Of a stretch of 64,000 nucleotides of DNA, positions 1-64,000 are shown in pieces. A program made the translations under genes and the position numbers. The notes under the pieces were generated by a model. That model did no database searches and was not told the origin of the DNA. It saw only the letters and a program-made list of their open reading frames with translations. The DNA is from Chitinophaga pinensis (GTDB lineage Bacteria; Bacteroidota; Bacteroidia; NS11-12g; UBA955). Position 1 is the stretch's first letter, and the number at the start of each line of letters is the position of its first letter. The stretch spans positions 62,001 through 126,000 of the forward strand of contig CAMDUE010000004.1 in assembly GCA_945877575.1 (NCBI GenBank). The letters are read 5' to 3'.

Positions 1-327
1 GGTATGAAGGCAGCTGGGGCAAAGCGTGCATTACTATTGCCAGTTGGTGGTGCTTTTCATTCACCGTTGATGGAGCCTGCTCGCGAAAAATTGGCTTCAG
101 CTATTGAATCTACTCATTTCAACGAACCCATTTGTCCGATTTACCAGAATGTTACAGCGGCTGCAGAGACTGATCCATCAAAAATCAAAGAGAATTTGGT
201 GGCACAGTTGACAGCACCTGTGCGTTGGACTCAATCTGTGAGAAACATGAAAGCTGACGGTGCGGTTGAATTCACCGAAGTAGGACCAGGCAAGGTATTG
301 CAAGGTTTGATTGCTAAAATTGCTTAA
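1..327 (+). CDS. fabD: Malonyl-CoA:ACP transacylase, C-terminal part (5' end outside window)
   Basis: This is the last 108 codons of FabD, which moves malonyl groups from CoA to acyl carrier protein for cytosolic fatty acid synthesis. The GAFHSPLM stretch carries the catalytic His of the Ser-His pair, and the closing VGPGKVLQGL motif is typical of the end of the family; the catalytic Ser (GHSLG region) would lie upstream of the window. The reading frame is open through base 1, so the gene is cut by the window edge. Its TAA stop (325-327) shares the palindrome TTAA with the TAA stop of the convergent gene that follows, giving a 4-base tail-to-tail overlap. Confidence 0.95.
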   Translation, partial: GMKAAGAKRALLLPVGGAFHSPLMEPAREKLASAIESTHFNEPICPIYQNVTAAAETDPSKIKENLVAQLTAPVRWTQSVRNMKADGAVEFTEVGPGKVLQGLIAKIA

Positions 328-3300
328 TTAGATCGAATGAGATTCACCGAGCCGTTGATTTTCTTAGGATAATCGGGGTTCGGTGTTTCGATAATATCAA
401 CGATGTAGAAATAAGTGCCTTCGGGCACTGCTGGGCCAATGTTGTCAACTCTGCCGTTCCAGCATTCGGTTAGATCTTTAGAGAAATAAACCCGTGCGCC
501 CCATCGGTTAAAAATTCTTATTTCCGCTTTTTCACATTCTTTGGTGATGCCATAAACTTGAAAACAATCGTTTTTTCCGTCGTTATTGGGGGTGAAAACA
601 TTGGCTATGTTCATTTCTTTGGGACGAAAAGACGAGTCGGTAAGAATTTTTGTTACGGTATCGGTACAACCGGTTAGGGTATTTTTGAAAATTGCGGTGG
701 CGGTATAAATTTGATTGGGAACGGCATAAATGTGTGAGGTAGGATTTTCATTATAAACCGGTGGTGTATTATCACCGAAGTTCCAGGTTATTGAATCGAA
801 AGAAGAGCCATTTGCGGCAAAATCTATGGCTTCGGAGCAAGGATTTATGGTGACGTCAAAGTTGGCATTTGGTGCTACAATGACATTAACTTCGCGGGTG
901 AACTTGGAGTTGACGTTGCAGCTGTTGGTGTCTTTCACGAACAGTTTGACTTTATATTTTCCAGGTGTTTTATATTGATGGGTAGGAGAAAACTCGTTGG
1001 ATGAATCACCGTCACCAAAGTACCAAGTATAGGCGGCATTGTATTTTGTTTGTGGCCTAAATACGGCAGAGTCAGTTACGCAAAACGGGGATCTAACGTT
1101 AAAAATAGCATCTACCGAATAACCCAATCTAAAGTCTAATTTGAAACTGGCATTGGAGCAACGAATGCTCACATTGTTTGGGAATACCGCATTGTTTGAG
1201 GTAGGGAAATCGTTGAGACCTGGGGGTGAATTGGGACAGCTGGCGCAAACAGATTGATAGACAATGCCTCTTTTATCGAAACGGGAGGTTCCACCGTCAA
1301 CATGGTCTTCGCTTTCATATCCCCCGAAAAAAGAAGCATAAGCCAGACTTTTAGCGTTTGGACTCAGTGCAAGAAGGTAAAAATCATTGTTATCGGTGGT
1401 AGATTGGTGGGCGTCAGGGGTAATTTCTAGACCTAAAGTAGTGCCTTCATTGCCAACGCCAATGAAAGAACCCCAACCAGAGAAGTAGATGTTGAAGCAA
1501 TCATCAACCATGAAAGCAGAGGGGCTCAGATCAGGATAACCACGCTGGGAGTTTCCGAAGGTAGTGATGAACTCGAGGGAGTCTAAATTTTCGTTGAATC
1601 TACCGATCATTTGTCCGGCATATTCTTGCCCATAAACATTGGTACTTCGGAAAACATAACCCATGGTTTGACCTGTGAAATATACTTTGTCGTTGGCATC
1701 TAGATCAATGAAGTAAATCTGGTCATAGGCATCATCTACGTCTGAGGTAAGTCCGCTTGACCAGAGGGTAGAATTTAGGTATTTGCCTGAAGCTGCGTCT
1801 AATTTCAGAACAAATCCGTCAATGAATCCGTTAAAAGTGCTGTCAAATTTACGATTATTGGTTAAAGGAAAATTTCCCGAAGCTGTACCACCGCCAACGA
1901 AGAGATGTCCTTCATCATCCAATCGGCAGGAGTAGGCAGCATCGTCATCGGCGCCCCCGAAGAATGATCCCCAATGAATTTTAGAAAGGTTTGGAGAAAG
2001 CGAAAATACCAAAGCGTCAGTGCGTCCGGCATTGTTGGTTTGAAACCCATTGGCTGTCAATGATAGATTGGTTGAACGAGAACACGTAGCCACAAAAATA
2101 TTCCCTTCATGGTCGGTGGTAATGTCACCTCGATAGTTATCAGCGTAGTTGAAAATCAGATCAGAACGGTTTCCGCCGCTGTTGGTTTGGAAGCCATCAT
2201 CAGATGAATTTCCCAAGAAAGTGCTGCCCAAAAGAGCGCTTCCGGAAGGGTTTAATTTGGTGATTACTATATCAAAAGAATTGGATTTTGTGCGCTGAAT
2301 GAAAGAATCTCGGTGAATGGGATAATCGGGGCTTAAAGTAGATCCGAACACAAGCAAATTGTTGTTTAGATCTGTGCAAAGGCTGTGTGGGTACTCGTTA
2401 TTTTCACCACCAAGATAGGTAGCAAACAATAGTTTGGAGCCATCGGGTGTATACTTGGAAATGCTTATATCGCAGGGAAGATATACGGGTTCGGCGTTGT
2501 TGTTGCTGCCGCCGTAAATAGTTTGAAACGCCCCAGTGGTGACGGGGTAACGACGGGTATTTGCATCAACAATTCCCCCTGCATACAGGCAGCCCGCAGT
2601 ATCGTAGGTTGCAGTAAATCCAAAATTATCTGCTGTGGAGCCGCTGTAAGTACTGAATACTAGAATGGGGTCAATGATCAGTGTATCTAGGGGATTGAAA
2701 TTCTTTAGCTTGAGGGAAACGATGTTATTTGTTACAGTGTATTGAGTTGGAATTTTTTTGAGTTTCCTTTTGGATTTTTGATAGGAAATGGGCGCATTGA
2801 GAGTGAAATCTGCATTTTGACCCGACACTTTAATGGTGTTTTTAAGTATTTTTAGGGATTTTTGTCCTTCAAAGTGCATTTTAATTTGGTCTACACGTGC
2901 TTTGGGTTTCACTATGAAGTCAAATTCTAGTTGATTATTTTTGATATAAATAACGGCATCAATTTGTGGATAAATGTTTACCCATCTGACTTTTCTGAAC
3001 GGATGAACTTTAGTTTTCCATGACTTTTCATTGTTGCCTAGGAAGTAGTTGTTGTAATATTCAACGGGGTCTTCGAATCGAATATCTTGCGGTGATTGTG
3101 CTTCATGAAATAGCAAGTCAAACACTTGCCTTTTAATTGTGAAGGAGGTGTCTTTTTCTTGATAATGCAAAGACTTATGAATCAATGGTTTGTCATTTTC
3201 ATTGATCAAGGAGAGTCGCAGACCTTTTTCGGTGATAAAAACAGTACCAAGAGGAATTTGGATATAAGCATAGACGGAGTCTGTGCAATCTTCTGGCATG

Positions 3301-3407
3301 GTAACTTGTCCGTAATTGGGTTCAAAAACCTGAGCACCTAGCCTTGCTGTTGCTATTTGGAACAACAGAATATGGAAAACGGCAAGAGACTTCAGGAGCA
3401 AGCGCAT
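324..3407 (-). CDS. T9SS type B cargo: DUF7948 domain, SBBP-type repeats, PKD domains, gliding-motility-associated C-terminal domain
   Basis: A 1027-residue exported surface protein. A signal peptide (start near MRLLLKSLAVF, cut after ARLGAQ) is followed by a DUF7948-like N-terminal domain (about residues 20-230), a beta-propeller-like region with SBBP-type repeats holding phrases such as FLGGENNEYPHSLCTD and FFGGADDDAAYSCRLD (about 240-760), two PKD domains (YFGDGDSS and NFGDNTPP), and a type B T9SS sorting domain (FTPNNDGKNDCF, IFNRWGARVYF, CWNGR). Such proteins are exported by the T9SS and stay on the surface or in the medium; no enzymatic motif is visible. ATG at 3407 is preferred over upstream TTG 3416 because the -7 box at 3414-3421 overlaps the latter. 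It lies 25 bases downstream of a FecR gene on the same strand, so co-transcription is likely. Confidence 0.88.
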   Translation of the reverse strand: MRLLLKSLAVFHILLFQIATARLGAQVFEPNYGQVTMPEDCTDSVYAYIQIPLGTVFITEKGLRLSLINENDKPLIHKSLHYQEKDTSFTIKRQVFDLLFHEAQSPQDIRFEDPVEYYNNYFLGNNEKSWKTKVHPFRKVRWVNIYPQIDAVIYIKNNQLEFDFIVKPKARVDQIKMHFEGQKSLKILKNTIKVSGQNADFTLNAPISYQKSKRKLKKIPTQYTVTNNIVSLKLKNFNPLDTLIIDPILVFSTYSGSTADNFGFTATYDTAGCLYAGGIVDANTRRYPVTTGAFQTIYGGSNNNAEPVYLPCDISISKYTPDGSKLLFATYLGGENNEYPHSLCTDLNNNLLVFGSTLSPDYPIHRDSFIQRTKSNSFDIVITKLNPSGSALLGSTFLGNSSDDGFQTNSGGNRSDLIFNYADNYRGDITTDHEGNIFVATCSRSTNLSLTANGFQTNNAGRTDALVFSLSPNLSKIHWGSFFGGADDDAAYSCRLDDEGHLFVGGGTASGNFPLTNNRKFDSTFNGFIDGFVLKLDAASGKYLNSTLWSSGLTSDVDDAYDQIYFIDLDANDKVYFTGQTMGYVFRSTNVYGQEYAGQMIGRFNENLDSLEFITTFGNSQRGYPDLSPSAFMVDDCFNIYFSGWGSFIGVGNEGTTLGLEITPDAHQSTTDNNDFYLLALSPNAKSLAYASFFGGYESEDHVDGGTSRFDKRGIVYQSVCASCPNSPPGLNDFPTSNNAVFPNNVSIRCSNASFKLDFRLGYSVDAIFNVRSPFCVTDSAVFRPQTKYNAAYTWYFGDGDSSNEFSPTHQYKTPGKYKVKLFVKDTNSCNVNSKFTREVNVIVAPNANFDVTINPCSEAIDFAANGSSFDSITWNFGDNTPPVYNENPTSHIYAVPNQIYTATAIFKNTLTGCTDTVTKILTDSSFRPKEMNIANVFTPNNDGKNDCFQVYGITKECEKAEIRIFNRWGARVYFSKDLTECWNGRVDNIGPAVPEGTYFYIVDIIETPNPDYPKKINGSVNLIRSN

Positions 3408-3413
3408 GATTAA

Positions 3414-3421
3414 CAAAGTTA
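3414..3421 (-). promoter_or_regulatory. Bacteroidota -7 promoter box (TAACTTTG)
   Basis: Matches TAnnTTTG exactly and ends 6 bases before the ATG at 3407. A transcript starting about 7 bases downstream would begin at or next to the start codon. No convincing -33 TTTG is seen. It suggests the cargo gene can also be transcribed independently of the FecR gene upstream. Confidence 0.45.
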
Positions 3422-3432
3422 ATCATTGGAAA

Positions 3433-4311
3433 TTACTCTATCACCTTGATTTGAAGTTCTAAGGCTTGCGATAGGATTTCTGCAATTTCTTGGGCACTTT
3501 GATTGTAGGTAAAAGTGCCTGAGAACGCTTTATTTTTGGCATTTTCTGGCCAAGCATTTCCTAGGAAGCCAATTTGTTTATTTTGGAAGGATTCAACTGT
3601 TTGAAATACAACACTTAAAGGTGCATTATTGAACTGATATTGTTCGGCAGAAACGCTTAGGTTATTGCTCAAATTTTCAGTTTTAGTCAGTTGATTTTGC
3701 AAAGCTGTAACGCTTTGATTTTTAGTTAGGATCACTTCTTGAGATAAATCTTCAGACTGAACTTTTACTTTTCCGTGATTGACAAATACTTTTAGCGTTT
3801 GGTTTTTATTTGATGGGGCTGTGACATCAAAGCCGGTTCCTAAAACGGTAACAATTCCTTGAGGTGTTGTCACTTGGAAGGGAGCATTTTCATCTCTTGC
3901 CACTTCGAATCGGGCAAATCCTTCAAGTTTAATACTTCTTTTATTTTCTGTGATAGAAACAGTTAGTTTTGAATTGGGTGCTAAAACAACGTTACTACCA
4001 TCGCTGAGTGTGATGGATCTTGCTTCTCCAGCAGGAGTAATATGTTCAGCAACCACAGGTTGAGGAGTTGCTTTGGGCTGGAAAAAGAAATACCCACTCA
4101 GCAAGAAAATTGTAGCAGCTGCTGCCACTGAAAGCCAACGACGGTAGCTAACAAATAAATTCTTTTGTTGGGGTTCTTTATTGATTTTTGATTGAAACTG
4201 AGCCCAAGCTTGGTCATTTTCAGCAGTTTCTGACGGGACGATATTTTTTGCCGCATTCCAAATGTCTTGGAATTCAGGTTCAATTGGATGGAAATCTTTC
4301 TCTGTTTTCAT
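3433..4311 (-). CDS. FecR family anti-sigma factor
   Basis: A 292-residue FecR-type regulator that would hold an ECF sigma factor at the inner membrane and release it on an envelope signal. A short cytoplasmic N-terminus (IWNAAKNIVPSE, AWAQFQSKI) leads to one transmembrane helix around residues 82-103 (SVAAAATIFLLSGYFFF) and a periplasmic FecR domain (ITPAGEARSITLSDGSNVVLAPNS; GFARFEVARDENAPFQVTTPQGIVTVLGTGFDV split across 150-200), then a short C-terminal STN-like tail. The usual N-terminal WL-x-x-NP helix region is missing here but occurs in the 61-codon ORF just upstream, 5 bases away in another frame. No TonB receptor or sigma gene is adjacent; the downstream neighbour is a T9SS cargo gene. 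Confidence 0.9.
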   Translation of the reverse strand: MKTEKDFHPIEPEFQDIWNAAKNIVPSETAENDQAWAQFQSKINKEPQQKNLFVSYRRWLSVAAAATIFLLSGYFFFQPKATPQPVVAEHITPAGEARSITLSDGSNVVLAPNSKLTVSITENKRSIKLEGFARFEVARDENAPFQVTTPQGIVTVLGTGFDVTAPSNKNQTLKVFVNHGKVKVQSEDLSQEVILTKNQSVTALQNQLTKTENLSNNLSVSAEQYQFNNAPLSVVFQTVESFQNKQIGFLGNAWPENAKNKAFSGTFTYNQSAQEIAEILSQALELQIKVIE

Positions 4312-4316
4312 AATAA

Positions 4317-4502
4317 TTAGCGGTTAGAGGTGAGAAGGGTTGGTTCAAGAGGCATTGCATTTACCTGCTGTTGAATGAAAGCCAAGGTATTCATGAATTG
4401 CGGATTTTCTTTCAGCCAATTTTCTAACTTGGTTAATTCTTCTTTATCCATGAGACCAGCAGCATACTTGGTAAATGCGTTGGATTCTAATTGTTCTTTC
4501 AT
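4317..4502 (-). CDS. Small anti-sigma-like ORF (resembles the N-terminus of Bacteroidota FecR proteins)
   Basis: A 61-residue, soluble, acidic/basic-mixed peptide with the pattern KYAAGLMDKEELTKLENWLK followed by ENPQFMNTL. This resembles the first 45 residues of many Bacteroidota FecR proteins (the y-L-x-G-x-x-s-x-e-E-x-x-x-L-x-x-W-L-x-x-NP region). It ends with TAA 5 bases before the FecR start and is in a different frame (offset 2 mod 3), so either the anti-sigma factor is split into two cistrons or a frameshift broke one gene. Both ORFs are otherwise intact, which favours two working cistrons. A TAAATTTG box at 4585-4592 on this strand could drive the operon with a leader of about 75 bases. 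Confidence 0.7.
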   Translation of the reverse strand: MKEQLESNAFTKYAAGLMDKEELTKLENWLKENPQFMNTLAFIQQQVNAMPLEPTLLTSNR

Positions 4503-4630
4503 GTTCAGACTGGGTTAATCAAGACTATAACACCTAAATCCTGTTTATCCCCCAAAAAAAAAATTCAAAATCTTTTTTGACGTCCAAATTTAAACAGTTG
4601 ACCAAAGAATATTAATTTGCACCTTCATTT

Positions 4631-5590
4631 ATGTCAACGGAAAAGATTTTAGTCATTGGTTCATGCGGGCAGCTTGGAACAGAGTTGGTTGAGTCGCTGA
4701 GAGAAATTTATGGTGAGTCTAATGTAATTGCATCAGACATTCGCAAATCAGACAGCGAAGTATTTCAATCGGGTCCATTTGAAACCTTGGATATTTTAGA
4801 TGCTCAAAGATTTAAAGAAATCTTAATGAAATACAAGCCAAAGCAAGTATATCATTTGGCTGCTTTGTTAAGTGCCACTGCCGAAAAGAATCCAGAATTT
4901 GCTTGGAAGTTGAACATGGATGGGCTTTTCCACGTGTTGGATGCGGCAAAAGAAGAAGGATCTGGAATAGGCCGTGTATATTGGCCAAGTTCTATAGCGG
5001 CTTTTGGTCCAAATACGCCTCGATTTGGAACACCTCAGTATGGACCAATGGATCCCACCACTATGTACGGAGTTACCAAATACACGGGTGAATTATTGAT
5101 TCAATATTATCACAACCGATACGGTGTTGACATTCGCAGTTTGCGTTATCCTGGACTTATTGGTTACAAGAGTGAGCCAGGCGGTGGAACTACAGATTAC
5201 GCAGTTGCTATCTATCACGATGCTTTGCGCGATGGTAAACATGAATGTTTCTTGGGTGAAGGCACTACATTGCCCATGCTTTATATGCCAGATGCTTTGA
5301 AGGCTACATTGGAAGTGATGCACGCTCCATCTGAAAAGATAGGTATGCGGATGAGTTATAACTTGGCAGGAATGAGTTTCGCACCCGAAGAAATCGCTGC
5401 GAGCATTCAAAAGCACCTACCCAATTTTAGCATTTCTTACAACCCTGATTATCGTCAAGCCATTGCCAATAGTTGGCCAGCTGTCATTGATGATTCTTTA
5501 GCTAGGGATCATTGGGGATGGTCACCTGAATATGATTTAGATGCTATGACAACAGATATGTTGTTGAATATTAAAGAGATATATTTTTAG
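4631..5590 (+). CDS. tdh: L-threonine 3-dehydrogenase, epimerase-like (short-chain) type
   Basis: A 319-residue extended short-chain dehydrogenase. The NAD-binding glycine motif is at residues 8-14 (GSCGQLG), the sugar-epimerase-like catalytic YxxxK is YGVTK near residue 155, and the phrases SSIAAFGPNTP and MLYMPDALKATLEVMHAP are typical of the UDP-galactose-4-epimerase-like threonine dehydrogenases of Flavobacterium and Cytophaga. It oxidises L-threonine to 2-amino-3-ketobutyrate, which a Kbl ligase (not in the window) would cleave to glycine and acetyl-CoA. Its TAG stop runs directly into a heptamer repeat array. Divergent from the anti-sigma operon. Confidence 0.88.
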   Translation: MSTEKILVIGSCGQLGTELVESLREIYGESNVIASDIRKSDSEVFQSGPFETLDILDAQRFKEILMKYKPKQVYHLAALLSATAEKNPEFAWKLNMDGLFHVLDAAKEEGSGIGRVYWPSSIAAFGPNTPRFGTPQYGPMDPTTMYGVTKYTGELLIQYYHNRYGVDIRSLRYPGLIGYKSEPGGGTTDYAVAIYHDALRDGKHECFLGEGTTLPMLYMPDALKATLEVMHAPSEKIGMRMSYNLAGMSFAPEEIAASIQKHLPNFSISYNPDYRQAIANSWPAVIDDSLARDHWGWSPEYDLDAMTTDMLLNIKEIYF

Positions 5591-5756
5591 TACCAAGTGC
5601 CTAGTACATGGTACCAGGTACTAGGTCTAGGGACTAGAGACTAGGGACTAGAGACTAGAGACTAGAGACTAGAGACTAGGGACCAGGGACCAGGGACTAG
5701 AGGCTAGAGGCTAGGGGCTGGAGACTAGAGACTAGAGGCTAGGGGCTAGGGGCTGT
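5589..5756 (+). repeat. Heptamer tandem array A (GGTACCA drifting to GRACTAG), 24 units
   Basis: Twenty-four consecutive 7-base units can be read without a single indel from 5589 to 5756. The first units are AGTACCA, AGTGCCT, AGTACAT, GGTACCA, GGTACTA; the rest are mostly AGACTAG, GGACTAG, AGGCTAG, GGGCTAG and GGACCAG. The first unit overlaps the TAG stop of the threonine dehydrogenase gene. CTAG is its own reverse complement, so the 7-base period puts TAG in all six frames. Lies between convergent genes. Confidence 0.93.
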
Positions 5757-5790
5757 AATTCGGCACATGAAACCCGACATCCTATACCCG

Positions 5791-5874
5791 AAACCTGCTA
5801 CCAACTACCTGCTACCAACTACCAACTACCAACTACTATCTACCAACTACTATCTACCAACTACCTGCTATTAA
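5791..5874 (-). repeat. Heptamer tandem array B (CTACCAA), 12 units
   Basis: Units read on the plus strand are AAACCTG, CTACCAA, CTACCTG, CTACCAA x3, CTACTAT, CTACCAA, CTACTAT, CTACCAA, CTACCTG, CTATTAA with an unbroken 7-base period. The final unit, CTATTAA, holds the stop codon of the convergent DUF6029 gene (5871-5873). The monomer is the reverse complement of TTGGTAG in array D. About 35 bases of non-repetitive sequence separate arrays A and B. Confidence 0.92.
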
Positions 5875-7619
5875 AAATTGCTGCTTACGGTGAAACGAAC
5901 GCCGCTGAAGGCGGGTTCTTCACGGCAAATACCGCCGCTGCAGTTTACGCCTTGTTGTTGTTTTAGGTAACTCAGGGTGTAGAAACTGTTGTTGTGGTTG
6001 TAGCTCATGAAGATGGTGGGGTAGTGTAAAATGCGGTTTTCAATCGTCATTCTTTCGTATCGGTGGGGTTCTATGTTGACCATGTCGCCAACCGAAAATG
6101 AAATTTCTTTACTGAAATAGTATTCAATCATTAGGTTGGCAAATGAACCTTGATCTTTATCGGTTTTGAGGTATTGTGCTTCAATTCTAAGGCTTTTTCC
6201 TTTGCCAATTTTATGGAGCCATTCCGCAAATGGGGTGATGGTGTGCACAGGTTCGTATTCTGGTTCTTGTTCGTAGCGGGCTTGGTTGTAATAGATGGTT
6301 TGAAGTCCTAGTTTTAGAGTGTGTTTTCCTATGTTTTGGATTAGTTGTCCGTTGTATTCGCGGAAAAGTTGAATGGGCTTCATAGAGTTTGTAGAGGAGT
6401 CAAGTGAGCCGTTGTGTGCCAATGATTGCACGTAACTTGCGTTGAAAGATAAACGGGTAGATTTGTTGATTTTCGCGTCAATTTCCATTTGGATGCCGTT
6501 TTCACCAAGATCTTGGGCAGGTGCGTTGTAACGCGCCATCAGTCTGTAAGTATTTTGACGGGTCATGGATGGCAAATAGCTGATTAATCCATTGAGGAGG
6601 TTTTCTCTTGGGGATGTTCTGAGCGTGAAATGATCTACATGTCGGGCTTGAATATTGATTCCTAAATTGAGAGTAGTTGGTTTTTTTATGGCTTGTGAAT
6701 TTTTATCTCCACTGATTTTTTTAGGTTTGCCTAATTTGATGGTTTTTGAACCCCAGCTGAGGTTTCCGTAAAAGACTTTACCATTTTTGAGGGCGAGTTT
6801 GTTATTGAAATCTACAATGGCTTCTGGGGATTTAAAATTTGCTTCTCCTCCGAAGGAGAAATTGCCTTTTGTATAGGTGGCGTAACCATTGAAGCCGTAT
6901 ACATTGTATTTGGGATAGAATTGGTCTTCGCGGTCGTAACTATTGATGATGGAAACCAGTTCATCCATGGTTTGGCGATCGATGTTGCGATTGAGTGCAG
7001 AAGCTCCTAGGTTCAGCATTCCATATTTAGCATCCATGCCAAGGTCAACTTCGCCTTCAAGATTGATTCCACTAATGACTTGTGGACTGGTATTGAAGCG
7101 GGTATCGGCGAATTTATTACCTTTTTGATTTCCGGAGAAGGCTTTGATTTTCCAATGATCGTTGAGGTCATAGACCAATCTTACGCCTTGCATAGAGTAA
7201 TCAATTCCTATTTGTCTTTGTTCGTAGGCTCGGAACAGAATACCGGAACCGAATTGGTCATAAAATGAACCTACGGTGATATTGAGGTCTTTAAGTTGTT
7301 TGCTGGCTTGCCAGAAGCCAATGCCGTGAGCAGTATAGGCATCTAAAGGGTCGAGAAGAGGTGAATTGTTGAAGGCGTCGTAGCGTACAACAAAGTTGTA
7401 CCCTTTGATGCGGTATTGCATAAATAGCCAAGCGTCTACACTGGCAGTATTTTCAAGATAGACGCGGGTGTTCGCGCCGATTTTATCGTCGCGAAGGTAT
7501 TTTTGGTAGTTAAGGAGTAGGTTTCCGCTGAATTGGCCTTGGTCTTCTGATTTTTGCGCGAAGGAACTTCCCCAGAAAGAAAAAGCCAAAAGCGCCAAAA
7601 ACACTCTAATTAATTTCAT
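5871..7619 (-). CDS. DUF6029 family outer-membrane beta-barrel protein
   Basis: A 582-residue protein starting [13 protein letters not shown] with a signal peptide cut after SSFAQ. The remainder is rich in alternating-hydrophobic strands ending in aromatic residues and closes with [12 protein letters not shown], as expected of a beta-barrel inserted by the BAM complex. The segment [20 protein letters not shown] and [29 protein letters not shown] resemble the Bacteroidota DUF6029 family. Function unknown; no plug domain or TonB box is seen. The open frame extends upstream to 7805 but overlaps miaB there; the ATG at 7619 with the signal peptide is clearly the start. Its stop is inside a repeat unit. 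Confidence 0.85.
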
Positions 7620-7658
7620 AACGTACTGCAAATATGCGAAAATCCCTCCACTAAGACG

Positions 7659-7666
7659 TATTTTTG
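7659..7666 (+). promoter_or_regulatory. -7 promoter box for miaB (TATTTTTG)
   Basis: Exact TAnnTTTG match ending 7 bases before the miaB ATG at 7674, implying a leaderless or near-leaderless mRNA. No clear -33 element. Confidence 0.5.
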
Positions 7667-7673
7667 TGGTGCA

Positions 7674-9068
7674 ATGAGCACACATCCAGCAGCAGAAAAG
7701 ACATCCAGAAAACTTTATATTGAGAGTTATGGCTGTGCCATGAATTTTTCGGACAGCGAAATTATTGCGAGTATCATGGGTGAGCACGGTTTCGTGAATA
7801 CTCAAGATGAGCTAGATGCCGATGTGATATTTTTGAATACTTGTGCCATCAGAGATAATGCCGAGCAACGAATCAGACAAAGGTTGATTCATTTGCGTCA
7901 GAATAAAAAGCACAATAATGAACTAATTATAGGTGTTTTAGGCTGCATGGCTGAGCGTTTGAAAAGCAAGTTATTGGAAGAAGAGCACTTGGTGGATGTT
8001 GTTGCTGGGCCAGATAGTTACCGAGAATTGCCAAAGTTGGTTGCGGAGGTTGATGATGGTGGAAGAGCAATCAATGTATTGCTCTCGAGAGAGGAAACTT
8101 ATGGAGATTTAAATCCGGTGCGATTGAATTCAAATGGAGTAACTGCATTTGTGTCAATTATGCGTGGCTGTGATAACATGTGCAGTTTTTGCGTAGTTCC
8201 TTTTACGAGAGGAAGAGAAAGAAGCAGAGATCCGGAAAGTATTGTTAATGAGGTAATTCAGCTGAAGAATCAGGGCTATAAAGAAATTACTTTGTTGGGG
8301 CAGAACGTGAACAGTTATTTGTGGTTTGGTGGTGGTCCGAAGAAAGAATTCAAGAGTTTAACTAAGGAGGAGCAAGATAATTCGGTTGATTTTGCTGATT
8401 TGCTTGAAAAAGTGGCGGAGGCGGCGTCTGAAATGAGAATTAGATACAGTACTAGTCATCCAAGAGATATTAACGAGAAGGTTGTAGAGACCATGGCGAG
8501 ACACAAGAATATTTGCAATTATATTCACTTGCCGGTTCAGAGCGGAAATACCCGTGTTTTGGAAGCCATGAGTAGAAATTACAGCCGAGAATGGTACATG
8601 GAGAAAATAGAGATGATTCGGAGAATCATTCCTGATTGTGGGATTTCTAGTGATATCATTGCTGGATTTTGTACTGAAACAGAGGAGGAACATAAAGATA
8701 CTTTGTCTTTGATTGAATGGGCTCAGTTTGATTTTAGTTATATGTATAAATACAGCGAAAGGCCAGCAACACCTGCAGCGAAAAAGTTTAGTGATGATGT
8801 ACCTGAAGATGTTAAGGGTAGAAGATTGAGCGAGATCATTGCAGTTCAGAATAAAATGTCGAAAGAGAGAAATTCTGAGTACGTTGGAAAAGAGGTAGTG
8901 GTATTGGTTGAGGGGGAGAGCAAGAAGAGTGATCAAGACTGGATGGGAAGAAACGACCAAAATGTAGTGGTTGTATTCCCCAAAGAACACTATAATAGAG
9001 GCGATTTGGTAAAGGTTTTAGTAGAGAGAAATACCACAACCACGCTAATTGGTAAAGCCATTCACTAA
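7674..9068 (+). CDS. miaB: tRNA-2-methylthio-N6-dimethylallyladenosine synthase (radical SAM)
   Basis: 464 residues, normal MiaB length. The N-terminal MTTase domain ([40 protein letters not shown]) supplies three Cys for the auxiliary [4Fe-4S] cluster; the radical SAM core has CDNMCSFC near residue 166; a TRAM domain ([13 protein letters not shown] to the end) binds tRNA. It adds the methylthio group at C2 of i6A37 in tRNAs reading UNN codons. Divergent from the DUF6029 gene with 54 bases between starts. Confidence 0.97.
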
Positions 9069-9119
9069 AGGAATTTAGCCTACCAAAAAATAGTGATGCA
9101 TTGATTTGGTTTTTGGCAT

Positions 9120-9127
9120 TAAATTTG
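9120..9127 (+). promoter_or_regulatory. -7 promoter box (TAAATTTG)
   Basis: Exact TAnnTTTG match with TTG at 9101-9103 (16-base spacing) upstream; ends 14 bases before the ATG at 9142. Confidence 0.5.
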
Positions 9128-9141
9128 CCGTTGTTTAAAAA

Positions 9142-9528
9142 ATGCCGGCGCAAATCTTTAACAGAATTTATAACATTCTTCTCTTTTGGCGTCCAAGAAA
9201 GAAAAGAATTTCAGTAATACCGGCAATGGTATTGCGACAGAAAAAAAGCATACATCACGCTGAAAAGAATGCGGCGGTGAAAGTAATTACTTACTCAAAG
9301 AAGTATTACATACCTTCAGACCTAATTCAAGTCTTGTATACGGCGGAGCTCAAATATGAGAATGAGAAATATCGAATTCAACATGAGTTTCCGCATTTGA
9401 AAGATGTTTTGAAAGAGGAAATTCGCAAAGCGAGAGATGAAAAGTATGTTTTCTTGAAAGAAGAGTTACCAGAGGCAGATTATCAAAAGTACAGATCGCA
9501 CAGACGAACTCACAGAGAAAAACATTAA
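9142..9528 (+). CDS. Hypothetical basic protein, 128 residues
   Basis: Not recognised. It is strongly basic at both ends (RPRKKRISVIPAMVLRQKK; YRSHRRTHREKH), with an N-terminal hydrophobic patch (IFNRIYNILLFW) and a central charged helix (ELKYENEKYRIQHEFPHLKD, VLKEEIRKARDEKY). It has its own promoter box and Bacteroidota-like codon use, so it is probably a real gene. The charge pattern could suit a nucleic-acid or ribosome partner, but nothing more specific can be said. It follows miaB in the same direction by 73 bases and converges on the PspC gene with a 10-base gap. Confidence 0.7.
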   Translation: MPAQIFNRIYNILLFWRPRKKRISVIPAMVLRQKKSIHHAEKNAAVKVITYSKKYYIPSDLIQVLYTAELKYENEKYRIQHEFPHLKDVLKEEIRKARDEKYVFLKEELPEADYQKYRSHRRTHREKH

Positions 9529-9538
9529 AGAGGCTTGT

Positions 9539-9760
9539 TTACAGGTCCCAAATACGGGTTCTGCGTTCTTGAGCGTAGCGTTTAATGTTTAACCAAAAGG
9601 CAGCTACCAAATAGAAAATGATGGGAGAACCGAGGGTGAAAAACGAGGCGTAAACGAAAGATAGCCTAACACTTTTTGTAGAAATATTCATGTAATCAGC
9701 CAATTGACTGCATACTCCGAACATTGATTTTTCAAGAGTATATTTAAAAATTTGAGCCAT
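9539..9760 (-). CDS. PspC domain inner-membrane protein
   Basis: A 73-residue stand-alone PspC domain. The N-terminal half (MFGVCSQLADYMNISTKSVR) is the typical G-V-C-x-G-L-A-x-Y amphipathic region and the C-terminal half is a hydrophobic stretch (LSFVYASFFTLGSPIIFYLV) ending in basic residues. PspC proteins act in envelope stress responses in Proteobacteria; in Bacteroidota the single-domain forms have no settled role. A TATATTTG box (9780-9787, minus strand) lies 19 bases before the ATG. Confidence 0.85.
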   Translation of the reverse strand: MAQIFKYTLEKSMFGVCSQLADYMNISTKSVRLSFVYASFFTLGSPIIFYLVAAFWLNIKRYAQERRTRIWDL

Positions 9761-9779
9761 TGGATTTTTGATTAACTAA

Positions 9780-9787
9780 CAAATATA
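9780..9787 (-). promoter_or_regulatory. -7 promoter box for the PspC gene (TATATTTG)
   Basis: Reads CAAATATA on the plus strand, an exact TAnnTTTG match on the minus strand, 19 bases before the ATG at 9760. Confidence 0.45.
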
Positions 9788-9791
9788 ACCA

Positions 9792-10529
9792 TTAAATTAG
9801 TGATTGGTTTAAGGTTAGGGCTTGTTCCAGATAAAATGGAGACATTATTTGATAAAAATGATCGGAGTATAGATTATTTGGGTTGCGAATAAAGAAGTGT
9901 TCAATAATAGCAAGTTGTTTTTTTCTTGTAAGTTCAATGACCTTAAGATGTGCAGATTTATTGAATTGGTTGTGGATGAAAATTATTTTCTGTGGGAGTA
10001 AATTGGGGGTGAATTCAACCGTTTCATTATTGGCTGGCAACAGAATATAGGCGGTGCCATTTGGTGTGAGTAATTGGTCAATTTGATTGAAAAATTGCTG
10101 CATTTCTCCATTTTCGAAATGTCTTGACTTGGATTTTGCAGCATTTGAGGACTTTAATTGATTCTCGAAAAAAGGAGGATTGGAGATAATTGCATCAAAA
10201 CGAGATATAGGATATATGATATTTGGGTCAAGGAAATTACCTTTAATTAGGTTGGTTTTGTGTATAAGGTTGTTTTGTTGGATGTTTATTTTGGCGCATT
10301 CTAAGCTTTCGTGGTGAATGTCTATGCCACAAAGAGTGGCGTTGGGATATTTTTGCGCCATCATGTGCAGTAAGAGTCCTGTGCCTGTTCCTAAATCAAG
10401 GATGTTTAAGGGTTGGTCAAATTCTGCTAATGCTCCGAAAAGGCAGGCATCGGTGGTAACGGGTAGGGCGGCACCGTTTTGATGTATGGTGAACTGCTTG
10501 AAGGCAAATGGTTTGCGCGGCTTGTTCAT
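9792..10529 (-). CDS. trmN6: tRNA1(Val) (adenine(37)-N6)-methyltransferase
   Basis: A 245-residue class I SAM-dependent methyltransferase. Motif I is DLGTGTGLLLHM near residue 46 and the N6-adenine motif IV is NPPFFENQ near residue 117, as in YfiC/TrmN6; the N-terminus FAFKQFTIHQNGAALPV is also typical of this family. It methylates A37 of tRNA1(Val). It lies 13 bases downstream of an ABC ATPase gene on the same strand and is probably co-transcribed, without an obvious functional link. Confidence 0.87.
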   Translation of the reverse strand: MNKPRKPFAFKQFTIHQNGAALPVTTDACLFGALAEFDQPLNILDLGTGTGLLLHMMAQKYPNATLCGIDIHHESLECAKINIQQNNLIHKTNLIKGNFLDPNIIYPISRFDAIISNPPFFENQLKSSNAAKSKSRHFENGEMQQFFNQIDQLLTPNGTAYILLPANNETVEFTPNLLPQKIIFIHNQFNKSAHLKVIELTRKKQLAIIEHFFIRNPNNLYSDHFYQIMSPFYLEQALTLNQSLI

Positions 10530-10542
10530 GTCCCTCGAAAAA

Positions 10543-11205
10543 CTAAAGAAGATTTAAATTGAATGACAAGGGGTCAATAGAAAGTGTGGCATCTTGATTC
10601 TTCAGGTGAATGAGGTGGGTCGCGTTAGGGATTGCGGTATCGATATCATGGGTGCTCACTACAATAATTTTGTTGGCTGAAATTGATTTCATGGTATTCC
10701 AGAATTGAATTTTGGCGGGATAATCAAGGAATGCAGTGGGTTCATCCATGAGAATGACGGGGGTGTTTTGCAAGAGGCAACGGGTAAGCATGATTTTTTG
10801 CTTTTCCCCGTCGGAGCATTGTCCGAAGGCTTTATGGGTTAAATTTAGAATTTCGAGATTTTGGAACCAAAATTTAGCGTTATTTTCTGCTTCTTTGTTG
10901 TGTTTAATACTGCTGCAAGCTACTTCTAAGGCGGTTAGCAATTCAACTTGTGGCGGAGTGCTTAACATCAGAGAAATTAAATTTGCTCTTCGCTCAGGTT
11001 TTAAAGAGTGTAAGTTTTGGTCATTGATGGTAACTTCACCTTGCAACGGTTTTTGGATTCCCATGAGAGTGCGCAGAAACACCGATTTTCCTACGCCATT
11101 TCTCCCTAGCAGTAAGGCAATGGTTCCGGGTTCAAAATTAAGACTGATGCCCTTTTGCAGGCATTTGGTTTTAAAACCGGTACTTAATTGGTTAAGGCGT
11201 AGCAT
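10543..11205 (-). CDS. Orphan ABC transporter ATP-binding protein
   Basis: A 220-residue nucleotide-binding subunit, with Walker A GRNGVGKS near residue 38, a degenerate signature CSDGEKQ, Walker B VILMDEPTAF and H-loop STHD. The size and sequence style recall FecE/FepC-type ATPases of iron-complex importers, but no permease or binding protein is adjacent, so the partner must be elsewhere. The frame is open to 11247, yet the ATG at 11205 (MLRLNQLSTGF) fits the family start and avoids overlap with the divergent acetyltransferase. Confidence 0.85.
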   Translation of the reverse strand: MLRLNQLSTGFKTKCLQKGISLNFEPGTIALLLGRNGVGKSVFLRTLMGIQKPLQGEVTINDQNLHSLKPERRANLISLMLSTPPQVELLTALEVACSSIKHNKEAENNAKFWFQNLEILNLTHKAFGQCSDGEKQKIMLTRCLLQNTPVILMDEPTAFLDYPAKIQFWNTMKSISANKIIVVSTHDIDTAIPNATHLIHLKNQDATLSIDPLSFNLNLL

Positions 11206-11241
11206 GAATGTGTTGCAAAAATGGGATATTCGCGTGGGTTT

Positions 11242-11745
11242 ATGCAATTTTTTTTAGAAGTAACCAAAGAAGATCTTCCCATAGTGAGGGAATTGGCGCA
11301 GCGAATTTGGAATGATCATTATCCGGCCATCATTGGACAAGAGCAGGTAGATTACATGTTGGAGAAGATGTATGATCTGAAAAGTTTGGAATTGCAGTTA
11401 GAAAAAGGCGATATTTTTTATTTGTCGGCGGTGGGTGAATCTGAAAATGATTTGGTCTATGCTGGGTTTGCATCTGTGAAAGATTTTGGGGACGGAAGGT
11501 GGTTTTTGAATAAATTGTATGTAGACACAGAATTGCAGAGATCGGGTCTGGGTAAGGGTTTGATTGATTTTCTTACTGAGGAATATAGCATGCATGAATT
11601 GCGTTTACAAGTGAACAGACAGAACTACAAGGCCATTAACTTTTACTTCAGAAATGGATTTATTATTGAAAGTATTGCTGATTTTGATATTGGTGATGGA
11701 TATTTCATGAATGATTTCATCATGCTTAAGGTTTGTAAACCTTAA
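11242..11745 (+). CDS. GNAT family N-acetyltransferase
   Basis: 167 residues with the GNAT fold. The acetyl-CoA-binding motif A is LQRSGLGKGLIDFL (about 98-113), followed by LRLQVNRQNYKAINFYFRNGF, which resembles the C-terminal motif B of ribosomal-protein or polyamine acetyltransferases. Substrate unknown. ATG at 11242 (MQFFLEVTKEDLP) is preferred over 11221. It is followed by the ABC-F gene with a 9-base gap. Confidence 0.85.
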   Translation: MQFFLEVTKEDLPIVRELAQRIWNDHYPAIIGQEQVDYMLEKMYDLKSLELQLEKGDIFYLSAVGESENDLVYAGFASVKDFGDGRWFLNKLYVDTELQRSGLGKGLIDFLTEEYSMHELRLQVNRQNYKAINFYFRNGFIIESIADFDIGDGYFMNDFIMLKVCKP

Positions 11746-11750
11746 ATTTG
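11743..11750 (+). promoter_or_regulatory. -7 promoter box for the ABC-F gene (TAAATTTG)
   Basis: Exact TAnnTTTG match spanning the stop of the acetyltransferase gene and ending 4 bases before the GTG start at 11755; a leaderless transcript would result. Confidence 0.45.
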
Positions 11751-11754
11751 CGGC

Positions 11755-13668
11755 GTGTTAGCGCTTAACGACTTTTCTTTTGAATTTGCAGGTAGATATT
11801 TATACCGAAAAGCCACTTGGCATATCAAGCCAAATGAAAAAATTGGCCTTGTAGGTCTGAACGGAACGGGAAAATCCACTTTATTGAGGTTGATTTCTGG
11901 GGAATATGAATTGAGAGAAGGATCTCTTTCTAAGGCCAACAACATGAAATTGGGTTACTTAAACCAAGACTTGTTGAGTGTGGTTTATGATGAATCTGTG
12001 CGAGATGTGGTATTGTCAGGTAGGGAAGATTTGGTTCAAATTGATCAAGAAATTCATCGTTTGTTGGAAGAAATTGAAGTGAATTACGATGATAAACGGT
12101 TGAATCGTTTGTCAGAACTTCAAGAGCAATTTGGGCATTTGGGGGGCTATGATTGGCAGTCTCAAGGCGATAAGATTTTGGAAGGCCTTGGTTTTCCAAC
12201 TGAATGGTTGACACGTCCTCTTAAAGAATTGAGCGGAGGATGGCGAATGCGCGCACTTTTGGGAAAGTTATTGTTGATGGCGCCTGATCTATTGTTGTTA
12301 GATGAGCCCACGAACCACTTAGACTTACCTACAATTGAATGGTTGGAGAATTATTTGGTTGAATATCAAGGTACTTATGTAATTGTGTCACACGATAAGT
12401 ATTTTTTGGATAAAACCGTAAATAGAATTGCCGAAGTTGCTCATCAGCAGTTGTTTCATTACAAAGGTAATTTTACTCAATTTTTAGAGCAAAAAGAAGA
12501 GAGAGACGCCCTATTGGAGCGTCAATTTGCGAATCAGCAAGATTATATCAGGCAGCAAATGCGTTTTATTCAGCGCTTTAGGTCAAAAGCTTCTAAAGCG
12601 ACTGCGGTTCAAAGTAGGGTGAAGCAATTGGAAAAATTGGACCGTATTGAGCTGAAGGATAATGAAAATAGGGAGTTTGATATTAAATTCAATATTCGCA
12701 TAAAACCCGGTAAAGTGGTTACTGATATTTTGGAAGTCAGCAAGAGTTACGGTGATATGTCGATTTTGAGGAATGGTTCAGCTCAGGTGTTACGCGGCGA
12801 TAAAATTGCTTTAATTGGTGCAAACGGAAAAGGTAAATCTACACTTTTAAGGATGATCGCTGGTTCAGAACCTTATGATGGGAAGATAGATTTAGGTTGG
12901 AACGTGGAAACTGCCTTTTTTGCGCAACATCAGCTGGAAAGTTTGAATCTCAAAAGTGATTTATTAAACGAAATTGGTACAGTTAGTGCCGAATACACGG
13001 AGAAGGACTTACGTACTGTTTTGGGATGTTTTCTTTTTACTGGGGAAGAGGTTTTTAAGAAAGTAAAAGTATTGTCTGGAGGCGAAAAATCTAGATTGGC
13101 ATTGGCAAAAACGTTGATTACTCAAAGTAATTTCCTTTTGTTGGATGAGCCTACCAACCACTTAGATATGTTTTCAGCGGCAGTATTGGCAGAAAGTTTA
13201 GATAATTATGAAGGGTCATTGCTTTTTGTGAGCCATGATAGAACATTTATCAGCAGAGTTGCCAATAAAATTTGGTGGATAGAAAATGGGCAATTAAGAG
13301 AGTATCCTGGTACCTATGATGAATATAACGAGTGGATTGCTACTCGTCCGGCAGCACCTGTTGTGGTAGAAGAAAAGCCTAAAGCTGTTGTAGAATCAAA
13401 ATCTGCAGTAACTTCTGTGAAAACCGGAGTTTCGAAAAATCAAATTCAACGGTGGGAAACTCAGATGAAGGAATTGCAAGAAAAGATAGACCAATTTGAT
13501 TTGCGCAGAACTCAACTTGAAGAGAGTATGGTCTCACCTGAGGTAGTATCAAAATCTGATGAATTGTTAATACTGACAGCTGAACATGTGAAGTTATTGT
13601 CGGAAACAAGTAAATTGCAAAAGGAATACGATGATATTTTGGAGCAATGGATGGAGAATCACGAATAA
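11755..13668 (+). CDS. ABC-F family ATPase (translation factor type)
   Basis: 637 residues with two ABC modules and no membrane segments. Module 1: Walker A GLNGTGKST, signature LSGGWRMR, Walker B LLLLDEPTNHLD. Module 2: GANGKGKST, LSGGEKSR, LLLDEPTNHLD. Between them is the arm/linker region rich in charged residues (FIQRFRSKASKATAVQSRVK), and the C-terminal ~80 residues form a predicted coiled coil. ABC-F proteins bind the ribosomal E site and modulate translation or give antibiotic protection; this one looks like the Uup/YdiF housekeeping group. Start codon is GTG, supported by the family N-terminus MLALNDFSFEFAGRYLYRKA. Confidence 0.93.
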   Translation: MLALNDFSFEFAGRYLYRKATWHIKPNEKIGLVGLNGTGKSTLLRLISGEYELREGSLSKANNMKLGYLNQDLLSVVYDESVRDVVLSGREDLVQIDQEIHRLLEEIEVNYDDKRLNRLSELQEQFGHLGGYDWQSQGDKILEGLGFPTEWLTRPLKELSGGWRMRALLGKLLLMAPDLLLLDEPTNHLDLPTIEWLENYLVEYQGTYVIVSHDKYFLDKTVNRIAEVAHQQLFHYKGNFTQFLEQKEERDALLERQFANQQDYIRQQMRFIQRFRSKASKATAVQSRVKQLEKLDRIELKDNENREFDIKFNIRIKPGKVVTDILEVSKSYGDMSILRNGSAQVLRGDKIALIGANGKGKSTLLRMIAGSEPYDGKIDLGWNVETAFFAQHQLESLNLKSDLLNEIGTVSAEYTEKDLRTVLGCFLFTGEEVFKKVKVLSGGEKSRLALAKTLITQSNFLLLDEPTNHLDMFSAAVLAESLDNYEGSLLFVSHDRTFISRVANKIWWIENGQLREYPGTYDEYNEWIATRPAAPVVVEEKPKAVVESKSAVTSVKTGVSKNQIQRWETQMKELQEKIDQFDLRRTQLEESMVSPEVVSKSDELLILTAEHVKLLSETSKLQKEYDDILEQWMENHE

Positions 13669-13696
13669 TTCTGCTTGAATATCGTTAATATTGAAC

Positions 13697-14977
13697 ATGA
13701 GGCATTTTCTTCTTTCGTTTATAGGACTTTCGTTTCTGAGTCAATCAAAAGCAACTACCGATAGTTTGCTTAGATATGACAACGCCATTTACGAAGGGGA
13801 TGTAAGGTCGGTTCAGTTTTTGAATTCTTCTAGCGGATTTAATTTTCCGGTGGTTTCTTTGGGTACTGAAATAGAGACGTTGAAATTGACATTCGACCAA
13901 TTGACGAGTGAAAGAGATTATTTTCAATATACCTTGATTCATTGCAATGCTGATTGGACTCCATCGGGGTTGCCTCGAACATTGAGTGTTGATGGGGTTG
14001 GTTTTGAGAATATTGATAACGCGAGTTTTTCAAATGGAACATTGACTCAATATGTACATTATGAGGTGATGTTACCCACAGAAAATACGAAGCCCAAGGT
14101 TTCGGGCAATTACGTATTGGTGGTTTACCGGAATTTTGATGAGAAAGACATTATTCTTTCTCGAAGGATGATGGTTTTGTCGAGCAAAGGTGCTGTAAAT
14201 GTGAATGTAAGTCAGAGCAGTCAGGTGGAGTTCAGGGCGCAGCAACAACAAGTAAATTTTGTCTTTAATAAATCATCTGCAACATATTTTATTCCTAATC
14301 CGTATACTGATTTGCGCACGGTTGTGTTGCGAAATGGTGAATGGAAAGGCGCTATTTCAGATCTAAAACCACAATTTATCAAGGGGAATTCTTACGAATT
14401 CAATCAAATGATGGGTACTCAGTTTGATGGTTTGAATGAATACAGATTCTTTGATATGCGCAGCTTACAGATTGCACAGGCAGGAGTTAAAAAGAGGGCA
14501 AACATTGCCAATCAAAAGCACATTTGGCTTATTTCCGATAAGCCTCGCGGGTTTGATCGATATATGAATTGGCGCGATTACAATGGAAGGATTCTTTATG
14601 ATAATAAAGATTTACCTGAAGCCACCCGTGTTGAGAGCGATTATGTTTTTGTGCATTTTTCTTTGATGATGCCCGCTATCGCGGAGGATGTTTTTTTGTA
14701 CGGGGAACTGAGCGATTGGGAAATAAAAGAAGGATTCAAGATGTATTACAATACAGAGAGCAGTCAATATGAGGCTGTTGTTCCCTTGAAACAGGGTTAT
14801 TATAATTATTTATATTGTGCGGTTTCTTCGGATGGAAATACCAATTTCAAACCTATAGAGGGTTCTCATTCTACTGCAGAGAACAATTATATGGTTCTAG
14901 TTTATCACCGTTATCAAATGCTGGCTTACGATGAACTGATTGGATACGGTTTGGTTAATTCGCAGCCAAATCGTTAA
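13697..14977 (+). CDS. Type IX secretion system plug protein (DUF5103)
   Basis: A 426-residue exported protein with signal peptide (MRHFLLSFIGLSFLSQSKA). The segments DNAIYEGDVRSVQFLNSSSG, FPVVSLGTEIETLKLTFDQL and YQYTLIHCNADWTPSGLP-like text (residues about 25-100) match the DUF5103 family, which includes the plug protein that closes the lateral gate of the SprA translocon in Flavobacterium. A later domain (YGELSDWE, YNYLYCAVSS) has a carbohydrate-binding-like immunoglobulin fold. Its presence fits the many T9SS cargo genes in the window. ATG at 13697 is chosen over TTG 13691. The gene runs into heptamer array C at its stop codon. Confidence 0.85.
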   Translation: MRHFLLSFIGLSFLSQSKATTDSLLRYDNAIYEGDVRSVQFLNSSSGFNFPVVSLGTEIETLKLTFDQLTSERDYFQYTLIHCNADWTPSGLPRTLSVDGVGFENIDNASFSNGTLTQYVHYEVMLPTENTKPKVSGNYVLVVYRNFDEKDIILSRRMMVLSSKGAVNVNVSQSSQVEFRAQQQQVNFVFNKSSATYFIPNPYTDLRTVVLRNGEWKGAISDLKPQFIKGNSYEFNQMMGTQFDGLNEYRFFDMRSLQIAQAGVKKRANIANQKHIWLISDKPRGFDRYMNWRDYNGRILYDNKDLPEATRVESDYVFVHFSLMMPAIAEDVFLYGELSDWEIKEGFKMYYNTESSQYEAVVPLKQGYYNYLYCAVSSDGNTNFKPIEGSHSTAENNYMVLVYHRYQMLAYDELIGYGLVNSQPNR

Positions 14978-15046
14978 GTACATGGTACCTGGTACCTGGT
15001 ATATGGTACCTGGTACCTGGTACCTGGTACTCGGTACTCGGTACCT
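14977..15046 (+). repeat. Heptamer tandem array C (GGTACCT), 10 units
   Basis: Ten indel-free 7-base units: AGTACAT, GGTACCT x2, GGTATAT, GGTACCT x3, GGTACTC x2, GGTACCT. The first unit begins in the TAA stop of the plug gene. AGTACATGGTACC is also found in array A. Each GGTACC core is a 6-base palindrome. Lies between convergent genes, 6 bases before the stop of the next one. Confidence 0.93.
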
Positions 15047-15052
15047 AGTAGG

Positions 15053-16492
15053 TTATTTTAGTTGGTATAGTTTCATGCCGGAATAGGTTTGACCTTTGGC
15101 GAATTTCAGAGCCCAATTGGGAAGTTTCTTTGATAAAACGGGACGGTATTCTGCAATGAATCGAATGAATTTGGAGTTTGGAAGTGTGTTGTGCGTGATA
15201 ATGTATACTTTTTTATAGGGTTGCCAATCTATTGGGTAATAGTCGAAGGCATAATCTAACCAACGGTAGCTGGAATATTTTTGGACGGAATAGGTGTAAT
15301 ATGCACCTATGGCATCACCGATCAGGAGTGATTTATCGGTAGGTAGATGTTCTGATAGGAAGTCATACACTTGATGTGGGTGGCGTTCGGTTTTTTGGAT
15401 TTGTGCGGCGAGATGACGTCCCCCGAAAGAAAAAAAACCGTTGATGGCGAGTAAGAGGGAGAAATAGTGAATGAATTTGGTTTGGAAGTTGAGCCAGGGT
15501 AACTGCGGAAGAGTGATCAAGGCCAATAAAAGCATCGGTGGCAGATAGCGGTATTGTGGGGAGGCGAATGCAAACAATAAAGCGGAGAAGAAGAAGAGTG
15601 CGGTGAGGTTTTGATATTGAGGTTTTAGAAGCGGCTTTTTAGTGAAAAACAGGATGGTGGTGATGATTAAAATGGCCCAAAATAGGATCACATTAAAGGG
15701 TTGCTCTTTATAATGGGGCCAAAAACGATAGAATAAACTGTTTTCAAAAGCTGAATGAGGAAGATCTGTGCTGGTTATTTGATGATCTAATGTTTGCATG
15801 GACATTTGATTGTACCATGTGCTGAATTGATAATCTAAAGAATGGAAATAGAATGCCCAAGGAGCGATCAATATGAGGAAAGCGAGTAGTTTTTGAGGTA
15901 CGGTGGGTAATTTTAACCATTCGAAGGCGAACCATACGAATAGAATGGGCCAAATATAAAAATGTGCTGTAGATGAAATAGCTATAAGAGTGATTTTGGT
16001 AAAGGGCAGTCGTTTGGGTTGAATGAAAAGATAAAGTGATAGCAAGAATAAGATGATGGGTTCTACTCTCACGCTTCGGGATAATTCAAACGTTGATTTA
16101 TCGAGGGCGAAAATTAAAAGTAACAACAGGGGTAACCAGGTGTTTTTGAGGTGTTTATTGCGGTTGAGGGTGTGGTAGAATAGAAAAAAAGTAGCTAGTG
16201 TAAGAATGAGAAAGGGTAGGCGAACGGTAAAGATGTCAATGGAAAAAATAGTTAACCAAACATAGTGAAAGTATTGAATTAAAGGCGGGTAAGAGGCAAA
16301 CATCTTATCGGCGCCGGGATTGGGCCAAATGATGCTTTTGAAGGTACCGGTGAGTATTTTTTGAACGGCGGGATCGAGGTTTTGAACTTCATCGTTCCAA
16401 GCAACGGGTAAGATTTCTAGATTTATAATTCCAAGAAATACGTAGATGGATAGAAAAACAACAAAACCGTGTATGGGTTTGAGTTTTTTCAA
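15053..16492 (-). CDS. ArnT/PMT-like (GT39 family) membrane glycosyltransferase
   Basis: A 479-residue polytopic membrane protein with about ten hydrophobic helices. Near the N-terminus the first periplasmic loop carries the acidic pair in VAWNDEVQNLDP, as in the GT-C fold enzymes that use polyprenyl-phosphate sugars; a family match to PMT_2 is expected. The soluble C-terminal segment (LLIGDAIGAYYTYSVQKYSS) is also usual. Likely transfers a sugar from a lipid carrier to an envelope acceptor. It is the last gene of an operon with a polyprenyl synthase, which would supply the carrier lipid. Confidence 0.8.
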   Translation of the reverse strand: MKKLKPIHGFVVFLSIYVFLGIINLEILPVAWNDEVQNLDPAVQKILTGTFKSIIWPNPGADKMFASYPPLIQYFHYVWLTIFSIDIFTVRLPFLILTLATFFLFYHTLNRNKHLKNTWLPLLLLLIFALDKSTFELSRSVRVEPIILFLLSLYLFIQPKRLPFTKITLIAISSTAHFYIWPILFVWFAFEWLKLPTVPQKLLAFLILIAPWAFYFHSLDYQFSTWYNQMSMQTLDHQITSTDLPHSAFENSLFYRFWPHYKEQPFNVILFWAILIITTILFFTKKPLLKPQYQNLTALFFFSALLFAFASPQYRYLPPMLLLALITLPQLPWLNFQTKFIHYFSLLLAINGFFSFGGRHLAAQIQKTERHPHQVYDFLSEHLPTDKSLLIGDAIGAYYTYSVQKYSSYRWLDYAFDYYPIDWQPYKKVYIITHNTLPNSKFIRFIAEYRPVLSKKLPNWALKFAKGQTYSGMKLYQLK

Positions 16493-16502
16493 TGGAAGTT
16501 TC

Positions 16503-16994
16503 TTATTGGAAGGTGATTAACAGTTGATTTTTATCTACTGCCGTTCCTGGATTGATGTGGATTTGAGCAACTATGGCATCAGCAGGTGCTTTGATGGCAT
16601 TCTCCATTTTCATTGCTTCCAGAATTAGGATTTTATCGCCTTTTTTGATTTCTTGTCCGGGTTCTACCAATATTTGAAGAACCAGTCCTGGCATTGGAGC
16701 TTTGAGATCGCTCACTTTTGGGGTAAGTGCGTTTTCAAGTCCCATAGATTTCAGAAGATCATCTAGGGGTTCAATGAGTTTCACTTGGTATTTTTGACCG
16801 TTATATAGGAGGGTGACGGTTTTGGTTTCTTCATTGACTTCAAGACAGCGAACAGTTAGAACTTTGTTAGGTGTTACTAAAAGCAAAGTTTCAGAATCTC
16901 TGGGTATAAGTTGAATTTTGTGGTCGGTAGATGATGCCCAGACGTTGTTTGATTTAGTCAGTGCAATGGTGTTTTCAGCAATAACGGCTTTCAT
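16503..16994 (-). CDS. Biotin carboxyl carrier protein (acyl-CoA carboxylase type)
   Basis: 163 residues. The C-terminal half is a biotinyl domain with the biotinylated Lys in EAMKMEN (Lys about 128) preceded by the APMPGLVLQILVEPGQ hairpin; the N-terminal half is a BT-like domain of propionyl- or methylcrotonyl-CoA carboxylases. It would carry CO2 between biotin carboxylase and carboxyltransferase subunits, neither of which lies nearby. It sits 22 bases after the polyprenyl synthase gene and 10 bases before the glycosyltransferase, apparently in one transcript. Confidence 0.88.
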   Translation of the reverse strand: MKAVIAENTIALTKSNNVWASSTDHKIQLIPRDSETLLLVTPNKVLTVRCLEVNEETKTVTLLYNGQKYQVKLIEPLDDLLKSMGLENALTPKVSDLKAPMPGLVLQILVEPGQEIKKGDKILILEAMKMENAIKAPADAIVAQIHINPGTAVDKNQLLITFQ

Positions 16995-17018
16995 GAGATG
17001 ATTGATTTCTGGGATAAA

Positions 17019-17996
17019 CTAGACGTTTCTATCAATGACAAAGTTAACCAATTGCCTCAAATGTATTTTGTATGGAGACTGAATGTTTAATTCATCAAGA
17101 ATTTTAAAGGCATTGTCTCGAAGTTCATTCATTTTTTGGGTAGCATAATCTATACCGCCGTGTTTTTTAATGAAAGCAACTACTTCGGTCATTTTTTGTT
17201 TGTCTGGGGTATTGCTTTTGATGAGTCTTCGAATGCTTCTTGTTTCACTGCTTGGGGCAGTTTTAAACGCGTGAATGATAGGAAGGGTTAATTTTTTCTC
17301 TTTGATGTCAAGTCCGGCTGGTTTTCCGGATTTGTTTTCACCAAAGTCGAAGAGGTCGTCGCGAATCTGAAAGGCAAGTCCAATATTTTCACCAAAGAGT
17401 CTCATTTGTTCTATGTGTTGTGGATCATTGGACGTAGAAGCTGCTCCAATTTGACAACAGGATGCGATGAGGGAGGCGGTTTTTTTTCTGATGATGTTGA
17501 AATAGTCTTCTTCGGTTGCGCTCATAAACCTTGCTCTTTCGAGTTGAAGAAGTTCACCTTCGCTCATTTCTTGAACGGCAGTGCTAACTATTTCGAGGAG
17601 GTCATGGTCTTTGTTTTTGATGCTGAGTAAAAGTCCCTTAGAAAGCAAAAAATCACCCACTAAAACAGCAATTTTATTTTTCCAAAGGGCGTTTATGGAG
17701 AAAAATGAGCGGCGTTGATAGCTTTCATCAACCACGTCATCGTGAACGAGGGTAGCGGTATGCAGCAGCTCCACCAAGGAAGCCCCGCGATAGGTTCTGT
17801 CGTTGATGTTTCCGAAGAGATTGGCTGAATAGAGAACGAAGATGGGTCTGATTTGTTTGCCTTTTCGTTTGACGATATAGGTCATAATGGTATCGAGCAG
17901 GGGCACCTGAGTTTTCATGCTGGCTCGAAATTCTTTTTCAAAGAAAGCGAGTTCCTCTTTAATGGGTGCTTTTATTTGCTCAATGCTCGAGCTCAT
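17019..17996 (-). CDS. Polyprenyl (all-trans) diphosphate synthase
   Basis: 325 residues. The first Asp-rich motif is HDDVVDES near residue 80 and the second is IRDDLFDFGE near 210; Lys/Arg residues for IPP binding are in KRKGKQIRP. This is the IspA/IspB family; a medium or long chain product (quinone side chain) is likely but cannot be read from sequence with certainty. ATG at 17996 (MSSSIEQIKAPIKEELAFFE) is chosen over 18032. Upstream, TACCTTCG (one mismatch from the -7 box) lies at 18005-18012 on this strand. Confidence 0.92.
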   Translation of the reverse strand: MSSSIEQIKAPIKEELAFFEKEFRASMKTQVPLLDTIMTYIVKRKGKQIRPIFVLYSANLFGNINDRTYRGASLVELLHTATLVHDDVVDESYQRRSFFSINALWKNKIAVLVGDFLLSKGLLLSIKNKDHDLLEIVSTAVQEMSEGELLQLERARFMSATEEDYFNIIRKKTASLIASCCQIGAASTSNDPQHIEQMRLFGENIGLAFQIRDDLFDFGENKSGKPAGLDIKEKKLTLPIIHAFKTAPSSETRSIRRLIKSNTPDKQKMTEVVAFIKKHGGIDYATQKMNELRDNAFKILDELNIQSPYKIHLRQLVNFVIDRNV

Positions 17997-18051
17997 CTTC
18001 GGTGCGAAGGTACGGAATTTGATTGGTTGCAAATAATGAAAGGTGAGCGAT

Positions 18052-18059
18052 TATATTTG
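18052..18059 (+). promoter_or_regulatory. Promoter with -33 TTG (18027-18029) and -7 TATATTTG
   Basis: TTG, 22 bases, TATATTTG: within the 17-23 base spacing known for Bacteroidota. The -7 box overlaps a potential GTG start at 18059, so the second GTG at 18065, where transcription would begin, is the better start. Confidence 0.55.
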
Positions 18060-18064
18060 TGATT

Positions 18065-18673
18065 GTGAAACGTTCATCGAAATTATTGATTTTGTGCGGC
18101 ACATGGGTGTTGTTGGGATCTTGCGGATTGACTCAAAAGAGTACTATGGCTATAGTTTATCCGCCGTTATCTGCTCTTGAAAATAATGATAAGGAAGAAA
18201 TTATGAGATGTAAAGAAAGGTTAAAGAGTACATTGACGGATTTTGGTGGTTTGACTGATAGTGCAGAGCGATCTGATGCTGAAATGTTTTTGGGTTTGGT
18301 AGAAGAACGTTACAACTCATACAAGCCGGCTGATGCGGCCATTTCTAAGTTGGTTGCAGTTGATAAATCTCAGATTTTGGTAGAGGTATTTGGAGGGAAT
18401 TGGTGTTCTGATACGCATGCGGGAGTTCCGGAATTTTGCAAAGTGTTGGATTTGTGTGGGTTTACTTCGTATCATTTTGAATACCATCGTGTGAGTCGGG
18501 ACAAGATGCTGGTAGATGGGCAGTCGAGATCGTTTGAAATTGTATCTGTTCCGTTGGTTAGGATTTATAAATTGGATTCGGAAGGTCAACGCACCTTATT
18601 GGGTGAAATAGTTGAGATGCCTCGTGAAAGTTGGGAGGCAGATTTATTGAAGTTGGTAGTTGGTAGTTGGTAG
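18065..18673 (+). CDS. Thioredoxin-fold lipoprotein
   Basis: About 202 residues with a lipoprotein signal (ILCGTWVLLGSCG; lipobox LLGSC). The mature part has a thioredoxin-like segment VEVFGGNWCSDTHAGVPEFC, in which only one Cys stands at the usual CxxC site, then a second half with the cis-Pro region VSVPLVRIY. Family members occur in many Bacteroidota but have no defined role; a missing second active-site Cys makes a classical disulfide reductase unlikely. The last six codons (LVVGSW plus TAG) are made of TTGGTAG heptamers, so array D supplies the C-terminus and stop. Confidence 0.75.
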   Translation: MKRSSKLLILCGTWVLLGSCGLTQKSTMAIVYPPLSALENNDKEEIMRCKERLKSTLTDFGGLTDSAERSDAEMFLGLVEERYNSYKPADAAISKLVAVDKSQILVEVFGGNWCSDTHAGVPEFCKVLDLCGFTSYHFEYHRVSRDKMLVDGQSRSFEIVSVPLVRIYKLDSEGQRTLLGEIVEMPRESWEADLLKLVVGSW

Positions 18674-18771
18674 GGGGTAGTTGGTAGGGGGTAGGGGGTA
18701 GCGGGTAGCGGGTAGCGGGGGTCGGACCATGGACTACCGACAATGGACAACGGACTATTGACCACCGACTA
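18653..18771 (+). repeat. Heptamer tandem array D (TTGGTAG to CGGACTA), 17 units
   Basis: Seventeen 7-base units without an indel: TTGGTAG x3, GGGGTAG, TTGGTAG, GGGGTAG x2, CGGGTAG x2, CGGGGGT, CGGACCA, TGGACTA, CCGACAA, TGGACAA, CGGACTA, TTGACCA, CCGACTA. The array starts inside the coding sequence of the thioredoxin-like lipoprotein and provides its TAG (18671-18673). Its last unit provides the TAG of the convergent gene (18769-18771). TTGGTAG is the reverse complement of the array B monomer. Confidence 0.93.
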
Positions 18772-19359
18772 CCTAAACAATACGGGTACTTCGAATTTAG
18801 TAATGGTGGTAGAATCTAATTCTTGATTTAAGAAATTGAGTGTGGGTTGAACGGAAGATTGGAAGTTTTTATATTTTAGAGTTATGCTGGTAGAGATGGT
18901 TGCAATCAATGCAAGCATGATGAGTGAAATAGGAGTAGTTAAGTTGTATATGAATTCAGATTTTCCGTATCCGTAGAGTTGATAAAATTCTGCGGGATTG
19001 TTAAATCCTTGAGGTGGTTGGAGGAGGTAATAGATAAAAAATCCTAAGGTAGTAAAAAGAGTGGCTAGTAGAAGGAAATAAACGCGTTGATTTTGCCAAG
19101 AGCCTAGGCGTAGTTTGATGTAGATTTCGCGGTCGGCGCCGAGAATTTTACCTCGGGTAAAGTTGCTGAATGCGTGCTTTTTAGAGATGTTTTCCAGTTC
19201 AAAGTCTACAGGACTTACAGCGCCGTAGAAATGTTTTTCAGAGGGTGTATTTTTGTAGTTTTCGTCGGAAAGAAAGGTGAAGAGAGTAATTTTTTCACAA
19301 ACTTCTTGTCGAGTGATTTGCGTTTTAAGGTAAAAGGATTGAAACGGATAACCGATCAT
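18769..19359 (-). CDS. Hypothetical membrane protein, two helices
   Basis: 196 residues, not recognised. A soluble N-terminal half (residues 1-85, with MIGYPFQSFYLKTQITRQEV and GAVSPVDFELENISKKHAFS) is followed by two hydrophobic helices (VYFLLLATLFTTLGFFIYYLL and LTTPISLIMLALIATISTSI) and a short tail. It overlaps the end of the pcrB-like gene by 4 bases (ATGA type), so it is translationally coupled to it. The terminal codons and TAG are in the last unit of heptamer array D. Confidence 0.7.
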   Translation of the reverse strand: MIGYPFQSFYLKTQITRQEVCEKITLFTFLSDENYKNTPSEKHFYGAVSPVDFELENISKKHAFSNFTRGKILGADREIYIKLRLGSWQNQRVYFLLLATLFTTLGFFIYYLLQPPQGFNNPAEFYQLYGYGKSEFIYNLTTPISLIMLALIATISTSITLKYKNFQSSVQPTLNFLNQELDSTTITKFEVPVLFR

Positions 19360-20108
19360 AATTGAACTTCGTTGAATTGATTCAAAGATACGCAGAGTTC
19401 TTGAAGGAGGGTTGAAGATTCAAATATTCCATTTCCAACTACAACAATATCTGCGCCGCTGAGCCAAGCGTTAACAGCTTGGTCTTGGCTTTTGATGCCT
19501 CCGCCAACAAACAGAATGGAGTCTGTATTTTTATGAACGGCGCGAATAAGATTTTGAGGTACAGGTTTTTGTGCACCTGAACCGGCATCGAGGTACAAAA
19601 TTTTCATACCCAGCATTTCGCCGGCCATTGCGGTGGCTGCTGCAATATCGGGTTTGTCATTGGGAAGAGGTAAAGTTCCGGAGATATAGAGTGCGGAAGT
19701 GAGTTTGCCGCTTTCAACGAGCATATACCCGGTTGGAAGGGTTTCAATTTGGTGTTTTTTTACCCAAGGTGCGGCGATAACTTGTTTTCCGATGAGGTAT
19801 TCAGGATTTCTACCAGAGATAAGACTCATAAATAGGAGAGCATCAGCGTCTGGGGCTAGTTGAATTTCATTTCCGGGAAAGAGGATTACATTGGGTGCGC
19901 CGAATTTTTTGAGGTCGGCGACGCATTTTTGGGTGATTCCGTTTGAGACTAATGAGCCACCTACCAGAAAAAGGTCAACACCGTGAAGTAGAGATTGTGA
20001 GATTATTTGATGAGAAAGTGAGCTTTGATGTTGGTCAGGATCTATCAAAATGGCCAACGATTTTTGCCCGTTATTTTTTTTGGATTTTAGTTTCTCGAGT
20101 AGGGTCAT
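19356..20108 (-). CDS. pcrB: Geranylgeranylglyceryl/heptaprenylglyceryl phosphate synthase family protein
   Basis: 250 residues forming a TIM barrel of the PcrB/GGGPS family. The phosphate-binding and substrate motifs are visible: LAILIDPDQH, DLFLVGGSLVSNG, VILFPGN, PTGYMLVESGK, YLDAGSGAQKPVP and VGGGIKS. The enzyme joins sn-glycerol-1-phosphate with a polyprenyl diphosphate. Bacteroidota carry such enzymes although their ether lipids are poorly known. A polyprenyl diphosphate synthase is encoded 1.4 kb away. Confidence 0.9.
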   Translation of the reverse strand: MTLLEKLKSKKNNGQKSLAILIDPDQHQSSLSHQIISQSLLHGVDLFLVGGSLVSNGITQKCVADLKKFGAPNVILFPGNEIQLAPDADALLFMSLISGRNPEYLIGKQVIAAPWVKKHQIETLPTGYMLVESGKLTSALYISGTLPLPNDKPDIAAATAMAGEMLGMKILYLDAGSGAQKPVPQNLIRAVHKNTDSILFVGGGIKSQDQAVNAWLSGADIVVVGNGIFESSTLLQELCVSLNQFNEVQL

Positions 20109-20430
20109 GAGGCTGGCTAATTTAGACAGTTACAAATTAAGGTAAAAATACTCAGGAATGACAAGGCTTTTGTATGGAATGACCGTCTAATTTTGCAGAT
20201 GGATGAGTTGTTTGATAATCAAATACTTGGGTCTATATAATTGAAAATCAATGTAATATACAATTTCCACACGGTAAAGTGGCGTAGAATCTCACTTTTT
20301 GCCTTTTCTGTGGATAACCCAAAAAAAATATGTTGAAATAGTTAAATAGTTTTGAAGTTCACTCTTTAGAAAGTACCCCCAGAAGAGAGAAAAATACATT
20401 AAATTAAAACACCCAAAAAACCAAATCAAA
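20109..20430 (+). promoter_or_regulatory. Long intergenic region upstream of nrdJ with two -7 boxes
   Basis: 322 bases without a gene. TAATTTTG (20188-20195) and TAGTTTTG (20347-20354) each match TAnnTTTG; use of the first would give a leader of about 230 bases. No cobalamin-riboswitch core or NrdR-box pair could be recognised. The last 60 bases before the ATG are A-rich, as usual for translation initiation in this phylum. Confidence 0.4.
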
Positions 20431-23400
20431 ATGACCAAAAAAAGTTCCACAATGAACGACACCGTTAGCACCAACGGAATGCGTTTTGAGCGGATGAGCA
20501 CCATTGACGGTGTAAGTCCCTACGAGCAGTTTGTTTATGACTATCGCACATCGGTAATCAAAAAGCCAGATGGCAGTACAGTGTTTGAGATGAAAAATGT
20601 AGAAGTTCCACAGGGTTGGAGCCAAGTAGCTACAGACATTCTCGCGCAGAAGTATTTCCGCAAGGCGGGCGTTCCACAGGCAGACGGAAGCTTAGGAAGT
20701 GAAACCAGCGTAAAACAAGTGGTACATCGTTTGGCTGATACTTGGAGACATTGGGGACAAACCAACGGATATTTCCAAAGTGAACAAGACGGACAGGTAT
20801 TTTACGAGGAGTTGGTTTACTCCTTGTTGAATCAGGAGTCTGCTCCAAACTCACCTCAGTGGTTTAATACGGGTTTGTACCATACTTATGGTATCACAGG
20901 GAAACCTCAAGGTCATTATTACGTAGATCCAGACACTGAAAAGTTAATGAAATCTACTTCGGCGTATGAGCGTCCACAACCGCACGCCTGTTTTATTTTG
21001 TCTGTAGATGATGATTTGGTAAATGAAGGTGGTATCATGGACCTTTGGGTGCGTGAAGCAAGAATATTTAAATACGGTTCGGGTGTTGGAACCAACTTCT
21101 CTAAAGTTCGCGGTTCAGGAGAGAAATTATCTGGTGGTGGTACTTCTAGCGGTTTGATGAGTTTCTTGAAAATAGGTGACCGTGCTGCTGGTGCAATAAA
21201 GAGTGGTGGAACAACAAGAAGAGCAGCTAAAATGGTGTGTCTAGATTTAGATCACCCTGAAGCTATGGAGTTCATCAATTGGAAGAAACACGAAGAACAT
21301 AAAGTTGCAGCTTTGATAGATGCGGGCTACGCTAGCGACTACGAAGGCGAAGCATACAATACCGTTTCAGGACAAAACAGCAATAACTCTGTACGTATTC
21401 CTCATTCATTCTTCCAAAAATTGGAAAAGAACGAAGATTGGGAATTCAAAGCTCGTTCAACAGGCGAAACTATGAGCAAAATGCCCGCTTCTAAAGTTTG
21501 GGATGCTATTGGTGAAGCTGCATGGGCTTGCGCAGATCCAGGGGTTCAATACGATGACACTATCAACGAATGGCATACTTGTCCAGAGGGTGGTAGAATC
21601 AATGCATCAAATCCATGTTCAGAGTACATGTTCTTAGATAACACTGCATGTAATTTGGCTTCATTGAATTTGCGTAAATTCTTCAGCGAAGACAATTGCA
21701 CATTCAATGTAGAAAAGATTGAATATGCTGCACGTTTATGGACAACTGTATTGGAAATCAGCGTATTAATGGCTCAATTCCCTTCAAAAGAAGTGGCTCA
21801 GTTGAGTTATGATTACCGTACTTTAGGTTTGGGTTATGCCAACTTGGGTTCAGTATTGATGAGCGCAGGTATTCCATACGATAGCAAAGAAGCTTCTGCG
21901 ATTTGTGGATCAATCACTGCTATTTTAACTGGTACTGCTTATGCAACTAGTGCGGAAATGGCAGCTACAAAAGGCACATTCCGCATGTATGAGAAGAATA
22001 AAAAGCACATGATGCGCGTAATGCGTAATCACCGCTATGCTGCATACAATACGCCTTTGGCTTTTGAAGGATTGAATGTGAATCCTGTTTGTATAGACGA
22101 GAAATATTGTCCAGATTACTTGTTGAAGTCAGCCTGTGAGAGCTGGGATAAGGCAGTATCATGGGGTGAGAGATATGGTTTCCGTAATGCTCAATCAACG
22201 GTTATTGCTCCAACAGGAACCATTGGTTTGTTGATGGACTGTGATACTACGGGTATTGAGCCTGATTTCGCTTTGGTAAAATACAAAAAGCTTTCAGGCG
22301 GTGGATATTTCAAAATTGTGAACAATACTGTTCCATTGGCGTTGAAAAATTTGGGTTACACACCTGAGCAGATTGATGCCATAGTGAATTATGCCAAGGG
22401 TTACCAAACTTTTGTTGGTGCTCCCCACGTAAATCATGAAACTTTGGCTGCTAAAGGATTTACCGCAGAAGATTTGGCGAAATTAGAAGCAGCAGCTCCA
22501 ATGGCATTTGAAATTGGGTTCGTATTTAACAAGTATACATTGGGTGAAGATTGTATGAAGCGTTGTGGAATCAGCGAAGCTACATACAATGCTCCTGATT
22601 TTGACATGTTGTGGGAACTTGGATTTACCAACGCTCAAGTTGCTGAAGCCAATGATTTTGTAGTAGGTACCATGACGGTAGAAGGTGCTCCAGGATTGAA
22701 AGAAGAGCATTTACCCGTATTTGACTGCGCTAACAAAAATGGAAACAAAGGGGTGAGATACATTCATCCGTTTGCTCACATTCGCATGATGGCGGCGGCT
22801 CAACCATTTATTTCTGGTGCTATTAGTAAAACCATCAACTTGCCACACGAAGCAAACATTGATGATATTAAGAGCTGTTATGAATTGAGCTGGAAATTGG
22901 GATTGAAAGCCAACGCTTTGTATCGCGACGGTTGTAAATTAAGCCAGCCATTGAGCAATAAATCAGAGAAGAAGGAAAAGGCTGATAAAGAATCTGCTGC
23001 AAGCGACAACGCACCAGTAGCTGCTGCTGCGGAGCAACCTGTTATTCGCATTGCTGAAGAATTAACTCCTGAAATTGTATTAGAAGCGGCTAAACGCATT
23101 CTTAACGAAAGTACAGATACCAAGTTCAAGCGTCAATTGTCTAACATTGTTGAAAAGAAGAGACTTCCAAATCGTAGAAACGGGTTTACCCAAAAAGGAC
23201 GAGTAGGCGGGCAGACTATCTTCGTGAGAACAGGTGAATACGATGACGGAACTTTGGGAGAAATCTTCATTGATATGCACAAAGAAGGTGCAAGTTTCCG
23301 TTCTTTGATGAACTGTTTCTCTATCGCTATTTCTGTTGGATTGCAGTACGGTGTTCCTTTGGAAGAGTTTGTTGACAAATTTGCTTTCACTCGTTTCGAA

Positions 23401-23796
23401 CCAAGCGGTATGGTAGAAGGACATCCTAACGTTAAGAATGCAACTTCTATTGTAGATTATATCTTCAGATTGTTGGGATTTGAATATTTAGGAAGAGAAG
23501 ATTTGGTACAAGTAAAACCAAGCGAAGCTCCTATACCATTCAAAGAAGAGAAGCCAGTTATTTCTGAATTCCAGCCTGTGTTTGAAGCAACACCAATAGT
23601 TACTCCAGTTGTATCATTAGATACCGAACGTGCTATGAAAGCTGAAGCAGCAAAATCAGGTGTAAGAGATATGCAAGATCATTTGAGAGAAGTTCAATCT
23701 GATGCTCCTGCTTGTAACGTTTGTGGTCACATCACTGTGCGCAGTGGAACATGCTACAAGTGCTTGAACTGTGGAAACAGCTTAGGTTGCAGTTAA
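20431..23796 (+). CDS. nrdJ: Adenosylcobalamin-dependent (class II) ribonucleoside-diphosphate reductase
   Basis: 1121 residues. The active-site loop NPCSE is at residues 394-398 and catalytic/barrel motifs [34 protein letters not shown] and [20 protein letters not shown] are intact. A TSCPD-like C-terminal part ([20 protein letters not shown]) and a terminal zinc-ribbon-like Cys set ([16 protein letters not shown]) include the Cys pair that re-reduces the enzyme. It makes dNDPs from NDPs without oxygen, using vitamin B12. No class I or III genes are adjacent. A linker rich in Ala, Glu and Lys (about 840-875) separates the catalytic and C-terminal parts. A strong intrinsic terminator follows. 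Confidence 0.97.
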
Positions 23797-23815
23797 GAAT
23801 TACCATTATTGATAG

Positions 23816-23845
23816 AAAAAGGCGGGTTTCTACCCGCCTTTTTTT
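23816..23845 (+). terminator. Intrinsic terminator of nrdJ
   Basis: A run of A (23816-23820), a perfect 7-bp GC-rich stem GGCGGGT / ACCCGCC with a TTCT loop (23821-23838), then seven T (23839-23845). It lies 20 bases after the nrdJ stop and is the clearest terminator in the window. Confidence 0.93.
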
Positions 23846-23851
23846 GTATAC

Positions 23852-26800
23852 GTGCAACGAATCACCAGCTTAAAACATCTATTAACCGTGCAACGCATTT
23901 TCAAGAAAATATCTTTCTTCCTTTTCTTTGGTTTTTCGCTGTGTTTGCATGCACAATTGAGTATTTCGGTCAATGTAAATAAGGGTTGCGCCCCCTTGAC
24001 TACTGCTTTTCAATCGAGCGGCGGAAGTTATGTCAGATGGAATTGGAATTTTGGCAATGGAAATACTTCAACTCTTCAAAATCCGTCCGCAATTTATTCA
24101 ACACCGGGAAAGTATACAGTCACATTAGAAGCATGGGACGCGGCAGGTACTAAATATACTTTGGTTCGGAATCAATATATTGTCGTGTTCAAAAGTCCCA
24201 AAGCTGATTTTCAGCTCAGCAGTTCTAGGATTTGTTTGGGTGAGAATTTGAATTTGAGCAGTACATCTACTTTAGGTGATACAGCGATTTCAAAGTATTC
24301 TTGGGATTTTGGTGACGGTAGCGTTCGTTCTACCAATCCATTAACATACAAATACCAAAAGGATGGTAAGTATACCATTTCTTTGGTGATAACTGACTTT
24401 AATGGTTGTACAGACAAGAAAATTGTAAATCAGGCCATCGAAGTGTTGCCCAAACCGAAGGCGTCGTTTACCATGGATTCTGCCTATGATTGCGAAGTGC
24501 CCACGGTCATTCCTTTTAGGAACCAAAGTACGGGAACTGGAATCACATATAAATGGAGTTTTGGAGATGGTAAAAGCAGTACTTTGACTAACCCAAGGAA
24601 TACCTATACATCTTTTGGAACCTATTCTCCTAAATTGGTGGTTACTGATCAAAACGGTTGTAAAGATTCCATGGTCAGAAAAGATGAATTGTATTTGGGT
24701 CCATTGAAAGTTGATTTCAAGGCTGATGCAACCTCTAGTTGTGGGCCATTTACAGTGAATTTTAGCAACATCGGAACATTTAATGGGGGACTAAAATACG
24801 AATGGGATTTTGGAGATGGAACTACTTCTTCAAAAGCATCACCTTCCAAGAATTATTATGATCCTGGATATTACACAGTAAAATTAAAAGCGATTTCCAT
24901 TACCAGAAAGTGCACAACAACCGTTGAGAAGCCGCAATTGATTCGAGTGAACTATAAACCCAATGGTAAAATTTCTGTGTCAGACTCAATGCCTTGCTCG
25001 GCTCCTTACACTGAAACGTTCAAATACATTGATGATAAACCAGTAGATAAGGTTCAATGGTATACGATACAGGATACAGGACTTAAAAAACAGTTGTTTG
25101 TGGGACAAACAAACCCTTTAACTACGGTGATTTTTACCAATCGTCCATTAACAGTTAAAGCGGTTGTTACCACAAAAGAAGGTTGCAGAGATTCGTTTTA
25201 CTACCGTTTTTTAGAACTTCCTAAATTCAATTATGAAGTAGAAGGTTTGGATGACGGTTGTGTGAATTTTGATTTGAATTTAAGAGTTAAGAATTATGTT
25301 GGAAATAGGAAATTGCAACGAGTGGATTGGCTCTTTGAAGATGGAGATTCATTTACGGGGTTAAGTGTTCAAAAAAGCTATTTTGATACAGGAAACTACC
25401 CTTACAAATATCGTTTGATAGTAGAAAAAAATTGTGTGATAGAGGTTAAAGACACAGTGCATGTGGGCATGAAAACCGATCCCAATTTTATTGTTGATCC
25501 AAATGCCGGCATTTGCAATAATGAGCCCATTCAATTTATCAATAAGACCAAATATAAAGGTATTCCAATAGATAGTTTTAGATGGAGTTTTGGAGATCCT
25601 GAAGACAATTGGAGCTTGATCAAATCACCGTGGGTTGGATTTCCTCCAGAATACAATGAGACAAATATTTTCAGATATTACGATCAAGATACAGGTCAAT
25701 TAAAGCCCTTTTTAGTATCCTATCATATGGGCTGCCCGGATACAGCTTTCTTGGAGGACTCTTTATGGATTCAAGCAGCATATGCTAAGCTTGCACAAGA
25801 CTTGGATTTCTGTAATAATAATAAGTTGATTTTAAGTAATCAATCATCAGCCTTTACTGACCACACCTGGTTTATTGGGAATGACGCGTTTAAAGACGAT
25901 TCTTTGATATTAGATTCTCGGGGGATTTATAAAGTGATTTTGCGGGTTGAAGACGATTCAACGGGTTGTTGGGATACATTGGAATACTGGTATTATCCTC
26001 CGGTCTTGAGTGCTATAAGAATAAACTGGCTTGATTTTGATTTGTGCGCTCCGGGGTTTGTGCAGCTTCAAGGTCAGGGTTTCCCTGATCAGTTTTATTG
26101 GTTGGTGGGGAAAGATACCATTAGAGATGTAACAGATATCAGACTGACTTTTGACACTGCAGGAATTACTCCCATTAAGGCAGTTTTGCAATTTGGGAAG
26201 AAATGTATCATAGTTCTTACAGATACCATCAGAATGGGCGAGGGATTGGTGAGTGGAACTATGTCTGGAAGTGCGTCGTGTTTACCTGCCACTTTGACGT
26301 TTTTTGATAGCACATTCAATGATAAATACTTACATTATTGGTTATTGAGCAACGGCGATACAGTCTGGATGACCACAAAAACAGTCAATTATGATTTGAA
26401 AAATTCGCTGAAGGACACTTTAACCGCTCAACTTTTTTCGGTGTTTGGGGAAAATTGTGAGGGTTCAAAAGTTCAAACTTTGAATGTAACTGGACCAGGA
26501 ATATCTATAAAAAGTAATTGGTCACATACCTGCAGTACAAGCCGTTATTTAGGTTCTTTGGGATTGAAGGATCCCAATGCAAAATATTCCTATCTATGGC
26601 AAATGGGCGATGGTAAAACCTACAACACTCAAACCGTGAGCCACAGTTTTACTGATTCTGGAACGTATACAGTCACTGTTAAAGTTACAGATTCTGCGGG
26701 TTGTACAGCCGAGCAAAAAATACAGGTTCATTATCCTGGAAATAGAATTAGGTTGAGAATTTCCTTCCGAATTGAAGATACCAAATGTCCACCGCTGATT

Positions 26801-29161
26801 GTGCATTTCCGGGATACGTCTCAGGTTTTTGGAGGTTCTATTCGGAAATGGTTATGGGATTTTGGTGATAGTTCATACAGCGTATTGAAGCATCCTTCGC
26901 ATCAATATTTGATACCGGGAACCTACACCGTTACATTAAGGGTGATTGATTCTTTGGGATGTGAACATTTCAAGAAATTTCTGGATTTAATAGTGGTACC
27001 TGGTCCAGCAGGAACCTTCACCTTTGATCCGGCCGAGGGTTGTCAGCCACACAGGGTTCAATTCAGTTCATCGGTGAACAGTCAAACAGTAAAACAAGAG
27101 TGGGATTTTGGTGATGGCGTGGTTAAAGAAGGAAGCAGTTTGTCGCATTTGTATGAACGTCCGGGAAGGTACATACCTTTTATGATTGTGTATGATTCGG
27201 CAGGTTGCAAGCGTGCCATTCAGCCTACAGACACTATTGAGGTATATGCAAAGCCAGAGGCTGGGTTTACATCCCAAGGAAACTGCAAGAGAGACAGCGT
27301 TGAAATAAGGTCAAATTGCAATTTTTATGGTGATACGGCAGCAAAGTTTTTATGGAATATCAACGGAATAGGCGGATTTAAAAATTCGAGTTTGAGGTAT
27401 TTAATGCCGCTTAAATCTAATGATATACGCCTGTTGGTTGAGTCGAATAGAGGGTGTAAAGATACTTTAGAGAAAATGGTGGAAGTGTTTCAGCCTGAAA
27501 TTCAATTGATTAGTCAAAAAGATACGATTTGTTTGGGGAATGAATGGTTGGTAAATGCTTTGGTAAAGACCGATACCTCGGTATCGCAAGAAAATTGGAT
27601 TGTCAACGGTGGAATTCCGGGAGAGAGCAGTAGAACTTTGAAGTTATTGCCAGTAAGTCCGCAACAAATTAATATTCAGTATTTTGTACAAGATGTTATG
27701 GGGTGCTGGGATACAGCAGCAATGGGTAAATTATTGTCGGTGGGTGATACAATACCCGGCAAGGCGCCTTGGTTTAAGCATGTTAGTGTTCATGATGATG
27801 TTGCCCACGAGCTTTCACTTTCCGAATACAGGGATTTTGACTTTTTGGGATATGAAATTTACGGTGACCAGGGACAAGGTTATAAACGATTGAAAAGCAA
27901 TGTATATCGCAAAGATACTTTGTTTAATTACTCGCCGGTTGATGCTTTAAGAAGGGTAGATTGTTATAAAATTGCGTCAAAGAATTTGTGTGAGGTGGAG
28001 CAATCCATAGTTGGGTTAGAACCACATTGTACGGTAGAATTATCGGGAGCGCCAATGATTAATGCGAGTTATTTGAAGTGGAACAAATATGTTGGTTGGG
28101 ATGTAGACCGATATATTGTGTATAGGCGTAATATTAGTAATGGTCTATTTGATTCAATAGCACAAGTAGATGGCTCTCAAACCGAATTTATTGATTCAAA
28201 CATTGTATGCAAGAAAAAACACGAGTATCGAATTTTGGCAAGAGATAAACAGGGATTAAATGAATATAGTTGGAGTGATACTTGCCATGTTAAACCTATT
28301 TATGTGAATACGGTTTATGCCCCTTTGGTTAGAAGAGTTACTGTAGTTGATGACCAATTTACTCATTTGAATTGGTTCAGAAATGACTCAAATAGAAACG
28401 CGATGAGTCGTTTTCTCATAAAGCGATTGCCTAATTTTGGGAGTGGAGCTTTGTCTTGGACTATTTGGGAGCCGAAAGACTCTTTGGTTCTGAGAGATTT
28501 AAATGTGATGGTAGATCAGCAATCTTACAGTTATGTGGTAAGAGGCATTGATGCATGTGAAGATACAAGTGCTGCAGGGTTATTGGCAAAGAGTATCTTA
28601 TTGAATACCAGAATCAATGATGAATATCATGCAGAGTTGAGTTGGACTGAATATGAGAAGTGGCAAAGCGGTGTAAAAGAGTACATTATACAAATGGATC
28701 GCGGAACCGGATTTAGAGAATTGACGAGGGTTTCGTCTTCAACTGTTACTTATGTTCATGAAAGTCAGGAATACAATTGTATAGATAGGATAGAATATAG
28801 AGTTATTGCGGTTCCGGTTGAAGAAGGTCCGCTTGATTCCAATTGGTATTTCAATAGTTGCAGTAATGAGAGTAGTCCGGTTCAAAAGCCAAAGGTGTTT
28901 ATTCCAAATGCTTTCACTCCGAATGCGAATGAATTGAACGAGGTTTTCAAGCCAGAAGGCATATTCATTAAATCGTATCATATGAAGATATTTGACAGAT
29001 GGGGTGAGAAGTTATACGATCAGAAGGGCTGTAATCAAGGTTGGGACGGAACTTTTATGGGAGATAAAGCACCATCGGGAGTTTATGTTTATCAGTTGAC
29101 GGTTTGGGGTATTGATGGCAGTATGCATCAATTCAAAGGAGATGTTACCTTGATTCGTTAA
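23852..29161 (+). CDS. Giant T9SS type B cargo with multiple PKD domains
   Basis: Up to 1769 residues. A signal peptide (ISFFLFFGFSLCLHAQ) is followed by at least seven PKD-type Ig domains with the WxFGDG signature (NWNFGNGNTS, SWDFGDGSVR, KWSFGDGKSS, EWDFGDGTTS, LWQMGDGKTY, LWDFGDSSYS, EWDFGDGVVK), then two or three fibronectin-III-like regions (about 1300-1660), and a type B sorting domain (FIPNAFTPNANELNEVFKP, IFDRWGEKLYD, GWDGTFMGDKAPSGVYVYQL). Likely a surface adhesin or matrix protein exported by the T9SS. Start is uncertain: GTG 23852 or GTG 23888, both preceded by CC or AC and followed by CAACG; the second puts the signal peptide nearer the N-terminus. It follows the nrdJ terminator by only 6 bases. 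Confidence 0.88.
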   Translation: MQRITSLKHLLTVQRIFKKISFFLFFGFSLCLHAQLSISVNVNKGCAPLTTAFQSSGGSYVRWNWNFGNGNTSTLQNPSAIYSTPGKYTVTLEAWDAAGTKYTLVRNQYIVVFKSPKADFQLSSSRICLGENLNLSSTSTLGDTAISKYSWDFGDGSVRSTNPLTYKYQKDGKYTISLVITDFNGCTDKKIVNQAIEVLPKPKASFTMDSAYDCEVPTVIPFRNQSTGTGITYKWSFGDGKSSTLTNPRNTYTSFGTYSPKLVVTDQNGCKDSMVRKDELYLGPLKVDFKADATSSCGPFTVNFSNIGTFNGGLKYEWDFGDGTTSSKASPSKNYYDPGYYTVKLKAISITRKCTTTVEKPQLIRVNYKPNGKISVSDSMPCSAPYTETFKYIDDKPVDKVQWYTIQDTGLKKQLFVGQTNPLTTVIFTNRPLTVKAVVTTKEGCRDSFYYRFLELPKFNYEVEGLDDGCVNFDLNLRVKNYVGNRKLQRVDWLFEDGDSFTGLSVQKSYFDTGNYPYKYRLIVEKNCVIEVKDTVHVGMKTDPNFIVDPNAGICNNEPIQFINKTKYKGIPIDSFRWSFGDPEDNWSLIKSPWVGFPPEYNETNIFRYYDQDTGQLKPFLVSYHMGCPDTAFLEDSLWIQAAYAKLAQDLDFCNNNKLILSNQSSAFTDHTWFIGNDAFKDDSLILDSRGIYKVILRVEDDSTGCWDTLEYWYYPPVLSAIRINWLDFDLCAPGFVQLQGQGFPDQFYWLVGKDTIRDVTDIRLTFDTAGITPIKAVLQFGKKCIIVLTDTIRMGEGLVSGTMSGSASCLPATLTFFDSTFNDKYLHYWLLSNGDTVWMTTKTVNYDLKNSLKDTLTAQLFSVFGENCEGSKVQTLNVTGPGISIKSNWSHTCSTSRYLGSLGLKDPNAKYSYLWQMGDGKTYNTQTVSHSFTDSGTYTVTVKVTDSAGCTAEQKIQVHYPGNRIRLRISFRIEDTKCPPLIVHFRDTSQVFGGSIRKWLWDFGDSSYSVLKHPSHQYLIPGTYTVTLRVIDSLGCEHFKKFLDLIVVPGPAGTFTFDPAEGCQPHRVQFSSSVNSQTVKQEWDFGDGVVKEGSSLSHLYERPGRYIPFMIVYDSAGCKRAIQPTDTIEVYAKPEAGFTSQGNCKRDSVEIRSNCNFYGDTAAKFLWNINGIGGFKNSSLRYLMPLKSNDIRLLVESNRGCKDTLEKMVEVFQPEIQLISQKDTICLGNEWLVNALVKTDTSVSQENWIVNGGIPGESSRTLKLLPVSPQQINIQYFVQDVMGCWDTAAMGKLLSVGDTIPGKAPWFKHVSVHDDVAHELSLSEYRDFDFLGYEIYGDQGQGYKRLKSNVYRKDTLFNYSPVDALRRVDCYKIASKNLCEVEQSIVGLEPHCTVELSGAPMINASYLKWNKYVGWDVDRYIVYRRNISNGLFDSIAQVDGSQTEFIDSNIVCKKKHEYRILARDKQGLNEYSWSDTCHVKPIYVNTVYAPLVRRVTVVDDQFTHLNWFRNDSNRNAMSRFLIKRLPNFGSGALSWTIWEPKDSLVLRDLNVMVDQQSYSYVVRGIDACEDTSAAGLLAKSILLNTRINDEYHAELSWTEYEKWQSGVKEYIIQMDRGTGFRELTRVSSSTVTYVHESQEYNCIDRIEYRVIAVPVEEGPLDSNWYFNSCSNESSPVQKPKVFIPNAFTPNANELNEVFKPEGIFIKSYHMKIFDRWGEKLYDQKGCNQGWDGTFMGDKAPSGVYVYQLTVWGIDGSMHQFKGDVTLIR

Positions 29162-29178
29162 ATGCCAATGCTTTTGGC

Positions 29179-29186
29179 TAATTTTG
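29179..29186 (+). promoter_or_regulatory. -7 promoter box for proS (TAATTTTG)
   Basis: Exact TAnnTTTG match ending 5 bases before the ATG at 29192; the predicted transcript would be essentially leaderless. Confidence 0.5.
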
Positions 29187-29191
29187 CAGTC

Positions 29192-30670
29192 ATGGCATTT
29201 GAAAAGGTTACTCGAGAAGAAAATTACAGCGAATGGTACAATAATTTGGTTTACAAAGCAGATTTAGCTGAGCATAGCGCAGTTAAAGGCTGCATGGTTA
29301 TTAAACCTCATGGTTATGCTATTTGGGAGAAAATGCAAAAGCAGTTAGACCATATGTTTAAAGAAACGGGTCATAGCAATGCATATTTCCCGTTGTTTGT
29401 TCCTAAGAGTTTGTTTGAGAAAGAGGAGAAGAATGCTGAAGGTTTTGCTAAAGAATGTGCGGTAGTAACCCATTATAGGTTAAAGGCAGATCCTAATAAA
29501 CCTGGTTCTTTGATGGCAGATCCTGATTCAAAGTTGACAGAAGAATTGGTGGTTAGACCTACCTCGGAGGCTATCATCTGGAATACCTATAAAAATTGGA
29601 TTCAGAGTTACAGAGATTTGCCCATATTAATCAATCAGTGGGCAAATGTGGTTCGTTGGGAAATGCGTACGCGTTTGTTTTTGCGTACAGCTGAATTCTT
29701 GTGGCAAGAGGGACATACGGCTCATGCTACCAAAGAAGAGGCTTTGATTGAAACCAAGCAGATGTTGGAGGTTTATGCTGAATTTGCTGAGACTTTCATG
29801 GCCATTCCCGTTATAAAGGGGGTTAAGACTGAGAACGAACGGTTTGCGGGTGCTGACGAAACGTATTGCATTGAAGGTATGATGCAAGATGGTAAGGCAT
29901 TGCAGATGGGGACTTCTCATTTCTTGGGACAGAACTTTGCGAAAGCTTTTGATGTGAAGTTCCAATCGAAGGAAGGTAAGTTAGATTATGTTTGGGCTAC
30001 AAGTTGGGGCGTTTCTACTCGTTTGATGGGTGCATTGATCATGGTGCATAGCGATGACGAAGGTTTGGTAGTGCCTCCAAAATTGGCCCCTATTCAAGTG
30101 GTATTTGTTCCCATTTATAAGAGCGATGAAGAGCGAGATGCGGTTTTAGGAAAGATGGATGAAATGGCTGCTGATCTAAAAAAGGCAGGATTATTGGTTA
30201 AAGTAGATGCTAGAGATACACATAAACCTGGATATAAATTTGCAGAATGGGAGCAGAAGGGCGTACCTGTAAGGTTGGCATTGGGTCCAAGAGATTTGGC
30301 TAGTGGAAATATTGAGTTGGCTCGCAGAGATACAAAAACGAAGGAAGTAGTTTCTATGGAGGGATTAGCAGATCGTTTGGTTGCATTGATGGATGAGATA
30401 CAGCAGAGTTTGTATGACAAAGCTCTTAAATACCAGAAGGAGAAGACCTATACCGTGAATAATTGGGAAGAGTTCTTGGATGTTATTGAGACTAAACAAG
30501 GATTTGCCTATGCGCATTGGGACGGCACAGGTGAAACAGAAGAAAAGATCAAAGAAGCAACCAAAGCCACAATCAGATGTATTCCTTTGGATAGCGTTTT
30601 AGAGGAGGGTGTGTGCGTGTTCAGTGGCAAGCCATCTACTCAGAGGGTTTTGTTTGCGAAGGCTTACTAA
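29192..30670 (+). CDS. proS: Proline--tRNA ligase (archaeal/eukaryotic-type)
   Basis: 492 residues. Class II synthetase motifs: motif 2 region [17 protein letters not shown] and [20 protein letters not shown], then GQNFAKAF and [20 protein letters not shown] (motif 3). The anticodon-binding domain and a C-terminal zinc-like domain follow; there is no bacterial-type editing insertion, as in the ProS type 3 group. ATG at 29192 ([18 protein letters not shown]) is chosen because the upstream 10 codons of open frame contain the promoter box. The 3' end overlaps the convergent EamA gene by 35 bases. Confidence 0.96.
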
Positions 30671-31574
30671 ACAGACTATTGGCAAAAATGGCCACTAAAA
30701 TGATGGCGGTGCCAAGATAGAAGGAAAGATTTAGGTCTTTGTTTTCTTTAAAAACAAATATTCCGAGTAGAATACCATAGATGGGTTCTAAGTTTAGTGC
30801 GAGGTTTGCAGTAAATGCACTGATTTTATTTAGAGCTATGCTGGCCAAATAGAATGTTACGTTTGTGCAAAGAACTGATAGGAAAACCAGCCAAATCCAA
30901 TCGTTTGATTCAGCCCCAAATGAGTGGGTAGGAAGCCAAACAATGTGCTTGGAGATTGATTCAATACCGAATAAATATCCCCCGAAAATAATCAGAGATA
31001 GGGCGAAGGCACCAGAGACCATTTCTAAGGTGCTGAGCGCTAGGGGATGTATATTTTGAATGTATTTTTTGTTGAGTGTAGAGAAAAGGGCGGCGATAGA
31101 GGCTGAGAAAATGCCCACAATGATTGCCCAACCGTAAGAAATATTGGGGTTGTTTTCTTGTGGAAGGGAAAGGCTTATGAAGACAACACCCACAATCACA
31201 AGGAGGCCGGTTATAATGTCTTTTTTAATGAAGGGGGTTTTCATTAAAATGGGTTCAAAGAGGGAAGTGAAGAAGGAGGCAGAACCTAAGCAGGCAAGCG
31301 TGACGGAAACAGAGTTTCCTATTTTAATGCTTCCGTAGAAGGTGACCCAATGAAGGGCAACCAGCAGACCAATGCCCATGAATGTTTTAATGGTTTTTGC
31401 AGGGGTATTTTTTAGATATGTCCATACTTTCGGAATCATGAGATAAACGGCAGCAGTGAGAAGCATGCGGTGCCAAACCAAGTTAAGGGAGCCGTAAGAA
31501 ATGAGCTTTCCGAAGATGGCTGTGAATCCCCAAAGGAAAACAGAAATATGGAGATAAATGAGGGATTTACGCAT
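30636..31574 (-). CDS. EamA/DMT family transporter
   Basis: 312 residues with about ten transmembrane helices in two EamA repeats ([20 protein letters not shown]; then [20 protein letters not shown] and [16 protein letters not shown]). Members export or import amino acids, nucleosides or other small metabolites; the substrate is not predictable here. The last 35 bases overlap the end of proS on the opposite strand. A hairpin followed by six T ends just 6 bases before its ATG, which suggests attenuation or that it lacks its own close promoter. Confidence 0.88.
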
Positions 31575-31580
31575 GTCTAT

Positions 31581-31612
31581 AAAAAATCAAGGCCGAACAA
31601 AAATGCCCGGCC
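31581..31612 (-). terminator. Terminator-like hairpin in front of the EamA gene
   Basis: On the minus strand: GGCCG (31612-31608), 12-base loop, CGGCC (31595-31591), TTGA, then TTTTTT (31586-31581). It lies about 80 bases after the manC stop and directly before the EamA ATG (31574). A TATATTTG box at 31671-31678 lies between manC and the hairpin, so this could be either the manC terminator or an attenuator in an EamA leader of about 90 bases. Confidence 0.5.
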
Positions 31613-31670
31613 AGGATGTTTGGTATGTAAAAGCGCGTAACAGTTGGTATTACCCTTTCGGATAATGATA

Positions 31671-31678
31671 CAAATATA
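31671..31678 (-). promoter_or_regulatory. -7 promoter box (TATATTTG) of a structured leader or small RNA
   Basis: Exact TAnnTTTG match on the minus strand. Transcription from here would give an RNA of about 85-90 nt ending at the T run at 31581. No -33 TTTG at good spacing. Confidence 0.4.
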
Positions 31679-31691
31679 GAAAAAACAACCA

Positions 31692-32765
31692 TTAATTGTA
31701 TTTCCCTTTGTATTTTTCTTTCACTTCGTTAACAATTCCTCGGAGTTCTTGTTCGCGGTCTTTGTTCATGATGAGTATGGCATCATCTGATTCTACAACT
31801 ACCAGATTATCAACGCCATTGAGGATGATTAGTTTTTCTTTTTGAGTAAAAACCAAAGAGTTTTTAGTGTCAAATGCTTTGACATTTTTGCCAATTAGGG
31901 AGTTTTGTTGCGCATCTTGTGTTGATACTTCCCACAAACTTTTCCAAGTACCCAAATCAGACCAACCGAAATCTGCCGGAAGAACAAATACTGCTTTGTC
32001 TTTCTCTAGAATACCATAGTCTATGGAGATGCTTGGAGATTGTCCGTAAGCTTTTTCAAGAATGGTTTTGTAGTTATTGAGGTAATCTATTTCTGAAAAC
32101 AGTTGATGCACTTCGTTGAGGTTGGTCTCAAATCTGTTCATGATGGTCTTTAGGTTCCAAGCAAAAATACCGGCATTCCATAGGAATTCTCCGCTCTCGA
32201 TGAACGTTTTGGCGATGTCTTCGGTGGGTTTTTCTGTAAATGTTTTAACCTCGTGTATGCCTAATTCAGCTGTATTGGGTTGAAATTGAATGTATCCGTA
32301 ACCGGTATCTGGGCGGCTTGGTTTAATTCCAAGTGTAACCAAGGCATCATTTTGTGCGGCAAAGTTGAGGGCATTGGTCGCTATTTCTACAAATTTAACT
32401 TCGTTTGCTATGAGGTGATCTGATGGTGCGATCATGCACACTGCGTTGGGATTTCTTTGCGCAATGTAATAGGTCGCAAAGGCAATACAAGGTGCAGTGT
32501 TTTTACCAATTGGCTCTTCGAGAATTTGTTCGCGTTTGATTTGGGGAATATGCTCAAGCACTAAGTCTGTATATTCCTCGTTAGCAACAATATAAATGTT
32601 TTCTTGAGGAATAAAAGAGCTGAAGCGGTTATAGGTTTGGGTGATGAGTGATTGTCCGGTACCCAAAATATCCATAAACTGCTTGGGGAAACTTTTTCTG
32701 CTTACGGGCCAGAAGCGAGTGCCGATTCCACCGGCCATAATAATAACGTAGTGATTATTGTTCAT
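31692..32765 (-). CDS. manC: Mannose-1-phosphate guanylyltransferase
   Basis: 357 residues, a nucleotidyltransferase with the pyrophosphorylase signature GGIGTRFWPVSRKSFPKQF at residues 12-30 and further motifs APSDHLI, FTEKP and FLWNAGIFAWN. It makes GDP-mannose for surface polysaccharides. The bifunctional isomerase domain of ManC/ManA fusions is absent. It lies 18 bases after the KdsD gene in an apparent two-gene sugar operon. Confidence 0.94.
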   Translation of the reverse strand: MNNNHYVIIMAGGIGTRFWPVSRKSFPKQFMDILGTGQSLITQTYNRFSSFIPQENIYIVANEEYTDLVLEHIPQIKREQILEEPIGKNTAPCIAFATYYIAQRNPNAVCMIAPSDHLIANEVKFVEIATNALNFAAQNDALVTLGIKPSRPDTGYGYIQFQPNTAELGIHEVKTFTEKPTEDIAKTFIESGEFLWNAGIFAWNLKTIMNRFETNLNEVHQLFSEIDYLNNYKTILEKAYGQSPSISIDYGILEKDKAVFVLPADFGWSDLGTWKSLWEVSTQDAQQNSLIGKNVKAFDTKNSLVFTQKEKLIILNGVDNLVVVESDDAILIMNKDREQELRGIVNEVKEKYKGKYN

Positions 32766-32783
32766 TTTATTGGGTTCGTTTAA

Positions 32784-33776
32784 TTATAAGATTCCCTCTT
32801 GATAAAGGTCGTGAAGATGAATCATTCCTTCGTAGGTTTGAGTGTTTGAATCTTCACCAATGATGATCAATTGGGTGATTTTTTTCTCTTGCATCACAGA
32901 AGCGGCAAGGGTTGCCATGTCGTGAATATACAGCGTTGTTGGGTTTTTACCCATAATTTGTTGGGCGGTAATTGACGAAAGGTCTGAATAATTGGACAAC
33001 ATGCGTCTGATATCACCATCGGTGATAATCCCAACAATGTTATTTTGGCTATCAATGACAGCAGTTGCGCCTAATCGATGTTGAGTAATGTTTAAAATTA
33101 CTTCGTTCCAGGGTGTATTTGGGTTCACAAAGGGTTTAGAGTGTTTTTGGGTAATATCTCCACAGCGGAGGTAGAGTTTTTTTCCTAAAGCACCTCCTGG
33201 GTGGAACTTAGAAAAGTCTTGATCGCTGAAATTCCTTGCAGTGAGCAGTGCCATAGCAATGGCGTCACCAATAAGTAGTTGAGCAGTAGTAGATGTGGTT
33301 GGGGCGAGATTGTTAGGACAAGCCTCTTTATCAACGGTAGCATCTAATACAAAATCAGCTTCTTTCGCCAACTGAGAATTGATATTTCCCACTATAGCAG
33401 CAAATGGATTATTTAGACGTTTTAGTAAAGGGATAAGGGCAACAATTTCAGGCGTGTTTCCGCTTTTAGATATGGCAATAATAAGGTCATTTGCTTGAAT
33501 CATGCCTAAGTCGCCGTGTATGGCATCTGCAGCGTGCATGAACAATGCAGGTTGGCCAGTACTATTGAAGGTAGCTACTATTTTTTGAGCAATGATGGCA
33601 CTTTTGCCAATTCCAGTGACAATTACCCGAGTGTTTGAATGGATTTGTGAGGAGTTTAAAATGTTTTGTATGAAGAGTTCAAAATCATTTCCCAGTTGGG
33701 CGGCCAAAGATTCAAGGCTCTTTAATTCTTGAATGATGGTATTTCTTCCGTTTGAAAGATGGGAAAGGGATTTCAT
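32784..33776 (-). CDS. kdsD: Arabinose-5-phosphate isomerase (KpsF/GutQ family)
   Basis: 330 residues: an SIS domain (VTGIGKSAIIAQKIVATFNS, HAADAIHGDLGMI, AISKSGNTPE) followed by two CBS domains (GATAVIDSQNNIVGIITDGD and ITQLIIIGE). It converts ribulose-5-P to arabinose-5-P for Kdo in LPS. ATG at 33776 (MKSLSHLSNGRNTI) is chosen; the longer frame to 33893 has no homologous look. A TAATTTTG box lies at 33806-33813 on the minus strand. Confidence 0.92.
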   Translation of the reverse strand: MKSLSHLSNGRNTIIQELKSLESLAAQLGNDFELFIQNILNSSQIHSNTRVIVTGIGKSAIIAQKIVATFNSTGQPALFMHAADAIHGDLGMIQANDLIIAISKSGNTPEIVALIPLLKRLNNPFAAIVGNINSQLAKEADFVLDATVDKEACPNNLAPTTSTTAQLLIGDAIAMALLTARNFSDQDFSKFHPGGALGKKLYLRCGDITQKHSKPFVNPNTPWNEVILNITQHRLGATAVIDSQNNIVGIITDGDIRRMLSNYSDLSSITAQQIMGKNPTTLYIHDMATLAASVMQEKKITQLIIIGEDSNTQTYEGMIHLHDLYQEGIL

Positions 33777-33805
33777 TTTGTTGAATGTTTTGAGTTGCAA
33801 AGAAA

Positions 33806-33813
33806 CAAAATTA
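33806..33813 (-). promoter_or_regulatory. -7 promoter box for kdsD-manC (TAATTTTG)
   Basis: Exact TAnnTTTG on the minus strand, 29 bases before the kdsD ATG, giving a leader of about 20 bases. Confidence 0.4.
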
Positions 33814-33914
33814 AGTGCAGATGAAAATTTACACTTTATCAAATGACTATTTGTTTTTTTAACAATAATTTTTATTGTAATTTCACTAATCAATTCAGGA
33901 AGGAAAATACACTA

Positions 33915-36107
33915 GTGCAGGCGCAAACAGATTCTAAGCATTTTTTAAAGGACTTTTTTGGGTTCGACGGATTCAAAGGCAATCAAGAGGCGGTTATTTC
34001 AAGTATTATGGATGGGCAAGATTGTTTTGTCATCATGCCTACGGGTGCCGGAAAATCATTATGCTATCAACTACCAGCTATGATGATGGAGGGTACAGCC
34101 ATTGTCATCTCACCTTTGATTGCCCTGATGAAAAATCAGGTTGATAATTTGAGGGGTTTTTCGCAAACGGCAGGACTTGCTCATTTTTTGAATAGTTCGC
34201 TTTCAAAATCTGAGTTTAATCAGGTGGTTGAAGATATGTTATCTGGAGATACCAAAGTACTTTATGTGGCTCCTGAAACACTTAAGAAACAGGATACCAT
34301 TGATTTGTTGTCTCAAATTAAAGTTTCCTTTGTTGCTGTTGATGAAGCGCATTGTATTTCGGAGTGGGGACATGATTTTCGCCCAGAATACAGAAAAATT
34401 AAGCAAATGGTCAGGGCCATTGGAGATATTCCTGTATTGGCATTGACGGCAACGGCGACACCTAAGGTACAGCACGATATTCAAAAGAATTTGAATATGT
34501 TGGAAGCGCAACTATTCAAAAGTTCATTTAATAGACCCAATTTATACTATAAGGTCCGTCCTAAAGGAAGAAAAGACATTGTTCATAAAGAAATGATTTC
34601 TTTCATCAATCAGCACGGAAATTCTTCAGGGATCATCTATTGTTTATCTCGGAAGAAGGTAGAAGAAATAGCTCAGATGTTACAGAGAAATGGCATAAAG
34701 GCCCTTGCTTATCATGCGGGTTTGGATGCTAAAGTTAGAGCTTCACACCAAGATGCATTTCTCATGGAAGATTGCGATGTTATTGTGGCAACCATTGCTT
34801 TCGGTATGGGCATTGACAAGCCAGATGTTAGGTATGTAATTCACTATGATGTGCCTAAGAGTTTGGAAGGCTATTACCAGGAAACTGGAAGAGCAGGTCG
34901 TGATGGTATGAAAGGCGATTGTTTGTTGTTTTACAATCCCAACGACATTGAGAAGTTGGAGAAGTTCATGAAAGACAAGCCCGTTGCAGAGCAAGAAATT
35001 GGAGGTTTACTGATTGCTGAAACAGCAGCATTCGCTGAAAGTTCTCAATGCAGAAGAAAGCTATTGCTCCATTATTTTGGAGAGTCATTTGATGAAAAGA
35101 AATGTGAAGGTATGTGTGACAACTGTTCACATCCTAAGCCCAAAAGAGATGTTTCGGCAGAATTAAAGTTGCTTTTGGAGTGCATGATTGAGTTAAGAGG
35201 TGAGTTTTCATTGACGCATTTGGTTAATTTCATTGTCGGTAATGGCGCAGACTCTGCAGTTAAACAATACGGACATCATTTGCTTAAATTATTTGGATGT
35301 GGTAAAGAATTAGATAAGTTATTTTGGAAATCTGCAGTGCGCTTAGCATTGGTGAATGGATATTTGAATAAGAATATTGAGAAGTATGGTTTACTTTCCA
35401 TCAATCAAGACGGCGAGAAATACATCAAGAATCCAACACCCATTGAAATGGCGGTTGATGTTGAATTTGACGCCGTTTCTGATGAAGATTTTGACAGCTT
35501 TAGGTTAGAGTCGGTTTGTGATGATTTGTTGTTTGCGGAATTGAAAGATTTGCGCAAAAAGGTAGCTCATGAAATGGGTTTACCTCCTTACGTAGTTTTC
35601 CAAGATCCTAGCTTGGAAGATATGGCCATCAAATACCCTATCAACCTTGAGGAATTATCAAATATCAATGGTGTTGGTAAAAATAAAGCGTTGAAATTTG
35701 GTCAAGCATTTGTTGATCATATTTCGAAATACATTGAAATTCATGAGATTGATAGACCCGTAGATGTAGTGTTGAAGGGCAATAGCGATAAGTCGGCAAA
35801 ACGGGTAAATATTATTTTGAATATTGACAAAAAAGTGGATTTGCCAGATATCGCTTCACAATTGAAAATTTCGTTTGGTGAATTGTTGGATGAATTGCAG
35901 CAGATTGTTCATTCGGGAACTAAATTGAATATTCGTTATTTCTTGGAGCAGTTCATTGATGATGATTTGATGGATGAAATTATAGATTATTTCAGGGCCC
36001 AGGAAACCGATAACATTGATTTAGCGGTTAATAATTTTGATGGAGAATTCAGTTTTGAAGAGTTGAAATTGGTTCATCTGCAGTTTCTGAGTGATGTAGG
36101 AAATTAA
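33915..36107 (+). CDS. recQ: ATP-dependent DNA helicase RecQ
   Basis: About 730 residues. Helicase motifs: Walker A MPTGAGKSLCYQLP, DEAH box VDEAHCISEWGHDFRPEY, LTATATP, and motif VI QETGRAGRDG. The RecQ zinc-binding region (CRRKLLLHYFGE ... CEGMCDNC) and RQC winged-helix follow, then an HRDC-like domain (LPPYVVFQDPSLEDMA). The C-terminal ~120 residues extend beyond minimal RecQ. It unwinds recombination intermediates at stalled forks. GTG at 33915 gives an N-terminus (MQAQTDSKHFLKDFFGFDGF) matching the family; the frame is open to an ATG at 33843. Divergent from kdsD. Confidence 0.94.
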   Translation: MQAQTDSKHFLKDFFGFDGFKGNQEAVISSIMDGQDCFVIMPTGAGKSLCYQLPAMMMEGTAIVISPLIALMKNQVDNLRGFSQTAGLAHFLNSSLSKSEFNQVVEDMLSGDTKVLYVAPETLKKQDTIDLLSQIKVSFVAVDEAHCISEWGHDFRPEYRKIKQMVRAIGDIPVLALTATATPKVQHDIQKNLNMLEAQLFKSSFNRPNLYYKVRPKGRKDIVHKEMISFINQHGNSSGIIYCLSRKKVEEIAQMLQRNGIKALAYHAGLDAKVRASHQDAFLMEDCDVIVATIAFGMGIDKPDVRYVIHYDVPKSLEGYYQETGRAGRDGMKGDCLLFYNPNDIEKLEKFMKDKPVAEQEIGGLLIAETAAFAESSQCRRKLLLHYFGESFDEKKCEGMCDNCSHPKPKRDVSAELKLLLECMIELRGEFSLTHLVNFIVGNGADSAVKQYGHHLLKLFGCGKELDKLFWKSAVRLALVNGYLNKNIEKYGLLSINQDGEKYIKNPTPIEMAVDVEFDAVSDEDFDSFRLESVCDDLLFAELKDLRKKVAHEMGLPPYVVFQDPSLEDMAIKYPINLEELSNINGVGKNKALKFGQAFVDHISKYIEIHEIDRPVDVVLKGNSDKSAKRVNIILNIDKKVDLPDIASQLKISFGELLDELQQIVHSGTKLNIRYFLEQFIDDDLMDEIIDYFRAQETDNIDLAVNNFDGEFSFEELKLVHLQFLSDVGN

Positions 36108-36114
36108 AATTGAT

Positions 36115-36122
36115 TATTTTTG
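36115..36122 (+). promoter_or_regulatory. -7 promoter box for the ECF sigma gene (TATTTTTG)
   Basis: Exact TAnnTTTG match ending 19 bases before the TTG start at 36142. Confidence 0.45.
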
Positions 36123-36141
36123 CCCATATTTTAATCATCTC

Positions 36142-36645
36142 TTGACGCAAAGTACTTCTCAATTTGAACAGGTTTTCCGGAAATTTCGTCCGGGACTGAT
36201 TTCATTTGCCCGAAGTATTATTCACAATGAGCAAGATGCCGAAGAGGTTGTACACGATGTGTTTATGGCCTATTGGAATGCAGGGAATGTGCGAGATATT
36301 GAGGAAACAGGCTTAAAGAGTTACCTATTTACATCTGTGCGTAATAGGTCGTTAAATTGTTTGCGTAAAAAACGATTTGATATGACCGATTTGCCAGAAG
36401 ATTCATCGGCATTTAAAGAGGTTGATAATAGTGTTTTAGAAAATATAGAGGCAAAACAAGTTCAAGAGCGAATTACGATTTTAATTGAACATTTGCCTAA
36501 AAAATGCCGACAAATATTCTTGATGAGTCGGGTTTATGAATTGTCTCACAAAGAGATAGCCGAATTGATGGATATTACACCTAAGACGGTTGAGAATCAA
36601 ATTGGATTGGCCTTAAAGTTTTTAAAGCTTCACATTCAGCGTTGA
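36142..36645 (+). CDS. ECF RNA polymerase sigma factor (FecI-like)
   Basis: 167 residues. Region 2 (SFARSIIHNEQDAEEVVHDV and FMAYWNAGNVR) binds core polymerase and the -10 element; region 4 (LPKKCRQIFLMSRVYELSHK, EIAELMDITPKTVENQIGLA) holds the helix-turn-helix for the -35 element. TTG is the only plausible start. No anti-sigma factor is next to it; the FecR gene at 3433-4311 in this window lacks a sigma partner and could be its cognate, though 32 kb away. The 3' end overlaps the convergent bshA gene by 24 bases. Confidence 0.92.
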   Translation: MTQSTSQFEQVFRKFRPGLISFARSIIHNEQDAEEVVHDVFMAYWNAGNVRDIEETGLKSYLFTSVRNRSLNCLRKKRFDMTDLPEDSSAFKEVDNSVLENIEAKQVQERITILIEHLPKKCRQIFLMSRVYELSHKEIAELMDITPKTVENQIGLALKFLKLHIQR

Positions 36646-37752
36646 TTCGTAAACGGCAAGGTATTCGTTTATGATGTTATCTAGAGAAAATTGTTTGGCC
36701 TTCTCAAGAGCTTGTTTGCCGAATTCTTTCAGTGTTTGATCGTTTTTCAAAAGTTCAATTGCGTAATTGGCCATGGTCTCAACGTCGCCTACATCAGCTA
36801 AGTAGCCGTTGATTCCGTGATCTACAACTTCAGGCAGCCCGCCGGCGTTAGAGCAGATTACAGGAACTTCACAAGCCATGGCTTCGAGAGCGCTGAGTCC
36901 GAAACTTTCGCGTTCAGATGGGAGCAGGAATAGGTCACAAACCGATAGTATTTCTTCAACGGCTTCTTGTTTTCCGAGGAAGGTTACTTTGTCACACACA
37001 TGCAGTTCACGGCAAACTTTTTCAATGTTTGAGCGTTCTGGACCGTCGCCAATGAGTAGTAATTTGGCGGGTGTTTGTTGTTGTATGAGGTCAAAAATTC
37101 TGATGACGTCGCCCACTCTTTTTACTTTTCTGAAGTTGGAAGTGTGAACCACAATTTTTTCGCCGTGTGGGGCGATTGCCATCTTAAAGTGCGATTTGGG
37201 TTGTTTGTTGAAACGGTCAAAATCAATAAAGTTTGGAATTACATGAATGTCTCTTCTGATTTTGAAATGTTCATAGGTATCTGCTTTCAGACTTTCAGAT
37301 ACGGCAGTTACGGCGTCTGAATTGTTGATGCTCCAAGAAACTACTGGCTCGTAAGATGCTTCTCTACCAACTAGGGTGATATCGGTTCCGTGCAGAGTTG
37401 TAACTACTGGGATGTAAATGCCTGATTCAGCCAATATTTGTTTGGCTAATAGTGCAGCAGATGCGTGTGGTATGGCATAATGCACATGCAGTACTTCTAA
37501 TTGATTTGAGCTTACAATTTCTACGATTTTACCTGCCAATGCAGTTTCGTAGGGTGCGTGTTCAAAAAGAGGATATTGTGGAATGATGACTTCATGAAAG
37601 AAAATTCCTTCGAGAAAATAGTCTAGTCGGGCAGGTTGATTGTAACTGATAAAGTGAATTTCGTGGCCTTTTTTAGCGAGGGCTTTACCTAATTCAGTGG
37701 CCAAAACCCCACTACCACCGAAGGTGGGATACAAAACAATACCAACTCTCAT
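36622..37752 (-). CDS. bshA: N-acetyl-alpha-D-glucosaminyl L-malate synthase (bacillithiol biosynthesis)
   Basis: 376-residue GT-B (GT4) glycosyltransferase. The start MRVGIVLYPTFGGSGVLATE and the motif HVHYAIPHASAA are diagnostic for BshA among GT4 enzymes; the donor-binding LPSERESFGLSALEAMACEV is near residue 287. It joins UDP-GlcNAc to L-malate as the first step of bacillithiol synthesis; BshB and BshC are not in the window. ATG at 37752 is chosen over 37776. GAACTTTG, one base off the -7 box, lies just upstream. Confidence 0.94.
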   Translation of the reverse strand: MRVGIVLYPTFGGSGVLATELGKALAKKGHEIHFISYNQPARLDYFLEGIFFHEVIIPQYPLFEHAPYETALAGKIVEIVSSNQLEVLHVHYAIPHASAALLAKQILAESGIYIPVVTTLHGTDITLVGREASYEPVVSWSINNSDAVTAVSESLKADTYEHFKIRRDIHVIPNFIDFDRFNKQPKSHFKMAIAPHGEKIVVHTSNFRKVKRVGDVIRIFDLIQQQTPAKLLLIGDGPERSNIEKVCRELHVCDKVTFLGKQEAVEEILSVCDLFLLPSERESFGLSALEAMACEVPVICSNAGGLPEVVDHGINGYLADVGDVETMANYAIELLKNDQTLKEFGKQALEKAKQFSLDNIINEYLAVYESTLNVKL

Positions 37753-37827
37753 CCTTATACTAACAAAGTTCCGCAAAAAATGTCAGTAAGCACATTATCT
37801 TTACAGAAACTCTTTTAAAGAAGGATT

Positions 37828-38292
37828 ATGTCGACAGAAGAAAGCAGTGTTTTGGGACATGAATATTTCATGGGGAAGGCTCTTCAATTGGCTCAACAAG
37901 CATTTGATGAGGATGAGATTCCCATTGGCGCAGTGGTGGTACATCAAAACAGAATCATAGGTAAAGGTTATAATCAAACAGAGCGTTTGGTAGATGTAAC
38001 GGCGCATGCCGAGATGTTGGCAATTACCAGTGCAGCACAGTTTTTAGGAAGTAAGTTTTTGGATGAATGCACCATTTATATTACAGTTGAGCCCTGTATA
38101 ATGTGTGCTGGTGCAATTCAATGGGCACGATTTAAGCAAGTTGTCTTTGGGTTGTCAGAACCTAAAAGCGGTTTTGAACGTTTGGCTGAAGCGGAGCAAC
38201 TTTTTGGCAAAAAAGTAGAAATTATAAGAGGTGTTATGGCCGATGAAAGCCGACAACTCATGCAGCAATTTTTTAAGGCTAAACGAAGCTAG
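37828..38292 (+). CDS. tadA: tRNA-specific adenosine deaminase
   Basis: 154-residue cytidine-deaminase-fold enzyme. The zinc site is HAEMLAI (His and catalytic Glu near residues 67-69) with EPCIMCAGA (two Cys near 98-101). It deaminates A34 of tRNA-Arg(ACG) to inosine. TATCTTTA upstream (37795-37802) is one mismatch from the -7 box. Its TAG stop shares the palindrome CTAG (38289-38292) with the TAG stop of the convergent gene. Confidence 0.94.
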   Translation: MSTEESSVLGHEYFMGKALQLAQQAFDEDEIPIGAVVVHQNRIIGKGYNQTERLVDVTAHAEMLAITSAAQFLGSKFLDECTIYITVEPCIMCAGAIQWARFKQVVFGLSEPKSGFERLAEAEQLFGKKVEIIRGVMADESRQLMQQFFKAKRS

Positions 38293-39698
38293 AATTTTTC
38301 GTAAGCTCCTATATCTGGGGCTGATTTTCTTTGTTTTCCCAGTATATCTATTGTAGAAGCCGTTGCGATATTCGCGGAGGAAATTGCCGGTGAGTTGCTT
38401 TTTAGTTGGTAATCTCCGTTGCTGACATTTTCAAAAAGTGGATCTCGATTGAAAATATTGCTGGTTTTATTCCAATGGGTGTTTTCGTTTTTGGATTTGA
38501 AGTAGTTGTTTTCATCGGAGATGGCCCAAGCACTTTGGGTGACTTTATCTGTGGTGATTTCATCAATTTTATATCCCCAGACTAAACAATTGGTTATTTT
38601 TAAATCTAGATCATTGGATGATAGTAGTTTACCGTTTCCATCGCGGTAGGTATTCGTAACTGCAAATGAGCCATCTTGTCGGTTGCCAAAGTTAGAATGT
38701 TCAGCAAAGGTGCAATTGTTGAATTGGTATTTTCCGCCAAAATAAGCGAGGAAGGTATAGGTGCCTGCATCAGCAAATAGGCAGTTTTCCGCTTTTATTG
38801 CACCACCAAGTCCGATGAGACAGGCTGTGCCGCAGTATTGAATTCGTGTTTGAGCGAGGTTCACACATGGTGAATTACCACAGCCAGTAGAGTCTGCCCT
38901 GAGTCCAACTGAGGCATTGGTTATGTCTGAATATTCCAGGTTTCCTTTTCCACCGGGAAGAAACCAAATTCCGCCCCATTGATTGGGAAGTTTTTCTGTT
39001 GATGAAACCGGTTTATCTCCTTTGATGGTGATTCGATTTTGGGCCGTGCCATTCAATTGTAAATCACCCAAGACATAGAGAACGGTTTGAGCACTTGCGT
39101 ACACTTTTACGCCTGGGTTGATTTGGAATGTTCTACCGGGGGCAACTAAAGCGGCTCCTATGATGACGTAGGGTTTTACTTGGTCAGACCAGATGGTATT
39201 GGCGGGAAAAACAGTGTCTTTTACATAATGAGCATCCCAGCCATAAGCGGCAAGAATTAGTTTGGATTGCTTGTTTCCTACTCGGGCATAAAGACTGTCT
39301 AAAACTAGAGCTGGTTGGGTCTGGTTATTGGCTTGAAGTCGGCATTGAACAAAAACAAAAACGCTGTCTTTAGGTGCAATTTCTAGTCCGGAAATTTCAG
39401 GACCTGCCACGCCGTCAATGTTGATTGAAAAAGGCGAATTTTTGCCTCCAACAACAGAAAAATCAGCCTTTACCCATCTATTTTCGGGATTTTTGATGCT
39501 TATGAGCTTGGTTACCGAAATGGGGTATCCGGTGGTTTTGTCGCGGGTGAAGATGGTGTCAAAATAAACGGTATCTTTAGACCATTTGAGTTTTGCGCTG
39601 CTTGCAAAATCAAGGTCTTTGATGCAAGAGGATAACAGAAAAAGGCATCCCCCGAAAAAAGAAAGAATGTATTTATTTGAAAATATCGTCATCTTCAT
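38289..39698 (-). CDS. Right-handed beta-helix lipoprotein
   Basis: About 467-469 residues with a lipoprotein signal (YILSFFGGCLFLLSSCIKDL; lipobox LLSSC). After a ~140-residue N-terminal Ig-like part (VYFDTIFTRDKTTGYPISVT), the region 180-400 has beta-helix-type rungs (GGIWFLPGGKGNLEYSDITN, IQYCGTACLIGLGGAIKAEN, FNNCTFAEHSNFG) and a C-terminal DPLFENVSNGDYQLKSNSPA motif of choice-of-anchor-Q/beta-helix proteins, ending DIGAYEKF. Likely a surface or periplasmic polysaccharide-binding protein; no catalytic residues recognised. Start 39698 or 39692 is undecided; both overlap rsgA by 20-26 bases. Last gene of the S41-to-lipoprotein operon. Confidence 0.82.
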   Translation of the reverse strand: MKMTIFSNKYILSFFGGCLFLLSSCIKDLDFASSAKLKWSKDTVYFDTIFTRDKTTGYPISVTKLISIKNPENRWVKADFSVVGGKNSPFSINIDGVAGPEISGLEIAPKDSVFVFVQCRLQANNQTQPALVLDSLYARVGNKQSKLILAAYGWDAHYVKDTVFPANTIWSDQVKPYVIIGAALVAPGRTFQINPGVKVYASAQTVLYVLGDLQLNGTAQNRITIKGDKPVSSTEKLPNQWGGIWFLPGGKGNLEYSDITNASVGLRADSTGCGNSPCVNLAQTRIQYCGTACLIGLGGAIKAENCLFADAGTYTFLAYFGGKYQFNNCTFAEHSNFGNRQDGSFAVTNTYRDGNGKLLSSNDLDLKITNCLVWGYKIDEITTDKVTQSAWAISDENNYFKSKNENTHWNKTSNIFNRDPLFENVSNGDYQLKSNSPAISSANIATASTIDILGKQRKSAPDIGAYEKF

Positions 39699-40602
39699 CG
39701 GCGAGTATGCTTCGGTAGCTGTAGTAACGGGCTTCGGGAATTAATTGATTTTCAAGGGCAAAAAGCACTCCGCAAGAGGGCTCGTGTGTATGCGAGCAAT
39801 TGGAGAATTTGCACTGTTTCATGTATTTGCGAAATTCGGGAAAATACAGGTGAATGTCGTTTTCTTTGAGGTCAACCACACCAAAATCGCGAATTCCAGG
39901 GGTGTCAATGAGTTGAGTGCCGTCTTCGGTGGTGAACATTTCGGCGAAGGTAGTGGTATGTTTTCCTTTGGAATGGGCGTTGCTGATGTTGCCTACTTTG
40001 GCGGAAAATTGGGGATAAAGGGCGTTTAAAAGGGTTGATTTACCCACACCGGAGTGTCCCATAAGCAGAACGCGTTGTCCGTTAATTCTCTTTTTGAAAT
40101 CTTCTAAAGAATCAGGGTCTAGGGCAGAACCTGTATGTATTTCAACTTCGGCATGGGCATAGATGGAATGAATTTCTTGGAGGAATTCTTGTCGTTGTTC
40201 GCCCAAAAGATCTACTTTATTGATGAACAAGATGGTAGGAACGTGAAATGACTGTCCACAAAGAAGAAAGCGATCAATAAAGCCAAGGGAGGTTCTTGGG
40301 GCTACCAAGCTGGCAACCATCACAGCAGCATCGAGGTTAGAAGCTAGAATTTGGCGTTGAGAGCTCAGTTTGTTTGCTTTTCTGATGATCCAATTTTTGC
40401 GCTGTTCAATTTTTACGATGCTGGCAGTATGTTCATAATTGGGATCTGGTTCAATGGAAACAACATCACCAACGGCAACTGGGTTGCTGGTATTGAGATT
40501 TTCAAGACGAAGTTTTCCGCGGGTACGGCATTGCCATAAATCACCAGAATCAGTGCGGGCTATGTACCAACTTCCGGTAGATTTGGTGATGGTGGCTTGC
40601 AT
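39673..40602 (-). CDS. rsgA: Ribosome small-subunit-dependent GTPase A
   Basis: 309-residue circularly permuted GTPase. N-terminal OB fold, then G4 FINKVDLLGE, G1 HSGVGKSTLLNAL, G3 DTPGIRDFG and a C-terminal zinc site (CKFSNCSHTHEPSC). It helps the late maturation of the 30S subunit. It is in the middle of a minus-strand operon between metF (8-base gap) and the beta-helix lipoprotein (overlap). Confidence 0.96.
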   Translation of the reverse strand: MQATITKSTGSWYIARTDSGDLWQCRTRGKLRLENLNTSNPVAVGDVVSIEPDPNYEHTASIVKIEQRKNWIIRKANKLSSQRQILASNLDAAVMVASLVAPRTSLGFIDRFLLCGQSFHVPTILFINKVDLLGEQRQEFLQEIHSIYAHAEVEIHTGSALDPDSLEDFKKRINGQRVLLMGHSGVGKSTLLNALYPQFSAKVGNISNAHSKGKHTTTFAEMFTTEDGTQLIDTPGIRDFGVVDLKENDIHLYFPEFRKYMKQCKFSNCSHTHEPSCGVLFALENQLIPEARYYSYRSILADEDDDIFK

Positions 40603-40610
40603 TCTTAAAT

Positions 40611-41567
40611 TTAGAAGAGTTTCTCGCAGATAGCTTTGGTTTGGTGTGATTTTCCCATGGTGTAAAAATGAAGTACAGGAGCTCCATGCTCCATGAGTTC
40701 TTTACACTGTTGGATGGCCCATTCAATACCCACTTGAACAACCTCTTCATTGCTTTTGCAAGCTTCAACTGCATTCACCAAATCTTCAGGTAGGTCTATA
40801 TGGAAGATTTTGGGAAGGTTGCGCAATTGAGATTTAGCTGATATGGGTTTTATACCTGGAATGATAGGAACGTTTATTCCGTTTTCTCGGCATTTTTGAA
40901 CAAAATCAAAATAGTATTTATTATCGAAAAACATTTGGGTTACCAAGAACTCGGCACCCGCTTCTACTTTGCGTTTAAGGTATTTTAAATCGCTAGAGAG
41001 GTTGGGAGCGTCCATATGTTTTTCAGGATAACAAGCTGCACCTATACAAAATTTAGATTCTTGTCCTTGGGTTAATTCTTCATCGAGATAAATGCCCGAA
41101 TTCATGTTTTTGATTTGATGAATCAGATCTAAAGCATTTTTATTTCCACCCGCTTCAGGAATGAAGTGAGTGTCACCTTTGCGTGCGTCACCTCTTAAAG
41201 CGAGTATGTTGTCAATACCCATGAAATTGAGTTCTATGAGTGCTGTTTCAGTATCGTCTTTGGTAAATCCGCCGCAAATAATGTGAGGCACAGCATCAAT
41301 GTGGTATTTATTTTGAATGGCGGCACAAATGGCCACGGTGCCGGGTCTTTTTCTGGTGGATACTCGATCATAGGTACCGTCAGGACGCTGTTTTAGAACA
41401 TAGTCTTCGCGGTGATAAGTAACATCAATGAATGAAGGGTTGAACTCCATTAGAGGATCGATGCCTTCAAAAATGCTTTGAATGCCAAATCCTTTCAGAG
41501 GAGGTAAAATTTCAAAAGAAAAGAGTGTTCTGTTGTTTCGTTGCGCTATATGATCAATGATTTTCAT
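40611..41567 (-). CDS. metF: 5,10-methylenetetrahydrofolate reductase
   Basis: 318 residues, FAD-dependent TIM barrel. Motifs: LFSFEILPPLKGFGIQS (catalytic Glu in FE), FIDVTYHRED, ILALRGDARKGD and FCIGAACYPEKHM. It reduces methylene-THF to methyl-THF for methionine synthesis. Six bases separate it from the upstream M28 peptidase gene in the same transcript. Confidence 0.96.
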   Translation of the reverse strand: MKIIDHIAQRNNRTLFSFEILPPLKGFGIQSIFEGIDPLMEFNPSFIDVTYHREDYVLKQRPDGTYDRVSTRKRPGTVAICAAIQNKYHIDAVPHIICGGFTKDDTETALIELNFMGIDNILALRGDARKGDTHFIPEAGGNKNALDLIHQIKNMNSGIYLDEELTQGQESKFCIGAACYPEKHMDAPNLSSDLKYLKRKVEAGAEFLVTQMFFDNKYYFDFVQKCRENGINVPIIPGIKPISAKSQLRNLPKIFHIDLPEDLVNAVEACKSNEEVVQVGIEWAIQQCKELMEHGAPVLHFYTMGKSHQTKAICEKLF

Positions 41568-41573
41568 GAATGA

Positions 41574-43283
41574 TTAAAATTGGATGTCTACTTCTAGGGT
41601 TTCAGAACCGCGTTGAATGGTTGCTTTGGTTTTATCACCGGGGTTGAATTTGCCTAAAGCCGACATATAATCTTGGATGTCGTTTACTGAAAAGTCGCCC
41701 AATTTCAAAACGATGTCATTTCTTTGAAGTCCTGCTTTAGCAGCAGCCTTGTCAGGGGTAACACCGTCAATGCGGAGTCCTTTATTGCTATAAGAATAGT
41801 CAGGCATAACGCCCAAGGTAACTTTGAAGCGGGTTTTTCCGGGTGATGGATCTACAGTTTTTGTGAAGGGTAATTTCTTACGCTTATTTTGTTTGACGAT
41901 TTTCTTAATCACATCAATACTGAATACCATACCGTCATAATTGATGCGATTTTCATCGTCATCAGGGGTATGATAATCTCTGTGTTGACCAGAGAAGAAG
42001 TGCAAAACAGGTTTGTTTTCAAGATAGAAACTTGCGTGGTCTGATGGACCCATACCGCTTTCTGTGGTGGCTATGTAGAGCAATGTGGTATCTGTTTTGA
42101 TTTTGGATAATGTTTGTTTCCAAACAGGCGATGTTCCAACGCCGTTGATGGTTAATGTTTTCTTGGTAGAGTCAATTCTTCCCAACATATCTATGTTGAT
42201 TACATAATTGACTTTTTTCATGTCAATCAAAGGATTTTGAGTAAAAAATTTGGATCCCAAAAGTCCAAGTTCTTCTCCGCTAAACGCAATGAATAGGTAA
42301 TTGTGTTTGCGGTAACCCCATTTTTTTAATTGTTTGGAAAGTTCAATCATTGCAGCCACTCCAGATGCATTGTCATCGGCTCCGTTGTGTATGGCTTGAG
42401 GACCGTTATAGCGGCTATTTTCGTATTCGTTGTAACCAATATGGTCATGGTGAGCGCAAACAATGACTGTTTTACGGCGGAAGTTGTTCTTATATCCAAT
42501 AACGTTATGTCCTAGAGCGGTTGGAGAAACCACTTTACTGACCATTTTCACGTGAAGTCCCTTCGGGAAACCAAAATTTGATTTGAAATAGAACACGGGG
42601 AAGTTACTGGGAATGGTGGTTCTTGCTAACTTGCCGCTCATGTGTTCGTCGTTTGCGGAGTTTCTCAAGAATATCACTCCAGCAGCTCCGCGAGCTTCGG
42701 CTTCTTTAACCTTTGTAGATACATCTGCGTAGTTGGCCAATTCGCTGTGTGGGTTTTCGTCTTGGGCGAAATAACCGTTTCTGATAACCACGATTTTACC
42801 TTTGACATCTACGTTTTCATAGTCGTTTTTGCCTAGTTTTTCAGCAACGATTCCATACCCCATATCAATGGCTTCGCCTTGGCAGCTGTCGTAATTGACG
42901 GTGGGTGAGAGGGGATAATAATCGGTGAATAATTCAAATTCTCTTGGAGGCGCAGCGCCATCGGGAGAAATTAAAACGAGTTTACAATCGTCACCGGCTA
43001 TTCGAAATTGGGTGATGGTAAACTGTTGGTATCCGTTATTGCCTAGAAGTTTTAGTCCGTTTTTTTTGAATTCTTTGGATATGTATTCAGCACTCATAAC
43101 TTCACCTGGAGAGCCTGTTTGTCTGCCTTTAAGTTCATCGGAAGCTAGGTAACTGATATGGGTTTTGAGTCGGAGTTTTTGTTCTTCTGCTGGCGTGGGT
43201 TTATTAGACTGGGCTGATGCGAAAGAACATCCCCCGAAAAACAAAAAAGCAGCGGAAATTTTATAGAGTTTGAAATAATTCAT
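41574..43283 (-). CDS. Exported M28-family metallopeptidase with PA and PDZ domains
   Basis: 569 residues. Signal peptide (FKLYKISAAFLFFGGCSFAS), then an M28 catalytic domain interrupted by a PA insert (GKIVVIRNGYFAQDENPHSE, about 150-230). Metal ligands are visible in order: HHDHIG, HNGADDNASG, FSGEELGLLG, INIDMLGR, and FSGQHRDYHTPDD. A C-terminal PDZ domain (GVTPDKAAAKAGLQRNDIVL) follows. It probably acts as an aminopeptidase in the periplasm or outside. It overlaps the TauE/SafE gene by 23 bases. Confidence 0.92.
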   Translation of the reverse strand: MNYFKLYKISAAFLFFGGCSFASAQSNKPTPAEEQKLRLKTHISYLASDELKGRQTGSPGEVMSAEYISKEFKKNGLKLLGNNGYQQFTITQFRIAGDDCKLVLISPDGAAPPREFELFTDYYPLSPTVNYDSCQGEAIDMGYGIVAEKLGKNDYENVDVKGKIVVIRNGYFAQDENPHSELANYADVSTKVKEAEARGAAGVIFLRNSANDEHMSGKLARTTIPSNFPVFYFKSNFGFPKGLHVKMVSKVVSPTALGHNVIGYKNNFRRKTVIVCAHHDHIGYNEYENSRYNGPQAIHNGADDNASGVAAMIELSKQLKKWGYRKHNYLFIAFSGEELGLLGSKFFTQNPLIDMKKVNYVINIDMLGRIDSTKKTLTINGVGTSPVWKQTLSKIKTDTTLLYIATTESGMGPSDHASFYLENKPVLHFFSGQHRDYHTPDDDENRINYDGMVFSIDVIKKIVKQNKRKKLPFTKTVDPSPGKTRFKVTLGVMPDYSYSNKGLRIDGVTPDKAAAKAGLQRNDIVLKLGDFSVNDIQDYMSALGKFNPGDKTKATIQRGSETLEVDIQF

Positions 43284-44130
43284 AAACAGTTTTAATCAAA
43301 ATAGTTAGAGACAGGAGTGCAAATATAACTCGAATAGAAATGGCTGACATTTTTGTGGCTAATTTCTGTCCAAAAGATGAGAAAAAAATCACTCCCGTCG
43401 CCATAGGTAAATAATAGGGCCAAACTAGATATTGGGTATGCCAAAGCGGTAAATTGGGAACGCTTTGTTGATTGATATACTGAATGATAGGCAAGATTGC
43501 CAACAAGGGTACTACACTTAGTGATAGGGCCGTAGCTGATTTAGTGGGCATTTTGAGAAACATACGGAATAGGGGCACCATTATTATTCCGCCACCAAGT
43601 CCGGAAAGGGAAACGACAGAACCTGCTAACAAACCGACGAAAATGGGTTTTAGGGGGCGGGGGTCGGGAGACGGGTGACGGGGGTCGGGAGACGGGTGAC
43701 GGGGGTTGGGAGACGGGAGACGGGGGTTGGGGGAAGGGTTTTGGGGGTCACGGATGAATAACATATTGGAAATAGAGATCAAAAGAAAAATGAGAAAAAC
43801 ATAGGAGAAACGTTGATGGCTGTACCAAGAACCTTGTTGAATGAGGTAACTGGTAAATGCGGCAGCTGCGGCACCTGGAATTCCTACGCTGAGGGAGTTC
43901 TTGAAGTTGTAGATGCCCATTCGGTATTGTCTAAAAATGCCTGAAATTCCTGATGCGAATACTAATGCAATGGAGTTGGCTAGGGTGAACTTTACTATTT
44001 CATCGGTAGGTAAACCTTGTTGAGAGAACAAATAAGTCAGTACCGGAATAAAAATCAATCCACCGCCTACTCCCATGATTCCAGCGAGTAGTCCGCCAAC
44101 TGAGCCAATTAGAATGAGGGCGAAATCCAT
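43261..44130 (-). CDS. Sulfite exporter TauE/SafE family protein with in-frame heptamer repeat insert
   Basis: 289 residues with about seven to eight transmembrane helices. Both half-repeats have glycine-rich motifs (GSVGGLLAGIMGVGGGLIFI and AGSVVSLSGLGGGIIMVPLF). Between them, at about residues 127-160, sits a Pro-rich loop of repeating (P-x-P-R-x-P-S) encoded by heptamer array E. TauE/SafE proteins move sulfite or sulfoacetate-like anions. Its start codon shares one base with the stop of the S41 gene and its end overlaps the M28 gene by 23 bases. Confidence 0.88.
   Translation of the reverse strand: MDFALILIGSVGGLLAGIMGVGGGLIFIPVLTYLFSQQGLPTDEIVKFTLANSIALVFASGISGIFRQYRMGIYNFKNSLSVGIPGAAAAAFTSYLIQQGSWYSHQRFSYVFLIFLLISISNMLFIRDPQNPSPNPRLPSPNPRHPSPDPRHPSPDPRPLKPIFVGLLAGSVVSLSGLGGGIIMVPLFRMFLKMPTKSATALSLSVVPLLAILPIIQYINQQSVPNLPLWHTQYLVWPYYLPMATGVIFFSSFGQKLATKMSAISIRVIFALLSLTILIKTVYELFQTL
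43653..43750 (-). repeat. Heptamer tandem array E inside the TauE/SafE gene, 14 units
   Basis: Plus-strand units: GGGGGCG, GGGGTCG, GGAGACG, GGTGACG, GGGGTCG, GGAGACG, GGTGACG, GGGGTTG, GGAGACG x2, GGGGTTG, GGGGAAG, GGTTTTG, GGGGTCA, with no indel. Three heptamers make 21 bases, so the coding product repeats every seven residues. Unlike the intergenic arrays, no unit gives a stop in the host gene's reading direction. Confidence 0.92.
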
Positions 44131-45764
44131 TAGGATTTAGGATTGAGAGTTTGATTGATTTTGATGGGGTTCAAGAGTAAATCACCGCATTGTTTGATTT
44201 CGGGGTCGAGGGAAAGCCAAATACTCTGCTGCTCGGTGGCCGAAGGAATTCTTTGGAGGAGTTCTTTGGTGAGGGCAATTTTATAGTCGCTGGGGTGATT
44301 CTTGAAAGAGGCGATGATTTGGTCTTTCATTTGTTGTTCTTGGAATTTGAGGAGTTGAAGTTGGTTGACCCACAGACTATCTTGAGATAGTTTTTTAGAG
44401 TGTTCGGTCAGTGATTTTTTCAAGATTAATGGTGCCTGCTGCAAGCAGAAGCCTTTGAAATTTTCTAAAAGGTCATTTTGATTGAAGTTTTGAGGATTGA
44501 AATTTGATTTTGAAAAGTATTGGTTGGCCCAATCAAAAAGTAAATAATTTTTGTTCATCCAATGAATGAGGGAGTTGCCGTTGAAAAGGGGGATTTCAAT
44601 ATCTGGATCTACGCCAGCTGCATCGAAAACAGTTCTTCCCTTAGAGGTCTTAAATGTTTTTTTGGCTTGTATTTTAGCATTTCCTTGCTCGTCACGATCT
44701 TGGTATTGCAGTCGTTGAATACATCTGCCGGAGGGTGTATAATAGCGAGCAGTGGTTAATTTCATTTGGGTGCGATAGGGTAACATGGCATAGTTTTGAA
44801 CCAGTCCTTTTCCAAAAGAATTTTGACCTAGAATAACAGCACGATCCAAATCTTGAAGGCTTCCGCTGACTACTTCGGAGGCTGATGCTGATTTGTTATT
44901 GATGAGAACAACCAACGGAAGGTTTATGGCAATGGGGGCATTTTGTGTTTTCCAGGTTTTAGGTCCTTTTTCGTGAGCGCCTTTAAGGGTAACCACCGTT
45001 GTTCCTTGGGGTACAAAAGCACCAACAATATCAACAGCTTGGTCAAGTAGCCCGCCTCCATTATCTCTAAGATCAAGAATAAGGCCTTGCAGAGTGCCTT
45101 CAGTTTGCATTTTTTTAATGGCATTTCGAATTTCGCCTGCACAACCTTGTCCGAATTCATCCAGTTTTATATAGCCCAGGTTTTTGTATGTAGGATTGGT
45201 TAGAAACCCCGAATGAGAAACACTTTTGGTTTCAACCAAAGTACGGGTTATTGATTTGATTAGAGTGTCTTTATTGCGTTTTACGGTGATTTGGAATTTA
45301 GAGTTGGGGGCACCTCTGAAATATTGCATTAGTTCATCTGGGGTCTGGTTTTTTAGGTCAACTTCACCCACCTTGAGAATGTAATCTCCAAGTTGCACTC
45401 CTGCTTTATCGAAGGCATATCCTCGAAAAAGTTCGGAAATCATGGGATATTGATTTCTTTGAATGACTCTACACCCAACACCACCATATTCACCTTGGCG
45501 CTCAATCATAGCTTCTTCGGCTTGATATTCAGAGAAAAAAACGGTGTAGGGATCTAAACTCTTCAACATGGCATCGATGGCTTTTTTGGAAAGGTCACCG
45601 GGTTCAATTTCATCAACATAGGAATTGCCGAGTTCCTCATAGATTGCAGCGAAGATTTCTAAATTTTTGGCATAATCAAATAAATCTGAAGACCATTTTG
45701 CTCCGGTGCTCAAGAAAAAAGTGAGAATTGATAGAATAAACCACTTAGGCAATCGAATGTGCAT
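44130..45764 (-). CDS. S41 family C-terminal processing peptidase
   Basis: 544 residues. Signal peptide or anchor (WFILSILTFFLSTGAKW), a PDZ domain (GEYGGVGCRVIQRNQYPMIS ... GVQLGDYILKV, about 95-190) and an S41 domain with catalytic Ser in SASASEVVSGSLQD and Lys in GQNSFGKGLVQ. It cleaves unfolded or tagged periplasmic proteins near their C-termini. It heads a six-gene operon. A TATTTTTG box ends 4 bases before its ATG. Confidence 0.94.
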   Translation of the reverse strand: MHIRLPKWFILSILTFFLSTGAKWSSDLFDYAKNLEIFAAIYEELGNSYVDEIEPGDLSKKAIDAMLKSLDPYTVFFSEYQAEEAMIERQGEYGGVGCRVIQRNQYPMISELFRGYAFDKAGVQLGDYILKVGEVDLKNQTPDELMQYFRGAPNSKFQITVKRNKDTLIKSITRTLVETKSVSHSGFLTNPTYKNLGYIKLDEFGQGCAGEIRNAIKKMQTEGTLQGLILDLRDNGGGLLDQAVDIVGAFVPQGTTVVTLKGAHEKGPKTWKTQNAPIAINLPLVVLINNKSASASEVVSGSLQDLDRAVILGQNSFGKGLVQNYAMLPYRTQMKLTTARYYTPSGRCIQRLQYQDRDEQGNAKIQAKKTFKTSKGRTVFDAAGVDPDIEIPLFNGNSLIHWMNKNYLLFDWANQYFSKSNFNPQNFNQNDLLENFKGFCLQQAPLILKKSLTEHSKKLSQDSLWVNQLQLLKFQEQQMKDQIIASFKNHPSDYKIALTKELLQRIPSATEQQSIWLSLDPEIKQCGDLLLNPIKINQTLNPKS

Positions 45765-45768
45765 ACTT

Positions 45769-45776
45769 CAAAAATA
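45769..45776 (-). promoter_or_regulatory. -7 promoter box for the S41-led operon (TATTTTTG)
   Basis: Exact TAnnTTTG on the minus strand, 4 bases before ATG 45764. Faces away from the box at 45797-45804, 20 bases distant. Confidence 0.5.
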
Positions 45777-45796
45777 GGGTTTCAAACTTGATTTCT

Positions 45797-45804
45797 TACC
45801 TTTG
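45797..45804 (+). promoter_or_regulatory. -7 promoter box for the MscS gene (TACCTTTG)
   Basis: Exact TAnnTTTG match ending 7 bases before the ATG at 45812. Confidence 0.5.
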
Positions 45805-45811
45805 TTTGTTT

Positions 45812-47107
45812 ATGAAACGTACAATGGGTATGGAAGAAAGAATTGCAAATTCGGTATATGAGTGGGTTATTTCATGGGGAGTAAGCGCTGATTCTGCGAA
45901 TTTGGTAAAGTTGCTCTTTATGTTGGGATGCCTCATTTTGATGGTCATTCTGATAGATTGGATCTCAAGAAAGGTTTTGGTTTCTTTGGCGAGGCAATAT
46001 GCATCAAGGTCTGAAAGTCCGCTATTGAAGCAAATGGCCGAACAAAAAACCTTCAAATTTTTGGGACACATAGTACCATTGATGTTTGCAAGGTTGAGCC
46101 TGCCGGTGATATTGCAGGGCCATCCGACGGCTGAAAAATGGGGTGGTATAGTTTTGGCCTTATTGACTGTTTTAGCTATTCATGCCTTTGTTCAGTCTTG
46201 GTTGAAAGTATTGAAGGCCATTCTGATGAATTTAGATTCAATGAAAGACAAACCCATTGCGTCTTTTGCGCAGCTAGCTGCCATTATTGTAACTCTTTTG
46301 GCGGTTTTATTTGGGATCTCTATTGCTACAAGCCAATCCATTCTCAATTTACTGACTGCCTTGGGTGCTATGAGTGCTGCACTTTTGTTGGTATTTAAAG
46401 ATACATTGACGGGTTTATCTGCGTCAATCCGAATTTCGCAATATGACATGTTAAGAAACGGTGACTGGGTTGAATTTCAAAAATATGGGGCGGATGGAAC
46501 TGTGATAGATATTAATTTATCGAGTGTTAAGATTCAGAATTTCGATAATACCTACACCACCATTCCTACTGGAGCATTTACTACAGATTCATTTAAGAAT
46601 TGGCGAGGCATGGAGGAATCTCAAGGGAGACGCATAAAAAGGGCCATTCACATCAAACAACACAGTGTGAAATTTTGCGATGAAGCTATGTTGAATAGAT
46701 TGAAGGTTAATCATTTGCTGAAGGATTATATTTCAAAAATGACCCAAGAAATTAATGAGTTCAACGCTGGTGTGGAGCGCACAGGTAAAGGGGTAAAAAA
46801 GCAATTAACGAACATTGGCTTGTTTCGGGTTTATTTAAAAAATCTATTGTTGGAGAATCCACACATCAGCAAAGAGTTGAATGTTGTGGTACGCCAATTG
46901 TCGCCCTCTGACAAGGGTGTTCCGGTTGAGATTTATTGTTTTTCAGAAGAAAAAAGTTGGGTTATATACGAAGACATCCAATCGGATATTTTTGATCATG
47001 TGATTGCTTCTATTTCGATGTTTGATTTGGATATTTTTGAAAGTCCAAGTACTACATCTGATTTCATAGAAGGGCTAATAGGAGGGGAAGATGCGGATGA
47101 TAAGTAG
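45812..47107 (+). CDS. MscS-family mechanosensitive channel (YbdG-like)
   Basis: 431 residues. Four hydrophobic helices in the first 190 residues (LVKLLFMLGCLILMVILIDW, IVLALLTVLAIHAFV, FAQLAAIIVTLLAVLFGISI, LTALGAMSAALLLVFKDTLT), the last being the glycine/alanine-rich pore helix, followed by the MscS beta domain (SQYDMLRNGDWVEFQKYGAD, KIQNFDNTYTTIPTGAF) and a cytoplasmic alpha/beta cage. It opens on membrane tension to protect against osmotic down-shock. The 3' end overlaps the start of a decayed T9SS gene. Confidence 0.93.
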   Translation: MKRTMGMEERIANSVYEWVISWGVSADSANLVKLLFMLGCLILMVILIDWISRKVLVSLARQYASRSESPLLKQMAEQKTFKFLGHIVPLMFARLSLPVILQGHPTAEKWGGIVLALLTVLAIHAFVQSWLKVLKAILMNLDSMKDKPIASFAQLAAIIVTLLAVLFGISIATSQSILNLLTALGAMSAALLLVFKDTLTGLSASIRISQYDMLRNGDWVEFQKYGADGTVIDINLSSVKIQNFDNTYTTIPTGAFTTDSFKNWRGMEESQGRRIKRAIHIKQHSVKFCDEAMLNRLKVNHLLKDYISKMTQEINEFNAGVERTGKGVKKQLTNIGLFRVYLKNLLLENPHISKELNVVVRQLSPSDKGVPVEIYCFSEEKSWVIYEDIQSDIFDHVIASISMFDLDIFESPSTTSDFIEGLIGGEDADDK

Positions 47108-47313
47108 GCTTGTTTTGAGCGCAGCCGTATTAATGGCTACTGGATTAATGGGTCTCAAAGGTTTACCCTAATTCAGGCACTTTATTTGATATTAAATTAC
47201 ACGAATTACAGGTGAATGGTTCGGGGGTAAAAATTGAGGGTTTGTCTGAGGGTATTTACTTCTTACAGATAGGTTCAAGGGGACGGAGTAAAGTGCAAAT
47301 CCGTCTTAATTAG
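47091..47313 (+). pseudogene. Decayed T9SS type A cargo gene: signal peptide plus frameshifted sorting domain
   Basis: From ATG 47091 a frame encodes MRMISRLVLSAAVLMATGLM-like signal-peptide sequence and stops at 47169-47171. In the +1 frame, 47155-47313 encodes SKVYPNSGTLFDIKLHELQV, then KIEGLSEGIYFLQI and KVQIRLN before TAG. This is a recognisable T9SS type A sorting domain (VYPN... L-S-x-G-I-Y-x-x-x-I ... K) from which the middle strands are lost. So the secretion signals at both ends survive, the whole passenger is gone and the two parts are out of frame. The flanking functional gene downstream is itself a type A cargo, so the remnant may be a degraded duplicate. Confidence 0.65.
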
Positions 47314-47368
47314 TTTACATTATCTATTTATTGTTGAAACGACTATTAAAGTTGTGGAATTCATTTCT

Positions 47369-47376
47369 TATTTTTG
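47369..47376 (+). promoter_or_regulatory. -7 promoter box for the giant type A cargo operon (TATTTTTG)
   Basis: Exact TAnnTTTG match. It ends 1 base before ATG 47378 and 10 bases before ATG 47387, which favours the second start. Confidence 0.5.
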
Positions 47377-47386
47377 AATGAAATCC

Positions 47387-50300
47387 ATGAATTATAGAAA
47401 TTTACAACTTTTGTTCACCGTACTTTTTTTGGGCCTTGTTTCTCAAGCTTCTGCTCAATTAAGCGGTAATTATACTATTGGTGGCAGTGGATCCAGAAAT
47501 TACAGTACTTGGGAATTATTTGCTGCTGATTTTAATAAAAATGGTGTTAGCGGTCCGGTAGTTGTTGATGTACAATCTTCATTGACCCTTACAACAAATA
47601 TTGAATTTAAGCAACACGCTTCTAACAAGACCACTTCTACAAATTCTTTGACCATTAAAGGCAATGGTTTTCAGGTTAAAAGTTCTTTAGACAGTGAAAT
47701 GATTTACCTCAATGGTGTTGATTTCATGTATTTGAAGAAACTAAAGTTATTAAATGAATCGAAAAATACCCGTTCGGTAGGAATTAGGTTTACCAATGGA
47801 GCTGATAGTAACGTCATTGACAGTTGTACCATACTTTTTTCGGGGATTACAACACACAGTGCTAAAGACACAGGGGCCTACATAGCTTTTGCTAGAGATG
47901 GTAAGAATATCACTGCTGTAGGGTCTGTTCACAATGGTAAGGGCAATTTGATTAGAGGATGTACCATGTCTACCTCTGGAACTAGCGCTTTAGCTCCGGT
48001 CATTGGAATTTTAGATCAGCAAGGTAGAGCAGACTATTCAAAAACCGTTTCAGGAAACATCATCACAGGAAATAAAATTAGGAATTTCTTTTCTGTAGGA
48101 ATTTGGGTTCGATACGTAAATTCCGAATGGATTGATGGCAACGAACTTTCAAGATTAGATGCAAGTTCTAGCGATGCTGTTGATAGCATGGTTTCTGGTG
48201 TTTACGTTCGATTTGCTCAAAGTTCTGCACGCGCATTCAAAATTGAGAATAACAAAATTTTCTCCTTGCCCTATCCTTCAGCATCGTTCACAAGTATGAC
48301 TAATGGTATTAGTGTCTTTTTGGGAGTTGATGCAGCTTTAATTGCAGGAAATTCAAGTGTGAATGCCTCAATTTCGGGAAATGTGATTGAGAAAAATATG
48401 ATTAAAGGTCGAATATTTGGGGTCTTTTCTCAGTATGGCGACAGAACCGTTTTGAATGGGAATATTTTGAGGTACAATAAAAGTGAGGATGGTTATTCTT
48501 ATGGGATATATGCCAACTTTGGTTCCGATTGTCATCTCGAAAATAATGTAGTTTTAAAAAATGAATTTGGTACCAATGGCACATCAGGAGTTGGTGCCTT
48601 AATATTTGCTTATTCGGTTAATAACGGGTTTTGGAACCGCATGAACGTGTTTGGCAATCGTGTAGATTCAAACACCAGTTTGGAAGAAATTTATGGAATT
48701 TCTTTATTTGAAGGCGGAAACTGGTTAGTTAGATCAAATAGAGTGGCTGATAATCGTTCTTTTGGAAGTTGGGGACTTGGAACGGGATTGTATTTGAATT
48801 CGGCTGGAAATGTTGAAGTTGTTGGAAACATATTCGCTAAAAACAATGGCGATGGTGAATCGTATAATTTCATATCGGTGAATTACAATGCTATCGGGCA
48901 TTTAAAAATCAGCGGAAATACCATTGTTTCCGATGATTTTGGAAATTCCAATACAACATCATCTTGCGTTTATACAGATGATGATTCACAGATTGATTTA
49001 ATTGGGAATATTTTAGAAGCTAAAGGTGATGGAGCTGTTTATATGGCATATCTATTTTCTTATGGCATAGCAGGGAAGGTCGCATCCAATAGCTTCAAAA
49101 TTGGCCCATCTATCGCTGCAGATATTTATGCTTTAGGAACTAATTATTATACCACATTTAGTACTTGGGTTGGTGATACCTACGTTGACGAAAACAATGA
49201 AATAGTAGAAAATGAATTCGTTAATTACAACAAAGGAGATTATCGTTCAAAGCAAATAATGAATCAAAACAATGTTGAAATTTCAAATGTGGTTTCAGAC
49301 GGTAAGATTGATTTTTTAGGTAAAAATCGGCATAAAGTATTCTGTGATAGGGGTGCTTTTGAAGATACTTTTAATCTGAAATTGTCTGTATTGAATTTGC
49401 CTAAATCTGATACACTTTGTTCTGGATCAGTGCTAACACCAGAAGTTGAAATTTTCAATGCATTTGTTGATACGGTTGAAGATTTTACCTTAGGATATGT
49501 ACTGAATGGTGTTGTGAATTTGGAAAGGTTCAAGAAGAAAATCCTTCCAAATAAAAGTTTAAAATTAAGCTTCAGCAAGACCTTGTTCACCAATAATACG
49601 GGTTTGAATTCCTTGAAAATCTTTGTGGTTACTGCAAATGATATCGAGAAAGACGATACTTTTTCAAGAACTTTTGTTGTTCTTCCATCACCGGGTGGTT
49701 CAGTTATTTCTTCTGTGAAACAGTCAGGAACAGGCAATCAGTGGAAAATTTACGGATCAAAAATCACAACAATCAGAGGAATAAACACTCAAATGGATGT
49801 TTCAGCTCCAAGAGGGTTGAACAATGCTGATTATGGTAGTGCAAAGAGGTGGGTGGCAAGTTCGCAACTTTATTTGAGTTCTGGAAAGGCTATTGCAGGA
49901 AGTAGTATAGTTGTTCCGAATGGAAGCAGTAATTTGCAATGGAAATTCAATCTTTCAGACTCAACTCTAGATGATTCAATACTTACTTGGAAATTGAAAA
50001 TTACAGATCTTAGAAATGGTTGCGATACTGTATTTTCACTTTCAGTGTATATAAGTCCTACGCCTTTGATTAATTTTAAATTGCCTTCAGCAGGGTGCTC
50101 AACAGATACTTTGAAATTTTTAAATACTACTAAGGTTCGTTCTACAAATGTGTATTTGGACTATCAATGGGTATATGATGGATTAGACACCACTACGGAT
50201 GTTGATGGTTCATTTGTTTTTAGTAATGGTGGCACTAAGAAAATTACCTTGAATGTAGTTTCAATGCCAGATGGTTATATGTTTCAAAAAGTGAAGTCAT

Positions 50301-51838
50301 TTTCAGTAGTTGAAAGTCCAACGGCTTCATTTTCGAGAACAAATGCTTGTGAAGGCAAGCCCATCGTTTTTACCAATACCAGTAATTTAGGAGTAGGAGG
50401 GAATTCCTATTGGACCTTTGGCGCTAAAAAAGACACGGTAATCAATTCAGGCACGTTTAATTACTCCTTTGCAAAGCCTGGTTCTTATGTTGTGGCTTTA
50501 ACTACAGATTTTAAAGGTTGCAAGAGTACCACCACATCGAAAGTGACTGTATTTGAGCAACCAACTGCAAGTTTTAGTATTACAGAGGGTAATTGCGTAG
50601 GAAAAGAGTATTTATTCAACACTACAACTAAAATGAATACCAGTATGTTTGGTGTTATTTGGGATTTTGGTGAACCCAATGCTCTAAGTACTATTAAAAA
50701 TACCAAATATGTATACAACACAAGCGGCACTAAAACTGTAAAGATCATTGTAAACTCAGAGTTTGGTTGTAAAGATTCTTTGACTAAGCAAATTCAAGTA
50801 AAAGAATCACCTTTTGTAGATTTCACTGCTGATAGATTGTGTTCAAGAAGTAGAACGATATTTAAGAATGCTACTCCAGCTGTATCAGGTACAACAGCAA
50901 ATTATTCTTGGATGTTAGACGGTAATACAGTGTCAACTAAAGATACATTTTCTAAAGGATGGGCTCAAACCGGAAAAAGAAAAGTGGTTCTAAATGTAAA
51001 CTTGAGTAATGGTTGTAATTCTTCATTAGAAAAGGAAATTGTAATTCTTCAAGAAGCTTTGGTTGACTTTGATTTTGAGTCGGTTTGTTCGGGTGATAGT
51101 ATATCATTTAAGAATATATCCGAAAATAATACCGCAGATTCTATGAAATATACATGGGACTTTGGCAATGGTATTATTTCTAATTTAAAAGATCCTCGAG
51201 TTCAATTTACAACAGATGCAACAAGATCGTATAACGTGATTCTCACTACCTCGGTAGCTGGAGGTTGTTCAACGGAGAAATCAAGGTTTGTAGAAATTTA
51301 CGAATTGCCACGAACATGTGATTTTGCATTCACGCCTGATTATGCTACTTATTTTTATGGTGCTAAATTGGAACCAATGGATGGAAATCAGTTTGCTGGT
51401 GGACAAACAGGTGTATCTTACCAATGGCAATTGAAAGGTGCTGGTAATAAATATTCAGCGGGTGTGGATGCTGCTGTGGTTTATGAATTGAGCTCAGATG
51501 GAACGTTTGAAGTTAATTTGATTGCCATTACTGATGATCATTCTTGTAAATGTGGTACTACTAAAAACATTGTTTTAGACCGCCTTTCTGCTTCTGATTT
51601 AAACGCAATAGGAATTACCCTGTATCCTAATCCAAGTAAAACAAACATTGAAATCAAGAGTCAAGAAAAGATGATGAGTGTAAAACTATTGGATGTAAAT
51701 GGGAAGGTAGTTTTAGAAAGAAATGGACTAAATAACCACGACATTGATTTGAATATTTCTGAATTAAGCAGCGGTATTTACATGGCGAAGATTCAGACGG
51801 CTAGAGGTGTTGAAACCCTGCAATGGGTTAAAATTTAA
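47387..51838 (+). CDS. Giant T9SS type A cargo: beta-helix, Ig/PKD domains
   Basis: About 1483 residues. Signal peptide (LFTVLFLGLVSQASAQ), a right-handed parallel beta-helix of about 600 residues (repeating G-N-x-I/V rungs such as ISGNVIEKNMIKGRIFGVFS and NGNILRYNKSEDGYSYGIYA), a set of Ig/PKD-like domains (YWTFGAKKD, IWDFGEPNA, TWDFGNGII) and a type A sorting domain (ITLYPNPSKTNIEIKS, LLDVNGKVVLE, ISELSSGIYMAKI). Beta-helix proteins of this kind often bind or cut polysaccharides, but no catalytic residues were identified. A galactanase lies in the same gene run. ATG 47387 preferred (47378 possible). Confidence 0.88.
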   Translation: MNYRNLQLLFTVLFLGLVSQASAQLSGNYTIGGSGSRNYSTWELFAADFNKNGVSGPVVVDVQSSLTLTTNIEFKQHASNKTTSTNSLTIKGNGFQVKSSLDSEMIYLNGVDFMYLKKLKLLNESKNTRSVGIRFTNGADSNVIDSCTILFSGITTHSAKDTGAYIAFARDGKNITAVGSVHNGKGNLIRGCTMSTSGTSALAPVIGILDQQGRADYSKTVSGNIITGNKIRNFFSVGIWVRYVNSEWIDGNELSRLDASSSDAVDSMVSGVYVRFAQSSARAFKIENNKIFSLPYPSASFTSMTNGISVFLGVDAALIAGNSSVNASISGNVIEKNMIKGRIFGVFSQYGDRTVLNGNILRYNKSEDGYSYGIYANFGSDCHLENNVVLKNEFGTNGTSGVGALIFAYSVNNGFWNRMNVFGNRVDSNTSLEEIYGISLFEGGNWLVRSNRVADNRSFGSWGLGTGLYLNSAGNVEVVGNIFAKNNGDGESYNFISVNYNAIGHLKISGNTIVSDDFGNSNTTSSCVYTDDDSQIDLIGNILEAKGDGAVYMAYLFSYGIAGKVASNSFKIGPSIAADIYALGTNYYTTFSTWVGDTYVDENNEIVENEFVNYNKGDYRSKQIMNQNNVEISNVVSDGKIDFLGKNRHKVFCDRGAFEDTFNLKLSVLNLPKSDTLCSGSVLTPEVEIFNAFVDTVEDFTLGYVLNGVVNLERFKKKILPNKSLKLSFSKTLFTNNTGLNSLKIFVVTANDIEKDDTFSRTFVVLPSPGGSVISSVKQSGTGNQWKIYGSKITTIRGINTQMDVSAPRGLNNADYGSAKRWVASSQLYLSSGKAIAGSSIVVPNGSSNLQWKFNLSDSTLDDSILTWKLKITDLRNGCDTVFSLSVYISPTPLINFKLPSAGCSTDTLKFLNTTKVRSTNVYLDYQWVYDGLDTTTDVDGSFVFSNGGTKKITLNVVSMPDGYMFQKVKSFSVVESPTASFSRTNACEGKPIVFTNTSNLGVGGNSYWTFGAKKDTVINSGTFNYSFAKPGSYVVALTTDFKGCKSTTTSKVTVFEQPTASFSITEGNCVGKEYLFNTTTKMNTSMFGVIWDFGEPNALSTIKNTKYVYNTSGTKTVKIIVNSEFGCKDSLTKQIQVKESPFVDFTADRLCSRSRTIFKNATPAVSGTTANYSWMLDGNTVSTKDTFSKGWAQTGKRKVVLNVNLSNGCNSSLEKEIVILQEALVDFDFESVCSGDSISFKNISENNTADSMKYTWDFGNGIISNLKDPRVQFTTDATRSYNVILTTSVAGGCSTEKSRFVEIYELPRTCDFAFTPDYATYFYGAKLEPMDGNQFAGGQTGVSYQWQLKGAGNKYSAGVDAAVVYELSSDGTFEVNLIAITDDHSCKCGTTKNIVLDRLSASDLNAIGITLYPNPSKTNIEIKSQEKMMSVKLLDVNGKVVLERNGLNNHDIDLNISELSSGIYMAKIQTARGVETLQWVKI

Positions 51839-51839
51839 C

Positions 51840-52514
51840 ATGGGCTTTAAAGGATTCAGAGCTAATTTTTATGAGTTTTTCATTGAATTGACTCATAACA
51901 ACCATAAAACTTGGTTTGATGAAAATAGGTCTATTTATGAGAAACTAATTAAGCCTGAATTTTATTCTTTTTTGGAAGAATTGTTGGCCGGTATGCAGAA
52001 GAAAAATCCGGTTTTTGAAGATATTACAGATATAAAAAGCTGTATTTTCAGAATCAACAAAGACATTCGTTTTTCGAAAGACAAGTCGCCATATAAGACT
52101 TTTTGTTCAGCTGCCTTGCAAGTAGGTGGAAGAAAGAAAATGTTTCCAGGCGGGTTATACATTGAAATGGGGCCTGAAAATTGCGCTCTATATTCCGGTA
52201 TTTACATGCCAGAAAAAGAAGATTTATACAAGATTCGACAAGCTATTTCAATGAATCTCGAAGAATTTGCTATGGCTATTTCAACTTCTCCTTTTAAGAA
52301 AAACTTTGGCGAAGTAAGGGGTGATAAGAATAAAGTATTGCCTGCTGAACTAAAGGAAGCGGCTGCTCAACAAGCACTAATTTACAACAAACAATTTTAC
52401 GTTGTGCATACCTTTGAACCAGAAGAATCTATGCAACCTGATTTCGTAAATACTTGTTTAGGTATTTGGGATAGCGCAAGCGAGTTTAATCGTATACTTG
52501 CACTGAATTTGTGA
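51840..52514 (+). CDS. DUF2461 domain protein
   Basis: 224 residues. The start MGFKGFRANFYEFFIELTHN, NHKTWFDENRSIYE, and FRINKDIRFSKDKSPYKTFC match the widespread DUF2461 (TIGR02453) family, of unknown function. Cytosolic, no signal peptide. It begins 1 base after the cargo gene's stop and its TGA overlaps the ATG of the next gene, so it is translationally coupled on both sides. Confidence 0.9.
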   Translation: MGFKGFRANFYEFFIELTHNNHKTWFDENRSIYEKLIKPEFYSFLEELLAGMQKKNPVFEDITDIKSCIFRINKDIRFSKDKSPYKTFCSAALQVGGRKKMFPGGLYIEMGPENCALYSGIYMPEKEDLYKIRQAISMNLEEFAMAISTSPFKKNFGEVRGDKNKVLPAELKEAAAQQALIYNKQFYVVHTFEPEESMQPDFVNTCLGIWDSASEFNRILALNL

Positions 52515-53668
52515 TGAGAAAGCTATTTTTTCTTTTCTTCTTCTGTTGGATGTCTAATTCTTGGGCTCAAGAGGTAGATAGTAACGATTTGAAACACGAA
52601 AAACCCAAAGTGCAGATCCCAGAATGGATCAATCAGATGGTTAATGATACTGGGAGTTCAGCGAAACCTAGGTTCTTGTTTTATCCTACCATCGGGTTTT
52701 CTCCTGAAACTAGATGGGAATTTGGTGCTAGTAGTTTGGTGGTATTTCATTATAACAATGATACTAGTTTAAGGCTAAGTGAAATCAGCGCTTTTGGATT
52801 TTACACTGAAATGAAGCAATTAGGGCTATGGATTGACCATGCTATTTATGGAAAAGACAATAAATTCTTGACCCTTGGAAAAATAAGATTACAGAACTAT
52901 CCTTTGTTGTATCACGGGTTAGGAAACAAGATTACGACTAGTCCTATGGCAATCGTTCCAGCATCTTATTATAACATCAGAGAGCGGTTTGTATACAGAT
53001 TAAATGGCAATCTTTTTGCAGGATTGGAACTGGATTATCAGCATTTGGCGAATCCTGAATTTAAATGGGATGAATCTAACATTGGAAGAGATAGTTTCAT
53101 TCCTTTGGGTGGAGGCGGAAGTCGAAATTTAGGCTTTGGTCTAGGTGTGCTTTGGGATTCAAGGCACAATATTTTGAATGTTAGAGAAGGGTTTCTGGCT
53201 GAAGTGGCTTTTATTCATTATGGAAAGATGTTCAGTCAATCGTTTCCTATGAATACACTTTTTTTGGATGGACGTTATTTTCACGCTGTAAAGAAAAACC
53301 AAGTATTGGCATTGCAAGTGGTGGGGCAATTTTCATCAGGCGATGTGCCTTTCAATCAGTTAAGTTTAATGGGCGGCGAGATGATTATGAGAGGGCATTA
53401 CTTGGGGAAATTTAGGGATAAGCAGTATGTTGCCGCCCAAGCGGAATATAGATTCTTGCCATTTGGATTCAGCAAGCGATTGGGAGGGGCAGTTTTTGCA
53501 AGTGTGGGTGCGGTTTCTTCGAGCTTTCCAACGCAAAACTATAAAATGGCAGGTGGTGCCGGACTGAGATACTTATTGTTTCCTAAGAAAGATATTTTTA
53601 CCCGTATTGATGTTGGATTTGAGAAGGAAGGATACGGCATCTATTTCTTCATTGGGGAGGCATTTTAA
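52514..53668 (+). CDS. BamA/TamA-like (Omp85 surface antigen) outer-membrane protein
   Basis: 384 residues with signal peptide (FFLFFFCWMSNSWAQ). About residues 50-384 form a 16-strand-like barrel with the motifs GFGLGVLWDSRHN, GEMIMRGHYLGKFRDKQYVA and GGAGLRYLLFPKKD that mark the Omp85 surface-antigen barrel, without N-terminal POTRA domains. The RGxxxGxxRD-like RGHYLGKFRD is the conserved barrel loop 6 motif. Role may be export or assembly of one specific surface protein, possibly the neighbouring T9SS or lipoprotein products. Confidence 0.82.
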   Translation: MRKLFFLFFFCWMSNSWAQEVDSNDLKHEKPKVQIPEWINQMVNDTGSSAKPRFLFYPTIGFSPETRWEFGASSLVVFHYNNDTSLRLSEISAFGFYTEMKQLGLWIDHAIYGKDNKFLTLGKIRLQNYPLLYHGLGNKITTSPMAIVPASYYNIRERFVYRLNGNLFAGLELDYQHLANPEFKWDESNIGRDSFIPLGGGGSRNLGFGLGVLWDSRHNILNVREGFLAEVAFIHYGKMFSQSFPMNTLFLDGRYFHAVKKNQVLALQVVGQFSSGDVPFNQLSLMGGEMIMRGHYLGKFRDKQYVAAQAEYRFLPFGFSKRLGGAVFASVGAVSSSFPTQNYKMAGGAGLRYLLFPKKDIFTRIDVGFEKEGYGIYFFIGEAF

Positions 53669-53679
53669 TTGGCCTGCTC

Positions 53680-54504
53680 GTGAAAAAAGCCATTGCGCAT
53701 CAAGTACCTGTTTTTTTAAAATCATTTCCTTGGTTGATTCGCTGGGTTCATTTTGCGCAAAGAATTACTTATCAAAGACATACTCTAATTCGAAAAACGC
53801 TTAGAAAGGAGTTAAAGGGTGTTTGTAGTGTGTGGGATGCGGGATGCGGTGACGGGCAATATTCATTCTTTGTATTGAATCAAACTAACGCAAGTTTAGT
53901 GGCCTCTGATATCAACAAAGGTTGGGTATCGTTTTTGAATGATTATTGGCTTAAAAATGGCGACTTTACAAAGGCTCAATCAATTTGCGAGGAAATAGAA
54001 AATACTGATTATAGGAATGAGTTTGATGCTGTGATTTGCGTGTCGGTGTTGCCCTATGTGAGAGATGTAGGTCAATCTTTGGAAAAGATGCGTCAAGCGC
54101 TAAAAACAGGCGGGAAACTCTATTTATATTGCCCCGTCAACTTTTATACTGAAACCAAATTATACAGGCGGATGTTTGAGACTTACCAAAATTCAGAGAA
54201 TGCGGCCAATTTTAGAAGGGTTTTTACCTCAAATGAATTGCGGGAGTTGGTTCTTGGGAGCGGATTTATAATTGATCAAGAGTTTTTTACTTACGGAAAA
54301 TACGGTAGATACGGACATGAAATTTGGTCAATCATCTCTATGTGGCTGGGTTCGCGGAATGTTTTTTTGCAGGCTTGGGGATTCATTTTGATGACTCCTG
54401 CCGCGGTAGTGGTGAAATTATTGCAATGGGCTGATTTTCAACAAAAATTGAATGATGGAAATGGCTTATTATTGGTGTTGAAAAATGCTAACTCCAATGA
54501 ATAA
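53680..54504 (+). CDS. Class I SAM-dependent methyltransferase
   Basis: 274 residues starting from GTG. Motif I VWDAGCGDGQYSFFVL near residue 47, then an acidic ribose-binding residue in LVASDINKGW, and motif IV-like FDAVICVSVLPYV. The C-terminal part has a hydrophobic stretch (FLQAWGFILMTPAAVVVKLL), so it may associate with the membrane. Substrate unknown; a small molecule or lipid is plausible. It overlaps the next gene by 8 bases. Confidence 0.82.
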   Translation: MKKAIAHQVPVFLKSFPWLIRWVHFAQRITYQRHTLIRKTLRKELKGVCSVWDAGCGDGQYSFFVLNQTNASLVASDINKGWVSFLNDYWLKNGDFTKAQSICEEIENTDYRNEFDAVICVSVLPYVRDVGQSLEKMRQALKTGGKLYLYCPVNFYTETKLYRRMFETYQNSENAANFRRVFTSNELRELVLGSGFIIDQEFFTYGKYGRYGHEIWSIISMWLGSRNVFLQAWGFILMTPAAVVVKLLQWADFQQKLNDGNGLLLVLKNANSNE

Positions 54505-55570
54505 ATGTTTTTGGTTCTTGATTTTAATTGTATTTACCTGTGGCTGCGGCAAAGAACCTTCTGTAATTAAAAGTAAGGTAAAGTTCAGTGATCCAGACTC
54601 TATGATAGTAGCCATGGATGTGAGTAGTTTATCTATGGTTTTGAGGAATGGCACAACTTTCAAAGATTTTAACGGAAAAGAAATAGAGATCTTTGAATTT
54701 CTGAAGTCTCAAGGAATTAATACTGTTCGATTTAGGACCTGGGTAGGAGATGTTAATTATGGTAAAGATTCAATTTTGAAGTTGGCTAATTTGGCTCGTA
54801 GCAAGGGACTTCTTATTTGGTTGGATTTACATTATTCAAATACTTGGGCAGATCCAGGTAATCAACAAATTCCTGTAGAGTGGAGCTCAAATAATATCAT
54901 TAATCTAATTAGGGATGTAGGCCAATATACCAAACAAATGATGCATTTTTTTGAACCTGATTTTATGCAGTTAGGCAATGAAATTGATGGTGGTATGTTA
55001 TGGCCGTTAGGGCGAATATCAGATACTTCAAATTTCTATTCGCTTTGTAGAGAGGCAGTAAAACAAACACGTTCTTCCAATCCCAATACTAAGATTATTT
55101 TTCATATTTCCAGTTATAAAAATGCCGATTGGTTCTTTAGCAGATTAAAACAACACGGTGTAGGTTACGACATTGGGGGTGTTTCATATTATCCAAAGTG
55201 GCATGGTTACAATATTGATAGCTTGTATCAGACTTTGGAAAGGGTTTACAATTCTACCGGGAAAAGAATGATTGTTGCAGAGAATAGTTATCCTTGGACC
55301 TTCGGATGGGCTGATTGGACAGATAATGTGATGGGCTGGGAAGGTGATTTGCATCCTGGATTTCCAGGCACAGCACAAGGACAAGCTGATTTGGTTAGGT
55401 TATTGGTTAACAGATGCAAAGGACTGCCTTTCCAAAGCGGATACGCTTATTGGGAGGGTGTTTGGGTTTCTTCCGATGGACCTGAATCTAAGAATGGTTC
55501 ACCATGGGAAAACCAAGCTTGCTTTGATTTTAGTTTTAAAGCACTACCCGTAATGAATAGTTTTAAATAA
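54497..55570 (+). CDS. GH53 family arabinogalactan endo-beta-1,4-galactanase, lipoprotein
   Basis: 357 residues with lipoprotein signal (FWFLILIVFTCGCGK; lipobox near TCGC). The TIM barrel shows both catalytic glutamates of GH53: acid/base in QLGNEIDGGMLWPLG and nucleophile in VAENSYPWTFG, plus the substrate-loop NTVRFRTWVGDVNYG and LHYSNTWADPGNQ. GH53 enzymes cut beta-1,4-galactan in plant pectin; the bacterium may use such side chains. It ends the operon beginning with the giant cargo gene and converges on the NfeD gene with 8 bases between. Confidence 0.9.
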   Translation: MNKCFWFLILIVFTCGCGKEPSVIKSKVKFSDPDSMIVAMDVSSLSMVLRNGTTFKDFNGKEIEIFEFLKSQGINTVRFRTWVGDVNYGKDSILKLANLARSKGLLIWLDLHYSNTWADPGNQQIPVEWSSNNIINLIRDVGQYTKQMMHFFEPDFMQLGNEIDGGMLWPLGRISDTSNFYSLCREAVKQTRSSNPNTKIIFHISSYKNADWFFSRLKQHGVGYDIGGVSYYPKWHGYNIDSLYQTLERVYNSTGKRMIVAENSYPWTFGWADWTDNVMGWEGDLHPGFPGTAQGQADLVRLLVNRCKGLPFQSGYAYWEGVWVSSDGPESKNGSPWENQACFDFSFKALPVMNSFK

Positions 55571-55578
55571 ATAGGTTT

Positions 55579-56022
55579 TTAATCCTTTGAGTTGATGGTC
55601 AGTGTAATTCCATCTATTGATTCAATGTTTGCCAATTGTCCCACCTGAAAAGGTTGGCTGCTCATTGCCTGCCATTGTGTACCGCGGTATTTTACAGTCC
55701 CCGATTGATTTTCAGAATTCCAAGTCAAAACTTCGCAGGATTGTCCTTTGAAATCGTTGTATTCTTCTTTGGATGATTGATTGAATTTCCGTTGCAACGG
55801 TTTTCTAAGAATGAGCATTGTTCCGAACGAGAGTAAAACAAAGGAAATAACTTGTGTGGACATCGATAATTCAATCCCCAAAAACAAAAGAATTGCCGTT
55901 AGAAGAGCACCTATCCCAAGGAAAATAAAAACAAACCCTGTAGTGAGCAATTCGGCGGCTAATAAAAAGAAGCCAATGGCAAGCCACAGAGTTTGAATAT
56001 TAACGCCCCACAGAGAGTTCAT
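55579..56022 (-). CDS. NfeD family membrane protein
   Basis: 147 residues. Hydrophobic helices in residues 12-72 (LAIGFFLLAAELLTTGFVFI, IGALLTAILLFLGIEL, VISFVLLSFGTMLIL) and a C-terminal OB-fold (GQSCEVLTWNSENQSGTVKY). NfeD proteins pair with SPFH/stomatin proteins in membrane microdomains; here the partner is directly upstream with a 4-base overlap. Confidence 0.9.
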   Translation of the reverse strand: MNSLWGVNIQTLWLAIGFFLLAAELLTTGFVFIFLGIGALLTAILLFLGIELSMSTQVISFVLLSFGTMLILRKPLQRKFNQSSKEEYNDFKGQSCEVLTWNSENQSGTVKYRGTQWQAMSSQPFQVGQLANIESIDGITLTINSKD

Positions 56023-56933
56023 TGTTTTTGGTTTTGCTTTACAACCGACATAGCGGCAGTGACAAGGGACCCAATGTCAGCAAAATTTGCCGGAAGAATC
56101 ATGGTATTGGTTTCTTTGGCCAATTTACCGTATTGTTCAACCAGATTTTCGGCAACACGTAACTGTACAGCTTCCAATCCACCGTCTTTTTTTATGGCTG
56201 AAGCAACCATTTCAATGCCTTCAGCGGTTGCTTGAGCAATGGCTTTGATGGCGTTTGCTTGTCCTTCGGCTTGGTTGATTTGTCTTTGACGTTCCGCTTC
56301 TGATTCTAGAACTACTTTAACTCTATTACCTTCGGCAACGTTGATTGCGCTTTGTTTTTCGCCTTCTGAATAAAGAATGGTAGCGCGTTTTTCTCGCTCA
56401 GCTTGCATTTGTTTTTCCATGGCATTGAGCACGCTGGTTGGGGGGGTAATGTTTTTGATTTCATATCGAAGTACTTTAACACCCCAGCCTTGTGCGGCCT
56501 CATCAATGGAGTTAACAACAGCACCATTGATATTGGTTCTTTCTTCAAAACATTTATCAAGAACAATTTTACCTATTTCGCTTCTCATGGTTGTTTGTGC
56601 CAATTGAGTAACGGCAAATGCATAATCACCGATACCATAGGCTGCTTTTTTTGCGTCTACCACTTGCAGGAAAACAACTCCATCTACACCTACTTGAACG
56701 TTATCTGCCGTAACGCAAACTTGTTCGGGAATATCGCGGGCGACTTCTTTGAGTGAAAATCTGTAAGCAACTCGATCAACAAACGGAATGATGAAGTTCA
56801 ATCCGGGATTTAATTGCGAGTGAAATTTACCCAGTCGCTCAATGACGTGGGCTTGTTGTTGCGGAACAACTTTGATTCCTAAGAACAGTAATAATACAAC
56901 AAAAACAGTTAGGGCGATGGTTGCTATTGGCAT
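56019..56933 (-). CDS. SPFH/band-7 (paraslipin/QmcA-like) protein
   Basis: 304 residues: one N-terminal transmembrane helix (IATIALTVFVVLLLFLGIKV), an SPFH domain (AHVIERLGKFHSQLNPGLNF, QVGVDGVVFLQVVDAKKAAY) and a coiled-coil C-terminal half rich in Ala, Glu and Gln (QMQAEREKRATILYSEGEKQ). It forms a membrane scaffold, probably with NfeD. ATG at 56933 (MPIATIAL) chosen over 56954. Confidence 0.92.
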   Translation of the reverse strand: MPIATIALTVFVVLLLFLGIKVVPQQQAHVIERLGKFHSQLNPGLNFIIPFVDRVAYRFSLKEVARDIPEQVCVTADNVQVGVDGVVFLQVVDAKKAAYGIGDYAFAVTQLAQTTMRSEIGKIVLDKCFEERTNINGAVVNSIDEAAQGWGVKVLRYEIKNITPPTSVLNAMEKQMQAEREKRATILYSEGEKQSAINVAEGNRVKVVLESEAERQRQINQAEGQANAIKAIAQATAEGIEMVASAIKKDGGLEAVQLRVAENLVEQYGKLAKETNTMILPANFADIGSLVTAAMSVVKQNQKQ

Positions 56934-56954
56934 AATGTACTGCAATATAAACAA

Positions 56955-58262
56955 TTATGGGTGAACGATCAGTAATGATTGTTGGTTGGCCGATTTAATC
57001 AAGTAAATTCCCGATGAAAGCGATTCAGGTATTTCTACTTTTTGCTCTTGGGATATAAGCGTGTTGATTTTTGTTCCGCTGAGAGTATATAATTCAACTT
57101 CTTTAACTGCAGTTGGTACATGAATAAATTCTCCGCATTTCACCGGATTAGGGTAGAAATGCAGCTTTTTGAAGGATTCAATGCCGTTGTTGATTTTGGG
57201 TTGCTCTTTATCTATGGGTGAAATGAATTCTTCGTAACAAGGAGCAAAATTATTTGCAGGGTCATGGTAAGAATTAGGGAACAATAAGTACTCCTTTTGT
57301 ACGGTTTCGGCGGTTCCACTGGGCGGCTCCCCAGGATTATAACAGAAGAAATAGCCAGAAGGTGCATCTTTGGTACCGTATCCTACAAAAACAACAGAAG
57401 CTTTGAGAAAGGGTAATTCTGATTTCGAATTGGGTGTTGCTCCAATTTTTTCAAGTGCTTTTCGAATGGAAGTATCGGTTAGGTTTATTCCTTTCCTTCC
57501 CATGGTTGATATAAATATGTGATCACCTGAAGGAAGTGCGTTGATTAAATCAATGAATTGACTTTTAAAGTTTGATTGGGTAGGGTCGAAAAAATAAAAG
57601 GGTTGTGATTCAGGACAATTACTTTGAATTCCCGGAACTAGGGTTGGTTGAAGCGTGTTTCGATCAATTACAACAGCGAATAAGCCTGTTGTACAGTTTT
57701 TTGATTCGTGAAGAGTGGAATTTGCGGGTCCACCCACTTTGATGCCATCTTCGCCCGTATTTCCCCGGAGGAAGAAAGTCTCGTAGAGGCAATCACCGTT
57801 AGGATCAGGGTTGGGTTTGACTTTGTAGTTTTGGGCTTCGCCCGATTTATCAATGAACCAAAGTTGAATATTGGTACACATGACTGTATCTTTTTGATCG
57901 GGATTTAAATTGATGGCGGTAGCAAAGACTTGAGTATCACCTGGGGGGATATCAAAATCGAAGCTCATTCTGTGGAATCCTCTTCGTCGGAAAGTCATTC
58001 CATTGCTCGCGGGGAAGTTGCCGCTGCTGCGATTCAGTCCCAATAAAATCAAAGGGTCTTCGGGCCAAAAAATCATATAATCTTTCATGAAGAACCATGT
58101 ACAATGTATGGAAACCCCGTTGATGGTGTCTTTGCTTAGGTTGATTATGTAATAAACATGCGAGTCTTTGCGATCGTAAAAACCAGCTTTAAATTCGTAA
58201 CTTTGGCTTTTGACAAACTTTACGGAGAACAGGATTAATATTAAAATGATTTTCCGAATCAT
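56955..58262 (-). CDS. T9SS type A cargo with an ILEI/PorU2-type domain
   Basis: 435 residues. Signal peptide (KIILILILFSVKFVKSQ). Middle region (about 220-330) reads LINALPSGDHIFISTMGRKG, DTSIRKALEKIGATPNS and LPFLKASVVFVGYGTKDAPS, which looks like the ILEI-like domain next to C25-type sortases such as PorU2, here without the peptidase. It ends in a type A sorting domain (LHFYPNPVKCGEFIHV, ELYTLSGTKINTLI, SLSSGIYLIKSA). Function unknown. Divergent from the BNR cargo gene with 51 bases between starts. Confidence 0.75.
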   Translation of the reverse strand: MIRKIILILILFSVKFVKSQSYEFKAGFYDRKDSHVYYIINLSKDTINGVSIHCTWFFMKDYMIFWPEDPLILLGLNRSSGNFPASNGMTFRRRGFHRMSFDFDIPPGDTQVFATAINLNPDQKDTVMCTNIQLWFIDKSGEAQNYKVKPNPDPNGDCLYETFFLRGNTGEDGIKVGGPANSTLHESKNCTTGLFAVVIDRNTLQPTLVPGIQSNCPESQPFYFFDPTQSNFKSQFIDLINALPSGDHIFISTMGRKGINLTDTSIRKALEKIGATPNSKSELPFLKASVVFVGYGTKDAPSGYFFCYNPGEPPSGTAETVQKEYLLFPNSYHDPANNFAPCYEEFISPIDKEQPKINNGIESFKKLHFYPNPVKCGEFIHVPTAVKEVELYTLSGTKINTLISQEQKVEIPESLSSGIYLIKSANQQSLLIVHP

Positions 58263-58313
58263 GGTATCTGATTGACGCTGTTTTTCTTGAAGGTTGCATT
58301 AAAGATAATACAT

Positions 58314-61064
58314 ATGAAGTTAAAGTTGATTGTTTTTGGTTGTTTTTTAGGACAATTCATTGGGATTGTGAATGCACAGTTGAGCGAACCTCAAACGCGA
58401 AAAGAGTGGGAAATAGAGCGTTTGAAAGATCCAGATTTGGGTAGAATTCCAGAGCATGTCCGATTCAGAGAACTGGCATTTATACATACACAAACCGGTG
58501 CCATAAGCAATCCGTTGGCTGTTGAGGGTACCCCATGGATGCATCGTGGTCCATATCATGTAGGCGGAAGAACCCGTGGTGCTGCTTTTGATGCATTAGA
58601 TCCTAATAGAATAGTTGCAGGAGGAGTATCTGGTGGAATGTGGCTCAGTGAAGATGCTGGTAAAACTTGGAATTCAACCCAGTTACCCCATGAGATCAGC
58701 AGCGTATCGTGTTTGGTTCAAGACAGAAGAAAAGGATATGAGAATTATTGGTATGTAGGAACTGGTGAGGCCTACGGACAGTCGGCGGGTGCACCGGGAG
58801 CATATTATTATGGTGATGGTATGTTGGTTTCTTCTGACGGAGGAAAGTCGTGGTCTCCTTTGATGAGTACTAAAATTAGTTCTCCCGCCGCATTTTCTTC
58901 TCCATGGCAGTTAGTTTGGAGGGTAATTGTAGATACCACAAGGTACGATTCAACCATTATTTATGCATCTACATACCAAAATGTGATAAGGTCTAACGAT
59001 GGCGGGCAAAGTTGGAAGGTGGTAAGAAAGACCGGTTCCTATTTCAATGAGGTAGAAATTGACGCTGACGGAGTGATCTACAGCACCTCAAGTTCAGATG
59101 CTTCGGCAGGTAAAAAAGGCATTTTCAGGAGTTTAAATGGATGGGATTGGGTAGATATTACACCCACAAGTTGGCAAGGTAAGGTGTTTAATAGATCTGT
59201 ATTGGGCTTTAACCATCCGAGTCAGATGGATAATTCGGTGCGAATGTATGTGATTTCGAATTTGGAAAATTGGGGTAAGCCATTTCCAGATTCTAGGGGT
59301 GAAATTGAATGGGGTGGAATGTTTTATTTGGAGTTGCCCCGCAAAATTTCTGCTGATTCAGTTTTTGGGGGAAGTCTTTCGCGAATCCTTTCCCAGCTGG
59401 ACTTATCGCAGAATTTGCCGCTTAGAAAACAGGCCCTAAACAGTTGGAGAACCCAAGGTAGTTACGATATGTTGGTGCAAGTTTATCAAAAACCAGCAAC
59501 CAATAACGACATTGTTTTCATTGGAGGAACTAATCTTTTTAGATCGGAAACGGCATTTTTAGATTCATTGAGTACAACTCAAATTGGTGGATACAAGTTA
59601 AATACATCGCTTCCAAATTTTGAGATGTGGCCCAATCAGCATCCAGATCAACATGTTTGGATGTTTCATCCCAATGATAAGCAAATTGTATTATCGGGAA
59701 ATGACGGAGGTCTATTCTTAACCCAAAATTGCTTGGAAGATTCAGTCCGTTGGGAACACATTAACAATGGCTATTTGACAACTCAATGGTATACAGTGGC
59801 TTTAGATCCTGAGACTGAGATGAGTGATTTGTTGGTGGCAGGTGCTCAAGATAACAACCAAATGATTGTGAAAGATCGATCACCTCAAGCGGAATGGGGA
59901 ATTGCCTACCCTGGTGATGGTTCGTATTGTGCGGTAGAACCAGGTGGTAAGGTGGCTTACTTTTCTAAGCAGTTAGGGAATACGGTAAAGGCAGAACTTA
60001 ACAACAAGGGTGAAGTACTTCGTAAGAGGAGGATAGACCCTATTGGTGTCCCCCGAAATAACTACCAATTCATCAATCCATTTTTGTTAGATCCCAATAA
60101 TTCTAATGTAATGTACACGGCAGGTGGGCGTCACATATGGCGAAATAATAAGTTGTCAGATATTGTGGTAGATAATTCTACCGATTCTATTTCATTAGGA
60201 TGGACAAAGTCAAAGGATTCATTAAGGATTGTTTCTCAAAAAATTACGGCACTAGGTGTATCAGTTGAGAACCCAAGACATAGACTTTATTTTGGAAACA
60301 ATGTGAAATATCTATATTCCATAGATAGTGCTGATAAAGGTGAAATGAAGTTTAAGACTTTGAAAACTCCTTTAGTTTCAGGAAATGGGAATGTCAGTTG
60401 TATTGCGGTTAACCCCAAAAACGGCAACGAGTTGGTGGTATGTTATTCGAACTACGGAGTTTACAGCCTTTTTAGAAGTTTGGATGGCGGTGAAAGTTGG
60501 GAGAAAATTGGTGGCAATTTGGAAGCGAATATTAACGGCACTGGAGATGGCCCATCGGTAAGATGGTTCACTTATGCTCCCGTTAAAGATGGGATGTTAT
60601 ATTTTGTGGGTACCAGCGTTGGCTTGTTTGCCACTGATAGTCTGAAAGGTGCAGAGACGGTTTGGGTTCAACAGGGTCCAGGTGAAATTGGAAATGCGGT
60701 GGTTGATATGATGGCCTACAGAGAAGTGGATGGAACATTGGCGGTTGCTACACACGGCAGAGGTATTTATTATGCTCGTATTTTTGAGCAGGGTGCCATT
60801 TTGAAAAATGAAACTTTGTTGAAAAATGAATCGGAGATAAAAGTTTATCCCAATCCATCGAACGGGGGTGTAATTACTATTGAATCTAAAGCAACTCAAT
60901 CCAATTTTGTGTTGTACGATTTGAACGGTAAAGAAATATTGCGAGGAATGACAAAAGACAAAAAAGGATATATTGACGCTAATAATTTAGTTTCTGGTAA
61001 TTATTTTTTGGTCTTGATGGGTGATCATTCAACTCAATGGCAGAAGGTTGTTATTGATAAATAG
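58314..61064 (+). CDS. T9SS type A cargo with BNR/VPS10-like beta-propeller
   Basis: 916 residues. Signal peptide (LIVFGCFLGQFIGIVNAQ). Asp-box repeats (SxDxGxxW) recur: WLSEDAGKTWN, VSSDGGKSWS, RSNDGGQSWK, RSLDGGESWE, as in sortilin/VPS10- and sialidase-like propellers. A type A sorting domain ends the protein (IKVYPNPSNGGVITIE, VLYDLNGKEILR, NLVSGNYFLVLM). No sialidase Arg triad is obvious, so a binding or scaffolding role is as likely as an enzyme. Its stop is 6 bases from that of the convergent XRE gene. Confidence 0.88.
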   Translation: MKLKLIVFGCFLGQFIGIVNAQLSEPQTRKEWEIERLKDPDLGRIPEHVRFRELAFIHTQTGAISNPLAVEGTPWMHRGPYHVGGRTRGAAFDALDPNRIVAGGVSGGMWLSEDAGKTWNSTQLPHEISSVSCLVQDRRKGYENYWYVGTGEAYGQSAGAPGAYYYGDGMLVSSDGGKSWSPLMSTKISSPAAFSSPWQLVWRVIVDTTRYDSTIIYASTYQNVIRSNDGGQSWKVVRKTGSYFNEVEIDADGVIYSTSSSDASAGKKGIFRSLNGWDWVDITPTSWQGKVFNRSVLGFNHPSQMDNSVRMYVISNLENWGKPFPDSRGEIEWGGMFYLELPRKISADSVFGGSLSRILSQLDLSQNLPLRKQALNSWRTQGSYDMLVQVYQKPATNNDIVFIGGTNLFRSETAFLDSLSTTQIGGYKLNTSLPNFEMWPNQHPDQHVWMFHPNDKQIVLSGNDGGLFLTQNCLEDSVRWEHINNGYLTTQWYTVALDPETEMSDLLVAGAQDNNQMIVKDRSPQAEWGIAYPGDGSYCAVEPGGKVAYFSKQLGNTVKAELNNKGEVLRKRRIDPIGVPRNNYQFINPFLLDPNNSNVMYTAGGRHIWRNNKLSDIVVDNSTDSISLGWTKSKDSLRIVSQKITALGVSVENPRHRLYFGNNVKYLYSIDSADKGEMKFKTLKTPLVSGNGNVSCIAVNPKNGNELVVCYSNYGVYSLFRSLDGGESWEKIGGNLEANINGTGDGPSVRWFTYAPVKDGMLYFVGTSVGLFATDSLKGAETVWVQQGPGEIGNAVVDMMAYREVDGTLAVATHGRGIYYARIFEQGAILKNETLLKNESEIKVYPNPSNGGVITIESKATQSNFVLYDLNGKEILRGMTKDKKGYIDANNLVSGNYFLVLMGDHSTQWQKVVIDK

Positions 61065-61069
61065 AAGTA

Positions 61070-61465
61070 TTATTTTATTTTCATTGTAAGTAGAGATATT
61101 ATTTCTTTTTGTTGTTGTATGATATCTCTTAGTCCATTTATTTGATTCAAAAGGATATCACGTTCTTCTTGAGTAAACGAATAGTTATTTACAGTTCCGT
61201 GAGGAGCAGAATTCTGCATACTTTGAATATTGTAAACAACCCCTGCATCAAATTGTAATATATCGAGAGTAGATACTCCTAGAGCTTCAGCGATCTGATT
61301 AAGTCGGTCAATATTTATCGAAGATTCACCTCGTTCTATTTTACCATATCCGTTGGTTGTAATGCCAAGATTTTTAGCTAGATTTTCTTGCTTAAGACCT
61401 TTTATTTCTCGAATTTTTCTTATGTTGTTTCCAATGATTGTGGAGTCTATATTGTTTGTGCTCAT
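61070..61465 (-). CDS. XRE family transcriptional regulator with C-terminal coiled coil
   Basis: 131 residues. Residues 11-68 form an HTH_3/XRE domain (IGNNIRKIREIKGLKQENLA, NGYGKIERGESSINIDRLNQ), followed by a linker and a C-terminal helix (TQEERDILLNQINGLRDIIQ) likely used for oligomerisation. A TAAGTTTG box at 61488-61495 lies 22 bases upstream on the minus strand. It is divergent from two small exported proteins, which are its natural candidate targets. Confidence 0.88.
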   Translation of the reverse strand: MSTNNIDSTIIGNNIRKIREIKGLKQENLAKNLGITTNGYGKIERGESSINIDRLNQIAEALGVSTLDILQFDAGVVYNIQSMQNSAPHGTVNNYSFTQEERDILLNQINGLRDIIQQQKEIISLLTMKIK

Positions 61466-61487
61466 AACAACTAATTATTTATCAATA

Positions 61488-61495
61488 CAAACTTA
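61488..61495 (-). promoter_or_regulatory. -7 promoter box for the XRE regulator (TAAGTTTG)
   Basis: Plus strand CAAACTTA; exact TAnnTTTG on the minus strand, 22 bases before ATG 61465. Confidence 0.45.
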
Positions 61496-61512
61496 AAGTA
61501 TTTATTTGAAAC

Positions 61513-61541
61513 TTTGAGTTTCATCATGGCACTTATTTTTG
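61513..61541 (+). promoter_or_regulatory. Full promoter: -33 TTTG, 17 bases, -7 TATTTTTG
   Basis: TTTG at 61513-61516 and TATTTTTG at 61534-61541 are separated by 17 bases, the best two-element Bacteroidota promoter in the window. It ends 3 bases before the ATG at 61545, so the mRNA would start at or inside the start codon. Confidence 0.6.
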
Positions 61542-61544
61542 CAT

Positions 61545-62006
61545 ATGTTTTTATCAAAGTCAACCTTTTTTAGGTACTCTCACAAAATTTTTCTACTTAG
61601 TTTATTTATATTATTAAATAATCTAGGTTTTTCCCAGTCATCTGATAAATCAAATTCAACTGCAAAAATTGTTGTTATGAGAAATAGCGGAAATATTGGT
61701 AGCTTGACTGGTTTTTCATTTTATATGGACATGAGGAGAAAAGCTAAAGTGAGAAACAAAAGGTACGTCACTTTTGAAATTGAATCTGGAACTCACAAGT
61801 TTATGGCAACATTTTCAGGTGGTCAGGTGCTAAATAGGAAATACGAGTATTTTCAAGGTGAATATAATTTTGAGGCAGGAAAAACATATTACTTCTATTT
61901 AGATATTATCCCACATTTTTGGACAAATAGCTTAAAGGTTGTGGAGCTTTCTGAGAGAAATGGACAAGGTGAAATTAATTCTGGAAATTTTAGAGAACAA
62001 AATTAA
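61545..62006 (+). CDS. Exported DUF2846-like small protein
   Basis: 153 residues with signal peptide (KIFLLSLFILLNNLGFSQ). The mature part (KIVVMRNSGNIGSLTGFSFY, RYVTFEIESGTHKFMATFSG, YNFEAGKTYYFYLDIIPHFW) matches the beta-sandwich pattern of DUF2846/PEGA-like envelope proteins. No known role. It is followed 1 base later by a lipoprotein gene of similar theme, so the two are co-transcribed. Confidence 0.75.
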   Translation: MFLSKSTFFRYSHKIFLLSLFILLNNLGFSQSSDKSNSTAKIVVMRNSGNIGSLTGFSFYMDMRRKAKVRNKRYVTFEIESGTHKFMATFSGGQVLNRKYEYFQGEYNFEAGKTYYFYLDIIPHFWTNSLKVVELSERNGQGEINSGNFREQN

Positions 62007-62007
62007 A

Positions 62008-62343
62008 ATGAAAAAAATAATATCGTTAGCAACATTTGTGATTCTATTCACAGCAGTATTTTTCTCTTGTGGAAAAGAGCAGAGTGTGCCTGATTGTCAA
62101 AAGAATAATTACGGTATACTTGAAGTAAAAAACGACTTTACTGAATCTGTAGAATTAAGAATTGATGGTGTTTTAAAGGGAACATTAAAAGTTGGTGAGA
62201 CAAAGAAATTTACTTTACAAGCGGGTTTAACCTACAGTATTTACGCAGAAGAAGAAGAGTATTTTTTGCTCCCTGACGATACTTGGAGTTTTAATATCAA
62301 TGTGGTGCAGTGTCAAACAATTACTCGTCGATTGACGCCCTAG
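62008..62343 (+). CDS. Small PEGA-like lipoprotein
   Basis: 111 residues with lipoprotein signal (LATFVILFTAVFFSCGKEQS; lipobox FFSC). The mature 90 residues have a PEGA-like strand pattern (YGILEVKNDFTESVELRIDG and GTLKVGETKKFTLQAGL), as in small surface or periplasmic sandwich domains. ATG at 62008 lies 1 base after the stop of the previous gene. Confidence 0.75.
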   Translation: MKKIISLATFVILFTAVFFSCGKEQSVPDCQKNNYGILEVKNDFTESVELRIDGVLKGTLKVGETKKFTLQAGLTYSIYAEEEEYFLLPDDTWSFNINVVQCQTITRRLTP

Positions 62344-62623
62344 CGGTTGTTAATACTCGTTATAATATTCAAATTGTAACTACAACAATTCTCAAGGGTA
62401 TAGTTTTAGGAATTGCTCCTATCAGAGTCTGAATTGGTTGGCTTGATAGTTAATAGGATTATTTTGTTTTTGAATTGAGTTAATTCAGAAATACGATCTA
62501 CATTCAATTTTACTTCTAATGCAATATTATTTATTGCAGTATTCTATAATGAAATCAACTTCAACGAAGTTGATTTTGATTAAAGGCCTCATGATTACAA
62601 TGGTCATAGTTTACCATTTTGCA
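62344..62623. other. AT-rich gene-free stretch with an 11-bp hairpin
   Basis: No credible gene is seen. At 62552-62576 an inverted repeat AAATCAACTTC / GAAGTTGATTT encloses the 3-base loop AAC; it is too AT-rich and lacks a good T run to be a confident terminator. The base composition is more AT-rich than neighbouring genes. Confidence 0.6.
62552..62576 (+). repeat. Perfect 11-bp inverted repeat
   Basis: Arms 62552-62562 and 62566-62576, loop AAC. Could be a hairpin terminator for the upstream lipoprotein operon (209 bases after its stop) or a small repeat element. Confidence 0.6.
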
Positions 62624-62787
62624 CTAGTTTCGTTTTCTTGCTTTATCTTTAGCTAATTTCTGAAGGCCAGTAAGTATTCCCGCTTTTGAAATTGGCCCAT
62701 AATTTTTGTGAATGAAAATATTTGCTCTGAAAACTCGGAGGCAAGATTGAAAAGTCCCAATAAAATTGCTCGTTTCTAAATTACAGC
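62624..62787 (-). pseudogene. Possible 3' gene fragment next to tRNA-Arg
   Basis: A minus-strand frame of about 54 codons, stop-bounded and without a start codon, ends in TAG at 62624-62626. It reads ANIFIHKNYGPISKAGILTG followed by LQKLAKDKARKRN, a plausible coding C-terminus with a basic tail. It abuts the 3' side of tRNA-Arg, which may explain truncation by integration or excision of an element. Could also be chance. Confidence 0.35.
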
Positions 62788-62814
62788 AGCTAAACTAGAA
62801 AACAATCTTTTTTG

Positions 62815-62886
62815 TGGTCCCGCCGCGAATCGAACGCGGATCTAAAGTTCCGGAGACTTTCGTAGTATCCATTCTACTACGGGACC
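62815..62886 (-). tRNA. tRNA-Arg (anticodon CCG)
   Basis: 72 bases. Acceptor stem GGTCCCG / CGGGACC, D stem GTAG / CTAC, anticodon stem AAAGT / ACTTT with loop CTCCGGA (anticodon CCG, reads CGG), T stem CCGCG / CGCGG with loop TTCGATT, discriminator A. The 3' CCA is not encoded. Confidence 0.96.
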
Positions 62887-63013
62887 ATGAAAAACGTATG
62901 AACGTCCCCCGATAAACGGGACGGCAAATATAGGGAATTAATTGGCGAAGTAGAGGTAAGAACTGGTTCTGGCCATGATTAAAAGTTAATGGCATTGGAG
63001 AATAAAATAGTGG

Positions 63014-63021
63014 TAAATTTG
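63014..63021 (+). promoter_or_regulatory. -7 promoter box (TAAATTTG)
   Basis: Exact TAnnTTTG match with TTG at 62995-62997 (16-base spacing); ends 12 bases before ATG 63034. Confidence 0.5.
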
Positions 63022-63033
63022 TGGTATACAACC

Positions 63034-63876
63034 ATGTATTTCGCAGTAAAAAATACCTTTAAACATCTTCGAAGATTAGCTGTTGCTGGTCTTCTTTCCT
63101 TTGGATTTGTATGGCTCGCAGGGTGCGAACTTTATTCCCAATCTATGGAGAATTCTGCCGGTGATAATTATTTCTCAGATATGATTGTTACTCGTTTGGT
63201 TCATACTGTTCAAGACGCAATTGTGGCTCATGATAGTGGTATGAATATGGGACATGCAGCTGTAATGACCTTTTCGAGTGTACCTGGTGAAAAGAAGATG
63301 GAAATGAGGTATGGCGTAGATTATGTGACTGATTATGACGGATTTGAACGGAAGGGTACGGTTACAACCACTTGGGATAGAAGCTTTTTTATTCCAGGTT
63401 CAACCATGCATATTGTGATGGAAAATGAGCACGGTACCAACGGGTGGGCAACAAAAGGTTTTATTGATGTAACCAATTGGGGATTGAATGAATGGGATCA
63501 GCCCATGTACGAGGTTAGGTGCAGTTTAGAGTTGATTTCTCCTGCCTACAACTGGGAATGGACCAACGAATATATTAGGGTTAAGATTTCTCGTGATTCC
63601 ACCCCTCAATCAACGGATGATTTATGGAGTGTTACAGGTACTGCATACGCTAGAAATAGACAGGGTAGATATTACAACGCCTTAATCAAGGATTCATTGT
63701 ATTACAGTCCGAGGTGCAAATACGGATACACCCGGGGCAAGGTAGACATACAACATGTTGATGCTACTCAAAGGTTATTCGTAGTATACGGAGAAGGAAC
63801 GGATACGGCTTGTTCTCAATACATGACATTTGACCGCGGAAAACGCAAATTAACGGTAACAAAAAATCTCAAATAA
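63034..63876 (+). CDS. Hypothetical lipoprotein, 280 residues
   Basis: Lipoprotein signal (RLAVAGLLSFGFVWLAGCEL; lipobox LAGC). The mature part is beta-rich with many aromatic residues (MRYGVDYVTDYDGFERKGTV, GFIDVTNWGLNEWDQPMYEV, DLWSVTGTAYARNRQGRYYN) and two Cys near the C-terminus (SPRCKYGYTRG, DTACSQYM). Not recognised as any named family; similar proteins are expected in Bacteroidota. ATG 63034 chosen over 62989 on promoter position and signal peptide. Confidence 0.78.
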   Translation: MYFAVKNTFKHLRRLAVAGLLSFGFVWLAGCELYSQSMENSAGDNYFSDMIVTRLVHTVQDAIVAHDSGMNMGHAAVMTFSSVPGEKKMEMRYGVDYVTDYDGFERKGTVTTTWDRSFFIPGSTMHIVMENEHGTNGWATKGFIDVTNWGLNEWDQPMYEVRCSLELISPAYNWEWTNEYIRVKISRDSTPQSTDDLWSVTGTAYARNRQGRYYNALIKDSLYYSPRCKYGYTRGKVDIQHVDATQRLFVVYGEGTDTACSQYMTFDRGKRKLTVTKNLK

Positions 63877-63895
63877 ATTTTTACATTCGAGGGCT

Positions 63896-64000
63896 ATGAA
63901 AAAAATCATTTTACCCTCGTTTGTCATTGCCCTAACCCTTTGGATGTGGCAATTTGTTTCGTTTGCTGCAGCCAATCTCCATTCCGGGGGACAGCAATAC
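63896..64000 (+). CDS. Exported protein, N-terminal part (3' end outside window)
   Basis: ATG at 63896 begins a frame open to the window end: 35 residues reading MKKIILPSFVIALTLWMWQF and a hydrophobic continuation ending FAAANLHSGGQQY, a clear signal peptide. It lies 19 bases after the previous gene, so likely one transcript. The visible part is too short to name a family. Confidence 0.7.
   Translation, partial: MKKIILPSFVIALTLWMWQFVSFAAANLHSGGQQY

Follow-up and report, generated by a model that had tools for sequence, protein, structure and literature searches.

The 3' ends of two convergent genes meet in a tandem array with a period of 7 nt (array D; Table 1) within the window, i.e. the whole stretch of 64,000 nucleotides that was analysed. 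The left gene is a lipoprotein-like ORF, for which no Pfam match was found. It ends with the codons TTG AAG TTG GTA GTT GGT AGT TGG TAG, and the encoded protein terminates in ...LKLVVGSW within the period-7 array. The opposing gene, read from 19359 to 18769, ends with GTA TTG TTT AGG TAG. The first-pass annotation had read the last codons and TAG of the lipoprotein as array units, and had placed the stop codon of the opposing gene (CTA at 18769-18771) in the last array unit. Both readings hold. The inverted right half (TAG TCGG TGG TCAATAG...) has the second stop as its outermost unit. The pair is flanked by a polyprenyl synthetase (PF00348) and a PcrB-family gene (PF01884) within 17019-20108, and is retained in many genomes of the genus.

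Table 1. Features of the array D junction and three other heptamer arrays of the window.
Feature	Position	Strand	Description
Lipoprotein-like ORF	18059..18673	+	204 aa; last residues and TAG inside the array
Array-coded tail (about V-V-G-S-W) and TAG stop	18651..18673	+	array/coding overlap of 23 nt, stop included
Left array half	18651..18727	+	G-rich on +; units GGTAGTT, GGTAGGG, GGTAGCG; canonical G-quadruplex motif on +
Right array half	18728..18771	-	degenerate inverse heptamers, G-rich on -: TAGTCGG TGGTCAA TAGTCCG ...
Convergent ORF	18769..19359	-	196 aa; C-terminus VPVLFR native
Predicted hairpin from the inverted halves	18650..18775	.	one long fold including both stop codons; RNA MFE -46.3 kcal/mol, z -3.43
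Array	5589..5865	.	between convergent genes 4631-5590 (+) and 5871-7619 (-); TAG of the + gene touches the array
Array	14978..15044	.	between convergent genes 13697-14977 (+) and 15053-16492 (-)
Array inside - ORF 43261-44130	43653..43747	-	stop-free on the coding strand; heptapeptide repeat (..RHPSPDP..)

Each further copy of a 7-nt unit moves the reading frame on by one, so that a unit with one TAG closes every frame within 21 nt. This property, already claimed from the sequence, is seen directly at 18657, 18664 and 18671, where TAGs lie in three successive different frames within 21 nt, the third being in frame with the lipoprotein. The companion claim, that CTAG-containing units stop both strands, is true of the array at 5589-5865, in which such units stop all six frames (6, 6 and 7 stops on the plus strand, 10 in each minus frame). 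Array D has 4, 3 and 3 stops on the plus strand and 0, 2 and 1 on the minus strand, with one minus frame left stop-free because the right half is degenerate.

Homologues of the lipoprotein were located in 30 further genomes, and 21 orthologues, 11 from the same genus and 10 from the same family, were followed to their stops. The array is absent from the lipoprotein end in all 21. These proteins end in ...WE.DLL.IL plus 0 to 7 varied residues, and none has VVGSW. Since array-free orthologues have other C-termini, VVGSW is array-coded, and on this comparison the array has evidently replaced both the C-terminus and the stop of the lipoprotein. A different picture is seen for the opposing gene, where most relatives have a VPLVFR end, or one close to it, with TAA or TAG as the stop, compared with VPVLFR-TAG here. 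This tail is native, as array-free orthologues end alike, and the array took over the stop codon in place, leaving the tail unchanged. The expectation that array-free orthologues would end differently was thus borne out for the left gene and failed for the right one. Likewise, of the proposal that the array lies in both coding ends, the left part stands, but on the right only the stop codon is array-derived.

At the site of the array, the gene ends of relatives overlap in most cases. The two genes overlap by 4 to 21 nt in 8 of the 11 congeneric array-free relatives, and lie 1 nt, 32 nt and 130 nt apart in the remaining three. An array landing in such an overlap must supply stops. The earlier wording, that the array had “grown into both coding ends”, is therefore better put as insertion or expansion where the gene ends of relatives overlap or abut. 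Growth into the coding end and insertion upstream of the stop are indistinguishable here, because the original lipoprotein stop is not recognisable. For both genes, protein identity to the nearest relatives is only about 30-56%, with no strain-level empty site among those compared, so an overlap in the ancestor is something we only infer.

We consider it likely that the array entered a tight gene-end junction and re-capped a severed lipoprotein ORF, its supply of stops being a by-product kept by purifying selection. Two convergent genes, which in the ancestor most likely overlapped or abutted as in relatives, would have been spread apart by an array arising between them, without detectable loss of their coding core. 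The native stop of the lipoprotein would have been severed in the process, and the array would then have re-capped the ORF and written a short new tail. The opposing gene would have kept its tail, with its stop becoming part of the array. Purifying selection would spare an array at a coding end only if it offers a stop or begins behind a native one. The anatomy of the junction, the array-free orthologues, the overlap in relatives, the recurrence across the genome and the turnover between close homologues are all seen in the data; we infer that the event was an insertion or expansion, and that selection acted as the filter.

In terms of recurrence, a period survey of 590 kb of the same genome (contigs C1 and C4) found 26 tandem segments of period 7, 29 of period 14 and 25 of period 21. 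Every other period from 5 to 22 gave at most one segment and the shuffled control sequence gave none, which rules out a chance origin. The 19 array loci on these contigs comprise 10 convergent gaps, 7 tandem gaps, 1 divergent gap and 1 intra-ORF site, with convergent pairs making up 79 of the 445 neighbouring gene pairs overall. A canonical G-quadruplex motif is present on at least one strand in 12 of the 19.

We then considered 71 stop/array junctions, 42 from this genome (G000) and 29 from a sister genome of the genus (G011). Sites beyond C1 and C4, and all sites of G011, were picked by GGT-type patterns, so unit frequencies among them lean towards that type, and genes outside the window were called by codon usage with a simple caller. 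Relative to the stop, the array begins at -23 to +15 nt, limits that were not set by the search itself, which covered -35 to +30 nt. Coding sequence enters the array in 23 of the 71 junctions, by 7 to 23 nt. A maximum of 23 nt is what would be expected of 7-nt units that each carry one stop and move the frame on by one. In G000, TAG is the stop codon of 25 of 42 genes next to arrays and of 46 of 423 other genes (p=2.5e-12). The common unit of G011 is GGTGATC, and there TGA ends 14 of 29 array-adjacent genes. The choice of stop codon tracks the array unit.

This genome is highly compact: the median array-free convergent gap (n=69) measures 4 nt, and 27 of these gaps are at or below 0. This makes precise targeting of stop codons unnecessary, as such gaps alone bring an array close to a stop. 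Flank sums are alike in 19 array-bearing convergent gaps and the 69 array-free gaps (Mann-Whitney p=0.85), and the arrays look like insertions or expansions into ordinary gaps without DNA loss. A mobile REP/RAYT-like repeat that recognises stop-codon DNA and inserts there would also give arrays that begin at stops, often with stop and unit in register (e.g. TAG-TACC-AGGTACC). We regard it as very improbable. Compact gaps place any insertion beside a stop, TAG is not a required target (10 of the 18 stops are TAA where arrays of G000 begin at or after the stop), and the Y1 transposase (PF01797) has no match in G000 or G011. Reverse transcriptase (PF00078) has none in G000 and one in G011. A RAYT or retroelement/DGR origin was rejected, with PF01797 and PF00078 both absent from G000.

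The arrays have a clear polarity. In 62 of the 71 junctions, the sequence that follows the stop is G-rich on the sense strand (p=7e-11), and the skew falls from the first to the last quarter, with reversal, in 26 of 30 convergent and 23 of 25 tandem arrays. The median fold z on the sense strand is -3.45, which array D closely matches. These features, together with the convergent share given above, favour a selected 3'-end element, whose inverted G-rich halves would form a bidirectional hairpin or G-quadruplex with the stop codon as part of the design, ending convergent transcripts or protecting mRNA 3' ends. As an account of the arrays this seems improbable to us. The same junctions in relatives do without the array, arrays also occur inside ORFs, and about 40% of arrays have z above -2, i.e. 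no unusual fold. At the locus, no T-tract (Rho-independent) terminator was found in 18400-19100, where the GC hairpin is present alone, and an intrinsic terminator reading was dropped. In tandem gaps, moreover, the array's downstream end has a polarity antisense to the gene that follows; the polarity hence belongs to the array, not to the gene. The supply of stops is most likely a by-product that lets the array persist at tight gene ends, and the array may conceivably also act as a 3'-end element.

The layout is mostly (GGTNNNN)n...(NNNNACC)n, and the two halves use different words. The inverted half is therefore no simple copy, and snap-back copying was discarded as its source. This layout resembles fused telomeres and would suit an origin at DNA breaks, with G-rich heptamers added to both 3' ends before the ends were joined. 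TTTAGGG, the heptamer of plant telomeres, occurs in runs at a convergent gene junction of the sister genome (near 7689-7845 of locus L140, G011:C2:44712), which fits the same idea. We hold an origin at breaks to be distinctly unlikely, as no enzyme for it was identified (reverse transcriptase being absent from G000), the flank sums show no DNA loss, and slippage plus copying between arrays is simpler.

Returning to insertion or expansion with selection as the filter, this explanation predicts that stop-free arrays occur only after a native stop or read through within an ORF, and the window offers a case of each. The first-pass annotation expected TAG in arrays elsewhere. Arrays elsewhere do contain it, or TGA in the sister genome, but not in every case: all six frames of the array at 14978-15044 are free of stop codons. 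It starts directly after a native TAA, and both flanking genes keep TAA. The array at 43653-43747 is translated into a heptapeptide repeat rich in Pro, NPSPNPRLPSPNPRHPSPDPRHPSPDPRPLKP, which has hydrophobic stretches on either side. By eye, the ORF that carries it looks like a membrane permease of the TauE/SafE type.

Capping of a gene end is also seen at other loci. At C4:171465 the left gene ends HTGGIG-TAG within an array. In G011 its orthologue has HTGGQMGVETLNPSN as its end and a 4-nt overlap with the convergent neighbour, and the gene ends overlap in five other members of the genus too. States before and after gene-end separation are thus visible within one genus. A third gene, an alpha/beta hydrolase (PF07859), lies on a stretch that is 93-98% identical at the DNA level between contig C22 of G000 (locus L133) and contig C1 of G011 (L134). 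The two hydrolase arrays are many multi-base insertions and deletions apart, and the proteins end KKVLEMVVGSW and KKVLSVVGSW. For the convergent pair L125/L140, arrays are present in both genomes with different words. Other compared shared genes of G000 and G011 are about 53-90% identical (protein), and C22 is likely, from its near-identity to G011, a mis-binned contig or a recent transfer. Across the loci 18653-18673, L133, L134, L144 and L145, unrelated proteins share array-coded tails: VVGSW is common to the hydrolase and the lipoprotein, and IGDR, ISDR or VGSR are found on several G011 proteins.

These cases show in concrete terms how overlapping bacterial genes may come apart and how non-coding repeats may turn into protein C-termini. 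A stop-bearing repeat with a frame-shifting period (7 is no multiple of 3) would limit its own extent in coding DNA. This may be part of the reason why bacterial genomes tolerate heptamers as long repeats. A bolder reading, which we put forward with little confidence, is that a self-propagating heptamer system, active across the genome, enters overlapping convergent genes, separates them, caps both with stops and a hairpin 3' end, and so rewrites protein C-termini time and again as a modular gene-end cassette, the tails that recur on unrelated proteins, such as VVGSW or IGDR, being examples.

The short tandemly repeated repetitive (STRR) heptanucleotides of cyanobacteria are also heptanucleotide tandem repeats. 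Three in Calothrix are mentioned in PMC4692102. Unit sequences and hosts differ from those here, and gene-end capping is not known to be described for STRRs. The closest known repeats are the G-rich heptamers of Xanthomonas and Nostoc (GGGNATC; Rehm et al. 2015, PMC4692102). They have period 7, are mostly intergenic and rare between divergent genes, form inverted pairs with the G-rich strand pointing inward from both flanks, vary in unit number, and lie at most 50 bp from stops on the coding strand, some overlapping them. G-quadruplex formation in vitro is a further trait of that class. Our arrays share the strict 7-nt period, the predominantly intergenic location, the G strand as coding strand after the stop and the inverted inward pairs. 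They belong to this known kind of inward-pointing G-rich heptamers, and the inward polarity is a property of the kind, since the Xanthomonas and Nostoc heptamers share it. In contrast to the GGGNATC or GGGGA(C/T)T units with four G3+ tracts reported there, the arrays here are longer and mixed, with RGTNNNN words that often bear stops. Most congeneric genomes lack arrays at the positions seen here, whereas 83% of positions are given as common to two Xanthomonas, and rewritten C-termini and capped overlaps are not among the features reported in the accessible text of Rehm et al. TAACTGA direct repeats, known from Beggiatoaceae, Cyanobacteria and some Bacteroidetes (MacGregor 2015, PMC4679880), follow the same stop-in-heptamer arithmetic, and their stop-bearing unit can overlap a coding end by up to 18 nt. 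They differ in unit, however, and have 2-6 copies mostly just upstream of start codons, whereas the arrays here are long and lie at stops. A literature search on heptamer arrays at Bacteroidota stop codons, which covered few subscription papers, returned only the TAACTGA and GGGNATC papers. The Bacteroidota version, with its capped overlaps and rewritten C-termini, appears undescribed so far.

Finally, for the distribution of the arrays, a stringent pattern of six GGT heptamer units was used. Of the 14 genomes of the genus, it picked out 3 with arrays (483 hits in G000, 282 in G011 and 2 in G002). Array lengths in a metagenome assembly may be incorrect, and fragmented relatives could have lost arrays during assembly; the contiguous G006 and G007 are also without arrays. 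An in-frame TAA in a ribonucleotide-reductase-like homologue (G013:C2:31120-34467) is probably an assembly error. For the arrays themselves an assembly artefact is unlikely, given their presence in many genomes across the phylum and their divergence between regions that are otherwise nearly identical. The same pattern is present in 107 of 296 sampled Bacteroidota genomes, which makes the matter a general one.
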